Shown one piece after another: positions 1 through 50,468 of a stretch of DNA of 50,468 nucleotides. The position numbers and the translations under genes were made by a program. The notes beneath the pieces are model-generated. The model did no database searches. It saw only the letters and a program-made list of their open reading frames with translations, and had not been told where the DNA came from. Within the stretch, counting starts at the first letter, position 1. Every line of letters begins with the position of its first letter. The stretch is from Rheinheimera sp. (GTDB taxonomy: Bacteria; Pseudomonadota; Gammaproteobacteria; Enterobacterales; Alteromonadaceae): the NCBI GenBank assembly GCA_003543135.1, contig DPJG01000030.1, forward strand, positions 1 to 50,468, read 5' to 3'.

Positions 1-6
1 GTCCGG

Positions 7-468
7 ATGACCCCGAAATACGCATGCGAGAATGAGTTTCAGACGCAAATGAACAAAACAGAAGGAGAAATATTCATTTGGGCAAACTCTCATTTTGGTA
101 GTATTAATCTGAACCATCCGGGGCCAGCATCGCAAGCAGTCTTGCAGTATTTTGCAAACTGCAGTTGCCCCATATCGGGAGTCCTGCTTGCGCTTAGTTT
201 GTACCCGTATACGTCAGATATCTGGCCAATCCGATCAGAAGATATGTCGTTTAAATATCTATTTCATTCGATAGAGATAATTCTAAATATCCGAACTGAC
301 AAACGCATACATCAATTGCTCTATCAGTTCGAACAATCCATTAAATTCAAGCAAGCCATGCATATTGCAACTATTTTCATCAGCGAGCGGTGTATATCAG
401 CTAATATATGCCCAGAGGTGATGATGTACGTTCGTAAAGTGCACGCGGAGCCGATGGTACTGCAATGA
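7..468 (+). CDS. Hypothetical protein, possibly 5'-partial
   Basis: An open frame of 153 codons from the first ATG. The same frame is open to the window edge, so the true start may lie further left. I recognise no domain. The protein looks soluble, with a Cys-containing N-terminal half and a helical C-terminal half rich in Ile, and no signal peptide. Its stop overlaps the next gene's start in an ATGA at 465-468, so the two are probably co-transcribed and translationally coupled. It runs opposite to the recombinase operon and is best read as island cargo. No function can be assigned. Confidence 0.55.
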   Translation: MTPKYACENEFQTQMNKTEGEIFIWANSHFGSINLNHPGPASQAVLQYFANCSCPISGVLLALSLYPYTSDIWPIRSEDMSFKYLFHSIEIILNIRTDKRIHQLLYQFEQSIKFKQAMHIATIFISERCISANICPEVMMYVRKVHAEPMVLQ

Positions 469-1556
469 ATGGGTTTCGAATACCAGGTGACGATACCAAA
501 TGGCAGATAGTTTGCGATAGGCTTGAGATAACGCATTCCGTTCGACGCTATCAGAAGCTATGTGAATACTTAAGTCACAAAGTTTCAATGGCTATTGGGT
601 TCAAAACTTATCTCAATTGTGTTTCGAGCAGACTTGTTTGTGCGGTAATACACCAGTTAACTGGTGTAGCTATCACTGCATCAAATTTATGCTTATACAA
701 GCAACATGAGGTTGATTTAGTCGGTGAAGTTGCCAAACTACTGTCACTACCTATCGTTAATGGGATCAATTGTCAGGTTAAACTGACCGAAAATGGCCAA
801 TTATTTTTTTATCCAATGCCTAATGCTCCTTCCCTTGCCCTGAAGAGCCTCATGGAGAACCGAGGCGTATCAGTCCGTGATACTTTATATCAATATTGGA
901 ACGTGAATGGCGATTACAGAGTAGGCGATAGACGAAATTGGCCCTCCCCTTTTTTATTGAATTTATTTCGCCAATATCCTGACCTGATGATTAAGGCTCC
1001 GGTCTCACACGACACTCCAGTGCGTCATGGTCGACTGCTCAGACACCTAAGCCGTAAATTTTCATCATCGCAAAGACTTGCCATAAATCAGTTGGAGTTA
1101 GAAACAATCATTCATGAATTCTGCCAGCAAGATTTAAAGCAATCGCGAAAAATACAGGCTTGGCTTCCGTCGGTCGGAGATATCACACAGGTCAGATATG
1201 TCGAAACACTCACTTCCGAAATACGTCAAAGCCCATATTTTTACATCAAAAATGTTTGCCCGCATAGAATAGCTAAAATTGGTAGCGCGGATCGAAGTAA
1301 CCATCGTGTAAAATCCGACGACCTCGGCGTGATTGTTGCCCTGAACTCACGGCCTGAAACAGGTGACGCGCAACGGATTGAATCGATTATAAGAAGCGAA
1401 CTAGCAAAGTTTCATATCCATCCAATTGACGGAAAAAAAGACCACTACGCGATGCATCTTATTGAACTTGCCCCGCTGGTGTTAAATATATTGGCCAACA
1501 AAAAATCACTTCATCCTTTACTTCACAGCATCACAGCAACGAGCACTTCAAAGTAA
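465..1556 (+). CDS. Hypothetical island cargo protein (363 aa)
   Basis: A 363-aa protein coupled to the preceding gene by an ATGA overlap. No family is recognised with confidence. The C-terminal third (about residues 245-320) has a pattern reminiscent of T5orf172/GIY-YIG-like domains: a YFYIK strand, then a KIG motif, then an acidic helix RIESIIRSEL. This resemblance is weak and inferred by eye. There is no signal peptide or membrane segment, so it is probably cytoplasmic. It is followed by about 210 bp with no evident gene before the convergent ATPase gene. Its position in an island next to a PHP-ATPase makes a defence or DNA-processing role possible but unproven. Confidence 0.6.
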   Translation: MNGFRIPGDDTKWQIVCDRLEITHSVRRYQKLCEYLSHKVSMAIGFKTYLNCVSSRLVCAVIHQLTGVAITASNLCLYKQHEVDLVGEVAKLLSLPIVNGINCQVKLTENGQLFFYPMPNAPSLALKSLMENRGVSVRDTLYQYWNVNGDYRVGDRRNWPSPFLLNLFRQYPDLMIKAPVSHDTPVRHGRLLRHLSRKFSSSQRLAINQLELETIIHEFCQQDLKQSRKIQAWLPSVGDITQVRYVETLTSEIRQSPYFYIKNVCPHRIAKIGSADRSNHRVKSDDLGVIVALNSRPETGDAQRIESIIRSELAKFHIHPIDGKKDHYAMHLIELAPLVLNILANKKSLHPLLHSITATSTSK

Positions 1557-1769
1557 ACAAAATGTTGAAAGCACATCGGTTGCAAAGCGTCTACCTGATT
1601 TATCTCCACAATCAGTCTTTTACTAGCCATTGCCCTCTCACAGAATGCACAACGCAAACTTCATTCTTGCGCTAAGCCGCCATGGCAAACTTATTGCTGA
1701 GGCATAAGCAATTTTCTGCAGGCGTGAAATCATACCGACCATAAACTGACATACCATTAGTGCTCAAAT

Positions 1770-3581
1770 CTAGCGTTCGAGTCGAACACGGAGCCGCCTG
1801 GCTCGCTCACGGAAAGCAGCTTCACCACCTTCGAGTATGTCACAGACTGCTTTGCGGATTGTTGCATTTTCGAGTCCGCCCGCCACATACTTGATAGGCG
1901 GCAATCCACCTGAGGGATGCGGTCCGGCTTCAGCAACAATAATCTGATCAGCATCGGTGTTTATCACGAGATTCGCGTTGTGAGTAACCATGATCACTTG
2001 GCGCTTTGCCTTAGCTGCTATGAAAAGCCCGACCAGCTCGTCGAAGACAGACTTTGGATCTAGATTCTCTTCTGGTTGATCAATGATCAGCGGCCGATCA
2101 TCGGTATCGTCAAGCGCCAGATAGAGCAACAACAGAACGATGCCGCGGGTGCCGGGCGAGAGCTTGCGGATGTCGACACCATCATAGGATATCTCGTACC
2201 GGACAATAATGTGGTCGGTACCAAAGAGCCAGTGCGCAAACTGCTTTGACCAAGCCCTGTATTCGGCCTGCTCCGTCGGAGCGTAAGGCGCGTGAGACAA
2301 CAGGTCCCGAAGGTACTTATCCATGAAAACCTTCATTGCGGACTGGATCTCGGTTACCGAACCAGTCTCCCATGCTGAACTTAGAGCTTCTGTGGCTACG
2401 GCAATAAGCGAACCCCGCCCGTAAAAGGGGCCAGTTTTGCGTCGGTCGAGAAGCTCTTCCTCAGCAAAGGTGCCCCAAGCCTGGCAGTCAGCAATCCGAC
2501 GAACTGAGAAACCGAGTTTCTTTAGCGTTCCCGACGCAGCCGAAAGGCGCGCCATCAAGGGTGCATACAGCTCTGCCAACGCATCCTGCTCTTTGACAAT
2601 AGCCTCAAATACCCTGCCATAGGCATCATCGCGCTCGCTCTGCAGGACCAAGCGTCGCGCCGCGGCACCTTCTGCATCGGTAAGACGGGTCTGCAGCGTT
2701 TGTAGCGCCGAATTCTCCAGTGCGATGCGATTGGTGAGCGCTGTATATTGGTCACGCACCAGCTTGTCGGCACTGAACAAAGCTTCCAATCGAGTCATCT
2801 CGGCGACTATTGTCGCTAGCGGCAGTGTTGAGATATCGGCCGTATCGGGTATAAGCGCGACATTGGGTTCACCGGGCGGCGGCGGGGCTCCCAGAAGCTT
2901 TTGAATCTCCGCATCTGCCCAGTTCACATACCCAGTAAGACTCTTGTCAACATCACCTTTGTAGATCAAAAGGAACTCGTCCCATTGAGCGGCAGATAGC
3001 CCGCTATTGGCGTGACGGGTCTGTGCCTGACGAAGCAACTCCGGCGAGCCGGTTGCTCGCATGGAGCGGACTTCATCCTGCAAAGCAACGAACGTGCGAC
3101 GCTGGTTCCCATAATTCTGGACAGAGCTTCGGAGCTTTTGGGCAGCTTCGCTGAGCTGAGTATGTCGGGTTAACTGGGCTTCAGTACCCCTGACAACTAG
3201 TTTGGCGCGATCAGCGGTGTAGTTGGAGATCAGCTTATTCTTTTCTCCAACCTGCTTAGTGAGCAGGGCGACAAGACTCTCTTTCTCGAACTCGCTGGCG
3301 ATACGATCGGAGATATCAGCGATCGCCTTAGCCTCTCGCACTCGCGCTTGCTGGAATCGTGAGGTCTTCTGATCGCGGAGCTCGGCAAAGTCGAGTGCCC
3401 ATTCACGTTCATCGGGTGAATGCGATTCGTAGATCACACGCTCGATCTCATTAATCAGGCCGTCTGAGACGCCTTTAGCAGAGCAAAGCTCTTCGACGAA
3501 CTGTTGGGAAAGATATCGTGCACGGGGAAATGACATATGACCGTTAGAGTCGCTGCCGTTGAGTGCGCGATTAACTGTCAT
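1770..3581 (-). CDS. TrlF-like SMC-type ATPase, C-terminal half (split gene)
   Basis: 603 codons from an ATG that lies immediately after a run of nine G. It holds the second half of a PHP-ATPase: long coiled-coil-prone helices over about residues 60-330, an ABC-signature-like LSPGTRG at about 474, the Walker B stretch PLIIDQPEENLD ending near 508, and the H-loop VTHNANLVI near 532-540. There is no Walker A; that lies in the neighbouring open frame 3578-4750. The two frames overlap by four bases and join into one protein of normal order if the G run has ten (or seven) residues. No ribosome binding site is convincing here, so independent translation is doubtful. Related proteins are found in bacterial defence islands. 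Base composition is more GC-rich than the recombinase genes beside it. Confidence 0.75.
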   Translation of the reverse strand: MTVNRALNGSDSNGHMSFPRARYLSQQFVEELCSAKGVSDGLINEIERVIYESHSPDEREWALDFAELRDQKTSRFQQARVREAKAIADISDRIASEFEKESLVALLTKQVGEKNKLISNYTADRAKLVVRGTEAQLTRHTQLSEAAQKLRSSVQNYGNQRRTFVALQDEVRSMRATGSPELLRQAQTRHANSGLSAAQWDEFLLIYKGDVDKSLTGYVNWADAEIQKLLGAPPPPGEPNVALIPDTADISTLPLATIVAEMTRLEALFSADKLVRDQYTALTNRIALENSALQTLQTRLTDAEGAAARRLVLQSERDDAYGRVFEAIVKEQDALAELYAPLMARLSAASGTLKKLGFSVRRIADCQAWGTFAEEELLDRRKTGPFYGRGSLIAVATEALSSAWETGSVTEIQSAMKVFMDKYLRDLLSHAPYAPTEQAEYRAWSKQFAHWLFGTDHIIVRYEISYDGVDIRKLSPGTRGIVLLLLYLALDDTDDRPLIIDQPEENLDPKSVFDELVGLFIAAKAKRQVIMVTHNANLVINTDADQIIVAEAGPHPSGGLPPIKYVAGGLENATIRKAVCDILEGGEAAFRERARRLRVRLER

Positions 3582-4750
3582 ACCCCCCCCCAGGTCAAGG
3601 TGGTCTTCGCGTCACCTATAAGCCGGCGTGCACGCGCTAAAAATGATGGGCTGATATTTTCATCCGCACTCCATCCGAAGGGGGTGATTGCATCGCAACC
3701 GGCTGCGATAATGTCTGCCAGAGCAGTCTTTCCCGAGCCTCGAGCTCCGATAATGGCCACTAGGCCAGGGTTGAGTGGAATGCTCGGTGAAGTTGCCCAA
3801 TCTGCATCGTCGATTCTGACATGCGAGATAACCTGAGAGGGCATTGCTGAACGTGGCGGCTGCTCCCCTACATAAGCTCGACCTTCAGGATCGATACAAG
3901 CCTGCCGGAGAGCATCGAATTCCAGCGCGCCTTTGACCCACGAAAAGCGATTATCAACGGGCTGCCCAACAGTCTTCTGCTCATGGGAATCGCTACCATG
4001 GAGACACGGCTTACATCCGTTATAGCGCGAGCGCAGTTCTTCAATGCCGATGCCTCGTTGGCCGATCCAGAAATCACGCTGCGCCGCACTACTGGTAAAG
4101 ATGATGTGAGCAAACTTTTCGATCTCTTGACGCACAGTAGCGTCGGCGGCTTGACGAACACCGGATGTGCCGTCACCAGTACTGCCAGCAACAGCAATAA
4201 GGATGTTCTTCATCGCCCATTCGCTCTCGCTAATGACCCTTCGCAGCTGATCGAAATTGACCTTGAACTGTGTAGCGCCATGTCGGAGCGCCGCGCCATC
4301 ATCAGTAATGTTAGAGTCAGCTCGTTTACCGAGCTTGATCAACTCCTCGCGCGTGCAGTCGAAACGGTCGTTGAAAGCTTGGAACTGCAAGCGCTTTAGG
4401 ATTCGCTTCACCTCAGATAAATGATCGGGATCTTCAGGGCTAACCAGCAGATGGACGTTTACAAAGCCTGTCTTGGCTGCAATATCAAGGCGAAGTTCAA
4501 TATTAGGGAATAGCAGCGACACGCCGGGCAGTCGGCCAGCAGCCTTATGCTTGAGAAACGCCTCATAGCTGTCCGTGACATAGTAGTCGGTAACGGCGAT
4601 AGCCTCGATCTGAGGAGTCAGACCTTCAAGAGTCGTGAGGTAAGAGTTCCATGGGTCGTCAGCACCAAACTGATTGTTGAGAACTGTACCTGGCGCATGA
4701 ATATGCGGCTCCCATCGATGCCATTCCGAACCACGACTGATCACTTGCAT
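3578..4750 (-). CDS. TrlF-like PHP phosphoesterase-ATPase, N-terminal half (split gene)
   Basis: I place the start at the ATG at 4750, which follows AAAGGAG by nine bases; the open frame extends upstream but without such a signal. The 390-aa product starts with a PHP-type metal phosphoesterase domain: His16-x-His18, AVTDYY, an acidic IELRLD and a C-terminal GSDSH motif. It then reaches a Walker A P-loop, GARGSGKT at about 335-342, and ends a few residues after the G9 run. Walker B and the H-loop are in 1770-3581. In full-length relatives (called TrlF family AAA-like ATPases) these parts are one polypeptide of about 1000 aa. It is therefore either a frameshifted or a phase-variable gene. Its start lies 112 bp after the recombinase operon, in the same direction. 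Confidence 0.8.
   Translation of the reverse strand: MQVISRGSEWHRWEPHIHAPGTVLNNQFGADDPWNSYLTTLEGLTPQIEAIAVTDYYVTDSYEAFLKHKAAGRLPGVSLLFPNIELRLDIAAKTGFVNVHLLVSPEDPDHLSEVKRILKRLQFQAFNDRFDCTREELIKLGKRADSNITDDGAALRHGATQFKVNFDQLRRVISESEWAMKNILIAVAGSTGDGTSGVRQAADATVRQEIEKFAHIIFTSSAAQRDFWIGQRGIGIEELRSRYNGCKPCLHGSDSHEQKTVGQPVDNRFSWVKGALEFDALRQACIDPEGRAYVGEQPPRSAMPSQVISHVRIDDADWATSPSIPLNPGLVAIIGARGSGKTALADIIAAGCDAITPFGWSADENISPSFLARARRLIGDAKTTLTWGGV
3583..3591 (-). repeat. G9 homopolymer at the break of the TrlF-like gene
   Basis: Nine C on the plus strand (nine G in the mRNA). In the upstream frame the run is read Trp-Gly-Gly-Val-stop. One added G would give Trp-Gly-Gly-Gly-Met and continue straight into the downstream frame. 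A -1 ribosomal slip or transcriptional slippage would do the same. A sequencing or assembly length error is the plain alternative. Confidence 0.9.
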
Positions 4751-4862
4751 CTGCAGAGTCTCCTTTCTGCTGGCCCAATACGTACCGATCAAAAATACAT
4801 AAAACGAAACAACATGTACAATGAAAAAACTCTGATAGGAAAAGATTGCAGAAAAGTGAGTA

Positions 4863-6146
4863 CTACCTTTTATCTTTGTAAGCCTGTAAGAACTTAAAGA
4901 GTTCATTCTCAAAATCGACATCTTTGCTTAAAGTCTCGAACAAAACGTGTGATTTATCCATTTCTGCCAGTTTTTTCTTCCGCATTTGTATTTTTATTTC
5001 TAGAGACCTGAGCAATTCAAAATTGTGCAATTTCGCAGCAATCCCCTCGCTTCTCGAAAGTGCCAGATAAGGTCTCAACGATTCGATATTTGAATGACCT
5101 GCCTTTTCAGCAGCTCTTATCAGCACGTCTTGTGCGGATTTTGGCTGCCCTCTGTCATCATACCCGTCAAATGCAGCGACTATATCAGTTAATCCCTTTG
5201 CTCTAACTCGGTGTCCTGTTCCATCTACATCGGCTTTTTTCATCAATCCAGATAGGCGGCGAGAGATGTACTCCTTATTCAGTGGCCTACCCGTTGTCGC
5301 ACCGACGAATAGGTCTGAGGGCTCCTTATAAAAACGGTCTCTCTTTTTGGCAGCTTTTATTGCAGCAAGTCGTTCTGTCTCTATATAACCTCGAATCAAC
5401 TCCATCGTTTCAGGAAGGAAGTCGAGATCCCTAAACCTTTTTCGCTTACCCAAGACCTCAACATGGAATATTTTATTTTCTCTCTGATATCTCTCAATTT
5501 CATCCCAATCTGGCACATCTGATACTTTAATCTGCAGTGCTTCCATTCTGCGTGCAGATCGTTCATATATTGTGAATATAAGAGAATCACGTACGCCAAC
5601 AGCTTCTGACTCTTCAATAGTAGTTGCATGCAGTCGCTCTAAATCTTCATTGGTTGGCGTAGGCCGTGATTTAGAATGACCTTCCGGTAGATACGGCCAT
5701 GACCATCCATTTTTTGATCGCTTTGCAGAAATTGCATAGCTCCTTTCGTCCCCATGAATTGCGACATGCTGACGAATATACTGATTTTGCTCAGCCCAAA
5801 CATAAAATGAAAAAACAGTTTGTAAAACTCCTGCCACATAAGCAGCTTTTTTGCCTTCACCTGTTTTGATATTACTGAACTCAACCAAATGCCTATCTGT
5901 TACATCTCTCCATGTTATTCTCTTCCCATTTTCGTCAAGAAACCTTAGGAAAGTCTGGAGTTGATCTGCATATGTTTTAACCGAACTAGTGGCGCCGGTA
6001 TCTTTAAGAGATTTATAAATTAAATAGTGACTTACCTCTTCAATAATACCTTTACTGTCAAAAAATACGGGGATGCCACTTGCATCAATTTCTTTAAATT
6101 TGCCTTTGATTCGACAATCTTCATCTGTTTTTTTATAAAAAATCAT
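4863..6146 (-). CDS. Tyrosine recombinase (427 aa), island integrase
   Basis: A tyrosine site-specific recombinase. An N-terminal SAM-like core-binding domain (about residues 50-150) precedes the catalytic domain. The catalytic set is complete: Arg in SARRMEAL, the beta-hairpin Lys in VLGKRKR, HRVR as His-x-x-Arg, His in AGHSN, and the nucleophile in LRPYLAL at about Tyr360. After the tyrosine there is a charged helical tail. I chose the ATG at 6146; a TTG at 6194 would add 16 residues, and neither has a strong ribosome binding site. It lies about 100 bp after the coiled-coil gene and ends the recombinase run. The set resembles Tn554-type TnpABC or the reported Gamma-Mobile-Trio (GmtX/Y/Z), but I cannot assign it to either from sequence alone. 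Confidence 0.85.
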   Translation of the reverse strand: MIFYKKTDEDCRIKGKFKEIDASGIPVFFDSKGIIEEVSHYLIYKSLKDTGATSSVKTYADQLQTFLRFLDENGKRITWRDVTDRHLVEFSNIKTGEGKKAAYVAGVLQTVFSFYVWAEQNQYIRQHVAIHGDERSYAISAKRSKNGWSWPYLPEGHSKSRPTPTNEDLERLHATTIEESEAVGVRDSLIFTIYERSARRMEALQIKVSDVPDWDEIERYQRENKIFHVEVLGKRKRFRDLDFLPETMELIRGYIETERLAAIKAAKKRDRFYKEPSDLFVGATTGRPLNKEYISRRLSGLMKKADVDGTGHRVRAKGLTDIVAAFDGYDDRGQPKSAQDVLIRAAEKAGHSNIESLRPYLALSRSEGIAAKLHNFELLRSLEIKIQMRKKKLAEMDKSHVLFETLSKDVDFENELFKFLQAYKDKR

Positions 6147-6245
6147 AGGATGCTCGGCCTTGTAAAACACCTGCGCAAAGTTAAATAAATGCAATAAACC
6201 AGTAAATCTTTCAGATTTCGTTCAAGACAAGTAGGCAATCTAGAG

Positions 6246-6827
6246 TCATCTTTCTTTATTATCTTTACCAAAATTGACCTGTGTTACGTTCGAGTGTGCA
6301 GCGATACCATCGACAACAAGGGCTTTTCGCAAAGATATCATCTCATCTCTAGCTGCCAGTAACTCCTCGCTTTTCTCCTTCAATTGTTCCACCAGTCCTT
6401 CGACTTTGCTTTGCAAAAGAAGTTTTTCTTCATTAAGTCGGTCAATTTCGGTTTTATACTTAACAAATTGGTTTGCAGTATTCTGCAAAGACTCATGAAG
6501 CTGGTTGTTTTGCCGGATAACTTCGGTTAGTTTTTGTTCCCTTGGCTTTTTGGGACGCTTCGCAAGTTTGTTGATTAAACTTAAGCACTCTGCAATTTTT
6601 GCAATTTTCCGACCGTGCTCTTGATGGGAGGTCACAAAGGAGCTTGGGCTGCCGATCTTTTCTATTCCGTAATCGGGATGTTCCCAAAGGCGTAATTTCG
6701 TTAGGCTTTTTGGAACAACTAGCTCTGAGTGGTCGCCATTTAGCTTGCCTTGCAGAAGCGATAATCGACGATCAATTTGCTCGCTCAAATTCTTCGCTTT
6801 TACTTGATTACTCAGAGGATTAACCAC
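6246..6827 (-). CDS. Coiled-coil accessory protein of recombinase module (193 aa)
   Basis: It starts at a GTG at 6827, preceded at five bases by GAGGT, and overlaps the stop of the upstream recombinase by eight bases, so translational coupling is likely. Residues from about 100 to 170 form a long heptad coiled coil rich in Glu, Leu and Lys. The N-terminal part is globular and contains LRLWEHPDYGIEKIG. Small coiled-coil proteins accompany paired recombinases in Tn554 (TnpC) and related modules, where they influence orientation or efficiency of transposition. By position and shape this is the equivalent here. No enzymatic motif is seen. Confidence 0.75.
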   Translation of the reverse strand: MVNPLSNQVKAKNLSEQIDRRLSLLQGKLNGDHSELVVPKSLTKLRLWEHPDYGIEKIGSPSSFVTSHQEHGRKIAKIAECLSLINKLAKRPKKPREQKLTEVIRQNNQLHESLQNTANQFVKYKTEIDRLNEEKLLLQSKVEGLVEQLKEKSEELLAARDEMISLRKALVVDGIAAHSNVTQVNFGKDNKER

Positions 6828-8910
6828 TCAGCACCTCAAAAGTAGTGATGCTTTCAGCTTTACTCAGCAAGTCTTGTAAAACAACTATCTGAACCCCTGA
6901 TACTTCACTCAGTACAGAACCGTGACCACAAAAATCGACTGCTTTTTGTTTAGATTCAATCTTATGACAGATTGCGTCGGCAAAACGAGATGTGTACGCA
7001 CTGTATGGACAGCCCCCACAAATTTCCTCAGAGCCATTCTGTATATTTGGTTCGCCGTTACCGTCTGCACAATTGGCATATCGTCGCAGAGTAGTTTTTT
7101 TCGGGCAAGAACATATGGTTCCCCATACTTGTTGAGTGAATTCTGATCCAACCCTCTTCATATAGCGCATTAGCTTTTCAACGACGCGCTCTCGCTCAAC
7201 AACATCCACATTTTCGCGAAAATGCCCCAACCAATCAGCCATTTTTCGCTTCATTTTCTCGCCAGCTTTACCTCCAATTTTCTCCTCGCCTGCAATAACT
7301 CGTCGCAAAAAGCTTGCGGTCCAACCTTCACCTATCTCCTTCATTTCTTTCATGAACTTTTCATCAGTGATATACCGTTTTGTCATCTCAATGTTGAAGT
7401 GGCGCAGGTGATAAGAGAGCGCACCGATGTACGCTCCCTCAAATCGATAATAATAAAGAAGCGCAAACATGCGGCGAAATTGATGAAAAGACACACTCCA
7501 GTTTTCATTTGATTCCGGATCAACAAATTTGCAGTAAAAATCTTGCAAACTGTACCTGATGGAACCGTCTCCAAGATTAACTACTTCACCATCAGAGATA
7601 TACTGCCAGAGTGAGTCGCTTTGCGAGCTCTGCCTCGCTTCGTGACTTAACTTCTCCAATACGCCAACAGCCTTTTTAACCATTACAGGGACAGGACAAA
7701 GATCATACCTCTGACTTGTTTTTTCGATGTAAATAGTCAGCCAATAAGCACCATCCCCGCGGTCTTCATCAACACACTTGAAGCCAAGATCAAAAATTTC
7801 TTCTTTACGTCTCGCAGTTAATGAGGCTATCACTGTAAAACACGCTGCAAACAGATATCGGACAACACCGTCAAGCGTAACCACCCCATAGTGCTTCCTA
7901 CGGCCATCACGAACATCAATCTTTAGGCCTTTTGCAGACAAACGATCTACAACTGCTCGAGCATCGGCTTTTTCATTTAACAAACTCAAAATTTCATCAG
8001 CATAGTCAATGACCCACTTTGCGCTTTCGCTCATTATTGCAAATGCTGTTTTTGGTGGAATTGTTCTCGTGCGCTGGGTAGCTGAACCAAACCGTGTCGC
8101 AACCTTGGATGCCCCTTCGATAAAAGGTTCTGCTCGGAAGGATTTACTTTTGAAGTAATGCTTCCAGTTCCAGATCTCGTCGAGTGGTATTAATTTTCGA
8201 TGAAGATCCTGCACTGTGATAGGCGTTGGTATTAAATCCAGATTGTCCAAAAGATCCTGATATTGAACTTTCTCTAAATCTATCTCGGGAACATGTTTTT
8301 TGAGTTGGCTTTCAAACCAGTCGACAATTTTTGGTGTGTAGGTAAGCCTACTACAAGGCAATTTATCCACTGAAGCTTGATTGTATATAACAGAGCGTCT
8401 AAATGTATTTGCTTGCCGGTATAGCGATTTATCCCCTTCTGCCAGTTGTTTTTTGATTGAACAAAACACCCTATAAGGGATATCTAATGCGAATTCAGTT
8501 CCATAGACTGCGTCGTTAACAAATGCATCAATGTGAGTTCTGGTGACGTTGTGAAGAGTTCGTATATTATATTTTCCGAGCCAGCAAATAAATCCCAGGA
8601 GGGACGTAATGCGATGCGCATGTACGTGAGCTTTGACGCTAGGGTTATGTAAGCGATAAAGTTCAACATATTCGACCACTAACTTGAAGAATTCCTTGTT
8701 TTTATGATCAGTGAGCCGGCTACCATTAAGCAGTTCGATATCTAAGTTCACAACGGTAGAGTCAATCAATTCTCCCGTTGTATCGGTTATCTCAATTGCG
8801 CAATCAGAGATAGCAATGTTGCTCAGCCACGGCCAATTATCTTTATTAAATTGAAATAATTCTTTTGTGTTGTCCGACTGGAAAATATCAACAAGCGCTA
8901 TCTTATTCAT
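6820..8910 (-). CDS. Tyrosine recombinase with C-terminal Cys cluster (696 aa)
   Basis: The start is the ATG at 8910, overlapping the upstream stop as TGATG, with GGAG eight bases before it; the open frame begins at a TTG six bases earlier. The catalytic residues are complete: Arg in TARRKEEI, Lys in IEKTSQR, HQFR as His-x-x-Arg, His in HLRHFN, and the nucleophile at about Tyr513 in MTKRYI. After the catalytic domain comes a basic helical region and a zinc-ribbon-like cluster, Cys at about 600, 602, 614, 631 and 634, ending CGGCPY. Tn554 TnpB-type recombinases share this length and Cys-rich tail. It is the most canonical large recombinase of the module. Confidence 0.85.
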   Translation of the reverse strand: MNKIALVDIFQSDNTKELFQFNKDNWPWLSNIAISDCAIEITDTTGELIDSTVVNLDIELLNGSRLTDHKNKEFFKLVVEYVELYRLHNPSVKAHVHAHRITSLLGFICWLGKYNIRTLHNVTRTHIDAFVNDAVYGTEFALDIPYRVFCSIKKQLAEGDKSLYRQANTFRRSVIYNQASVDKLPCSRLTYTPKIVDWFESQLKKHVPEIDLEKVQYQDLLDNLDLIPTPITVQDLHRKLIPLDEIWNWKHYFKSKSFRAEPFIEGASKVATRFGSATQRTRTIPPKTAFAIMSESAKWVIDYADEILSLLNEKADARAVVDRLSAKGLKIDVRDGRRKHYGVVTLDGVVRYLFAACFTVIASLTARRKEEIFDLGFKCVDEDRGDGAYWLTIYIEKTSQRYDLCPVPVMVKKAVGVLEKLSHEARQSSQSDSLWQYISDGEVVNLGDGSIRYSLQDFYCKFVDPESNENWSVSFHQFRRMFALLYYYRFEGAYIGALSYHLRHFNIEMTKRYITDEKFMKEMKEIGEGWTASFLRRVIAGEEKIGGKAGEKMKRKMADWLGHFRENVDVVERERVVEKLMRYMKRVGSEFTQQVWGTICSCPKKTTLRRYANCADGNGEPNIQNGSEEICGGCPYSAYTSRFADAICHKIESKQKAVDFCGHGSVLSEVSGVQIVVLQDLLSKAESITTFEVLSG

Positions 8911-11846
8911 CACCAAGGCTCCGGCATGACAAAACGTGTATCGGCTATCTTGTTCTTTACAATGTCTTCTGCCTTTCTTTTAATCGAACTCAACACGCCC
9001 CGGGTCATCTTCTCTTCTAGAACGACATAAAAGAATGCTTGCCAGGGAACCCAAACGTTCGTCCATCGTTCCATGTTGGTCGTAGACATACGTTCTTCAT
9101 GTCTTTCTAACGCAGTTTTCCAGATCATCATCTCTGAAATGGATTCAGGATCAGCAGAAACCAACATTCTATCATGTTTGCATTTCACGCAATTTTCTAC
9201 TTCCGTGCACTGCACAGATTGCCCTTTAACGTCGATGATTTCGCGATCTTTACAAAACACCCCCCACCCTGTTTTTTGCATTTTCGCTCTGTGTTCATTC
9301 CATGTAATCGGCTCAATTCCCAATTTTATTGGGGCATTTTCGTCCCCGGAAATCATTGCGATCTGTAATGTCTTCTGGAATTCGAGAATGTCTCGCTCCA
9401 TCTGAACCCTATGCGGCAGTTTATTGGTGTAGCCTTGCGTGGTACTGCCTGACTCATGTTGGGCAATTAGTTGAGCGACGCCAAGATTAGCAGGATCTTT
9501 CAATTGAATATTCAGCAAGACTGTAGGCCTCAGCATCGACGGAACGAGCTGAAATTGCTTTAAATAATCTGATTGAGAGCAAATCGCTTTAAAATCCGCG
9601 CGAAAAGCATACTCGACAAGGGGATGCATCGCTCCCTGCATATAATACTTCAACACATTATTACCAGCGGACCGATGGGCAGCACAAATGCCTTCTAGAG
9701 CCTGAACAGCGCTGACATAATCTTCACCGTCAGCACGTATAGGTAAATCATCATAGATCACCTTGCCATTTGCTCTGTCTTTTCGACCTACAATCTTTTT
9801 ATGGAGCGGAACAGATGAGTTTCGCACGCAGTCTGGCGCTAATGTTGTAGCTACAGCAACGTTGGCACCGCTTTCGCATAAATATAGTATTAGTGCAGCA
9901 CTGAGCGCCTTTCGGGTTGGTACCAAATGTGACGCGACGTTTTCCAGCCCTCCAACCAATTGATACTTTTTGTTCCACATCTGCATGTTGCTTGTAGCGG
10001 CAGTTGGAGGGCAGCCCTGGTACAAATTACTGATTACCGATAATAAGTTTGCCAGCAGCAGCTCTGGCTCATCGTTGGGGAACACTTCTGCAATATATTT
10101 TGTCCATTGAAAGCTTGAAATAGATGCCCGACCATCCATTTTCGAACGGAACTCCTCACAGTTGACGGTTGCCAACTTAAGCAGCTCTTTCCCACGTTCG
10201 TACAAAATAGACCATTCCGTGAATGTTTTGCTTGCTTGAATACGTATCTCAAACAGTCGAATATTCGTTATTTCTAACATAGACTCAACAAGATCATCAG
10301 ATAAATTCGGATTTCGTAACTTTTCAAACAACAGTGTTTCTAAAAAGTCTCTAGTGTCTTTTCCATTACTGATCTCTATCCCTCTATACTTTGCAGCATC
10401 CATCAGGATATTTTCTAACCGAGACTGCTCGTCTTTATTAATGGACGCTTCAAGGATCGACTTACGGTGACTTTTATCCTGATGTTTTCTCGCTTGCGTT
10501 AAAAATTTGAATTTGGGAATGATTCGGGCTTCGCCCAACTGAGTGATGACATACAAATTTAAATTTGTATTGATGGAGTTTGGGTGAGTAAGATAAGCCC
10601 TGTAAGCCATGCATGCTCGACCAAACTCTGTATCGTTAATTTTTATGTTGTCACGTAATGAAGATGCGATTGACCTGTCGAAATTCCGCGAGTCTGCAAG
10701 CCATTCAAAGAAGTCCAACAAACGTAGATATTTATCTTTTGCGGTGCCAACAACATCGTTATTGGTTATAGCAATAAAACAAGTTGCTACTTTTTCTGCA
10801 AATTCGAGACTATACAGTTTTGTCAGTGAGATGAATGAATAAACTCTTCCATGTTTGTCTGAATATGGCATCGCACCGACATTGATATGCTCTGCACCAT
10901 ACACTGTAAACGACTTTTTTGTACGGCCCCGGCTTTGACTTTCATGCAGAATTTTGGTTCTTTCGTTAATCAGAGCCATTAAACTGGGGCTACTTCTAAT
11001 CTTACCGGCAGTGACATCTAACAATTTCGCCAGCCAAATCAAGCTAATTTTTCGCAAACTTGAATCCAGTACTAACTCAGTTGTCGCTAGAATGCGCTTC
11101 AACTTGTCAATATTACGATCTGCGGAAAATTGCGAGTACCCATGGGATTGAACAATCTGATCATATTCTTCAAAAAGTGATCTCAGCTTTGGAGCACGCT
11201 TCTCTACAACACTTGTGCTGAAACCCTCCCCCAAACCAAAAACAGTCAACACTGCTTTTTTATTTAATTTTCCGAGTCCATTGACAGGTAGAGTATTGGC
11301 TTTCGTTAAAGCTTCCAAAAAATTTCGAATTTCTGGTACTTTTCTTTCCCAAACCGTGCCAGTATTTCCCGCCTCATATAACTCAATTTCGAACTGCTCC
11401 AACATTTCACTGGCCCAACGCCAGGACAGTATACGTCCAGACATAGACCCTGTAGGGAAACTAAACTTTTTCTCAAATGCCCGTCGAGATATGTTTCCTG
11501 GTTTCTTTGCACTTGTGGAAGCAGGTAGCTCACCAATGTTATTCTGCAGATGGTTGATGAGCTGCGCGAACTTTTCTGGTGTTCCATAAGGATGATGAAT
11601 TTGTGTAAGAGTGCCACCATTGCGCTCTGTAATCTCTTGTTCGAAATCGTCTAAAACTTGCTTGCACCATTGGTATTTTGGGAGTTGGTAAAAATTGGAA
11701 AGCGAAGCGTGTTGAAATCCGTAGGTTTTTTCCATCAAGGAGCGAGCGATTTTTCCTCGGTGTGTCGGGAGTTGGTTGTTCTCAAACAACGTCTGAAGCA
11801 AAGCACGAAGCTTCGCTGGAGTGTTGTACTCACCAAGTCCCGACAT
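8910..11846 (-). CDS. Large recombinase-like protein with degenerate active site (978 aa)
   Basis: The start is the ATG at 11846, six bases after AGAGG and only 16 bp beyond the island thyA stop; the longer open frame runs into thyA and is rejected. The N-terminal third has two repeated units of similar build around RALLQTLFENNQLP and RNFLEALTKANTLP, with a further related unit between them, perhaps DNA-binding modules. A tyrosine-recombinase-like region lies near 640-810. It keeps LRPTVL, QHESGS and the tyrosine in TTQGYTNK (about Tyr806). The first catalytic Arg appears as Asn in ESGANVAV, and the His of His-x-x-Arg as Ser. A C-terminal Cys cluster (about 865, 880, 886, 889) follows. It may be an architectural partner of the two intact recombinases. 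Confidence 0.75.
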   Translation of the reverse strand: MSGLGEYNTPAKLRALLQTLFENNQLPTHRGKIARSLMEKTYGFQHASLSNFYQLPKYQWCKQVLDDFEQEITERNGGTLTQIHHPYGTPEKFAQLINHLQNNIGELPASTSAKKPGNISRRAFEKKFSFPTGSMSGRILSWRWASEMLEQFEIELYEAGNTGTVWERKVPEIRNFLEALTKANTLPVNGLGKLNKKAVLTVFGLGEGFSTSVVEKRAPKLRSLFEEYDQIVQSHGYSQFSADRNIDKLKRILATTELVLDSSLRKISLIWLAKLLDVTAGKIRSSPSLMALINERTKILHESQSRGRTKKSFTVYGAEHINVGAMPYSDKHGRVYSFISLTKLYSLEFAEKVATCFIAITNNDVVGTAKDKYLRLLDFFEWLADSRNFDRSIASSLRDNIKINDTEFGRACMAYRAYLTHPNSINTNLNLYVITQLGEARIIPKFKFLTQARKHQDKSHRKSILEASINKDEQSRLENILMDAAKYRGIEISNGKDTRDFLETLLFEKLRNPNLSDDLVESMLEITNIRLFEIRIQASKTFTEWSILYERGKELLKLATVNCEEFRSKMDGRASISSFQWTKYIAEVFPNDEPELLLANLLSVISNLYQGCPPTAATSNMQMWNKKYQLVGGLENVASHLVPTRKALSAALILYLCESGANVAVATTLAPDCVRNSSVPLHKKIVGRKDRANGKVIYDDLPIRADGEDYVSAVQALEGICAAHRSAGNNVLKYYMQGAMHPLVEYAFRADFKAICSQSDYLKQFQLVPSMLRPTVLLNIQLKDPANLGVAQLIAQHESGSTTQGYTNKLPHRVQMERDILEFQKTLQIAMISGDENAPIKLGIEPITWNEHRAKMQKTGWGVFCKDREIIDVKGQSVQCTEVENCVKCKHDRMLVSADPESISEMMIWKTALERHEERMSTTNMERWTNVWVPWQAFFYVVLEEKMTRGVLSSIKRKAEDIVKNKIADTRFVMPEPW

Positions 11847-11862
11847 TTCTAACCTCTGAAAA

Positions 11863-12777
11863 TCAAACAGCGACCGGTGCTGGGATCGCAGGGTGTGGGT
11901 CGTAACCATCCAAATCAAAATCATCAATTTTGTATTCAAAAAGAGAGGCTGGTTTTCGCTTAATTACTAGCCGAGGGAAAGGTCGTGGCTCTCTTGTTAA
12001 TTGCAATTTTGCTTGGTCGATATGATTTAAATATAAGTGGACGTCCATACCAAACCAGACAATCTCACCAACATCATACCCAGTCTGTTCAGCTAATATG
12101 GTTGTTAAAAAGGCCAAATTAGCGATGTTAAAAGCGAGCCCAAGATAAGAATCACACGATCGTTGCACCATTCCACCAGAAAGCTTGTTAGTGTTAGGAT
12201 CAACGTAAAACTGATAATGTTTATGGCATGGAGGAAGAGCCATCTGATCGAGTTCGGCGACATTCCAGCCATCAAATAAGATTCTGCGAGACGATGGATT
12301 GTTCTTCAACAAATCTATCACCTGGGCAACTTGGTCGATTTCTCTCCCGTCATCCGTTTTCCAGCGACGCCATTGCTTACCATAAACTGGCCCTAAATCA
12401 CCCCATTTTTGAGCAAAAGCGTCATCAGCTAAAATCCTCTGCTCGAACTCTTTCATTGACAAGGATTTATCAGCACTTCCGGCAGGTTGAGCATCGATAA
12501 ATTTTTTGTATGGCCAATCACTCCAGATGTGAACATTCTGCTCGACCAACTCTTTGATGTTGTGCCCACCGCTCAACATCCAAAGCATCTCTTTGAATGC
12601 TATTTTCCAATAAACTTTTTTTGTAGTGAAAACTGGAAATCCCTCGGCCAAATCGAAGCGCATGTGATGACCAAATATCGCTTTGGTACCAACGCCAGTC
12701 CTGTCAACTCTTTCGCTTCCACTTTTCAGTAACAGTGCAAGCAAATCCAAATATTGTTGTTCTTGATGTGTTTTCAT
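11863..12777 (-). CDS. thyA: Thymidylate synthase, island copy
   Basis: A complete 304-aa ThyA converting dUMP to dTMP with methylene-tetrahydrofolate. It has DRTGVGT near the N-terminus, the catalytic Cys in ALPPCH, the RSCD phosphate-binding motif, FNIANLAFL and the standard C-terminal end GYDPHPAIPAPVAV. It carries an insertion of about 40 residues before GDLGPVYGKQW, as in the longer ThyA forms of Bacillus or Lactobacillus type, and differs clearly from the truncated host ThyA, so it is not a duplicate. It is the first gene of the recombinase operon (16 bp to the next start) and lies about 350 bp from the island junction. It is expected to supply the function lost by insertion into host thyA. 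Confidence 0.95.
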   Translation of the reverse strand: MKTHQEQQYLDLLALLLKSGSERVDRTGVGTKAIFGHHMRFDLAEGFPVFTTKKVYWKIAFKEMLWMLSGGHNIKELVEQNVHIWSDWPYKKFIDAQPAGSADKSLSMKEFEQRILADDAFAQKWGDLGPVYGKQWRRWKTDDGREIDQVAQVIDLLKNNPSSRRILFDGWNVAELDQMALPPCHKHYQFYVDPNTNKLSGGMVQRSCDSYLGLAFNIANLAFLTTILAEQTGYDVGEIVWFGMDVHLYLNHIDQAKLQLTREPRPFPRLVIKRKPASLFEYKIDDFDLDGYDPHPAIPAPVAV

Positions 12778-12794
12778 GAAATTACCTATGGCAT

Positions 12795-12884
12795 GCCGAT
12801 AGTCAATAAGGGAGCCCCAACCTACGCCAATGAAAAAGTAAAGAACTAGCCGTCAGCCATATTTTTTCTTTTCATACTATCGGC
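12795..12884. repeat. Inverted repeat GCCGATAGT / ACTATCGGC upstream of island thyA
   Basis: Two perfect 9-bp arms (12795-12803 and 12876-12884) lie 72 bp apart, directly upstream of the island thyA start and inside the last 350 bp of the island. The stretch 12778-13070 otherwise holds no gene. The arms could be recombinase-binding sites of the island end or an operator of the thyA-recombinase operon; nothing in the sequence decides between these. Confidence 0.5.
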
Positions 12885-13070
12885 GATTCCCGACAAATTA
12901 TTCCTCGTTAGGTTACCGTCGAAAGAGTTAATAAACTAGCTCTGCTTGTGCATACGATACAAATTCACTCATCAGTTGCTCAATTGCTGATATTTGCTTC
13001 CTGAATGCACCACCCACATCTTGTGTGTAGCGTTTCGCACAATCAACAAAAACACTTTAGCAGCAAAACC

Positions 13071-13697
13071 TTAATAGGCAATGTCTTTGTGGAAATAAAT
13101 ATTGTCCGAATCGATTTGAATGTCACAAAGGAATGGTACCCCGAGGAAAATATCGGCACTGCGCTGGTACAGCTGGCAAGACAGTTTGCCGTCGTTGACA
13201 TAAAACTGGAACAACGTATGGCAAGGCGGCAGCGCTTGTTTACCGGCCGCTGCGTTGTCTTTTGGCGACAAGCGGGTGTCGGGTAACACCGCCGGATTCC
13301 AGGCACTGACAATCAACCGGCGCGAATCCGGTGTACGTTTAATGTCGCTGATCAGCTGACTGATTTGGTCAATGACTTCACCATTTGGCCCTTGCCAGCT
13401 GCGCCACTGTGCACCATACACAGGGCCGAGTTCACCTTCGGCTGTGGCCCATTCATCCCAAATCGACACGCCGTTGTCTTTGAGATAACCAATATTGGTT
13501 TCACCTTTTAAAAACCACAGCAGCTCATGAATAATAGAGCGTAAGTGGCATTTTTTGGTGGTGATCAGCGGAAAACCCTGGCTTAAGTCAAACCGCATCT
13601 GATAACCAAACACACTGAGGGTACCAGTACCGGTACGATCGGTTTTTTGATGGCCGGTTTCCAGCACATGACGCATTAAATCCAGATATTGTTTCAT
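13071..13697 (-). pseudogene. thyA: Host thymidylate synthase truncated by island insertion
   Basis: It starts at the ATG at 13697, overlapping the lgt stop as ATGA. Residues 1-189 are a typical gamma-proteobacterial ThyA ([23 protein letters not shown], catalytic Cys in [19 protein letters not shown]). The family continues with NIA and about 75 more residues to the folate site and C-terminus. Here 19 unrelated codons follow from about 13130 and the frame stops. It lacks the C-terminal segment that closes over the active site, so it should be inactive. The remaining 3' part of the gene should lie at the island's other end, outside the window. Confidence 0.92.
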
Positions 13698-14500
13698 AAA
13701 GTTTCTCCCTGGCGACGGCGCTGATAACCCCAGACAATCAGTGCAGTCCCGGCAATAATCATCGGCAGGCACAACCACTGCCCCATCGACATGCCAAGTG
13801 ATAACACGCCAAGATGGGCATCAGGTTCACGGAAAAACTCAACAATAAAGCGGAAACAGCCATAACCGAGCAGGAACAGGCCTCCGACATTACCGGCCGG
13901 TGGCTGTTTGCTGCGATACCAAATCAGCATCACAAACAGCACTAAACCTTCCAGTACAAATTCATAAAGTTGTGACGGGTGCCGTGGTAAAGCTCCGGCA
14001 TTGGGAAATAACACAGCCCAGGGTACATCTGTAGTGCGGCCCCAGAGCTCTGCATTAATAAAGTTACCGATACGACCTGCGCCTAAACCCAGAGGCAGCA
14101 AGATCACCACAAAATCACCGAGTTTCAGGTAGTTTTTCTGAGTTTTCCATGCAAAAAATGCCATGGCAGTTAACACTCCCAGCACACCACCGTGGAATGA
14201 CATACCGCCTTCCCAGATACGGAATAAATACAGCGGATCCTGTAAAAACAGCGGGAACTGATAAAACAACACATAACCCACCCGGCCACCAAGTACAACA
14301 CCAAGGAAACCATAAAACATCAGATCGCTGACCTGATCACGCGTCCAGCCTGAACCCGGCTTATCAGCAGCTCTGTTGGCTAAAAAATTTGCCAGTAAAA
14401 AAGCAATCAGATACATCAGACCATACCAGCGCACGCTGACTGGCCCCAGACTAAAGATCACCGGATCAATCTGAGGAAAAACAATATAACTTGCAGACAT
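13694..14500 (-). CDS. lgt: Prolipoprotein diacylglyceryl transferase
   Basis: Integral inner-membrane enzyme that transfers diacylglycerol from phosphatidylglycerol to the lipobox cysteine of prolipoproteins. The 268-aa product has about seven membrane segments, the SFHGGVLG motif with the essential His, and the family signature [14 protein letters not shown]. The start is the ATG at 14500 with AAGGG six bases upstream; the longer open frame begins at a TTG without support. It sits nine bases after the TauE gene and overlaps thyA by four, the usual lgt-thyA arrangement of gammaproteobacteria. Length is normal. Confidence 0.97.
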
Positions 14501-14509
14501 AAACAACCC

Positions 14510-15304
14510 TTAACTCAAAATCATCTTGGCGCTGACCACCAGCAAAAACAGGCCAAATATCCTTTTTATCCGAAGCACCGGCAGTTTTTGTGTCAGTTTT
14601 GCCCCAAGTGGTGCCGCCAGCATCGAGGTAGACACTACAGCAACCACTGCAGGGAAATAAACAAAACCGACAAAACCATCGACAAAGCTGTAATAAGACC
14701 AGCCGGAGCTGACGTACCCTATCACAGCAAAGATGGCGATCACCAGCCCGGTGACTGCAGCCAGGCCAATAGCTAGGCGCATATTCACCGAAAAAAAGTT
14801 CAGCACAGGCACATACAAAGCCCCTCCACCAATGCCCAGCAAACTGGCAATGCTGGCAAGCATTGCCGAAATAACCGCAAGCACAGGTTTGGCCGGCAAA
14901 GCACGGACGCCACTGGCGGCCTGGCTAAATAGCATGCGAAGGCCAATCAGCGCCACGGCAACACCAAAAAACAGCTGCAATACACGGCCATTCACCAGAT
15001 AGGCAAAGGAGCCGACCAGCAAAGCGCCGGCAGCAGCTCCTGTTAATACAGCGGGCGCCAAGCGCCAGGGAATATTATGCAGCCGGTGATGGGCTCGGGT
15101 AGACGAAGCGCAGGTGATCACTATAGTGGCAAGCGAAGTGGCAACGGCCACCAGCATCACATGCTCAGCAGGAACAATATGGTAAAGCGGCAATAACAGC
15201 GTCAGCAATGGCACTATCACCAAACCACCACCTATGCCGAGTAAACCGGCCAGCAGGCCTGCCAGCGCGCCTAACATCATACAGATCAGAAAAAAAGTCA
15301 GCAC
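14510..15304 (-). CDS. TauE/SafE family sulfite or anion permease
   Basis: A 264-aa inner-membrane protein with about eight hydrophobic segments in two similar halves, each carrying a glycine-rich GIGGG motif (LLGIGGGLVIVP and LLGIGGGALYVP), the hallmark of TauE/SafE (DUF81) transporters. These export sulfite, sulfoacetate or related anions; the substrate cannot be read from sequence. The start is a GTG at 15304 with AGGT six bases before it. It sits between ptsP and lgt, all in one direction, nine bases before lgt, so it is probably co-transcribed with lgt and thyA. About 200 bp upstream (15305-15511) shows no gene. Confidence 0.9.
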   Translation of the reverse strand: MLTFFLICMMLGALAGLLAGLLGIGGGLVIVPLLTLLLPLYHIVPAEHVMLVAVATSLATIVITCASSTRAHHRLHNIPWRLAPAVLTGAAAGALLVGSFAYLVNGRVLQLFFGVAVALIGLRMLFSQAASGVRALPAKPVLAVISAMLASIASLLGIGGGALYVPVLNFFSVNMRLAIGLAAVTGLVIAIFAVIGYVSSGWSYYSFVDGFVGFVYFPAVVAVVSTSMLAAPLGAKLTQKLPVLRIKRIFGLFLLVVSAKMILS

Positions 15305-15511
15305 ATTATTACCTAGAGTACAACTCAGGCCAACCCGGCTCTGTCACAACAAGCTGCAGCAGACTGGGCGCATTTTTGCGGTGCGCTATTGTACAGAGCA
15401 GACCTGTGGCGAGCCAGTAAATTCAGGTGAGTTACCTGAATTGTTGAAGGCGGCAGCACAAGCTGCAACGAACAGAGGGAAAAAGCAGGAAAAGGTGGTC
15501 GTTCTCAGCTG

Positions 15512-17776
15512 TCAGGCGCGCAGTTGGTTCAGTAGTTTTTTCTGATCCAAAAAGCGCTGTACTTGTAAACGCACTTGTTTGGGCGACTGACAAGCCAGAA
15601 TTTCCGGCAACAGCAGTTTTAACTCCGAGATATCAATACGGCGCAATAACCATTTAATTTTTGCCAGGTTGCGGTGGTTCATACTAAAACGTCTGAAGCC
15701 CATCGCAATCAGGATCAAAATACCAATAGGCTCACCTGCCAGTTCACCACAGATACTGGCCGGGAACTGCAGCGCCTGACACTGCTGGCCAAGCTGGTTT
15801 AAAGCGCGTAGCACTGCCGGATGCAGCGCATCATATAAATTACCCACCCGCGGATTATTGCGATCCACCGCCAACAGATACTGGGTTAAGTCGTTGGTAC
15901 CCACAGAACAAAAATCAACTTTGTTCGCAAGCTCACTCAGCTGATACATAATGGAAGGCACTTCAATCATGACCCCAACCTTAGGCTTGGGCACTATGCC
16001 TTCTTTATTAAACTCATCGTCAACCTCAAACCAGGCCTGACGGATAAGCCGCAGTGATTCATCCACTTCCGCTAGATCTGAAATCATCGGCAGCAAAATA
16101 TGTAAATTGCCGCAGCCAATATTGGCTTTGAGCATAGCGCGGATTTGCACCAGAAAAATTTCCGGATGATCCAGCGTTAACCTGATGCCCCGCCAGCCTA
16201 AAAAGGGGTTTTCTTCCGAAATAGGGAAATACGGCAACGGCTTGTCACCGCCGACGTCCAAAGTACGCATCACCACAGGCTTTTCCGGGTAACTTTGCAT
16301 CACCTTACGGTACAGCTCAGTTTGTTCCTGCTCTGTTGGGAAGCGGCTGCGCATAATAAAAGGAAATTCAGTGCGGTAAAGCCCCACACCGTCGGTAAAA
16401 TCAGACTGGGTGGTTTCAAGTTCGATGGCAAGGCCTGAGTTCACCATCAGCTTAAACCTTGCGCCGCAGGCACTTTGCGCCGGCAAGTGCAGTTCGGCCT
16501 GATAGCGGGCGTTCAGTTCAGCGTCTTTATTCATTAACTGCTGATATTCATGGCAAATGGCATCGGCCGGCGACACCAAAATATTGCCCTGATAACCATC
16601 CACAATCAGCCGCTGGCCCTGCCACTGCATCAGCGGCAGTTCGTCCACGCCCATCACGGCCGGAATACCCAAAGCCCGTGCCATAATAGCGGCGTGCGAA
16701 TTCACTGAACCTTTCAGTGACACAATAGCCACCAGCTGAGCGCGCGGAATTTCTGCCAGCATGGAAGCTGTGACGTTATCGGCCACCAGCACCACATGCT
16801 CGGGGAGTTTGTAATGACGTTGTTCAGTGTCGAGTAAATGATTCAGCACGCGCTGACCCAAATCACGGATATCGGTGCCACGCTCACGCAGATAGGCATC
16901 ATCCATATCGTCAAACTGGCGGGCAAACTTTTCCACCACTCTTTTGAGCGCACTTTTAGCACACCAGCCTTCGGCAATTTGCGCTTCAATTTCATGACCC
17001 AAACTCGCAGCATCCAGCAGCTGATGGTACACATCAAATATCGCCAGTGCATCAGGTGGCAAATGGCCGGACATGCGCTCTGCCAGGCGGTTAAATTCAG
17101 CCTTAGTCACTTTGACGGCACGGTAAAAACGCGACAACTCGCGCTCCGGGTCGTCAGTTTTTTGTAGTGAAATGGCGTCAAAGTCACTGGCCGGCTGCAA
17201 CACAAAACCTTCACCAATAGCAATGCCAGGCGCGCCAATCAGACCTTGCAACTGCCCCACGTGCACATGCTGGTTCGGACTTTGACTGGTAAGCTGACGC
17301 ATTTCGGCATTGACCAGTACGGACGCCAGCTGCACACCTAAGGTCACTAAAAAGGATTCTTCATCTTCGCTGAATACCCGCGAGGCCGACTGCTGAATGG
17401 TCAGCACGCCCAGCACTTTGCGGTGATGGATAATAGGACAACCTAAAAATGCAGAAAAACAGTCTTCACTGACTTCAGGGGTCACTTTAAAACGGGGGTG
17501 TAAATGTGCTTCTGCTAAATTGATCGGTTCTTCACGCTGACCAACCCAGCCAATCAGACCTTCAGAAAAGCCGATTGCGACCTTACCAATGGCATCCGGA
17601 TTCAGGCCATCTGTTGCCATCAGCATAAAATGTTGTTGCTGGTAGTCGGCCAGGTAAACCGAACAACATTCGGTGTGCAGCGCATTTTTGACGTTGCTGA
17701 CCAGGCCGGCCAGAGCACTGGCCAGCGAAGGTTCCTGCGCAACATCCTGAACAATACGCCTTAACTGGCCGAGCAT
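15512..17776 (-). CDS. ptsP: Nitrogen-PTS enzyme I (GAF-EI fusion)
   Basis: A 754-aa phosphoenolpyruvate-protein phosphotransferase of the nitrogen-related PTS, which phosphorylates NPr from PEP and signals carbon/nitrogen and stress status. An N-terminal GAF domain covers about residues 1-160. The EI N-domain follows, with the phosphorylated His at about 361 in NSHAAIMAR, then the PEP-binding barrel with RTLDVGGDK and the C-terminal catalytic Cys in SICGELAGE. Length matches E. coli PtsP closely. The start ATG at 17776 has AGGGGA upstream. It lies 38 bp after rppH, as in many gammaproteobacteria. Confidence 0.97.
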   Translation of the reverse strand: MLGQLRRIVQDVAQEPSLASALAGLVSNVKNALHTECCSVYLADYQQQHFMLMATDGLNPDAIGKVAIGFSEGLIGWVGQREEPINLAEAHLHPRFKVTPEVSEDCFSAFLGCPIIHHRKVLGVLTIQQSASRVFSEDEESFLVTLGVQLASVLVNAEMRQLTSQSPNQHVHVGQLQGLIGAPGIAIGEGFVLQPASDFDAISLQKTDDPERELSRFYRAVKVTKAEFNRLAERMSGHLPPDALAIFDVYHQLLDAASLGHEIEAQIAEGWCAKSALKRVVEKFARQFDDMDDAYLRERGTDIRDLGQRVLNHLLDTEQRHYKLPEHVVLVADNVTASMLAEIPRAQLVAIVSLKGSVNSHAAIMARALGIPAVMGVDELPLMQWQGQRLIVDGYQGNILVSPADAICHEYQQLMNKDAELNARYQAELHLPAQSACGARFKLMVNSGLAIELETTQSDFTDGVGLYRTEFPFIMRSRFPTEQEQTELYRKVMQSYPEKPVVMRTLDVGGDKPLPYFPISEENPFLGWRGIRLTLDHPEIFLVQIRAMLKANIGCGNLHILLPMISDLAEVDESLRLIRQAWFEVDDEFNKEGIVPKPKVGVMIEVPSIMYQLSELANKVDFCSVGTNDLTQYLLAVDRNNPRVGNLYDALHPAVLRALNQLGQQCQALQFPASICGELAGEPIGILILIAMGFRRFSMNHRNLAKIKWLLRRIDISELKLLLPEILACQSPKQVRLQVQRFLDQKKLLNQLRA

Positions 17777-17792
17777 AACATCCCCTTCTTCA

Positions 17793-17814
17793 CCTCATGG
17801 TGGCGGCCATGAGG
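17793..17814. repeat. Perfect 8-bp hairpin between rppH and ptsP
   Basis: Arms CCTCATGG and CCATGAGG around a six-base loop fill the 38-bp gap between the rppH stop and the ptsP start. In the mRNA of this operon the hairpin is not followed by a U run, so it is unlikely to be an intrinsic terminator. It lies directly before the ptsP ribosome binding site, so it could tune ptsP translation or mark an RNA processing site. Confidence 0.6.
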
Positions 17815-18315
17815 CTACTTTTTTTTGACTTCACGACGAATAAACGGCAAAGCGACCGGGGCAAACTCTTTCATTACTTTACGGTAAACTTCCCGTTTAA
17901 AAGCAACGACCTGGCGCACCGGATACCAATAACTGACCCAACGCCAGTCATCAAACTCCGGATGCGAAGTTTTTAGCAAATTGACATCTTCTTCCCGGCA
18001 GGTCAGACGCAATAAAAACCACTTTTGCTTCTGCCCGATACACACAGGGTTGGAATCACGCCGAATCAGTCGTTTAGGTAATTTGTACCGCAGCCAGTGT
18101 TTTGTCGTTGCGACAATCTCCACATCCTGCGGTAACAATCCAACTTCTTCATGTAATTCACGGTACATGGCTTGTTCCGGTGTTTCACCGTCATCAATGC
18201 CACCCTGAGGGTACTGCCAGGAGTGTTGGCCAAATCTGCGAGCCCAAAACACCTGTCCCTGGTGATTACAAATCACTATGCCGACATTGGCCCGAAAACC
18301 TTCGGCATCGATCAC
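17815..18315 (-). CDS. rppH: RNA pyrophosphohydrolase
   Basis: A Nudix hydrolase that removes pyrophosphate from 5' ends of mRNA and starts 5'-end-dependent decay. The Nudix box is complete: GGIDDGE, then seven residues later RELHEEVGL. The start of mature family members (IDxDGYRxNVGIV) corresponds to a GTG at 18315 reading [14 protein letters not shown], with GAGGT four bases before it, giving 166 aa. The open frame extends 34 codons further to 18417 but that part is not RppH-like. It is the first gene of an rppH-ptsP unit and is divergent from mutH. Confidence 0.95.
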
Positions 18316-18409
18316 ACTAACCTCTAGCTTATTTACAACAGCTTGTGAAAAGATTCTTTCATAAAGTTGCGGCCACAGCAAACGGTATTTCGCCACAGTT
18401 TTGCAAAAG

Positions 18410-18615
18410 TTATCCACAGTTCAACAAATGTACAGTAGAGCTTTGTGCACTTCTACACAGCCTCTGTCGATAAATCTGTGCATATCCTTGTTCTTATCCC
18501 TGAATAACTTTTTAGCCTGCAGCTTTCTGAATTATTAAAACCATCAATTTTTGTTTTTATTCATAAACTTAGACAATTAAAGCAGTATAGACACCGCCAT
18601 TTTTTCTGTGCATAA
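18410..18615. promoter_or_regulatory. DnaA-box pair in the rppH/mutH divergent region
   Basis: The AT-rich divergent region 18316-18697 contains two perfect matches to TTATNCACA: 18410-18418 on the plus strand (TTATCCACA) and 18607-18615 on the minus strand (TTATGCACA). A one-mismatch site lies at 18477-18485. Promoters for rppH and mutH must also lie here, but no strong -35/-10 pair stands out. Whether DnaA binds here is inference. Confidence 0.45.
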
Positions 18616-18697
18616 GTTGAGTTGCTGCTAAATTAACCAGCCAAATCAACAAAAAAATGTTAGTTTGCCGACAGTTATCAAAACAAGGCTGTAGGAC

Positions 18698-19369
18698 ATG
18701 ACAGCTCCCGCTACCGTTACCGAATTAATAAGCCGTTGTCAGTTACTGGCAGGCCTCACTCTGGGTGAAGTTGCGGCTCAGCTTGGGGTCACTTTGCCGG
18801 CAAATTTATTGCGTGACAAAGGCATTGTGGGCCAGATGCTGGAGCTGGCGCTCGGCGCCAGCAGTGGCTCTAAAGCCGAACCCGACTTTCCACAGCTTGG
18901 TATTGAATTAAAAACCCTGCCGGTGGATGCCAGAGGCAAACCACTGGAAAGCACCTATGTGTGCACAGCGCCACTCACTGATGTCGGATTGCAGCAATGG
19001 CACAGCTCCTGGGTCTGCCGCAAACTCAGCCATGTTCTCTGGGTACCGATTTGGGCTGAGCGCTCAGTGCCCTTAGCCGAACGTGTCATTGGTACCGCCT
19101 TTTTATGGCAGCCGGATGCCGAACAACAAGCCTTGCTGCAACAAGACTGGGAAGAGCTGATGGAACTGATAGTGCTGGGTGGCATTGATGAGATTAAAGG
19201 CGCGCATGGCAAGGTATTACAACTGAGGCCAAAAGCTGCTAACAGCAAGGCTCTGACCGAAGCTGTGGGCCGGGATGGTGAACCCATCCAGACCCTGCCC
19301 CGCGGTTTTTATTTAAAAGCGGCCTTTACTGCGGCCATTTTGCAGCGCCAGTTTGGCAACCTTGTTTAA
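18698..19369 (+). CDS. mutH: DNA mismatch repair endonuclease MutH
   Basis: A 223-aa GATC-specific endonuclease that nicks the unmethylated strand at hemimethylated sites after activation by MutS-MutL. The catalytic Asp-x6-Glu-x-Lys set is visible as Asp63, Glu70 and Lys72 in EPDFPQLGIELKT, and the downstream GLGE-type DNA-contact region and C-terminal helix are present. Length matches E. coli MutH. The presence of MutH implies Dam methylation in this organism. It is divergent from rppH, as in many relatives, and convergent with the lipoprotein gene, with 12 bp between the stops. Confidence 0.96.
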   Translation: MTAPATVTELISRCQLLAGLTLGEVAAQLGVTLPANLLRDKGIVGQMLELALGASSGSKAEPDFPQLGIELKTLPVDARGKPLESTYVCTAPLTDVGLQQWHSSWVCRKLSHVLWVPIWAERSVPLAERVIGTAFLWQPDAEQQALLQQDWEELMELIVLGGIDEIKGAHGKVLQLRPKAANSKALTEAVGRDGEPIQTLPRGFYLKAAFTAAILQRQFGNLV

Positions 19370-19381
19370 TACTGTTGCCCA

Positions 19382-20299
19382 TTAAAATTGGTAGCGTGCC
19401 AATACAGCGTCGTACTCACCATTTTGCCGGATCTCAGCCAGCGCTTTGTTAAAAGCAGCTACTGTTTCCGGTTTGACTGTGGCTTTACTAAACATCACAT
19501 ACACGTCGGTATTACCAAGGGTAATGCTGTGCTGGCCAATTTCTCTGTCCAGGCCTTTGCGCCTGAGCATTGAAACGCCGACAAATTTATCCTCCAGCAT
19601 ACCGTCAATATCTTCGTCCATTAACCGCGCTATATTCAGCTCACTAAGCTGCGCTTCTATAAACTGGCTTTTGTAAGCCTCATTGCTGTATAGCTCTGTC
19701 AGCTCAGGGCCGTAGTAATATTCACTGACTATCCCCAGCTTTTTACCTGAAGCGATAAAATCACCAATGGTATTTTGCGGCAAACCGGCGGCATCGGCAG
19801 AGCGCACAAAAAGTACAAATTGCTCTTTTCGGTATGGCTCTGAAAAGTGGGCAAATTCTTGTCTCGAGGGGGTCATGGAAGAGCCCATCAGCAAATCAAC
19901 TTTGCCTTCTTTTAGCGCTGCCACCAACTCCAGCCAGTTGCTGTGCTCTGTGACCAGAGTACAGGACATTTTATTGGCAATGGCCTGCACCAGCTCAATG
20001 TCCAGCCCGCCAGGTTTTTGATCCATGCCGATATACTGATACGGCTCCCAGGTTTCAAAACCAAGCCTGAGCTCACAAGCGGGTTTTGCCTCGGCTGCAA
20101 CACTCGCAGCAGGCGGATTGGCAGCAGCTTGTGGCGCTGCTGCAGCCGCAGTTGCGGCCGCTGGAGCCTGAGCTTGCGCTTTGGCCGCCTCAGGTTTTAC
20201 TGCTGCGGGTTCACATCCGCTTAACAGCAGCAGACTTACCGGAACAAAAACACGAAGAAACAACAACTTTAAATTGAAAGGTAAGGCTGGATTATTCAT
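19382..20299 (-). CDS. Solute-binding lipoprotein, family 3 (SBP_bac_3)
   Basis: A 305-aa periplasmic-type amino-acid-binding fold protein. The N-terminus has a hydrophobic signal and a lipobox LLSGC with Cys at about 29. An Ala/Pro/Gln-rich linker of about 40 residues follows, then a bilobal SBP_bac_3 domain starting at CELRLGFETWEPYQY, with GGLDIELVQAIANKM, KVDLLMGSSMTPSRQEF and a C-terminal TVAAFNKALAEIRQNG. There is no permease or ATPase gene nearby, so it may be an orphan sensor-like or scavenging protein. AGAGG lies five bases before the ATG. The linker's low complexity is unusual and probably a spacer from the membrane. Confidence 0.85.
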   Translation of the reverse strand: MNNPALPFNLKLLFLRVFVPVSLLLLSGCEPAAVKPEAAKAQAQAPAAATAAAAAPQAAANPPAASVAAEAKPACELRLGFETWEPYQYIGMDQKPGGLDIELVQAIANKMSCTLVTEHSNWLELVAALKEGKVDLLMGSSMTPSRQEFAHFSEPYRKEQFVLFVRSADAAGLPQNTIGDFIASGKKLGIVSEYYYGPELTELYSNEAYKSQFIEAQLSELNIARLMDEDIDGMLEDKFVGVSMLRRKGLDREIGQHSITLGNTDVYVMFSKATVKPETVAAFNKALAEIRQNGEYDAVLARYQF

Positions 20300-20504
20300 A
20301 TGCGCCTCTTAGGTTGGTCTGTTCAAACCAAGCTTAGTGCATAATTTCTAAAGCGCGCGTTCCTTAGCCGCCTTTCTTTTTGGGTAAAAGGGTAGAAGAA
20401 TCAGCTCAAAAACAAAATGTTATGATAAAAACTCAGACAAATGAACTGCTGCGAAGCGCTTTAGCCAGCAATTTGCCTGAAGCCGCTAATCCACCAAAAA
20501 AACG

Positions 20505-21314
20505 CTAACCAAACAAGGCTACGGTTTGGCGGCTCAGCGCAACCAGAGTGCCGTGTTTATCATGTACCTTCGCCTGAATATGACCATAGCCATCAGCCGC
20601 AGAGTCAATCTGTGCCAGATAAGACCACCAGTCATCCGCAGCGGCTTCCAGATGATCGGTTAAAAGTTCCAGCGTCCAGCATAAGGTACTGGCAGGTGCC
20701 GGACTGGTCAGCCATGGCAAAGTTGCCGGCGGCCATGCATCTATCAGTGCCAGCAACTGCATCAGGCTGCACGCTTTGTTTGACTGTTGTGCTGGCTGTC
20801 GAAAACGCACAAAACCACCAAAATCAACGCTTTGCACTCCACTAAAAGGCAAGCCGCCATGGCTGATGCGATAGTCAAAGTGGCGGGTAAATTCAGGCAC
20901 CACTGCAGAGTCCGGCAAAGTCAGGCCAGTTGGTTCTGCCGGTATAGCTGCTTGCTGTGCAGCCTTGCGCTGCACCACTGAAGGCCGGGCAACGCCAAAA
21001 CTTGCCAATAAAACCAGGGCGATCTGGCCTTGCTGCGATAACTCCACCTGTGCCTGCACCACAGATTTGCCCTGACGCAGCAGCCGCCTTGTTGCAATCG
21101 CGTCCCCGGGCACGAGCGGCGCCACAAAAGACACCGTCAGCGAACGCAACCTGATGCCCTCAGTCACCCAGCCCGACAGATACTGCAATGCCAAAGCCGC
21201 GGCGATGCCACCAAACAAGGCCCGGCCCTGCCCCCAGTTATCCGGCACCTGAAAAACTGCAGAATCGCCTTCGCTTTGCTGCAGTTGTGAAAGGCAGTTC
21301 ACAAAATCCATCAT
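20505..21314 (-). CDS. Acyl-CoA thioesterase-fold protein (4HBT_3 type)
   Basis: A protein of about 269 aa with a duplicated hot-dog layout. The first half has GQGRALFGGIAAALALQYL and SLTVSFVAPLVPGD, the usual start of TesB-like thioesterases; the second half ends with DGYGHIQAKVHDKHG and a final strand. It probably hydrolyses acyl-CoA; the substrate is unknown. The start is the ATG at 21314, close after AGGA; another ATG is three bases on and an upstream TTG is less likely. It lies 35 bp after the fatty acid desaturase gene in the same direction, so the three genes 20505-23640 may be a lipid-modifying operon. Confidence 0.8.
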   Translation of the reverse strand: MMDFVNCLSQLQQSEGDSAVFQVPDNWGQGRALFGGIAAALALQYLSGWVTEGIRLRSLTVSFVAPLVPGDAIATRRLLRQGKSVVQAQVELSQQGQIALVLLASFGVARPSVVQRKAAQQAAIPAEPTGLTLPDSAVVPEFTRHFDYRISHGGLPFSGVQSVDFGGFVRFRQPAQQSNKACSLMQLLALIDAWPPATLPWLTSPAPASTLCWTLELLTDHLEAAADDWWSYLAQIDSAADGYGHIQAKVHDKHGTLVALSRQTVALFG

Positions 21315-21349
21315 CAATTCCTGCTTCTGTTGTCTGTCACTGGTGTGCG

Positions 21350-22438
21350 TTAGTTTTTTGTTGCAGCGGCAGTTCCCACCGGCAACGAATAACGTAAAAT
21401 ACGTTGCAGTACAGTGGCATACTGACGGATAAAACTGCCACTGTTATAAGGGATCTGATAACGCTCAGCAATAGCACGCACCTTGGGTACCAGCTCAGGG
21501 TATCGGTAAGCCGGCAAATCCGGAAATAAATGGTGTTCAATCTGACAGCTTAAATGGCCGGTCAGAATGTGAAACCAGCGCGGGCCGGTAAAGTTGGACG
21601 AGCCCAGCATCTGCCGTAAATACCAGTGACCACGACTTTCGTTTTCGCAATCCTGCGCCTGAAAGACATGCACATCTTTGGTGAAATGCCCGCAGAATAT
21701 CACTGTGGCTGTCCACCAGTTACGCAGGATGTTGGCCAGCAGGTTGCCCAGCAACACCTCAAAAAACAGCGGAAAACAGAGCAGCGGAAATAGCAGATAG
21801 TCTTTAGATAACTGGCGTAAACCTTTGCCAAAAAATGCCTTTTTAAGATCAGAGTCAGACACTTGCGAATGGCGGTCATTTTTCTTTTTACCAAAAAATA
21901 CCCGCTGCGCCGCCAGCTCATGATAAGACACGCCCCACTGAAACAAAGTGCTTAACATCAGATAAGTGACAAACTGCCACAAATTACGCAGCCGCCAGCG
22001 AAAGTCGTTGCTGAGCCTGAGCAGACCGTAACCAAAGTCGCGGTCTTTGCCAATAATATTGGTGTAAGTGTGGTGTTCAAAATTATGGGTGCGCTGCCAG
22101 GATTTGGCATCACAGGCAATATCCCACTCAAACTGCCGTGAATTTAAATAAGGATGTTGCATCCAGTCGTATTGACCATGCAGCACATTGTGGCCAATTT
22201 CCATATTGTCGAGAATTTTGCCAAGCGCCAGCAGCAGCACCCCCAACAGCCAAAGCCAGGGCGACCAGAGAATACCGAGCAATAAAAGCCGCCCTGTCCA
22301 GACCGATAGCCGCTGCACCAATAATACCCGCTCCAGATAACGGGCATCTTCGGCGCCTACTTTTGCGCGGGTTTGCGCCGCCAGAGCGTCAAGCTCAGTG
22401 GCCAGTGCATCCAGTTGCTGTGAGGTTAAGTTGTACAT
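21350..22438 (-). CDS. Membrane fatty acid desaturase
   Basis: A 362-aa integral-membrane di-iron desaturase. The three histidine boxes are present: HNVLH (HxxxH), HNFEHH, and QIEHH near the C-terminus, with hydrophobic hairpins between boxes one and two and before the third. The set matches acyl-CoA or acyl-lipid desaturases of the DesA3/linoleoyl type. It introduces a double bond using O2 and electrons that probably come from the preceding ferredoxin reductase, whose reading frame it overlaps by 13 bases. It would adjust membrane fluidity, for example in the cold. AGGA lies nine bases before the ATG. Confidence 0.93.
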   Translation of the reverse strand: MYNLTSQQLDALATELDALAAQTRAKVGAEDARYLERVLLVQRLSVWTGRLLLLGILWSPWLWLLGVLLLALGKILDNMEIGHNVLHGQYDWMQHPYLNSRQFEWDIACDAKSWQRTHNFEHHTYTNIIGKDRDFGYGLLRLSNDFRWRLRNLWQFVTYLMLSTLFQWGVSYHELAAQRVFFGKKKNDRHSQVSDSDLKKAFFGKGLRQLSKDYLLFPLLCFPLFFEVLLGNLLANILRNWWTATVIFCGHFTKDVHVFQAQDCENESRGHWYLRQMLGSSNFTGPRWFHILTGHLSCQIEHHLFPDLPAYRYPELVPKVRAIAERYQIPYNSGSFIRQYATVLQRILRYSLPVGTAAATKN

Positions 22439-23640
22439 GGATTGTTGTCCTGTGTTGCTGTGCTTACGGCATCCAGTTGTAATTCAAGTTTTGTTAAAGC
22501 GGTGCTGATACAAAGTTGTACCAGCCCGGCACCGGCATCTGAGACGTGCCCGGTCAGCTCGTTGCGCACTTGCCCTGCAGTTTTTGTACACAAACACTGC
22601 ATACAAATGCCACGGCGGCACCCATAACGCGGCGCCAGACCGGCCTGCTCCAGGCTTTGCAGCAAATTGCCCTGACTGTGAAACTGCAAAGTACGGCCAT
22701 GCTGAGTAACGCTGACCGGCACAGCTTCGCCATGACTTTGCTGGCTCAGACCAAAAGACTCCTGCCTGATCTGACTAATGCCAAGTACCTTGGCCTGTTG
22801 TTGCCAGTACTGACTAAAAGCCAGCGGGCCGCACAAATAGAGCATGGGTTCTTTTGTTGCGCCCTGCGGCCCCGCACTAACGCTTTGACCCTCTTTGACT
22901 TTTAACGCGCCAAGCGCAGCGATGAACTCTGCGTCCGTCAAACGCCCTTCAGTACTGGTATCCCGAAGCACAATAGTCAGTAGCGGAAAACGCGCACGCA
23001 GCTGTGGCCAGCTATCGGCGAACAACAAATTTCCGGCTCCGCGGTAGCTATAAATCAGTGTGATAGGACGGGTCAGCCGGCTTAACGAACTCAGCATCGA
23101 ATGCACAGGCGTAATGCCGCTGCCAGCGGCCAGCATTAACGCACTCTGGCTTTGTTCCAGCTCAAAGTCCCCCCTGGCCTGACTAACATAACAAGGCAGT
23201 GACTCACCCGCTCTGGCCAAAAGTTGCTGTGTTAAACCGCTATGGGGCTGTACCTTGATGGTCAACTGTAAAGTGCGGTTTTGCAAAAACTGCTGCAGTG
23301 ACGAACTAATGCTAAAAGTGCGGGTGATTAAAACCCCATCAAGCTCCACTGTCAGATCCAGATGCTGCCCCGGCACAAAACCACTAAAAGAACGGCCTGC
23401 TTTGAGTTGCATCTGCAGATAACCGGGCTGCCGACTGACTGAAAGCAAAGTGGCACTTTGCAGACCGGCCCGATAGTTTGGCCGCATCAACCGGATAACA
23501 GGCTCCAGATAACTACGAAGCCCGGATTGCACCAAAGCTATTTGGCAACATAAGCGCCAGAGACGCCTGAAAACACCAGCCTCAGACTGGCTATTTGCGT
23601 TAAACATCGAGGATTGAACAGATCGCATCAGACACACCAT
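22426..23640 (-). CDS. Ferredoxin reductase with C-terminal 2Fe-2S domain, desaturase partner
   Basis: A 404-aa flavin/iron-sulfur electron carrier. An FAD-binding barrel carries RTFSISSS, an NAD(P)-binding domain has AAGSGITPVHSML and YLCGP, and a C-terminal plant-type 2Fe-2S domain has Cys-x4-Cys-x2-Cys in GCRRGICMQC plus a distal Cys in VQLCIS. This layout matches the reductases paired with stearoyl-CoA desaturases (for example the Rv3230c-DesA3 type), and the next gene is a desaturase overlapping by 13 bases. NAD(P)H electrons probably pass through FAD and the cluster to the desaturase di-iron site. Several in-frame ATGs exist near the start and none has a clear ribosome binding site, so the start is uncertain by up to about 12 codons. 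Confidence 0.9.
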   Translation of the reverse strand: MVCLMRSVQSSMFNANSQSEAGVFRRLWRLCCQIALVQSGLRSYLEPVIRLMRPNYRAGLQSATLLSVSRQPGYLQMQLKAGRSFSGFVPGQHLDLTVELDGVLITRTFSISSSLQQFLQNRTLQLTIKVQPHSGLTQQLLARAGESLPCYVSQARGDFELEQSQSALMLAAGSGITPVHSMLSSLSRLTRPITLIYSYRGAGNLLFADSWPQLRARFPLLTIVLRDTSTEGRLTDAEFIAALGALKVKEGQSVSAGPQGATKEPMLYLCGPLAFSQYWQQQAKVLGISQIRQESFGLSQQSHGEAVPVSVTQHGRTLQFHSQGNLLQSLEQAGLAPRYGCRRGICMQCLCTKTAGQVRNELTGHVSDAGAGLVQLCISTALTKLELQLDAVSTATQDNNPCTT

Positions 23641-24054
23641 TAAATTTCAGCGCACATTTGTACTCTATTTTTAAATTTTCATCCAGCTGAATTTTTATTA
23701 ATTTTTGACCTACAAGCCATATAAATAGGCAGATAAATTATTCACCTCAGGTAAGATTGTTCAAATTAGCGAACAATCGTGCGCCAGATAAATGTACAGT
23801 TGTACGCAAATAAAAGAACTAAAAGCACGATAACAGCAAGCCTTGGAACAAAACTGCAGTTGGCAAGCGACAGCCACTGAGTTCTGGCTAAGGCTGCTCA
23901 ACAAAAAGTTGGGTCAGATATTTAGCACCACAATTTTTAACAAGAAAAAACGCAGTAAAATCAACAGCAGACTGTTACAACTGGCAACAACACAGTTACA
24001 CTGAACAAGCCGCGGCAGCAATGACGCTGCCGGCAATCAACACAGGAACGGACT
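23641..24054. promoter_or_regulatory. Divergent control region with two palindromes
   Basis: This 414-bp region separates the desaturase operon (minus) from the 1434-aa gene (plus) and holds no gene. It has a perfect inverted repeat GATTGTTC-N8-GAACAATC at 23755-23778, and a short palindrome GTAC-AGTT-GTAC at 23794-23805. Both look like binding sites for dimeric repressors; TetR-type regulators such as FabR and DesT control desaturase operons in related bacteria. No regulator gene is in the window. The role is inferred. Confidence 0.5.
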
Positions 24055-27000
24055 ATGACTTTGCGTGTTGCCCTGACTTTGCTCCAGCGCCTCTTTTTTA
24101 ACAGCCCTGATACTGCGAAGGCGCTCAGCTCCGGCACTTTGTTATTGCCGGCAACCTTATTAGCCAAAATGCCGCTTCAGTTGTTGGCAAAAATAACTGC
24201 AGCCACAGCTGCGTTATGGCTGATGTTGTTATCGCCGACAGCTCTGGCGCAACAGCAGAACACACAGATCCCGGAGGCACTCAAACCCTGGCAAGACTGG
24301 GTGCTGGCAGAGCATCCAACACACAGCTGTCCCTGGCTGGCGTCGCCAGAGACACAACAAAAGCAACAATGCCTGTGGAGTGAAAGTCTGGTGCTGGAAA
24401 CAAATCCGCAGGCGGGCCGTTTTGTCTATCAGCTGCAGCTTTTTGCCGATGGCTGGGTCAGCCTGCCCGGAGATGTCAGAAGCTGGCCGCAGCAGGTTGA
24501 AGCCAACAGGCTGCAACAGAATCCGGATGGCGATAAAAGTGAGATGGCACTGCGGGATCAGGACGGCATCCCCCAGCTTTACCTCAGTGCAGGACGCTGG
24601 CAGGTACAGGGTGAATTTCGCTGGCCACAAATGCCACCACGGCTGAGCGTGCCGGAGCAAAGCGGTATTATCAGTTTGAAACTGCTGGGCACGCCTGTGC
24701 TGCAGCCGAAAAAACTGGGCACCGAACTTTGGCTGCAACAACCTAAGGCGGATACTGAACAAAGCAGCGATCAGCTACAGATCAAGGTATTTCGCCGCCT
24801 GAGCGATGATATTCCGGCCAGATTAACCACATTGCTGCAACTTGAAGTCAGCGGTAAATCGCGCGAACAGCGACTTGATAGCCTGTTATTACCAGGCTTT
24901 TCGGCAGAGGCCCTTTACAGCGACTTACCAGCGCTGATGGATGACAAAGGCGCGCTGCATCTGCAACTCAGTGCCGGCCAATATCAATTGCAACTGGATG
25001 CCGTAAGTTTTCAGCCACTTGCGCAACTGCAACTGCCAAAAGTGGCTGCACCTTTGCCTGCACAGGAAATCTGGGCTTTTGTCGCTCAGCCACAACTTCG
25101 CACCGTGGATCTTACGGGGCTCAATAGTCTGGATCCAAACCAGACTCAGGTGCCACCTGACTGGCAGCAATACCCACTCTATGCCATGGCTGAGGGCAAC
25201 ACTTTGACATTGACTGAACTGCAGCGTGGCGGAGGTTTGGCGTCCGACGAGCTCAGGCTCGAAAAACGCCTGTGGCTGGATTTTTCCGGCCAAACTCTGA
25301 CAGCAAGCGACCAGATCAGCGGCTCTTTACATAGTCAGGCCAGACTCGAAGTTCAGCCCGGTTATCAGCTTGGCCGGGTGGAACTGAGCGGCGAAGCACA
25401 GCTTATTACCCAACTGCCAGAGCGCGGGGCCGGTGTTGAAATCAGGCAAAACCCAATCAATCTTCACAGCATCAGTCGTATAGAAGCCGGCTCTGTATTG
25501 CCGGTCAGCGGCTGGCAAAACAGCTTTAGTGAAGTGAGCTGGCAGCTACAACTACCGCCCGGCTGGTCGTTATTAACCGCAACAGGTGCTGATCGCCAGC
25601 AAGGCACTGTGCTGGAACAATGGACCTTGTGGGACATCTTTTTTGTATTGTTGTTTAGTGTGGCGAGCGCCCGGTTGTTTGGCTGGCCTGTCGGTTTATT
25701 AGCCCTTTGTACCCTGGCACTGAGTTACCAGCGTTTTGATGCGCCACAATGGAGCTGGCTCAGCCTGCTGGCTTTGCTGGCACTATTGCCGCTCGCCAGC
25801 GGCAAAGCAGAAACCTGGCTGAAAAAAGCTGTTTATCTGAATTTGCTGCTGTTGCTGCTGATCCTGCTGCCCTTTAGCGTGGGTCAGATCCGCCAGGCAA
25901 TTTACCCACAATTAGAACGGCCGTATCAGCAATTACAGCCACAACACCAGCAATACCATGAAGAAAGTGCCACGACCGAAGCCACGGTGATGGAGGCTCC
26001 CGCCGCTCAGGGGGCGCCAGCCCCACAAAGCGATGCAGCAGAAGCCAGAATGGAAGTTGCCGAACTGGCGAAAAAAGCACAAAGGCAACTGAATTCTTAT
26101 GCCAGCCCAAGTGGGGTCATCGCGCCTGCACCGCTGCTGCAAACCGATCCCAATGCCCGAATTCAGACCGGACCAGCTGAACCTGACTGGCACTGGCGGC
26201 AGGTGGAGTTATTCTGGCAAGGACCGCTGCTCTCAGATGAACAAACCCGGCTTTATCTGGTACCGGCCTGGCTGAACCGGCTGGGTAATCTGGTAACTGT
26301 GCTGCTGTTATTTGTGCTGTTATGGCAGCTTTGCCGGCCACTCACCGCTGGCAAACTAACACCGGCCAACATCTGGACTCAGCTCAGCTCTGGCCTGCCA
26401 GGCCGCGCTGCTCTGGTGTTGAGCCTGATATTGCCGGGCGCTTTGATGCTGCAGCACTCCCCAGCGCAAGCTTCTGGTTTTCCCGATGCAGCGCTGCTAA
26501 GCGAGCTGGAGCAGCGGCTGTTACAAAGCCCGCAGTGTTTACCAGGCTGCACCAGCATCAATCACCTGGTGATCAGTGATGATCCTGACCACATCAAACT
26601 GCAGTTGCAACTGGATAGTCAGGCTGACACAGCCTGGATGCTGCCTGTTGCTGCCAGCAAACTGCAACTTGCCAGACTGGATCAGGCCAATGCGGCTATT
26701 TTCCGGCAGGCGGAGCAAAGCTGGTTGTATTTGCCCAAAGGCCGGCATCAGCTGGAACTTTGGATAAGCCCGGAGCAAAGCCAGTTATCCTTAAGTTTTG
26801 GCAGTGCCTGGCATCAGCTGGATAATCAGCTCAGGCTCTGGCGCCTGATGCCGGACAACAGCGATGCCAATGATCTGGCCAGCCTGCAACAAGCAAGAAA
26901 ACAACTGCGTCTGGAACAACTGGCCAGCGACAACAGCCAAAACAGCAGCAAAACCCTGAGTTCAGGTGCGCTCACCCAAAATGTACCGGCTTATGCGGTA

Positions 27001-28359
27001 CTGGAGCGGCAGTTAACGTTGGGACTGGAATGGCAAATGACCTCCACGCTGAGGCGTACTGGCATGTCACAGCAGCCGCTTCAGCTGAAAATTGCGCTGC
27101 TGGAAGGCGAAACACCACTGACACCGCTACCAGTGGAGGATGGTGCGCTGGCACTGCAACTCAATGCCGAACAGCAGTCCATCAGCTGGCAATCCAGCCT
27201 GAAACCGGTTCAACTGTTAAAGCTGTCAAGCCCGTCGCATCAACAATACACTGAGATCTGGCAACTGAACGCCGCTTCGAAATGGCATGTCGCCAGTGAA
27301 GGTTTGCCGGCCATCACCACAGCACAAAGCCCGCTGCCTTCGTTTTGGCGACCCTGGCCAGGTGAAAGTTTACAACTGGCCATCAGTCAGCCGCAGCCGG
27401 TTGAGGGTGAGATGCTGACTATCCGGCAGTTGATCTTGCAGCAGCATCAGGGCAATCGCAGCAGTGATATTGAACTGAAACTGCAACTGAACGCCAGTCA
27501 GGCACAGAGTTTCAGCCTGCCGTTGCCAAAAGACGCCAAATTGCAGTCGGTGCGCCTGGACGGTGTGACTTTACCGCTGACGATAAATCAGCAGCAACTG
27601 ACGGTGCAACTGAAACCAGGCCAGCAACAACTGCAGCTGAACTTTACCGACAGCAAGGCCCAGCCTTTACTGTTAAGCAGTGCCGGCTTTAGCCTGCCGC
27701 TTGCGGCGGCCAATATTTACCTGCAACTGCGACTGGCACCGGATCGCTGGATCCTGGCTGTCGGCGGCCCGGATATTGGGCCTGCGCTGTTATTCTGGGG
27801 CATGCTGGCGGTGATGTTGCTGCTGGCAATGCTATTGCCACGTCTGATTAAGAGTCCGCTGCGCCGCCGGCACTGGTTGTTGCTCTTTACCGGCATTTGC
27901 ACTGTCAGTTTCTGGATCCCGCTGCTGGTTACCCTGTGGCTGTTCGCCATCAGCAAAAGAGGCCAGTTTAACGGTGTCTTGCAGGGCTCATATCAGAAAC
28001 TCAGCCAAATTGCGCTGGTGCTGCTGAGTATCAGTGCACTGCTGGCTTTATTTTCGGCTATTCCTTATGGTTTATTGTCTGCGCCTGATATGCAACTTGT
28101 TGGCAATGGCTCCTATCAGCAGCAGCTGTACTGGTATCAGGATGTGAGTTCTGCCCAATTGCCAATCGCCTGGGTGTTGTCGTTGCCACTTTGGTGTTAT
28201 CAGCTCTCGATGTTGTTATGGTCTTTGTGGCTGGCTACTGCGCTCACGCGCTGGCTGCCCTGGGTTTGGCAGCAGTTAACTGCCGGTGGTTTTTGGCCGG
28301 CAACAACAGCGACGGACAGCACAAAGGATGATGAAAAACCCGAAAATGCCGGACAATAA
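24055..28359 (+). CDS. Very large envelope/membrane protein of unknown function (1434 aa)
   Basis: The start ATG follows AGGA by seven bases. The first 45 residues precede a signal-like hydrophobic stretch ending SPTALAQQQ near residue 66. A beta-rich, Gln-rich region (about 67-520) follows, then a cluster of membrane segments (about 520-612), a second soluble region with a predicted helix rich in Ala/Glu, two more hydrophobic segments near 745-800, another beta-rich region (about 810-1240), and four to five C-terminal membrane segments (about 1242-1412). The two beta-rich halves suggest internal duplication. I recognise no family. It is probably an inner-membrane protein with large periplasmic domains. 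It stands alone between a divergent control region and a strong terminator. Confidence 0.85.
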   Translation: MTLRVALTLLQRLFFNSPDTAKALSSGTLLLPATLLAKMPLQLLAKITAATAALWLMLLSPTALAQQQNTQIPEALKPWQDWVLAEHPTHSCPWLASPETQQKQQCLWSESLVLETNPQAGRFVYQLQLFADGWVSLPGDVRSWPQQVEANRLQQNPDGDKSEMALRDQDGIPQLYLSAGRWQVQGEFRWPQMPPRLSVPEQSGIISLKLLGTPVLQPKKLGTELWLQQPKADTEQSSDQLQIKVFRRLSDDIPARLTTLLQLEVSGKSREQRLDSLLLPGFSAEALYSDLPALMDDKGALHLQLSAGQYQLQLDAVSFQPLAQLQLPKVAAPLPAQEIWAFVAQPQLRTVDLTGLNSLDPNQTQVPPDWQQYPLYAMAEGNTLTLTELQRGGGLASDELRLEKRLWLDFSGQTLTASDQISGSLHSQARLEVQPGYQLGRVELSGEAQLITQLPERGAGVEIRQNPINLHSISRIEAGSVLPVSGWQNSFSEVSWQLQLPPGWSLLTATGADRQQGTVLEQWTLWDIFFVLLFSVASARLFGWPVGLLALCTLALSYQRFDAPQWSWLSLLALLALLPLASGKAETWLKKAVYLNLLLLLLILLPFSVGQIRQAIYPQLERPYQQLQPQHQQYHEESATTEATVMEAPAAQGAPAPQSDAAEARMEVAELAKKAQRQLNSYASPSGVIAPAPLLQTDPNARIQTGPAEPDWHWRQVELFWQGPLLSDEQTRLYLVPAWLNRLGNLVTVLLLFVLLWQLCRPLTAGKLTPANIWTQLSSGLPGRAALVLSLILPGALMLQHSPAQASGFPDAALLSELEQRLLQSPQCLPGCTSINHLVISDDPDHIKLQLQLDSQADTAWMLPVAASKLQLARLDQANAAIFRQAEQSWLYLPKGRHQLELWISPEQSQLSLSFGSAWHQLDNQLRLWRLMPDNSDANDLASLQQARKQLRLEQLASDNSQNSSKTLSSGALTQNVPAYAVLERQLTLGLEWQMTSTLRRTGMSQQPLQLKIALLEGETPLTPLPVEDGALALQLNAEQQSISWQSSLKPVQLLKLSSPSHQQYTEIWQLNAASKWHVASEGLPAITTAQSPLPSFWRPWPGESLQLAISQPQPVEGEMLTIRQLILQQHQGNRSSDIELKLQLNASQAQSFSLPLPKDAKLQSVRLDGVTLPLTINQQQLTVQLKPGQQQLQLNFTDSKAQPLLLSSAGFSLPLAAANIYLQLRLAPDRWILAVGGPDIGPALLFWGMLAVMLLLAMLLPRLIKSPLRRRHWLLLFTGICTVSFWIPLLVTLWLFAISKRGQFNGVLQGSYQKLSQIALVLLSISALLALFSAIPYGLLSAPDMQLVGNGSYQQQLYWYQDVSSAQLPIAWVLSLPLWCYQLSMLLWSLWLATALTRWLPWVWQQLTAGGFWPATTATDSTKDDEKPENAGQ

Positions 28360-28417
28360 GTTCTCTGTTGCCGGCTAGCCGGAAAAAGCGGCAACTCATC
28401 ACCTGCAACCAAAAAAT

Positions 28418-28445
28418 AAAGGCCGCATAGCGGCCTTTGTTTTTT
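28418..28445. terminator. Bidirectional intrinsic terminator between the 1434-aa gene and tpx
   Basis: A perfect 9-bp stem AAAGGCCGC / GCGGCCTTT with a three-base loop, followed by GTTTTTT on the plus strand and, in the other direction, by TTTATTTTTT. It sits between two convergent genes and can end both transcripts. Confidence 0.9.
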
Positions 28446-28486
28446 CAGGGAGTGTTGCGCCTGCAAACAGACGCTCTGGCTGGCAC

Positions 28487-28984
28487 TTAGTTCAGCACTT
28501 TTAATGCAGCTTCGTACCCTGGCTCATCGGCAGTTTCAGCCACTTGCTCAGTGTGTACCACTGTGCCTTGTTCATTAATCACCACCACAGCACGTGATAA
28601 CAAACCTGCCAGCGGGCCATTGGCAAAAGTCACGCCATAGTCCTGGCCAAAGCTGCTACGGAAGCTGCTGCCATTTAGTACGTTTTCCAAACCTTCAGCA
28701 CCACAAAAACGGGCCTGAGCAAAAGGTAAATCGGCAGATACATTCAGCACTACAGTGTTTTGCAGGCTGCTCAGTGCCTTGTTAAAAGTACGGACTGAAG
28801 TGGCGCAGGTCGGCGTATCTACACTTGGGAAAATATTCAATACCACTCTTTTACCGGCAAAATCACTTAACTTCACATCGGCCAGGCCTGCACCTGTTAA
28901 GGTGAATTCCGGTGCTTTGGCACCTATTGCCGGTAAGTTGCCGACGGTCTGAAATGGGTTACCTTTTAACGTTACTGTTGCCAT
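28487..28984 (-). CDS. tpx: Thiol peroxidase
   Basis: A 165-aa atypical two-cysteine peroxiredoxin reducing hydrogen peroxide and organic peroxides with thioredoxin. The peroxidatic Cys60 lies in VDTPTCATSVRTFN and the resolving Cys94 in ARFCGAEG, the spacing of E. coli Tpx. Length is standard. AAGGA lies seven bases before the ATG. It ends before a bidirectional terminator and is a single-gene unit. No OxyR-type site could be picked out by eye in the 124 bp upstream. Confidence 0.97.
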   Translation of the reverse strand: MATVTLKGNPFQTVGNLPAIGAKAPEFTLTGAGLADVKLSDFAGKRVVLNIFPSVDTPTCATSVRTFNKALSSLQNTVVLNVSADLPFAQARFCGAEGLENVLNGSSFRSSFGQDYGVTFANGPLAGLLSRAVVVINEQGTVVHTEQVAETADEPGYEAALKVLN

Positions 28985-29108
28985 CTTGTATTCCTTAGTC
29001 GCTTTGAGATTGTGTTCTGAAATGATCCGAACGGGTTAAAAGTGGCCGGGATGGGTGAACCATCTACTGCTATCACCTGCCCTTTTGCCACTGCACTTAA
29101 ACAATGAT

Positions 29109-29795
29109 TCAGTAAGTAGCGGCGTACCGCTGGCTTTTCAAGGCCGCAGCCTGATAATTATTGCCAAAACCTTTTTTTGGTCTGCTCGGTTTGACCTGGC
29201 GGGTGACGCTCAGCTGCAACTGAAGTTTCTGCTGCGGCAGTGTGGTTTGTACCGGATCAACTTGCTGATCCTGCCACGGATGCCAGAGTTTAAGCTGATA
29301 ACTGCCATCCGGCACCTCAGGAAAAACCGCCACACCCTTGTCATCTGTCACCGCCAGATAGGCGCTTTCGCCAACGTAGATATAAGCCTGCATATAATCA
29401 TGAATATTGCAGCCAAGCGCCACTATGCCTGCTTTATCAAAGAGTAACGGTGCTTCCGGCTTGCCTGCATACAACTTCAGTTCAAAAGTTTTGGCCGGTG
29501 AAAAGGAATACACATGATGGCGGGTTTTATCCTGATTAGGAAAATCAATTTGGGTACCGACCTGCACTGCCGACACAAAGGGCCGGAAGGTTAATTCCTG
29601 CTGCGCTACTTCTTTGATACCGGTTTGGCGCACCTTGCTGGCAGGGTCATACAACTCAACTACGGCGTCTGCGAGCGGCACACCTTGCTGATCGGTCAGC
29701 TGCACTTCCAAAGTGCCAGCCAATACAGTACTGCACATCACACAACTGAACAGGCAGGCAGTCCAACTCAGCATTCTTATTTGTTTTGCGCTCAT
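29109..29795 (-). CDS. Secreted cupredoxin-like protein ('methylamine utilization protein' type)
   Basis: A 228-aa protein with a signal peptide (cleaved near STVLAG). The first domain is cupredoxin-like: TRHHVYSF supplies His, and LGCNIHDYM supplies the Cys-x2-His-x2-Met-like copper ligand loop. A carboxypeptidase-regulatory-like beta domain follows (VTDDKGVAVFPEVPDGSYQLKLWHPW), then a basic tail. Related proteins are often named methylamine utilization proteins, but no mau genes are here, so that function should not be assumed. A periplasmic copper or electron-transfer role is likely. It is divergent from an outer-membrane-barrel-like gene. Confidence 0.8.
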   Translation of the reverse strand: MSAKQIRMLSWTACLFSCVMCSTVLAGTLEVQLTDQQGVPLADAVVELYDPASKVRQTGIKEVAQQELTFRPFVSAVQVGTQIDFPNQDKTRHHVYSFSPAKTFELKLYAGKPEAPLLFDKAGIVALGCNIHDYMQAYIYVGESAYLAVTDDKGVAVFPEVPDGSYQLKLWHPWQDQQVDPVQTTLPQQKLQLQLSVTRQVKPSRPKKGFGNNYQAAALKSQRYAATY

Positions 29796-29919
29796 TCAGT
29801 CTGTTCCTTCACGGCTATTTTTTACTCTGGTGCAGCAGTATAACAGCCGCTTTCACTGCTGTGTCCCAGATAAACTGCTGCTATGCTTGCAAAATTCATC
29901 CTTACTGCACCTGAACTTT

Positions 29920-31167
29920 ATGCGCTGTCGCCTGATTTGTCTTGCCTTTATTCCTCTCCTTTACGGTCGTTTTGCCGCTGGCGCAGAGTTGCAACCGGGT
30001 TTACGGCTCAGCGCCAAAGGCGAAGTTGGCCTGGTGCAGGTGACGGAGCAAATGCACGGTTTACGCCCCTGGTGGCAAGGCGGCACAGGTCAGCTGGCTG
30101 CAGCGCATAATGGCGTGCAATTTGGCCCTCAGTTGCTGGCTTTGGGTTTTGATGTAACCGATCATTGGTCGGCAACAGTGCATGGTCAATGGCATGACAA
30201 ACCCAGCCAGCAATTTGGTATCACTGAAGCCTGGCTTAGTTACCAACCATTGCCGTTGCAGGGCTATCGCCTGAGCGGGCGCGCCGGTTGGTTTTATCCG
30301 TCGATGTCACTGGAAAATACTGATATTGCCTGGAGCTCACCTTACAGCAGCAGTTTCTCCGCTATCAACAGCTGGTTTGCTGAAGAACTGCGTGCCCGTG
30401 GTGCTGAATTAAGCTTAAGCCGCCCTGGCCGCTTTTTTCAGTCTGCACACAGTTATCAGCTGGTTGCCGGTGTATTTCAGGGCAATGACCCTCTGGGAAC
30501 AATACTGAGCTGGCGTGGTTTTGCCATCCACAATTATCAGAGCAATATTGGCGAGCGGGTGCGTTTTGCCAATTATCCGAGCATCCGCAGTGGCGGTTTG
30601 GCGGCACAACCTGACTGGGTACAGCCAAGCCGCGAGCTGGATCACCATGTGGGTTATTACGCAGGTGTGCACTGGCTACATCAGGACAAGAGCGAGCTGA
30701 GGTTTTATCATTATGATAATAAAGCAGATCCACTGGTGTTTCGGCATGGTCAGTATGCGTGGCGCACTTCTTTTAGAAGTTTAGCCTGGCAACAGCAGCT
30801 GCATCAGAAGCTGCGTCTGGTGGCACAACATTTAAACGGCCACACGCAAATGGGGCCCAAAGCTGTTGATCTGTCCTATCGCAGCTGGTTTGTGCTGCTG
30901 GCACTACAATCCGCTCAGATCCAGTGGAGTGTGCGCTACGATCATTTTATGCAACAGGACAAAGACCAATATCCAGGTGATGACAATAACGGCAAAGGTC
31001 ATGGCTGGATGCTGGCCGCTCAATATCCGCTAACCCCACATTTGAACCTGTCGGTCGAATGGCAGAAGCTACATAGCATGCAGCCAAACCGGGCTCAGTG
31101 GCCCGACTGGCCGTCAGACAAAAGCTTTTCGCAGCTGAATTTTTTATTAAACTGGCGGTTTGACTGA
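29920..31167 (+). CDS. Putative outer-membrane beta-barrel protein (415 aa)
   Basis: I start it at the ATG at 29920 (MRCRLICLAF), which opens a signal peptide ending near AAGAEL; the open frame extends upstream but over the promoter region of the divergent gene. The rest shows alternating hydrophobic and polar strands rich in Trp, Tyr and Gln, and the C-terminus ends in a strand WRFD, close to the aromatic end of outer-membrane barrels. This supports a porin-like or other barrel. No specific family is recognised. It pairs divergently with the cupredoxin-like gene, a hint of a shared pathway. Its stop is one base from the convergent LysE stop. Confidence 0.7.
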   Translation: MRCRLICLAFIPLLYGRFAAGAELQPGLRLSAKGEVGLVQVTEQMHGLRPWWQGGTGQLAAAHNGVQFGPQLLALGFDVTDHWSATVHGQWHDKPSQQFGITEAWLSYQPLPLQGYRLSGRAGWFYPSMSLENTDIAWSSPYSSSFSAINSWFAEELRARGAELSLSRPGRFFQSAHSYQLVAGVFQGNDPLGTILSWRGFAIHNYQSNIGERVRFANYPSIRSGGLAAQPDWVQPSRELDHHVGYYAGVHWLHQDKSELRFYHYDNKADPLVFRHGQYAWRTSFRSLAWQQQLHQKLRLVAQHLNGHTQMGPKAVDLSYRSWFVLLALQSAQIQWSVRYDHFMQQDKDQYPGDDNNGKGHGWMLAAQYPLTPHLNLSVEWQKLHSMQPNRAQWPDWPSDKSFSQLNFLLNWRFD

Positions 31168-31168
31168 G

Positions 31169-31789
31169 TTAAACCGCAATCAGCCAAATGCCGACCCCCA
31201 GCATCAAACTACCGGCAATACGGTTTAATAACCGCACATTTTTATCTTCGGCAAATATCAGCCGAAGCGCTTTGCCCCCGCTCGCGTATAACAATAAACA
31301 GCCAAATTCCAGCAGCAGAATAATAGCGAGCAGTGCTGCCAGCTGTGGCCAGAATGGTAGTTTGGCGTCGATAAATGGCGGCAATAACGCCATATGAAAA
31401 GCCCAGCCTTTGGGGTTGGAAACCGCAGTCACCAGCCCCTGCCAGAACAGTTGTCGTCTGGACACCTGAACCACTGCACCAGGCTCCGGTATCGCCAGCT
31501 TGCCTTTGGACTGCCACATCTGCACCCCGACATAACAAAGGTAAATGCCGCCAAGCCATTTAAACGCCGTAAAAAGTGCCGGCATACTCAGTAATATCGC
31601 CGCTACGCCAAGCACGGCGCTGGTTGCTACTATGGCAACCCCCAGCATTTCGCCCCACATCATCCACAAGGTACGGCGCACGCCCAGGCTGATACCCAGT
31701 GTCATGGACAACGTCATACAAAGCCCGGGGGTAATGGACACAAATAAAAAAGTAGGAATAAAAACCGACAACAAAGCGACATTAATCAT
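31169..31789 (-). CDS. LysE/RhtB family amino-acid exporter
   Basis: A 206-aa inner-membrane protein with about six hydrophobic segments. It begins with the family pattern IPTFLFVSITPGLCMTL (the ITPGP-type motif, here with Leu in place of Pro) and has YLCYVGVQMW and VTAVSNPKGWAF, both characteristic of LysE/RhtB exporters. It exports an amino acid or derivative that cannot be specified. Its ATG overlaps the stop of the upstream hydroxylase gene as TGATG, so the two are translationally coupled. Confidence 0.92.
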   Translation of the reverse strand: MINVALLSVFIPTFLFVSITPGLCMTLSMTLGISLGVRRTLWMMWGEMLGVAIVATSAVLGVAAILLSMPALFTAFKWLGGIYLCYVGVQMWQSKGKLAIPEPGAVVQVSRRQLFWQGLVTAVSNPKGWAFHMALLPPFIDAKLPFWPQLAALLAIILLLEFGCLLLYASGGKALRLIFAEDKNVRLLNRIAGSLMLGVGIWLIAV

Positions 31790-32661
31790 CAGACGCCCCC
31801 ACTTTGCCCGGCTGCATCGTCAGGGTTGCTGTTATCCAGCCTGGGTTTAGGCGCTCCAAACAGCGCGCGTAACTTCGCCATTACACCACGGTTTTGGCAA
31901 AAATCGGCCCAAATTCGCCGCCACTCATAAAAGGTGATGGTCCATGGGTTTACCGACTCAAAGTTATCGGTAATACCGTATTCACAGGGAATATCAGCAT
32001 GCTCAGGCTCAAAACTGCCAAACAGCCGATCCCAGATAACCAGCACACCGGCAAAGTTTTTATCGATATAAACCGGATTACAGGCATGGTGCACCCGATG
32101 CCAGCTGGGTGTATTAAAAATCAGGCCAAGCGGGCCCCAGTGTTTACCCCAACGGGTGTGCACAAAAAACTGAAACGCCAGATTAATAGCCACTACCGCC
32201 AGCACCAGCTTGACGTCAAACCCGAGCAGCACCAGCGGTGTCCAGAACAACCACATGCCGGAGATGGGATAGGTCAGGCTTTGGCGAAAGGCGGTACTGA
32301 AATTCATTAAACGCGAGCTGTGATGCACTACATGAGAGGCCCATAACCAGCGAATACGGTGTGAAGCGCGGTGAAACCAATAATATAAAAAGTCCTGCAG
32401 TACAAAAAGAATGAATAAATTCAATGTATTAAAAGGCAAATCAAAGATAGCGTAACTGCTAAGCCAATAAAAAAATGGCAATAACAGCAACAAAGACACT
32501 GCATCACCGGCCTGATGCATAGCCGCCAGCACCAGATTGGCAAGGCTGTCACGCCACTGATAAATCTGTTGTTGCATCCGCTCCGACTGATACCACTCGT
32601 ATGCAATAAAAATAAAAAATACCGGACTTGCCAGGATCAGGATCAGTTCTACCGGGATCAC
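31789..32661 (-). CDS. Sterol desaturase/fatty acid hydroxylase family membrane enzyme
   Basis: A di-iron membrane oxygenase with the His motifs HRASH, HVVHH and HRVHH in a FA_hydroxylase domain, preceded by three or four hydrophobic segments. I choose the GTG at 32661 (VIPVELIL) because AGAGG lies six bases before it, giving 290 aa; the open frame extends 43 codons further without such a signal. The substrate, perhaps a lipid or alkyl ether, is unknown. It is coupled to the LysE exporter by TGATG. The 297 bp upstream (32662-32958) hold no recognised gene. Confidence 0.88.
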   Translation of the reverse strand: MIPVELILILASPVFFIFIAYEWYQSERMQQQIYQWRDSLANLVLAAMHQAGDAVSLLLLLPFFYWLSSYAIFDLPFNTLNLFILFVLQDFLYYWFHRASHRIRWLWASHVVHHSSRLMNFSTAFRQSLTYPISGMWLFWTPLVLLGFDVKLVLAVVAINLAFQFFVHTRWGKHWGPLGLIFNTPSWHRVHHACNPVYIDKNFAGVLVIWDRLFGSFEPEHADIPCEYGITDNFESVNPWTITFYEWRRIWADFCQNRGVMAKLRALFGAPKPRLDNSNPDDAAGQSGGV

Positions 32662-32958
32662 GCTATACCTCTTTACCACATTATCAAAAGCGCAGCTGAG
32701 GACTTTACGCCAAGCCAGCACTTTAGAAAACCCACCCACGCCCTGTTTTTGTGCCATCTGCACTGAAAATTTGCAGCCGACAGCACCCAAAATGTAACAG
32801 AAAGAGTATTTATCATTATTTTCAAAAGGTTAGACAATAATCTTCTCTGGTACAGCAGTTGCTTTGTAAAACCTGAAGTGGCCCTTTCAGCTGTTGTCAT
32901 CACAATGCCACCCGGGGCTGGCAATATCGCTGCGCTGCTTTGTATCAAGGGGAAAATT

Positions 32959-34296
32959 ATGACCACAATGTCTACACCCGACAGCCCGTTAGCAAGGCAA
33001 AGTTCGTGGCTGCAAAGCCGAAATCATCCGCAACGGGATTTGCTGGAAAAAGAGCTGCAACAAAGGTTTTTCCCGGCGCTCAGTGCGCCCTGTCGCATCT
33101 GCCATTTTATGCTCACCCTTGGTACCGCCTCCAGAGCTGCCGAATTTAGCCTGATGCAACAAAGAGCCTTGCAGGCCGGTGTGTTGTTGCAGGAAGGCGA
33201 CAGCGACGTCAATTTACAGCTAGGCGGTATCACTCTGCGCTGGGAGCGGCACAGCGAGTTTTCGACTTACAGTTTTATTGTGCCGGGTGAAAGCTGTGAC
33301 TTTGCTGATCCGGCACAATTTTTACCTGCGCCGGACTGGTTTGATTTAGTGCCGGGTCAGCTGTTTCGCGTGGTGCAACTGCTCATCTTAAAACAACTGC
33401 CGGGCCAGCCAGACATCACAAAACATAGCGCCCAGACCCTGGCAGCCATGTTTGCCACTGAACACTGCATCTCCAGTCTGGTTGCCAACCAGCAGGCACA
33501 GATCTGGACCGATTTTCGTAAACATCCGGAAGGCGGCGGGCGTATGGTGCTGCTGGATAAAGGTTTGTCCGATAGCGCTCTGGCGCGGCTGGTGCAACAA
33601 TTGTTTGACCTTGGCAACTACCGCAAGCTCAGTCTGCTCGGCTGGCCTTTAACCCGTCAGGCGCTTGCGCAGTTGCATAGTCTGGAGCAGCAACTGTCTG
33701 ATATTACCCAGCGAATTGAACAACAGCAGGGTTCAGATGAAAAAATGCTGCAGGAAATCAGTCAGATGGCGGCACAAACTGAACATCTGATCGCCAACAA
33801 CAGTGCCAGGCTCGAAGCCAGTGCAGCCTATTATCAGCTGACGCTCGACCGGCTCAAAGCGTTAAAAGAAACGGCATTGGACGGCCTGATGTCATTACAG
33901 GATTTTTCCGAGCGCCGGCTCACTCCAGCCTTTCGCACCGCCCAGTCGGTGCTGAATCGCCAGCGCAGTTTGTCAAACCGGCTTGGCCGCTCAACCGAGC
34001 TATTGCGCACCCGCATCAGCCTGCAGCTGGAACGACAAAACAGTAAACTGCTGATATCGATGGAAAAAAGAGCAAGACAACAACTGCAGTTACAAACAGC
34101 GGTAGAGCGGTTATCCACTGTGGCTATTTGTTATTACGCAGTGCAGCTGCTGGATAAAGGCTTAAGTTCGTTAAGCCTGCTGTGGCCTGCCCTGCCACTA
34201 CAGTTGATGCAGGCACTGAGTTTACCGCTGGTGGTGGTGCTGGTTAGCCTGTTGTGGTATCAGCTGAGAAAACCCGGGCGCAACCATCAAAACTGA
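32959..34296 (+). CDS. DUF3422 family protein
   Basis: A 445-aa protein. The start is the ATG at 32959 with AAGGGG eight bases before it; the longer open frame has no such signal. It matches the DUF3422 pattern as I know it: N-terminal RDLLEKELQQRFFPAL and CRICHFML, a central mixed domain with GGGRMVLLDKGLSDSALARLVQQL, a coiled-coil helix around 255-300, and two C-terminal membrane segments before a basic tail. DUF3422 proteins are tail-anchored inner-membrane proteins of unknown function. It is convergent with the CHASE-PAS gene, nine bases apart. Confidence 0.85.
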   Translation: MTTMSTPDSPLARQSSWLQSRNHPQRDLLEKELQQRFFPALSAPCRICHFMLTLGTASRAAEFSLMQQRALQAGVLLQEGDSDVNLQLGGITLRWERHSEFSTYSFIVPGESCDFADPAQFLPAPDWFDLVPGQLFRVVQLLILKQLPGQPDITKHSAQTLAAMFATEHCISSLVANQQAQIWTDFRKHPEGGGRMVLLDKGLSDSALARLVQQLFDLGNYRKLSLLGWPLTRQALAQLHSLEQQLSDITQRIEQQQGSDEKMLQEISQMAAQTEHLIANNSARLEASAAYYQLTLDRLKALKETALDGLMSLQDFSERRLTPAFRTAQSVLNRQRSLSNRLGRSTELLRTRISLQLERQNSKLLISMEKRARQQLQLQTAVERLSTVAICYYAVQLLDKGLSSLSLLWPALPLQLMQALSLPLVVVLVSLLWYQLRKPGRNHQN

Positions 34297-34305
34297 CACA
34301 AAGCC

Positions 34306-36423
34306 TTATTGCTGGCGGACTGTCAGATAAAACCACAGCTTTTGCTGTTCATGTTTGATATTGAGCTCAGCGCCGAGCACCGCAGCCCAGTGTTTGGCCG
34401 CCAGTAAAGCACAATATCTGTCATTACTTTCTGTGGAAGGGCCATCCAACATAGCGGTATTGGTTTGCGTCGCCAGGAAATTTGCGGTTTGTTCGGCGTC
34501 AACTTCCAGCTCCGCCTGCCAGCTGATAATGCCGGGGTAAAAGTCCATGCCAACCATAATGCAACTGTTGCTCTGTGCCAGCGACATGGCAAGGAACATT
34601 AAATCACTACATAGCTGCCACCAGACACCTTCATAACCGGTCAGACCATAAGGACTCTGACTCAGACGCCATTCCAGACGCTGTTGGTTACCGGCTGCGA
34701 CCGGGCTTAGTGCCTTTAATAACTTCGGCATCAAAGCGGTAAAATCAAGACGCACCGGCAAGGTCGGTAAAGACTCAGCACCTGAAACCATCTGACAGAA
34801 CTGCTGACTTAACCAATGCAAATGCGCCAACTGATAGCTGGCCACAACAGGATCCTGTTGCACTAACAGCTGACAACTGGCGACTGTGCTGGCGATTTCA
34901 AATTGACATAACCGCATCAGTTGCTGCTGCTGTTCACTTTGGCTGACCTGTTGGGTCTGATCGAGTAAAGCGCCGGATAGCCTTAAGGCCGAGCCATCGG
35001 CATCCCGTAATAACTGGCACTGCATCAGCACCGACAAAATTTGCCCCTGGCGGTGCATAAACTGATAACGCTGACTGAACTGCTCAGGTCCTGACGCCAG
35101 AATACGTTGCACATCATGGCGGAAAATGTCCCGCTCCGATGGCAACAATAAATCCAGCATGGTTTGTTCTGTTGGATGTTGCTGCGCTGTGGCAAAGCCA
35201 AACAGCTTCCACCAGTTGTCAGAATAAAAGGCATCGCCGGTGGATAAATCAAATTCAAACCAGGCCAGCTGGCTGGCTTTCAGAGCCAGCGCCTGGCGCT
35301 GTTCGTTCGCAATCAGCTGCTGATACTGGGCATGCAGCTGCTGTTGTAACTCCTGTTGCAGCAGTTCTGCATGATAACGGCGTAAATTCACCCGGCTTAG
35401 CACAGCAAACAGCAGCAACATCATCAACAACAGAAAAAACAACAACCAATAATTGGCCACCGGCAGATAATTTTTCACAAAACGGTCGTTGCTGCGGATT
35501 TGTAACCAGAATGGCTGACCATACCACTCCAGCTCTTTATGCATCGCAAAAACCTGCCCCTGTTGCTGGCCAAACTGGCGCTGATAAAGCAGATCCGAAG
35601 GAGCCTGTTGTGCCGAAGAATACCAGCTGAAATCAAGCTCGGTATGAGCATTATGCCAAAGCCGCGTCATCATATCGTTCACGCGAAAAGCGGCATAAAC
35701 AAACCCCTGCAGCGCCTTCATTTTCTGCTCGGCACTTTGTAACAGGGCGCCGGCTTTATACACAGGCTGCACCAGCACTAAACCGGGTTCAACCGCATTG
35801 CTACCATCCTGCGCCAGCAAAATCCGGGGGGTCACAGCGATGGTGCCAAGGCTGGCTGCACGCATTGCGGTTCTTTGCCGCAGTGGATTCGTTAACATGT
35901 CATAGCCAAGCACAGCGCTGTTTTTATTATTTTGCGGTTGAATATGAGTCACCACAGCATAAAACGGCCGTTCACCTGCAGGATGCACGGTAAAATCAGT
36001 GACGCCATCTGCACGTATTTGTTGCTCCAGCGCGGCGATGTCTTTACCAGAGCGGTAATTCACCAAACCAAAAGCCTGAATACCGCTGTAATGTTTGTCT
36101 AAATCAAGACCGCTAACAAAACGTTGCCATTCTGCCTGAGTCACCTGCTCGGAAGAGCTGACAAAAGCCATACCTGAACCCAGCAAAAACTCAAAATGTT
36201 GCAGCCGCTGTTTTAAATTCAGCTCCAACGCGTCGGCATGTTGCTGAAAAATTTCTTGCTGCTCGCGGGCAATTTGCTGACTGTAACTGAACCAGTAATA
36301 CAGAAAAAATGGCAAAATCAGCGCCATCACCAGCCAGCTGGAAGCATTATGCCGGCTCAGCCACAGGCTCCAGCCTTTGAGTTCCGGAGTGAATAACTGT
36401 GGCTGTTGTGCGCGCTTGATCAT
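34306..36423 (-). CDS. CHASE-PAS sensor with degenerate kinase-like C-terminus
   Basis: A 705-aa protein starting at the ATG at 36423, ten bases after the upp stop. A first membrane segment (about 30-50) is followed by a periplasmic CHASE domain (HYSGIQAFGL, GYDMLTNPLRQRTAM), a second membrane segment near 325-345, a helical linker and a PAS domain (LAWFEFDLSTGDAFYSDNWWKLF). The C-terminal 220 residues have the size and helical build of HisKA-HATPase, but no phospho-accepting His box, no N-box Asn and no GxGLGL motif are visible. It may be a pseudokinase that senses an extracytoplasmic signal and acts on a partner. Directly following upp in the same direction, it is probably co-transcribed. 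Confidence 0.8.
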   Translation of the reverse strand: MIKRAQQPQLFTPELKGWSLWLSRHNASSWLVMALILPFFLYYWFSYSQQIAREQQEIFQQHADALELNLKQRLQHFEFLLGSGMAFVSSSEQVTQAEWQRFVSGLDLDKHYSGIQAFGLVNYRSGKDIAALEQQIRADGVTDFTVHPAGERPFYAVVTHIQPQNNKNSAVLGYDMLTNPLRQRTAMRAASLGTIAVTPRILLAQDGSNAVEPGLVLVQPVYKAGALLQSAEQKMKALQGFVYAAFRVNDMMTRLWHNAHTELDFSWYSSAQQAPSDLLYQRQFGQQQGQVFAMHKELEWYGQPFWLQIRSNDRFVKNYLPVANYWLLFFLLLMMLLLFAVLSRVNLRRYHAELLQQELQQQLHAQYQQLIANEQRQALALKASQLAWFEFDLSTGDAFYSDNWWKLFGFATAQQHPTEQTMLDLLLPSERDIFRHDVQRILASGPEQFSQRYQFMHRQGQILSVLMQCQLLRDADGSALRLSGALLDQTQQVSQSEQQQQLMRLCQFEIASTVASCQLLVQQDPVVASYQLAHLHWLSQQFCQMVSGAESLPTLPVRLDFTALMPKLLKALSPVAAGNQQRLEWRLSQSPYGLTGYEGVWWQLCSDLMFLAMSLAQSNSCIMVGMDFYPGIISWQAELEVDAEQTANFLATQTNTAMLDGPSTESNDRYCALLAAKHWAAVLGAELNIKHEQQKLWFYLTVRQQ

Positions 36424-36433
36424 ACCGGGCCTG

Positions 36434-37087
36434 TCAGTTCTTGCTGCCAAAACATAAATCGCCGGCATCACCGAGTCCGGGCACTATATAAGCCTGGGCA
36501 TTGAGATTATGATCCAAAGCGCCAAGCCAGAAAGATGCAGGGAAATCAAGTTGTTGCTGTAACATCGCCATGCCTTCAGGCGCCGCTATAGCGGCGGCAA
36601 TATGCAGACTGCGCGGTTCGCCCTTTTTACGCAGCAATTGCCACACTTTAAGCAACGACGAGCCGGTTGCCAGCATAGGGTCAACCAAAATCAAATCACG
36701 GCCGGCAATATCGGGCGTGGCGCTGTAGCCTAAAAAAATATCCAATTCACTGGCATCTGCGCCTTCTTCCCGGTAAGCCCCGACAAAACCACTGTCGGCC
36801 TGGTCAAACATATCGAGAAATCCCTGATAAAACGGCAAGCCCGCCCGCATTACACAAATCAGCACCGGCTGCCCGGCTAAATCTGCCACTTTAGCAGTGC
36901 CCAGTGCGGTTTGAATGTCAAATTGCTGGTATGGCAAAGACTTCGACACTTCATAAGCCAGTAAGCTGCCAAGGCGCTGCAGGTTCAGCCGAAAACGCAT
37001 CCGGTCTTGCTGGATTTGCGGTTCCCGAAGCTGGGCCAGAATGCTTTGAGCGATGGAAAGTTGTTGTTGTAATTGAAAAATGTTCAT
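36434..37087 (-). CDS. upp: Uracil phosphoribosyltransferase
   Basis: Pyrimidine salvage enzyme forming UMP from uracil and PRPP. The 217-aa product begins at the ATG at 37087 (MNIFQLQQQL), with GGAAAG upstream; the longer open frame is not UPRTase-like. It has VMRAGLPFYQGF, the PRPP-binding loop LILVDPMLATGSSL and the C-terminal uracil-binding end PGLGDAGDLCFGSKN. Length is slightly above E. coli Upp (208 aa). It is divergent from mtfA across about 160 bp. With thyA broken and replaced elsewhere in the window, pyrimidine metabolism is notable but there is no direct link. Confidence 0.88.
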   Translation of the reverse strand: MNIFQLQQQLSIAQSILAQLREPQIQQDRMRFRLNLQRLGSLLAYEVSKSLPYQQFDIQTALGTAKVADLAGQPVLICVMRAGLPFYQGFLDMFDQADSGFVGAYREEGADASELDIFLGYSATPDIAGRDLILVDPMLATGSSLLKVWQLLRKKGEPRSLHIAAAIAAPEGMAMLQQQLDFPASFWLGALDHNLNAQAYIVPGLGDAGDLCFGSKN

Positions 37088-37246
37088 GCGTCTTTCCGCT
37101 GACAAGAGTGCGTAGAGTGTATACAAAGATGACATTTTTTGCGCCTTCCGCCAACTGAATTGCCAGGGTTTTGCTTGAAAAATCAAAGCAGCTGACCCAT
37201 TTCAAAGACCAGAGCGGCGATTTCAGCGCGCGCAGGAGTAAAATGT

Positions 37247-38080
37247 GTGGGTTTTATGCAAAACAGTCTGATAGTGATCCTGATGTTGCTGGTGATTGCA
37301 GCCATCTTGTGGCCGGTGTGGCGCCAGCGCAGGCTCAAGCAACAAATTGCCGGCACCGCCTTTCCAACGCCCTGGCGCAAAATATTAAAACGACAACTGC
37401 CGCTCTATAACAGCTTGCCGGCGGATTTACAGCTGAAACTGAAAAAACTTATTCAGCTTTTTATTGCTGAAAAACAGTTTATTGGCTGCGAAGGTTTGCA
37501 GATTAGTGATGAGATAAAACTCAATATCGCCGCTCAGGCTTGTCTGTTAATGCTCAACCGCCCCAGCGCTTTATACCCAAACCTGCGCAGTATTCTGGTC
37601 TATCCGGCGGCTTATCTGGTGCCGGGGCAACAAACTGACGCTGCGGGCGTGGTCAGTAACAACACAGAAATGCGATTGGGCGAATCCTGGCAACAGGGCA
37701 AAGTGGTGTTGTCCTGGCCCGATAGCCTGCAAGGCGCAGCCGATCCCAAAGACGGCCATAATGTGGTGTTGCATGAATTTGCCCATCAGCTGGATCAGGA
37801 AAACGGTATCGCCAACGGCGCGCCTTTTTTGGCGAGCACTGAAGCTTACCGGGTCTGGAGTCAGGTGCTAACAGCTGAATTTGATCAGCTGCAACAACAA
37901 CTGAAGTTGGGGATCCCCACTTTATTTAACCCTTATGCCGCCACCAATCCGGCGGAGTTTTTTGCCGTCACTACCGAAGTATTTTTTGAACAGCCACAAG
38001 CGATGCAACAACAACACCCGGCTTTGTATCAGCAACTGCGCCAGTTTTACCGGCTGGATCCGGCGCTGTGGCAACAATAA
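37247..38080 (+). CDS. mtfA: MtfA-like zinc peptidase (Mlc titration factor)
   Basis: A 277-aa protein of the MtfA family: a zinc-dependent peptidase that binds the glucose-PTS repressor Mlc in enterobacteria. The metal motif HEFAHQLD is clear, with the third ligand region EFFAVTTEVFFEQ downstream. Unlike E. coli MtfA it begins with a hydrophobic segment (about 5-22), so it is probably membrane-anchored. The start is a GTG at 37247 eight bases after AGGAG; an ATG four bases before it is in another frame. Confidence 0.9.
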   Translation: MGFMQNSLIVILMLLVIAAILWPVWRQRRLKQQIAGTAFPTPWRKILKRQLPLYNSLPADLQLKLKKLIQLFIAEKQFIGCEGLQISDEIKLNIAAQACLLMLNRPSALYPNLRSILVYPAAYLVPGQQTDAAGVVSNNTEMRLGESWQQGKVVLSWPDSLQGAADPKDGHNVVLHEFAHQLDQENGIANGAPFLASTEAYRVWSQVLTAEFDQLQQQLKLGIPTLFNPYAATNPAEFFAVTTEVFFEQPQAMQQQHPALYQQLRQFYRLDPALWQQ

Positions 38081-38180
38081 AAATTCAGAAAAAATCCTGC
38101 TGTTCAGTTCAGCCAAAATTCAGATGTCGCTTGCCATAGTGTGATTATCAATAAGCCCGGCAAGGGCGGAGGGTAGTCCA

Positions 38181-38639
38181 ATGACAAACAACAATCACAG
38201 CAACACATCAGCGCCATTAAGCCGCCACGCGCGCTGGTTATATCTGGGCGTGCTGGCACTGATCAGCAGCAGCGCACTGGCCGCTGATGTCAGCGTCAGT
38301 CTGCATGGTCAGGTGCAACCCGGTGTTTATGGTTCAGTACATATTGGTGATCGCAGCCCCACTGTGATTTACCATGAACCTGTGCGGGTGTATCACGAAC
38401 CTGTGTATGTAGAGCGGCATTACGCCCCTGTCGTGGTACAACCCGTTATTATTCATGCCCCTAAAAAACACCGTAAACACTGGAAAAAACATTGCCACAG
38501 ATACAATGCCTGCGGCCGTGAAGTGCGTTTTGTGGAGGTGTACGACCAGCCGCGTTATTACAGCAGGGAAAGTTATGGTTACGACACCCGCCGCTCTGAA
38601 GGCCGGGAAGAACGCCGCCATTATCACCGTTATGACTAA
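38181..38639 (+). CDS. Small secreted His/Tyr/Arg-rich protein
   Basis: A 152-aa protein with a signal peptide (hydrophobic about 18-34, cleaved after SALAAD). The mature part has a repeated YHEPV motif (two copies eight residues apart), a Lys/His-rich stretch around KKHRKHWKKHCH, and a Tyr/Arg/His-rich tail. Such composition suggests metal binding or a cell-surface role, but no family is recognised. GGAGGG lies seven bases before the ATG. Between this gene and slyD, a weak AAAAAAGG / CCTTTTTT pairing (38691-38740) could be a poor terminator. Confidence 0.75.
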   Translation: MTNNNHSNTSAPLSRHARWLYLGVLALISSSALAADVSVSLHGQVQPGVYGSVHIGDRSPTVIYHEPVRVYHEPVYVERHYAPVVVQPVIIHAPKKHRKHWKKHCHRYNACGREVRFVEVYDQPRYYSRESYGYDTRRSEGREERRHYHRYD

Positions 38640-38763
38640 CGGAAGTGGCTCAAATCAGACATTTCAGCGGGCAGAACATGGCGCGTGTAGAAAAAAGGTC
38701 GCGCTTTGGCAATGAAGTCAGGATAATAACGGCCTTTTTTATTGCACAGGAACTTAGCAGCAA

Positions 38764-39246
38764 ATGTTAATCAGCAAAGACACAGTGGTACAACTGCACT
38801 ATCAGTTATCAGATGACAGCGGCCTGCTGGAGAGCTCACAAGGCAGCGACCCGCTGTTATATCTGCACGGTCATCAGAATATGTTACCGGCCATTGAACA
38901 GGCGCTGGAAGGTAAAAGCAAAGGCGACACCCTGGAGCTGACGTTGGCGCCAAAAGACGCTTATGGTGAACGCCGTGAAGATGCCATCCAAAGTGTGCAG
39001 GTAAAACATCTGCAGGGCGCAAAAAAATGGCAACCAGGCATGATGGCCGTAGTGCAAACCGAACATGGCCCACGTCAGGTTAAAATTGTCAAAGTTGGCA
39101 TGTTTAAAGCCGACGTGGACACCAACCACCCGCTGGCGGGCAAAACACTGAAGTTTAATTTTGAAATTCTGGATGTGCGCGCTGCCTCTGAAGAGGAAAT
39201 TGCCCATGGTCACGCCCATGGCGTGGGTGGACACCATCACCACTAA
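38764..39246 (+). CDS. slyD: FKBP-type peptidyl-prolyl isomerase, SlyD
   Basis: A 160-aa metallochaperone and prolyl isomerase. The FKBP core (TVVQLHYQL, YLHGHQNMLPAIEQALEGKSKGD, NHPLAGKTLKFNFEILDV) is split by the insert-in-flap chaperone region around DAYGERREDAIQSV. It ends with a His-rich tail (HGHAHGVGGHHHH) that would bind nickel or other metals. The tail is shorter than that of E. coli SlyD (196 aa) and lacks cysteines. It is a cytoplasmic single-gene unit. Confidence 0.93.
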   Translation: MLISKDTVVQLHYQLSDDSGLLESSQGSDPLLYLHGHQNMLPAIEQALEGKSKGDTLELTLAPKDAYGERREDAIQSVQVKHLQGAKKWQPGMMAVVQTEHGPRQVKIVKVGMFKADVDTNHPLAGKTLKFNFEILDVRAASEEEIAHGHAHGVGGHHHH

Positions 39247-39384
39247 ACAAGGCTGCGGCCTCTGCCAATACAGGTTGTGCCCTCTGGTGCACAACCTGTT
39301 TCCAGCGCTGTTGCCGCTTAAAATTCAGCTGCAAAGCACAGCGGAACCAGATAAAATCAGCGGCCTTGTTCTTTGCCGTGCAAA

Positions 39385-42300
39385 ATGGATTTAAAGTTGC
39401 CTACCTCTACCCCACCACCGGTTGAAAAAATGCAGTTTGATAACTACCGCGAACCTGCAGGTCAGGCGCCGCAGCGCGCTGGCGTAACCTCGCAGCAGGT
39501 GGAAGTGCGTTACAAACGCCGCAGTCTGATCCCGGTGTTATTGTTGCTTTTAATGGCATCTGCCGGCGTACTGGTGGCTTATGAATTACATACTGCGCAC
39601 TACAGCGCTCCCAAAATTGCGGAATATGCCAAAACCCTGACTTATCAACTGCAGCAAGGTCCGGCCAAACAAGTGGTGTATCCGCAAGGTGGCCCTTTTG
39701 ACGAGCGCCATGGTTACACCAAGCTCCCCGAATTATTGCCGCGTTTACTGGAGCGTAATTTCCGTATCACCGCTCAGGCTGAGTTTTCGCCGGCGCTGAA
39801 TCATTACGCTTCACAGGGATTATTTCCGCCTTATCGCGAAAAAGTGCAATCCGGATTGTTTTTAGCTGATTGCCGTAACCAGACCTTATTTGATTTTAAC
39901 TACCCGCAGCGGGTGTACCGCGACCCCAAACAAATTCCTGTGGTGGTGGCGCAAAGTTTATTATTTATTGAAAACAGAAACTTATTAAAAATCCCCCCGA
40001 CAGCCAACCCAGTGATGGACTGGCCGCGTTTTATCATGGCGGCAGCAAGCCAGGTGGGGAAAGTGTTGTCGGTGGGCGGTCAGTCAGCGGGCGGCAGTAC
40101 CCTTGCCACCCAGATTGAAAAATTCCGCCACTCCCCTATGGGGTTAACCCGCGGTTTTAAAGACAAAGCCGTTCAAATCATCTCTGGCACCATCCGGGTG
40201 TATCAGCATGGTGTCAATACCATGGGCATGCGTACCCGCATCGTCCAAGACTATTTAAATACGGTGCCGCTGTCGTCTGCACCGGGTCATGGTGAAGTAC
40301 ATGGTGTCGGTGATGCGCTCTATGCATGGTTTGGCAGTGATTTTGACAAGGCCAACAGCCTGTTAAGCGCGCCAGCCACTGCGGAAAACGCAGTTGAGCG
40401 GGCACAGTACTTCCGTCAAATTGTTGCGCTGATGATAGCGCAGCGCCGTCCTTCCTATTATTTGCTGCAAGGGCATGACGATTTAGAACAGCTGACCGAC
40501 AGCCATCTGCGCTTGTTGGCTGGCGCCGGTGTGATAGACAAAGCCCTGCGCGACGAAGCGCTGTCGCAAAAGCTGACCTTCCGCGTAGCCAAAGTGAATA
40601 AAACCAAAGCCGAACAGGACGCCAAAAAAGGTATTAATGCCGCACGTTTACGCCTTGGCAATTTACTGAACCAGCCGATGTACGACTTAGACCGGCTGGA
40701 TTTAAACGCCCACAGCACCTTGCATGGCGACGTACAGCAAAAAGTCAGTGCTTATTTGCGTAGCCTGGCCAACCCGGACACCGCCGCCAAATACGGCCTG
40801 ATTGGTGATCGGCTGTTAAGCGCCAGTGGCACAGGCGATGTGTTATACAGCTTTACGCTGTTTGAAAAAACACCGGATGGCAACAGGGTGCGGGTACAAA
40901 CCGACAGTACAGACCAGCCTTTTGACTTAAACGAACACAGTAAACTGGAGCTTGGCTCTACCGCCAAACTGCGCGTGCTGGCCACTTATTTAGAAATAGT
41001 GGCTGAGCTGCATCAGAATTTTGCCGACGAGCTGCCGGTTAATTTACTGAACCTTGATATAGCACCGGCCGACCACATTACCCGCTGGGCCGCCAACTAT
41101 ATGGCGCAAACGTCAGACAGAAGTTTAACCGCTATGCTGGACGCTGCGCTCAACCGCACTTATTCCGCCTCGCCGCACGAACGTTTTTTCACCGGCGGTG
41201 GTTTGCAGGTGTTTAATAACTTCGACAAAAAAGAAGACAGCAAGGTGCCAACTGTTGCCGAAAGCCTGCAGCAGTCGCACAACCTGCCTTTTGTGCGCTT
41301 AATGCGTGACATAGTTGCTTATGCCAGCAGCTACCAAACCCTGGGCAGCAGCTCGTTATTGCTGCGCAGTGACAAAGATCCAAAACGGGAAGAATACCTG
41401 CGCCGTTTTGTTGATAAAGAAGGCACAGAGTTTTTACGTAAATTCTGGAAAAAATATCAGCAAAAACCGGCCGATGAACGCCTCGAAGTATTTTTTGATG
41501 GTTTAAAACAGACGCCGGACCGTTTAGCTGCGGTGCACCGTTATTTATTGCCTGAATCTGACTTTAGCCAGTTCAGCCGGTTTTTACTGGACAAACTGCC
41601 GGATGAACAACTGAGTCCGAAAAAACTTGATGAGCTGTATAACAAATATGGCCCGGGCAAATTCAGCCTGCCGGATCAGGGTTATATCGCCAAGGTGCAT
41701 CCGCTGGAGCTGTGGTTATTAAGTTTTATCAATAAAAACCCGGACGCAAAATTCAGCGATGCCGTAGCGCAGAGCAGCGAGCAACGTCAGCAGGTGTATC
41801 GCTGGTTGTTTAAAACCAGTAACCGCAGTGCACGCGACAACCGCATCCGCATTATGCTGGAGGTAGAAGCTTTCCTCGATATTCACCAGCGCTGGGCCAA
41901 ACTGGGTTACGCTTTTGACCACTTAGTGCCGTCTTTAGGCACTGCACTTGGCAGTTCGGGCGACCGCCCTGCCGCCCTGGCCGAACTGATGGGGATTATT
42001 CAGAACGACGGTATCCGTTTGCCCACCATCCGTATTGACAGCCTGCATTTTGCCGCCAAAACGCCTTATGAAACCATGCTGCAATATAACGCCAGCGCAG
42101 GTGAAAGAGTAATGCGCCCTGAAGTAGCCAGAGCGCTGAAAAAGACTTTAGGCCAGGTGGCTGAACTGGGTACGGCACGGCGTTTAAATGGCAGCTTTAC
42201 TAAAACCGATGGCTCCCCGCTCAAAATTGGCGGCAAAACAGGTACGGGTGATAACCGTATTGCCACTCAGGTGGTGCGTGGCAAAGTGATGGCGTCGACC

Positions 42301-42504
42301 GTCAATAACAGAACCGCCACCTTTGTATTTTATTTAGGCGACAACTACTTTGGCACCCTGACCGCTTTTGTACCTGGCAAAGGCGCCGACAACTTCAGCT
42401 TTACCTCTGCCCTGCCGCTGCAGGTACTCAAAGGCATGGCACCACTGCTGCAGCCTTATGTGGTGAAGGATGAGTCGATGTGTGGTGTGCCACAACCAAA
42501 ATAA
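39385..42504 (+). CDS. Bifunctional penicillin-binding protein (GT51 plus transpeptidase), divergent
   Basis: A 1039-aa class A PBP-like peptidoglycan synthase. A cytoplasmic N-terminus and one membrane anchor (about 47-68) precede a GT51 transglycosylase domain with LFIENR and GGSTLATQIEKF near residue 235. The transpeptidase domain has STAK (Ser-x-x-Lys) near 525, SHN near 634 and KTGTG near 950, so all three active-site motifs are present. It is longer than PBP1a/1b, with an extra region around 660-840 rich in charged residues, and is unlike classical mrcA/mrcB products. The start is set at the ATG at 39385; an upstream TTG is possible. It ends before a terminator. Confidence 0.9.
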   Translation: MDLKLPTSTPPPVEKMQFDNYREPAGQAPQRAGVTSQQVEVRYKRRSLIPVLLLLLMASAGVLVAYELHTAHYSAPKIAEYAKTLTYQLQQGPAKQVVYPQGGPFDERHGYTKLPELLPRLLERNFRITAQAEFSPALNHYASQGLFPPYREKVQSGLFLADCRNQTLFDFNYPQRVYRDPKQIPVVVAQSLLFIENRNLLKIPPTANPVMDWPRFIMAAASQVGKVLSVGGQSAGGSTLATQIEKFRHSPMGLTRGFKDKAVQIISGTIRVYQHGVNTMGMRTRIVQDYLNTVPLSSAPGHGEVHGVGDALYAWFGSDFDKANSLLSAPATAENAVERAQYFRQIVALMIAQRRPSYYLLQGHDDLEQLTDSHLRLLAGAGVIDKALRDEALSQKLTFRVAKVNKTKAEQDAKKGINAARLRLGNLLNQPMYDLDRLDLNAHSTLHGDVQQKVSAYLRSLANPDTAAKYGLIGDRLLSASGTGDVLYSFTLFEKTPDGNRVRVQTDSTDQPFDLNEHSKLELGSTAKLRVLATYLEIVAELHQNFADELPVNLLNLDIAPADHITRWAANYMAQTSDRSLTAMLDAALNRTYSASPHERFFTGGGLQVFNNFDKKEDSKVPTVAESLQQSHNLPFVRLMRDIVAYASSYQTLGSSSLLLRSDKDPKREEYLRRFVDKEGTEFLRKFWKKYQQKPADERLEVFFDGLKQTPDRLAAVHRYLLPESDFSQFSRFLLDKLPDEQLSPKKLDELYNKYGPGKFSLPDQGYIAKVHPLELWLLSFINKNPDAKFSDAVAQSSEQRQQVYRWLFKTSNRSARDNRIRIMLEVEAFLDIHQRWAKLGYAFDHLVPSLGTALGSSGDRPAALAELMGIIQNDGIRLPTIRIDSLHFAAKTPYETMLQYNASAGERVMRPEVARALKKTLGQVAELGTARRLNGSFTKTDGSPLKIGGKTGTGDNRIATQVVRGKVMASTVNNRTATFVFYLGDNYFGTLTAFVPGKGADNFSFTSALPLQVLKGMAPLLQPYVVKDESMCGVPQPK

Positions 42505-42512
42505 CTGCCAGA

Positions 42513-42547
42513 AAACAGCGGGCTGAGTCAAAGTCCGCTGTTTTTTT
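42513..42547 (+). terminator. Intrinsic terminator after the penicillin-binding protein gene
   Basis: A 9-bp stem AAACAGCGG / CCGCTGTTT with a 13-base loop and a run of T to 42547. It separates the PBP gene from the borosin-like operon, so the latter must have its own promoter in 42548-42766. No clear -35/-10 pair is seen there. Confidence 0.85.
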
Positions 42548-42766
42548 ATGATTTATCTCTGCTCAGGCTTTTAATCCCATTGGCGGTAAGGTCGACGATT
42601 TGACCACAAAGCTCTGCTCTTGTGCTTTGTATGATTTTTTCCTTTTCAAAACAACCGGCTTCCGTTAGGCTGGCTTGCATATTATTAATTAACAGAACAT
42701 TGACGTTGTAACGGCCCCCGCCTGCACAAGTCCTCAATTCCCGGCGAACATTTTTTAAGGATAGCT

Positions 42767-43033
42767 ATGTCATTTATTCAGATGATTGAACAATTAGGTG
42801 CGAATGCCGCATTACAACAGTTAAATCAGGCTCAGCTGCAGGCGCTTTTTGCGGATAAGGATACAGAAACCCTGCATGCGCTGCTTAAGGGTGACATTGA
42901 CGGTTTAAGCGACTTGTTAAAAACGCCGGTGTACCGTTGTGTGCTGCAGGTTCCGCCAGAGCAGCAGGATGAACAGCCAGCTGAAGAAGATGAAAAATCC
43001 AAGCCGCAACAATCTGCGGTAAAGCTGCAATAA
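42767..43033 (+). CDS. Candidate split-borosin precursor peptide (88 aa)
   Basis: A small protein with AAGGA close before its ATG. Residues 1-55 form short helices (FIQMIEQLGANAALQQL, LQALFADKDTETLHALLKGD, LSDLLK), the size and pattern of the helical borosin-binding leader of Shewanella SonA, including a GD-x-x-x-L-x-x-L step. A short strand-like segment YRCVLQVPP (residues 56-64) follows, in the position where SonA is methylated on alternating hydrophobic residues, and then a disordered Glu/Gln/Pro/Lys tail. It is the first gene of an operon that ends with a SonM-like N-methyltransferase. The match to SonA is from memory of that family and weak in identity; context is the main support. Confidence 0.65.
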   Translation: MSFIQMIEQLGANAALQQLNQAQLQALFADKDTETLHALLKGDIDGLSDLLKTPVYRCVLQVPPEQQDEQPAEEDEKSKPQQSAVKLQ

Positions 43034-43043
43034 CCCACTTAGA

Positions 43044-44789
43044 ATGAACAACCGTCTTCTTAGTTTGATTCTGGTGTTACTGATGGTAACACCAGCGTTT
43101 GCCTCAACGCCTGCAGCCACACTGCTGGAACAGGCTGAACAAACCAAAACCACAGATCCTGCGGCTTTAAAATCCCTGTTACAACAGCTTGGGAAAATGC
43201 CGTTAGATGCCAATCAGCAACAGCAGTATGTTTTTCTGCAGGGTTTCCACAGCCAATATGTCGGTGAACACGACAAAGCGCAAAACTTGTATTTACAGGC
43301 ACTGAGCATTGGCGACTCTGTGGATATTGATTACAAAGCTTTGGTTTCGTTATCGAACCTGATGACGGTGAAGCAGAATATGACGGCGGCGTTTAGCTAC
43401 TTGTTTGAAGCCTTAGCGCTGGCTGACAAGGTGTCTGAACCGGCATTAAAGCCACTGGCCAAAATCAACGCTTTGGCTACTTATATGAGTCTGAAGCTGT
43501 ATCAGGAAACTCTGACTCTCAGTCAGGAATTACTCACAGCTGACATTCGTGGTCGTTATCATTGTGCGGCATTGTTTTATCGCGACTACAGCATGCAGGA
43601 ACTGGAACCAGCTAAAGTGAGTCTGGAAACGCTGCAAAGTAGTATTGATTATTGCCATAGCCAGAATGATGCATTAACAGGTTTGTTCGGTCAGGCACTG
43701 ATAGCCCGTTATTATTTGTATCACCAAGATTATCAACAGGCACAGCAAGTTCTGAATCAGCACCTCAGTGCAGTACAGAACATTGGTTTTGCCCATCTGT
43801 TAGGCCACTATTATGTGTTACTGAGCCGCGCTCAGCTTGCCCTGAATGACTATGCCGCAGCCAATCAGAGTCTGGAACAGCTTTTTGCCATTGAGCATAA
43901 GTTGTCCAGCAGCGAACCTATGGTTGAGGCTTATCTGTTAAAAGCACAGCTGGAAGAGGCTTCAGGCCGGGCGCAAAACGCACTGCGTTTTTATAAAGAC
44001 TATATGGAAGCAGACAAACTTTATAAAAACACCCTGTCGTTACAACAAACCTCCTACCATCTGGCAAAGAACGAAATTCTCAATAAAAATCAGCAGATTG
44101 CTTTACTGGAAAAAAACAACACCCTGCTTACCCTACAAAAAGATCTGGCTGATGTAGAAAACAGCAACAAACAGCTGCTGATTGCTCTGCTGGTCACTGT
44201 GCTGATTTTCCTGAGTTATTTTGCCTTTCGGGCTTTTCAGAATACCCGTCTGTATCGCAGCCTGGCGGAAAACGATAGTTTGGTCAGTATCAGTAACAGA
44301 TACCACTTCACCAAAAAAGTGTCAGCACTGCTTGAACGCAGTAAACATCAACAACAACAGGACGCTTTTATTATTTTTGATTTGGACTGGTTTAAGCAGG
44401 TGAATGACCAGTACGGCCATCTGACCGGAGACTGGATCCTGAAAACTGTGGTGGAACACTGCCGTCCTTTCATTCGTAATATCGATACCTTTGGCCGTAT
44501 TGGTGGTGAAGAATTTGCAGTCTTTTTACCGGCCTGTTCCGCAGACAAAGCTGCTTTGCTGGCTGAAATACTCAGAGATGTGATAGAAAAAATTGACTGC
44601 AGTGGCAGCGGCCATCCGATCAAAACCAGCGCAAGCTTTGGCGTGACCGCCACAGACCGTTCAGGTTATGAACTCAGACAATTGTTCCGGGATGCTGATA
44701 TTGCGTTATACCTGTCCAAAAACCAGGGGCGGAACAAAGTGACCTTATTTGAAGTGAAAGACAGCAAAAGCAGTCAGGCGCCATTGTGA
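43044..44789 (+). CDS. Diguanylate cyclase with TPR-like sensor domain
   Basis: A 581-aa protein. A signal peptide (cleaved near PAFAST) leads to a periplasmic all-helical TPR-like region (about 25-370), one membrane segment (about 379-398) and a cytoplasmic GGDEF domain. The active site is GGEEF at 487-491, and the inhibitory I-site RNID lies five residues before it, so it should make cyclic-di-GMP with product feedback. It starts ten bases after the 88-aa gene, and its stop overlaps the acetyltransferase start as GTGA. Placement inside the borosin-like operon suggests that its TPR region senses a product or peptide-related signal; this is inference. Confidence 0.9.
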   Translation: MNNRLLSLILVLLMVTPAFASTPAATLLEQAEQTKTTDPAALKSLLQQLGKMPLDANQQQQYVFLQGFHSQYVGEHDKAQNLYLQALSIGDSVDIDYKALVSLSNLMTVKQNMTAAFSYLFEALALADKVSEPALKPLAKINALATYMSLKLYQETLTLSQELLTADIRGRYHCAALFYRDYSMQELEPAKVSLETLQSSIDYCHSQNDALTGLFGQALIARYYLYHQDYQQAQQVLNQHLSAVQNIGFAHLLGHYYVLLSRAQLALNDYAAANQSLEQLFAIEHKLSSSEPMVEAYLLKAQLEEASGRAQNALRFYKDYMEADKLYKNTLSLQQTSYHLAKNEILNKNQQIALLEKNNTLLTLQKDLADVENSNKQLLIALLVTVLIFLSYFAFRAFQNTRLYRSLAENDSLVSISNRYHFTKKVSALLERSKHQQQQDAFIIFDLDWFKQVNDQYGHLTGDWILKTVVEHCRPFIRNIDTFGRIGGEEFAVFLPACSADKAALLAEILRDVIEKIDCSGSGHPIKTSASFGVTATDRSGYELRQLFRDADIALYLSKNQGRNKVTLFEVKDSKSSQAPL

Positions 44790-45421
44790 TAAAGCATGTT
44801 ATTCAAGCTGGTATCCCAAGTGCGCGCCTGACATTATCGACCATCACCGACGCCGAACTGTCCTTGTATCAGCGCCTGTATGGCGATAGCAGCACTATGC
44901 AGTTTATCGGCCCTTGTTACGATCAGGCGCAAAGTGCTGAGTTTTTCCGGCGCTGCCTGCAACAAAGCAAACATCCAACATCGCCCTGGTATTATTTTGC
45001 TATCCGGCTGCATCAGCAACAACAAGCCATTGGTTTTATCTCGTTGATCCCAACCCAATACCCAGCTGCACCTTTTGAACTGGGCATCATGTTAAGTGCG
45101 GAAGCCCGGGGTCAGGGTTATGCCGATGAAGCCCTGACGGCCTTGTTTTTACATTGTTTTACCCTGCTTGAGTTGCCCGCTTTGCTGGCGAGAGTAAACC
45201 CGGATAACAAAGGTGCCACTAAACATATCCGGCATTTTGGCTTTATTGCAGCGCCGGCAGAGATGCCTGCACAGCAAGGGCTGCAGAATTATTTGTTAGC
45301 AGCCAGTGCTGACAATATTCGTTATCTGAAGGAGCTGGCCACAGGTTTTGCCAGATTGCAGCAAAGTCAGACCCAAGCCGCTGTTGCGGCGGACAGTATT
45401 TATTTAAGGAACACCCCATAG
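44786..45421 (+). CDS. GNAT family N-acetyltransferase
   Basis: A 211-aa acetyl-CoA-dependent acetyltransferase of the RimJ/RimL-like class. Acetyl-CoA binding motif A is visible as LSAEARGQGYADEAL, followed by LLARVNPDNKGATKHIRHFGF, the usual beta-strand and loop. It starts with GTG overlapping the upstream stop (GTGA) and ends one base into the next start (TAGTG), so it is translationally coupled to both the cyclase and the N-methyltransferase. Its substrate could be the processed peptide, its N-terminus, or something unrelated. The last 40 residues extend beyond the typical fold. Confidence 0.88.
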   Translation: MIKHVIQAGIPSARLTLSTITDAELSLYQRLYGDSSTMQFIGPCYDQAQSAEFFRRCLQQSKHPTSPWYYFAIRLHQQQQAIGFISLIPTQYPAAPFELGIMLSAEARGQGYADEALTALFLHCFTLLELPALLARVNPDNKGATKHIRHFGFIAAPAEMPAQQGLQNYLLAASADNIRYLKELATGFARLQQSQTQAAVAADSIYLRNTP

Positions 45422-46272
45422 TGACAGGCAGCATCGTCATCGTCGGCACCGGTATTACTTTAGGCTCCCATATCAGCCCTTTATCGCGCAGTTATATTGA
45501 AAATGCCGATGTGGTATTTGCCGGGGTGGCTGATGGTATTACTGAGCTCTGGCTCAAAGAAATGCACCAGGATGTGCGCAGTTTTGCGCCGCTTTATGCA
45601 GAAGGCAAATCGCGCCATCAAACCTATCAGCAAATGATTGATTTAATGCTGGCTGAAGTTCGGCTTGGCAAAAAAGTGGTGGGGGCATTTTATGGTCACC
45701 CCGGTGTCTTTGCTTATGCACCACATAAAGTGATTGAACTGGCCAGGGCTGAAGGTTATGCCGCCCATATGGAGCCTGGGATCAGCGCCGCAGACTGTTT
45801 ACATGCTGAACTTGGCATAGACCCGGGCAAAGTGGGTTGCCAGTATTTTGAAACCAGCCAGTATATGTTTTATAAGCGTTCTATAGACCCAACGGCGTAT
45901 TTAGTGCTGTGGCAGGTGGGTATTGCCGGAGATAAAAGCATGGCCCGTTTTGCCACAGGCGTCGCTTATCGGGAAGTGCTTGTCGAGTTATTGACGCAGC
46001 ATTACCCGCTCAATCACGAAGTGATGTTGTATGAAGCGCCCAGCCTACCCTTCCAGCAAGCCCGTATCGACAAACTGCCGTTATCGGCGCTGCCACAGGC
46101 ACAAATGAACTTAAAAACCACGCTGGTAGTGCCGCCTGGCAAGGCTCTAATAAAAAACCAGGCGGTGCTGGATAAACTGGCGGTTATCCGCGCAGCTGAG
46201 CAGCAACCGGCGCTTAGCCACACGGCAACAGCAGAGCCGCCGGAAGGCGAATATCGGCTGGATGAGCTCTAA
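45421..46272 (+). CDS. Borosin-type peptide backbone alpha-N-methyltransferase (SonM-like)
   Basis: A 283-aa tetrapyrrole-methylase-fold SAM enzyme. It has VGTGI at the N-terminus, FYGHPGVFA near 90-98, MEPGISAADCLHAELGIDPG, and LWQVGIAGD. The catalytic pattern of backbone N-methyltransferases of the OphMA/SonM family is present as Tyr59, Arg65 and Tyr69, with the same 6 and 4 residue spacing as OphMA Tyr66/Arg72/Tyr76. No CobA/SUMT partner genes are nearby, so a porphyrin role is unlikely. In split borosins the enzyme methylates backbone amides of a separate precursor; the candidate is 42767-43033. Start is GTG at 45421 with AAGGA ten bases before it. Confidence 0.88.
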   Translation: MTGSIVIVGTGITLGSHISPLSRSYIENADVVFAGVADGITELWLKEMHQDVRSFAPLYAEGKSRHQTYQQMIDLMLAEVRLGKKVVGAFYGHPGVFAYAPHKVIELARAEGYAAHMEPGISAADCLHAELGIDPGKVGCQYFETSQYMFYKRSIDPTAYLVLWQVGIAGDKSMARFATGVAYREVLVELLTQHYPLNHEVMLYEAPSLPFQQARIDKLPLSALPQAQMNLKTTLVVPPGKALIKNQAVLDKLAVIRAAEQQPALSHTATAEPPEGEYRLDEL

Positions 46273-46378
46273 GCTAAATCTCAGCTCGCGCCTCGCTCAT
46301 TTGGAGCAGCAGCGTCGCAGTCGTCATTTGCAGGCACGGCAATAGATCCGGTAGCGCGCCGTTAGCTGCTGCGCTATC

Positions 46379-46483
46379 TTAAGTTTGTTGGCTATCAATT
46401 TGAATTCTAATAGTTAATCGGTCTTCACCTGCTGCAGCTACTGCCTGGATGCCGGCTTTATCAATCAGGACATCAACATGGGT
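46379..46483 (-). pseudogene. Possible short-chain dehydrogenase remnant
   Basis: The gene-free gap 46273-46564 contains, on the minus strand, a short open stretch reading HVDVLIDKAGIQ, which resembles the SDR motif DVLINNAG with both Asn replaced, followed by about 20 unrelated codons and a stop; an in-frame stop also precedes it. It may be a decayed fragment, or chance. The rest of the gap shows nothing recognisable. Confidence 0.25.
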
Positions 46484-46564
46484 TTAAACCAGAGCTCCGT
46501 AACCACTTTGTGCTTTAACCTCAGCAGCACTGCGCCTGAAAACTTAAACGACAGGCGCTAAATC

Positions 46565-49267
46565 ATGCCAACAACACAAGCCTTAGCACCCGAAGCAGCG
46601 GACTCAGTACCTGCCAGCTTACTGAAAATACTGTTGCTGGCGCTCTCTTATGTCATCAGCGGACAGTTAGCTATGCTGCTGGCGGCGCCACCTGGGTATG
46701 TCAGCGCTATTTTTCCACCTGTTGGTATTTCGCTGGCCGCAGTGTTGATGTGGGGTTATCCCATGTTGTTTGGGGTATTTTTCGGCTCCACTTTACTGAA
46801 CCTCAGCATCAGCCTTGGCAGTCTTTCAGCCCTTGCCACGACACCACTGAGCGCTGCGCAGCTGCTGGTGCCCTGCAGTATTGCGCTGGGCACCACATTG
46901 CAGTGTTGTTGCGCCAGCTGGGCTATTAAACGCTGGATAGGTTTCCCTAACCCACTGACCGACGATAAACAAATTTTCTGGTTGTTAGTTATAGGCGGGC
47001 CACTGTCCTGCCTGCTAAGTGCCAGCGCCGGTATTGCGGTGTTGTATCAGCATCAGATCATCAGCGCTTCGCAGCTGCTGTTTAGCTGGTGGAGCTGGTG
47101 GGTGGGCGACAGCATTGGTGTACTAATAGCCACTCCTCTAATGTTTATTGTTTTTGCCAAACCACGTGACATCTGGCGCAGCCGTATCGCCAGTGTTGGC
47201 CTGCCGTTATTGATCAGCTGCGCCCTGATGGTCGTGCTGTTTTTCCGCACTATTGAAGATGAACAATCCCAGTTGCAACAAAGATTTCATGAACAGGCCA
47301 AATTAATGGCGCAAAGTATTCAATCGCGTCTGGTGCTCTACACCAGTTCAGTGATGCCGATTGAGCGTTTTTTTGCCGCCTCTGGTGAAGTAACAGCAAC
47401 AGACTTTGCTATTTTTGTCAGCGCCACCGCCCGCAATCACCCCGGCATTCGCGCGCTGAGCTGGAACCCCAAAATAACGTCGGCCGAACGCCCCTGGTTT
47501 GAAGCCAAACTGCAGGCCGAAGTGCCAGGACAGCAGCAAATTACCGAGCGCGGCAGCAATAACCAGCTGCTTGGCGCAGCGCCCAGGCCCACTTATTTTC
47601 CCATCTACTTTATTGAACCCAAAGCAGATAACCTGACCGCCATTGGTTATGACGTGGCCTCTGAGCCTGTGCGGCAAAAAGCAATGCAAAGCGCCAGCGA
47701 TAGCGGCCACGCTACCTTGACCGCCCCACTGCAGCTGGTGCAGGACAATGAGCAGCAGATTGGCATGTTGCTGTTTTACCCGGTATTTCAAACTGCACAA
47801 TGGCCCGCCACTGCGTCAGAGCGCCAGCAACTATTGCGGGGTTATGTGGTGGCCGTGCTGCATATGACAGCTGTGATCCAATCTGCGCTTGCTGCTTATC
47901 CAGAGCACAGTTTTCAGCTGGTGGTCAATGACATCAGTGACGGTACAGCACAACCGCTCTACCACAAACAACAATCCGCTACACCGGCTTATGCCAGGTC
48001 GCTTATCTGGCAACAAGAGTTCGACCTGGCCGGCCGGCGTTTTAGCATGCATATAGCGCCCAGTGACTGGTTTTTAAAATCACAAAGCAGTTTACAGCCC
48101 TGGGCCATTCTGACCGGTGGTTTATTGTTATGTGGCCTGCTGGGTGGTTTTTTATTGTCGGTGACAGGCCGAGCCGAGCAGGTGCGCCGTCAGGTCAAAC
48201 TGCGCACGCTGGAGCTCACCGGCATTTTAAATAACGCCGCTGAGGCTATTTTAATTTTTAACTCAGACGGCACTATAGAGCGCGCCAATATTGCCGCCCA
48301 GCAGCTGTTTGGTTACAACAACAGCCAGTTATTAAAGTTACAAATTGCCGCTTTATTGCCACAACTGCAGCTCAACAACGAAGCGGAGTTAACCAAAGCT
48401 CAGGGCCGCGCTATTGAAGCTGTGGGCAACAGTGCCGCCGGTGTCACGCTGCAGCTGGAAATTAGCCTGAGCAGCTACAGCCTGCCAGGCCACACCTGGT
48501 TTATTTGTCTGCTGCACGATATCAGCGAACGCAAAAAAATAGCCCGGCTAAAGAGTGAATTTGTCGCAACCGTCAGCCATGAATTACGCACTCCGCTCAC
48601 CTCAATTAAAGGTGCGCTGGATCTGGTGAACGCCGGCGTGTTAGGCACCTTACCCGAAGCGGCCGGCAATATGCTGCGCCTGGCTGGCAAAAACACCGAG
48701 CGGCTGGAGCTTTTGGTGAACGATATTCTGGATATAGAAAAACTGGAGCTGGCCGAAGCCAGTCTGGTGCTGAGCCCGCTAAACCTTGCCGAACAGCTGC
48801 AGCTGGCACTACAACAAAACCAGAGTTACGCCACCAGCTATGCCGTTACCCTGTGCCTGGATATGGAGCAGCTGCCGGCCACAACCAGAGTGATGGCCCA
48901 TAACCAGCGTTTGCAGCAGGTGTTCAGTAACCTGATTAGCAACGCGGTAAAATTCTCGCCAGCGCAAAGCCAGGTGCAAATCAAAGCAAGACTACAAGGC
49001 CAGCAGGCAATTGTCAGCTTCAGCGATCAGGGCCCTGGTATTGCCGAGGAATTTCGCAGCCGGATTTTCCAAAAATTCGCCCAGGCTGACGGCTCAGACA
49101 CCCGCCAACGCGGCGGCACCGGCCTTGGCCTCAGTATTTGCAAAGCGCTGATGGAAAAAATGCACGGCAGCATTGGTTTTGACAGCATTGAAGGCAAAGG
49201 CAGCACCTTTTTTATTATATTGCCATTGGTGGATGAGGAGCAGAGCGCCCCAACGACTGATGGTTAG
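46565..49267 (+). CDS. MASE1-CHASE-PAS hybrid-type sensor histidine kinase
   Basis: A 900-aa inner-membrane sensor kinase. An N-terminal MASE1 domain of about eight membrane segments (about 20-225; GYVSAIFPPVGISLAAVL) is followed by a CHASE domain (about 260-430), a further membrane segment near 510-535, a PAS domain (ILNNAAEAILIFNSDG), and HisKA with His672 in SHELRTP. The HATPase_c domain is complete: NLISNAVKF, SDQGPGIA and GTGLGLS. No receiver domain and no neighbouring response regulator gene are seen. The signal is unknown. It has its own region of about 290 bp upstream and lies after the borosin-like operon. Confidence 0.93.
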   Translation: MPTTQALAPEAADSVPASLLKILLLALSYVISGQLAMLLAAPPGYVSAIFPPVGISLAAVLMWGYPMLFGVFFGSTLLNLSISLGSLSALATTPLSAAQLLVPCSIALGTTLQCCCASWAIKRWIGFPNPLTDDKQIFWLLVIGGPLSCLLSASAGIAVLYQHQIISASQLLFSWWSWWVGDSIGVLIATPLMFIVFAKPRDIWRSRIASVGLPLLISCALMVVLFFRTIEDEQSQLQQRFHEQAKLMAQSIQSRLVLYTSSVMPIERFFAASGEVTATDFAIFVSATARNHPGIRALSWNPKITSAERPWFEAKLQAEVPGQQQITERGSNNQLLGAAPRPTYFPIYFIEPKADNLTAIGYDVASEPVRQKAMQSASDSGHATLTAPLQLVQDNEQQIGMLLFYPVFQTAQWPATASERQQLLRGYVVAVLHMTAVIQSALAAYPEHSFQLVVNDISDGTAQPLYHKQQSATPAYARSLIWQQEFDLAGRRFSMHIAPSDWFLKSQSSLQPWAILTGGLLLCGLLGGFLLSVTGRAEQVRRQVKLRTLELTGILNNAAEAILIFNSDGTIERANIAAQQLFGYNNSQLLKLQIAALLPQLQLNNEAELTKAQGRAIEAVGNSAAGVTLQLEISLSSYSLPGHTWFICLLHDISERKKIARLKSEFVATVSHELRTPLTSIKGALDLVNAGVLGTLPEAAGNMLRLAGKNTERLELLVNDILDIEKLELAEASLVLSPLNLAEQLQLALQQNQSYATSYAVTLCLDMEQLPATTRVMAHNQRLQQVFSNLISNAVKFSPAQSQVQIKARLQGQQAIVSFSDQGPGIAEEFRSRIFQKFAQADGSDTRQRGGTGLGLSICKALMEKMHGSIGFDSIEGKGSTFFIILPLVDEEQSAPTTDG

Positions 49268-49470
49268 ATTTTCATCTGGGTAAACAACTCTGCAGACTAC
49301 ACAAGTTGGCATCAGCGATGAAGAAGTCCAGACCGCAACCGGGGCTGCGGCCGGAATGGGCAGACCTTTGGAATTGGGCAAATGCCAGAAAAATTCACCA
49401 GGAAAGTCGCTTATTGCTCAGCAATACCTGGCTTATTAAATCAACACTCCGAAAAATTAAAACGTAATTG

Positions 49471-50178
49471 TCAGCCGTTCTCATATGCCAGGAGAATATC
49501 GTTAATCACTTCGATCCAAAGTTCTTTGGTTCCATCAATCTCCCGGCGTAACCAAAAATGATAAACCATCTCCGACCAATTCCAGAACGTAGTTGAATCG
49601 AGTTTTTCAGGCATAGCGTCTTTATAACCATTCTGAGGCCAGGTTTTATCCTTTAGTTTGACTGTATAATCGTCAAGGTAAGACTGAAATTCTGCATTAT
49701 TTTCTTCAATATAATAATAAATCCATTTCAATCGCTCCAGCTTCTTAATAATGCCATAGCGTTGCATATCTGCTTTGGTCAACCGAACAAAACCCGGCTT
49801 CCTCAAAATATTTTTCACTACTTTATGAAACATCATGACAAACTTTGGATTGTAGTGACCAAAACTGTGAAGGTTTGTCAGATCAAGTTCCTGAGTTCCA
49901 TGCGGGCCTTTTATATATATGTCCACTGGCACAGTTGCCCGCAAATGTTCATACGACACTAAGGATCTTAAATACTCGTAGGTATTTAACATACCAGTAT
50001 CAGGCTCGAGACCATAATCATGAGTCCAGTCTGTGCGCACAGTTTGGAATGTTGCTTTATCAAGATTTTCAATGACATAACTGACATCTTTTGTCAGGGC
50101 TTTGTCATCAACATCAGATTTGGCGGGGAAACAAAAAAATGCAAAAAGTGGAAAAAAGAATAATTTAAGATGTTTCAC
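49471..50178 (-). CDS. Hypothetical secreted protein (235 aa)
   Basis: A signal peptide (hydrophobic FFFPLFAFFCF, cleaved near PAKSD) leads to a mostly helical, Lys/Asp/Tyr/Trp-rich mature domain. No family is recognised. It is more AT-rich than its neighbours, stands alone, and is flanked by gene-free AT-rich sequence on the right (50179-50387), so it may be an accessory gene. The 203 bp to its left (49268-49470) hold no gene that I can support. Confidence 0.65.
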   Translation of the reverse strand: MKHLKLFFFPLFAFFCFPAKSDVDDKALTKDVSYVIENLDKATFQTVRTDWTHDYGLEPDTGMLNTYEYLRSLVSYEHLRATVPVDIYIKGPHGTQELDLTNLHSFGHYNPKFVMMFHKVVKNILRKPGFVRLTKADMQRYGIIKKLERLKWIYYYIEENNAEFQSYLDDYTVKLKDKTWPQNGYKDAMPEKLDSTTFWNWSEMVYHFWLRREIDGTKELWIEVINDILLAYENG

Positions 50179-50387
50179 ATATCATCCATAATATACTGAT
50201 CAATCAAATACATTTACAATAAAGCAATCTTTGGTGCTCGCGAAGATTCTATTATTTCAACTTAACACAATCAATACAAATCATCATAATGATTAACCCG
50301 CAACAGGATACAATCAAACCTGACCCTGCTGGTTCAATCCCAAAGCAAGCGCTTTTCCTCCCCTTTAAGCCGAGCCGATAAAAATTG

Positions 50388-50468
50388 AAAGTTTGAGGTT
50401 TTAAGACGCCAACTGTTTGAAGCGGCTGACGTTAGCAGCCGCTGAGTTTTGGCGGCGCCTCAAACTTT
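50388..50468. repeat. Nested three-stem inverted repeat at the right edge
   Basis: Outer arms AAAGTTTGAGG (50388-50398) and CCTCAAACTTT (50458-50468), middle arms CGCCAA (50407-50412) and TTGGCG (50449-50454), and an inner hairpin AGCGGCTG / CAGCCGCT (50421-50443, seven-base loop). The three pairs are concentric, so the 81 bp can fold into one long bulged hairpin. It may continue past the window. It could be a repeat-family element or a terminator-like RNA structure. Confidence 0.7.

What the first reader, a model, noticed from the sequence alone, without database searches (positions are those of the whole stretch)
42767..46272. Four-gene split-borosin-like operon: peptide, diguanylate cyclase, acetyltransferase, N-methyltransferase
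The enzyme at 45421-46272 carries the Tyr-x5-Arg-x3-Tyr pattern and YGHPG/EPGISA motifs of OphMA/SonM backbone N-methyltransferases. An 88-aa protein with a SonA-like helical leader opens the same tight operon (gaps 10, -4, -1 bp). In the Shewanella case the precursor and enzyme are neighbours; here a GGDEF sensor and a GNAT enzyme lie between them. This points to a ribosomal N-methylated peptide with a possible acetylation step and a built-in cyclic-di-GMP output, an arrangement I do not know as described.
Basis: partly seen in the sequence, partly recalled or inferred. Interest (0 to 1): 0.92.

Follow-up and report, generated by a model that had tools for sequence, protein, structure and literature searches.

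The report
Borosin peptide paired with c-di-GMP sensor
A bacterial gene cluster encodes a small peptide that is probably methylated on its backbone, and gene comparisons suggest the peptide is the matching key for a neighbouring membrane sensor that makes the signal molecule c-di-GMP, which would give bacterial borosin peptides a job that can be tested.

Summary
The 283-aa enzyme is SonM-like (50% identical, catalytic residues kept; corrinoid methylases far behind). The 88-aa protein has the SonA-type borosin-binding leader: a family profile built without SonA-like members finds SonA first in the PDB. The GGDEF gene is no oddity: in 139 of 159 distinct methyltransferase loci, including the one I infer to be S. 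oneidensis MR-1, the precursor lies directly 5' of a TPR-GGDEF gene (median gap 6 nt).

New here: core peptide and TPR sensor co-diversify. MR-1 against a sister species: methyltransferase 99%, leader 96%, cyclase domain 90%, but core 43% and sensor 49%. Against another sister the divergence is a sharp 1-kb block. In the MR-1 clade two core types match two sensor types in 18 of 18 loci, against the methyltransferase and cyclase-domain trees. Fourteen other GGDEF pairs of two of these genomes show no such divergence.

Best reading: the borosin core is the specific ligand of the adjacent diguanylate cyclase, like a pheromone and its receptor. Methylation, export and binding are not shown; physical linkage is the main rival, and some clades show no core-sensor correlation. 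An acetylation step has no support.

The parts
42767..43033 (+). Precursor peptide, 88 aa (stop included in the coordinates): borosin-binding leader plus core and acidic tail
   Evidence: ORF; family profile finds SonA; five predicted helices
42767..42925 (+). Leader (residues 1-53), SonA-like borosin-binding domain
   Evidence: Cut by alignment with SonA-type peptides
42926..43030 (+). Core and tail (residues 54-88), predicted site of N-methylation; which residues is unknown
   Evidence: Alignment only; methylation inferred by homology
43044..44789 (+). TPR-GGDEF diguanylate cyclase, 581 aa
   Evidence: GGDEF 9.5e-38, weak TPR matches; AF2 mean pLDDT 91
43113..44003 (+). TPR sensor (about residues 24-320), predicted periplasmic, with invariant Cys174 and Cys204
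   Evidence: Hydrophobic segments at residues 5 and 377; Cys pair invariant in 54 of 54
44271..44738 (+). GGDEF domain (residues 410-565) with GGEEF 487-491 and I-site R478-x2-D481
44786..45421 (+). GNAT acetyltransferase, 211 aa, role open
   Evidence: Acetyltransf_3 6.4e-24
45421..46272 (+). SonM-like alpha-N-methyltransferase, 283 aa
   Evidence: SonM 2.6e-79; catalytic residues aligned
42510..42546 (+). Terminator-like hairpin between the upstream gene and the operon
   Evidence: 15-pair stem with T tail; consensus match only

Best explanation
This is a split-borosin cluster of the SonM/SonA kind whose peptide is most likely the specific ligand of the receptor encoded beside it. The methyltransferase docks the leader of the precursor and N-methylates the backbone of the core (shown by others for SonM/SonA; here inferred by homology). 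The core is freed and reaches the periplasm by an unknown route (inferred). There it binds the TPR superhelix of the TPR-GGDEF protein and changes c-di-GMP synthesis through the membrane-spanning helix (inferred). The core is encoded at the 3' end of the precursor gene and the sensor at the 5' end of the next gene, so one recombination event can exchange ligand and receptor together; the loci show such exchanges (shown from sequence).
Against: Core and sensor are adjacent on DNA, so linkage alone makes them travel together. Only 3 (MT tree) and 4 (GGDEF-domain tree) well-supported independent swaps can be counted; all agree, but the sign test gives 0.25 and 0.125. Four Dyella loci show no core-sensor correlation; in nine Shewanella loci 0.45 (p 0.005) falls to -0.05 (p 0.61) once the leader is included; two further sets of four loci are not significant. 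Over 40 Shewanella loci the leader tracks the sensor (0.75) more than the core does (0.18, p 0.002). I identified no exporter or protease and ran no dedicated search for one. General TPR proteins (APPBP2, APC/C subunits) score as well as Rap. Twenty of 159 MT genes lack the adjacency. Nothing here shows methylation, binding or a change of c-di-GMP.
Confidence: 0.65

Rival explanations
1. Hitch-hiking: the TPR sensor diversifies for another reason (another ligand, escape from phage or toxin) and the short core is carried along because it lies next to it. The peptide is not the ligand.
For: Core and sensor are contiguous; few independent swaps; no binding data; in wider sets the leader tracks the sensor too.
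Against: The block begins at the core, inside the precursor gene, and spares the leader, in two genera. In L162 and L165 two precursor copies of different core type exist and the one next to the sensor is the matching one. Sensor family and MT co-occur across genomes.
Confidence: 0.17
2. Classical natural-product cluster: the peptide is a secreted bioactive compound and the cyclase only regulates its production or signals its export or immunity.
For: Borosins of fungi are bioactive (PMC8429565 introduction); cluster genes are often co-regulated.
Against: Near-universal presence in two genera (21 of 22; 101 of 117) is unlike a sporadic antibiotic cluster. I noticed no resistance or transporter gene as a fixed partner, but flanking genes were not clustered systematically. 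It does not by itself explain matching core and sensor types.
Confidence: 0.12
3. The small protein is a cytoplasmic regulator of the methyltransferase or cyclase and is not matured into a free peptide.
For: No signal sequence is evident by eye; the leader co-varies with the sensor in wider sets.
Against: SonM methylates the SonA core (PMC8429565). The sensor looks periplasmic: hydrophobic N-terminus plus TM before the GGDEF domain in 76 of 105, invariant Cys pair.
Confidence: 0.05
4. The enzyme is a CobA/SUMT-type corrinoid or porphyrin methylase.
For: Shared Pfam fold family TP_methylase.
Against: SonM 2.6e-79 against 0.14 for the best corrinoid methylase; all corrinoid NCBIfam models far below cut-off.
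Confidence: 0.01

Closest known systems
Type IV split borosin SonM/SonA of Shewanella oneidensis MR-1 (PMC8429565)
   Same: Separate methyltransferase and precursor, borosin-binding leader, catalytic residues; and, found here, a TPR-GGDEF gene directly after sonA
   Different: Here the order is precursor, GGDEF, GNAT, MT; the core is longer, with Cys, PP and an acidic tail; a GNAT gene is present
Diguanylate cyclases with predicted periplasmic TPR domains (two in Vibrio parahaemolyticus, mentioned in PMC12282931, passage seen)
   Same: Domain plan: TPR sensor plus GGDEF domain
   Different: The passage names no borosin precursor or methyltransferase and no known ligand; whether they are of the same sensor family was not tested
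Peptide-pheromone receptors Rap and NprR of Bacillus and its phages
   Same: TPR superhelix; works like: short peptide read by a TPR receptor, with pairs of matching types
   Different: Those receptors are cytoplasmic and need peptide import (recalled); here the TPR domain is predicted periplasmic and fused to a cyclase; identity 7-11%
Borosin genome-mining paper PMC11395268 (passages seen)
   Same: Its Figure 1 legend lists GGDEF among parts of borosin architectures
   Different: Text passages describe no function of the GGDEF protein; the figure is not held

Membership tests
Split borosin (type IV-like) | Separate alpha-N-methyltransferase homologous to SonM with its catalytic residues | tested here: met
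Split borosin (type IV-like) | Separate precursor with a borosin-binding leader | tested here: met
   Profile without SonA-like members finds SonA first, 1.5e-6; the structural match is weak (E 0.55)
Split borosin (type IV-like) | Backbone N-methylation of the core | not testable with these tools
   Needs mass spectrometry
Diguanylate cyclase | GGDEF domain with intact GG(D/E)EF motif | tested here: met
   GGEEF in the window protein; 95 of 105 linked proteins have GGEEF, 1 AGEEF, 9 none found
Diguanylate cyclase | Cyclase activity | not testable with these tools
   Needs an assay
Peptide ligand-receptor allele system | Ligand and sensor types match and are exchanged together against the rest of the locus | tested here: met
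   18 of 18 in the MR-1 clade; trees and AU; not seen in Dyella
Peptide ligand-receptor allele system | Direct, type-specific binding | not testable with these tools
   Needs binding assays
RRNPP (Rap/NprR/PlcR) receptors | TPR peptide receptor of that family by descent | tested here: inconclusive
CobA/SUMT corrinoid methylases | Groups with corrinoid or uroporphyrinogen methylases rather than SonM | tested here: not met

The most novel reading that the evidence does not exclude
Gammaproteobacterial split borosins, the S. oneidensis model included, are backbone-N-methylated peptide pheromones with discrete pherotypes: each core is read by the TPR sensor of the diguanylate cyclase encoded beside it, and the ligand-receptor cassette is exchanged between species as one block.
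Probability: 0.55. Interest if true: 0.93.

Novelty: new variant of a known kind. Interest (0 to 1): 0.87.

Why it matters
In the papers and passages I could read, the biological role of bacterial borosins is not given. The data here point to one concrete role that can be tested in a laboratory model strain: a specific ligand for a receptor that makes c-di-GMP. If true, it would be a Gram-negative peptide signalling system built on backbone N-methylation, with natural matched and mismatched pairs ready for swap tests.

Tried and rejected
GNAT-peptide fusion in L058 and L060: the reading frame runs through, but a Shine-Dalgarno-like site precedes the peptide ATG, so I do not count it as a fusion; both loci stay among the 20 of 159 without adjacency. 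Searches with the single 88-aa protein gave nothing. Pfam on 60 family members: LigA in 19 (best 2.2e-6), Nif11 in 6 (best 0.024), other families in one or two. Promoter scan: 4 sites found, 5.0 expected by chance. The peptide model's Foldseek hits are mostly SonA (14 of 22) but none has E under 0.55.

Prior description cannot be excluded. A figure legend in PMC11395268 names GGDEF among borosin architectures; the figure, Imani 2022 and Lee 2024 are not held. Listings showed no paper on a borosin as ligand of a cyclase, judged from titles and abstract starts; some searches listed only 10 of 4304, 15 of 43 and 15 of 78 papers. Read: PMC8429565 sections 4 and 6 whole and passages; passages of PMC11395268, PMC11285071 and PMC12282931. 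Other papers: listing only.

Choices that bear on counts. The locus sample is not random: it holds 43 hits of one scan, a chosen part of the order and genus hits and loci picked for the sensor. One search used 96 of 105 linked units (GGDEF protein over 520 aa and a G(G/S)EEF motif). The 14-locus test left out L080, L162, L165 and L166, of the 18 loci with SonM at 89% or more; I then checked these four one by one and they agree. Core types A and B were assigned from the core letters by a pattern widened to take in L161. In one search the control used 15 of 54 MR-1 GGDEF matches, those that came with loci; 14 had an orthologue among the fetched loci, L240 did not, and long N-terminal parts were cut at the locus end.
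Full report
1. Observation. The four ORFs, their coordinates and the gaps of 10, -4 and -1 bp are as reported. Pfam gives a GGDEF domain, a GNAT domain and TP_methylase. The nearest named relative in the genome scan is Rheinheimera sp. 4Y26, whose methyltransferase (MT) is 91% identical.

2. The enzyme. The 283-aa protein matches SonM in the PDB at 2.6e-79 (269.8 bits), fungal OphMA-type enzymes at about 145-164 bits, and corrinoid methylases at 0.14 or worse. It is 50% identical to SonM and keeps Y58, R67, Y71, Y93, F99 and W166, residues that the SonM paper discusses (PMC8429565, passages).

3. The precursor. Alone, the 88-aa protein finds nothing convincing. Across loci it belongs to a family of small proteins near the MT (found by an iterated profile, in 64 of 74 loci). 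A profile of 41 members chosen without SonA-like ones finds SonA chains as the seven best PDB hits, 1.5e-6 to 7.5e-6, six of them in register from profile position 1. AF2 gives five helices up to residue 51 and a low-confidence tail (mean pLDDT 81). Foldseek's 13 best hits are SonA chains, but weak (E 0.55 and above). Leader and split-borosin membership are supported; methylation is inferred.

4. The neighbourhood is conserved. The MT query matches 118 of 394 genomes of the order at E 0.001, some of them weak, 21 of 22 of the genus and, with SonM as query, 101 of 117 of what I infer to be Shewanella. Of 159 distinct MT genes with flanks, 139 have the precursor directly 5' of a TPR-GGDEF gene on the same strand, median gap 6 nt, 126 units between -60 and 60 nt. 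The genome with 100% SonM identity, inferred to be MR-1, has sonM, sonA (71 aa) and a 596-aa TPR-GGDEF gene with gap 0. The GGDEF gene thus belongs to the classical son locus as well. The 20 exceptions include distant MTs without GGDEF (such as L151-L154, L157), one locus with a broken GGDEF gene (L165) and three loci with stand-alone sensors (L200-L202). On the MT tree the linked and unlinked labels are clustered, 9 changes against 18 for shuffled labels.

5. The receptor. The window protein has a hydrophobic N-terminus, a TPR superhelix, a long helix with a TM segment and a GGDEF domain with GGEEF and I-site. Of 105 linked proteins, 95 have GGEEF and 86 the I-site spacing; 103 match the window's N-terminal region, and 76 have both an N-terminal and a pre-GGDEF hydrophobic segment. 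C174 and C204 of the sensor are invariant in 54 of 54 aligned proteins and in 11 of 11 stand-alone sensors of a genus inferred to be Kangiella; the five of these that I read begin with a hydrophobic segment, and by length they lack a GGDEF domain. This fits a periplasmic domain. In 4 of 4 genomes the window's sensor region has one homologue, the cluster gene. Over 388 genomes, sensor and MT are both present in 81, MT only in 12, sensor only in 6, neither in 289.

6. Co-diversification. Window against 4Y26 (L031): MT 92%, leader 21, core 29, sensor 28, GNAT 32, GGDEF domain 67. L033 against L034: MT 98, GGDEF domain 86, GNAT 87, leader 49, sensor 55, core 56. MR-1 against L079: MT 99, leader 96, GGDEF domain 90, core 43, sensor 49. 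DNA identity of MR-1 against L160 is about 95% through MT and leader, falls to about 50% at the core, and returns to 99% about 1 kb later; L110 against L114 in Rheinheimera shows the same block, with a leader at 78%. At protein level, receptor residues 1-320 are 20-60% identical per 20-residue bin and from residue 321 on 90-100%. Not all of the window's own divergence is confined to core and sensor: against 4Y26 leader and GNAT are as divergent.

7. Tests. Partial Mantel of core and sensor identity given MT, GGDEF domain and leader: 0.81, p 0.0005, 14 loci of the MR-1 clade, where the leader does not track the sensor (0.11, p 0.26); 0.72, p 0.0002, 12 Rheinheimera loci; 0.55, p 0.04, the window's group of five. 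Against: four Dyella loci none; nine Shewanella loci 0.45 (p 0.005) without and -0.05 (p 0.61) with the leader; two more sets of four not significant; over 40 loci core-sensor 0.18 (p 0.002) and leader-sensor 0.75. The sensor tree separates core types A and B at 100/100, while MT and GGDEF-domain trees need 5 changes, as many as shuffled labels (the MT bootstrap had not settled). AU tests on DNA reject one clade for type A: MT 0.0005, GGDEF domain 7e-85. All 18 loci with SonM at 89% or more match, 10 of type A and 8 of type B. L162 and L165 carry a second precursor of the other core type, further from the sensor and with a changed 3' end, as a displaced remnant would look. Control: 14 of 14 other orthologous GGDEF pairs between MR-1 and the L160 genome have N-terminal parts 95-100% identical; the borosin-linked pair has 50%, with its GGDEF domain at 96% (15 of 54 MR-1 matches examined). 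Well-supported independent swaps number only 3 and 4, all in the same direction, too few for significance.

9. Novelty. A borosin genome-mining paper already names GGDEF in a figure legend (PMC11395268), and two key papers could not be read. The listings showed no report of core-sensor co-diversification. I rate the locus a new variant of a known kind, with a high-interest reading that can be tested in MR-1.

Noticed in passing
L200, L201, L202 (genus inferred to be Kangiella): A second MT cluster with 2-4 tandem stand-alone TPR sensors without a GGDEF domain; the Cys pair is kept. The peptide may have outputs other than c-di-GMP.
   Followed up: partly
L162:6002-6283 and L165:2043-2303: Second sonA-like copy of the other core type, farther from the sensor, with an altered 3' end: possible remnants of cassette displacement.
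   Followed up: partly
L033:2006-3585 (Rheinheimera sp. SA_1): Three tandem precursor genes with different cores before one TPR-GGDEF gene.
   Followed up: no
L105, L107, L108, L114: A second precursor gene on the other side of the MT, away from the TPR-GGDEF gene.
   Followed up: no
L205, L206, L207, L208, L209: TPR-GGDEF genes of this sensor family with no precursor or MT detected in the fetched stretch, like solo receptors.
   Followed up: partly
L080, L165, L166: The TPR-GGDEF gene is split into two or more ORFs, real or a sequencing error.
   Followed up: no
L151, L152, L153, L154, L157: More distant MT homologues without a TPR-GGDEF neighbour; L152 and L157 have a weak precursor-like ORF.
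   Followed up: no
Unnamed genus g38 of family f21: Many genomes with one weak sensor-profile hit (1e-9 to 1e-17) and no MT match listed: possible distant TPR relatives outside borosin clusters.
   Followed up: no
window 46565-49267: MASE1-CHASE-PAS histidine kinase gene just downstream of the operon; no link to the cluster was tested.
   Followed up: no
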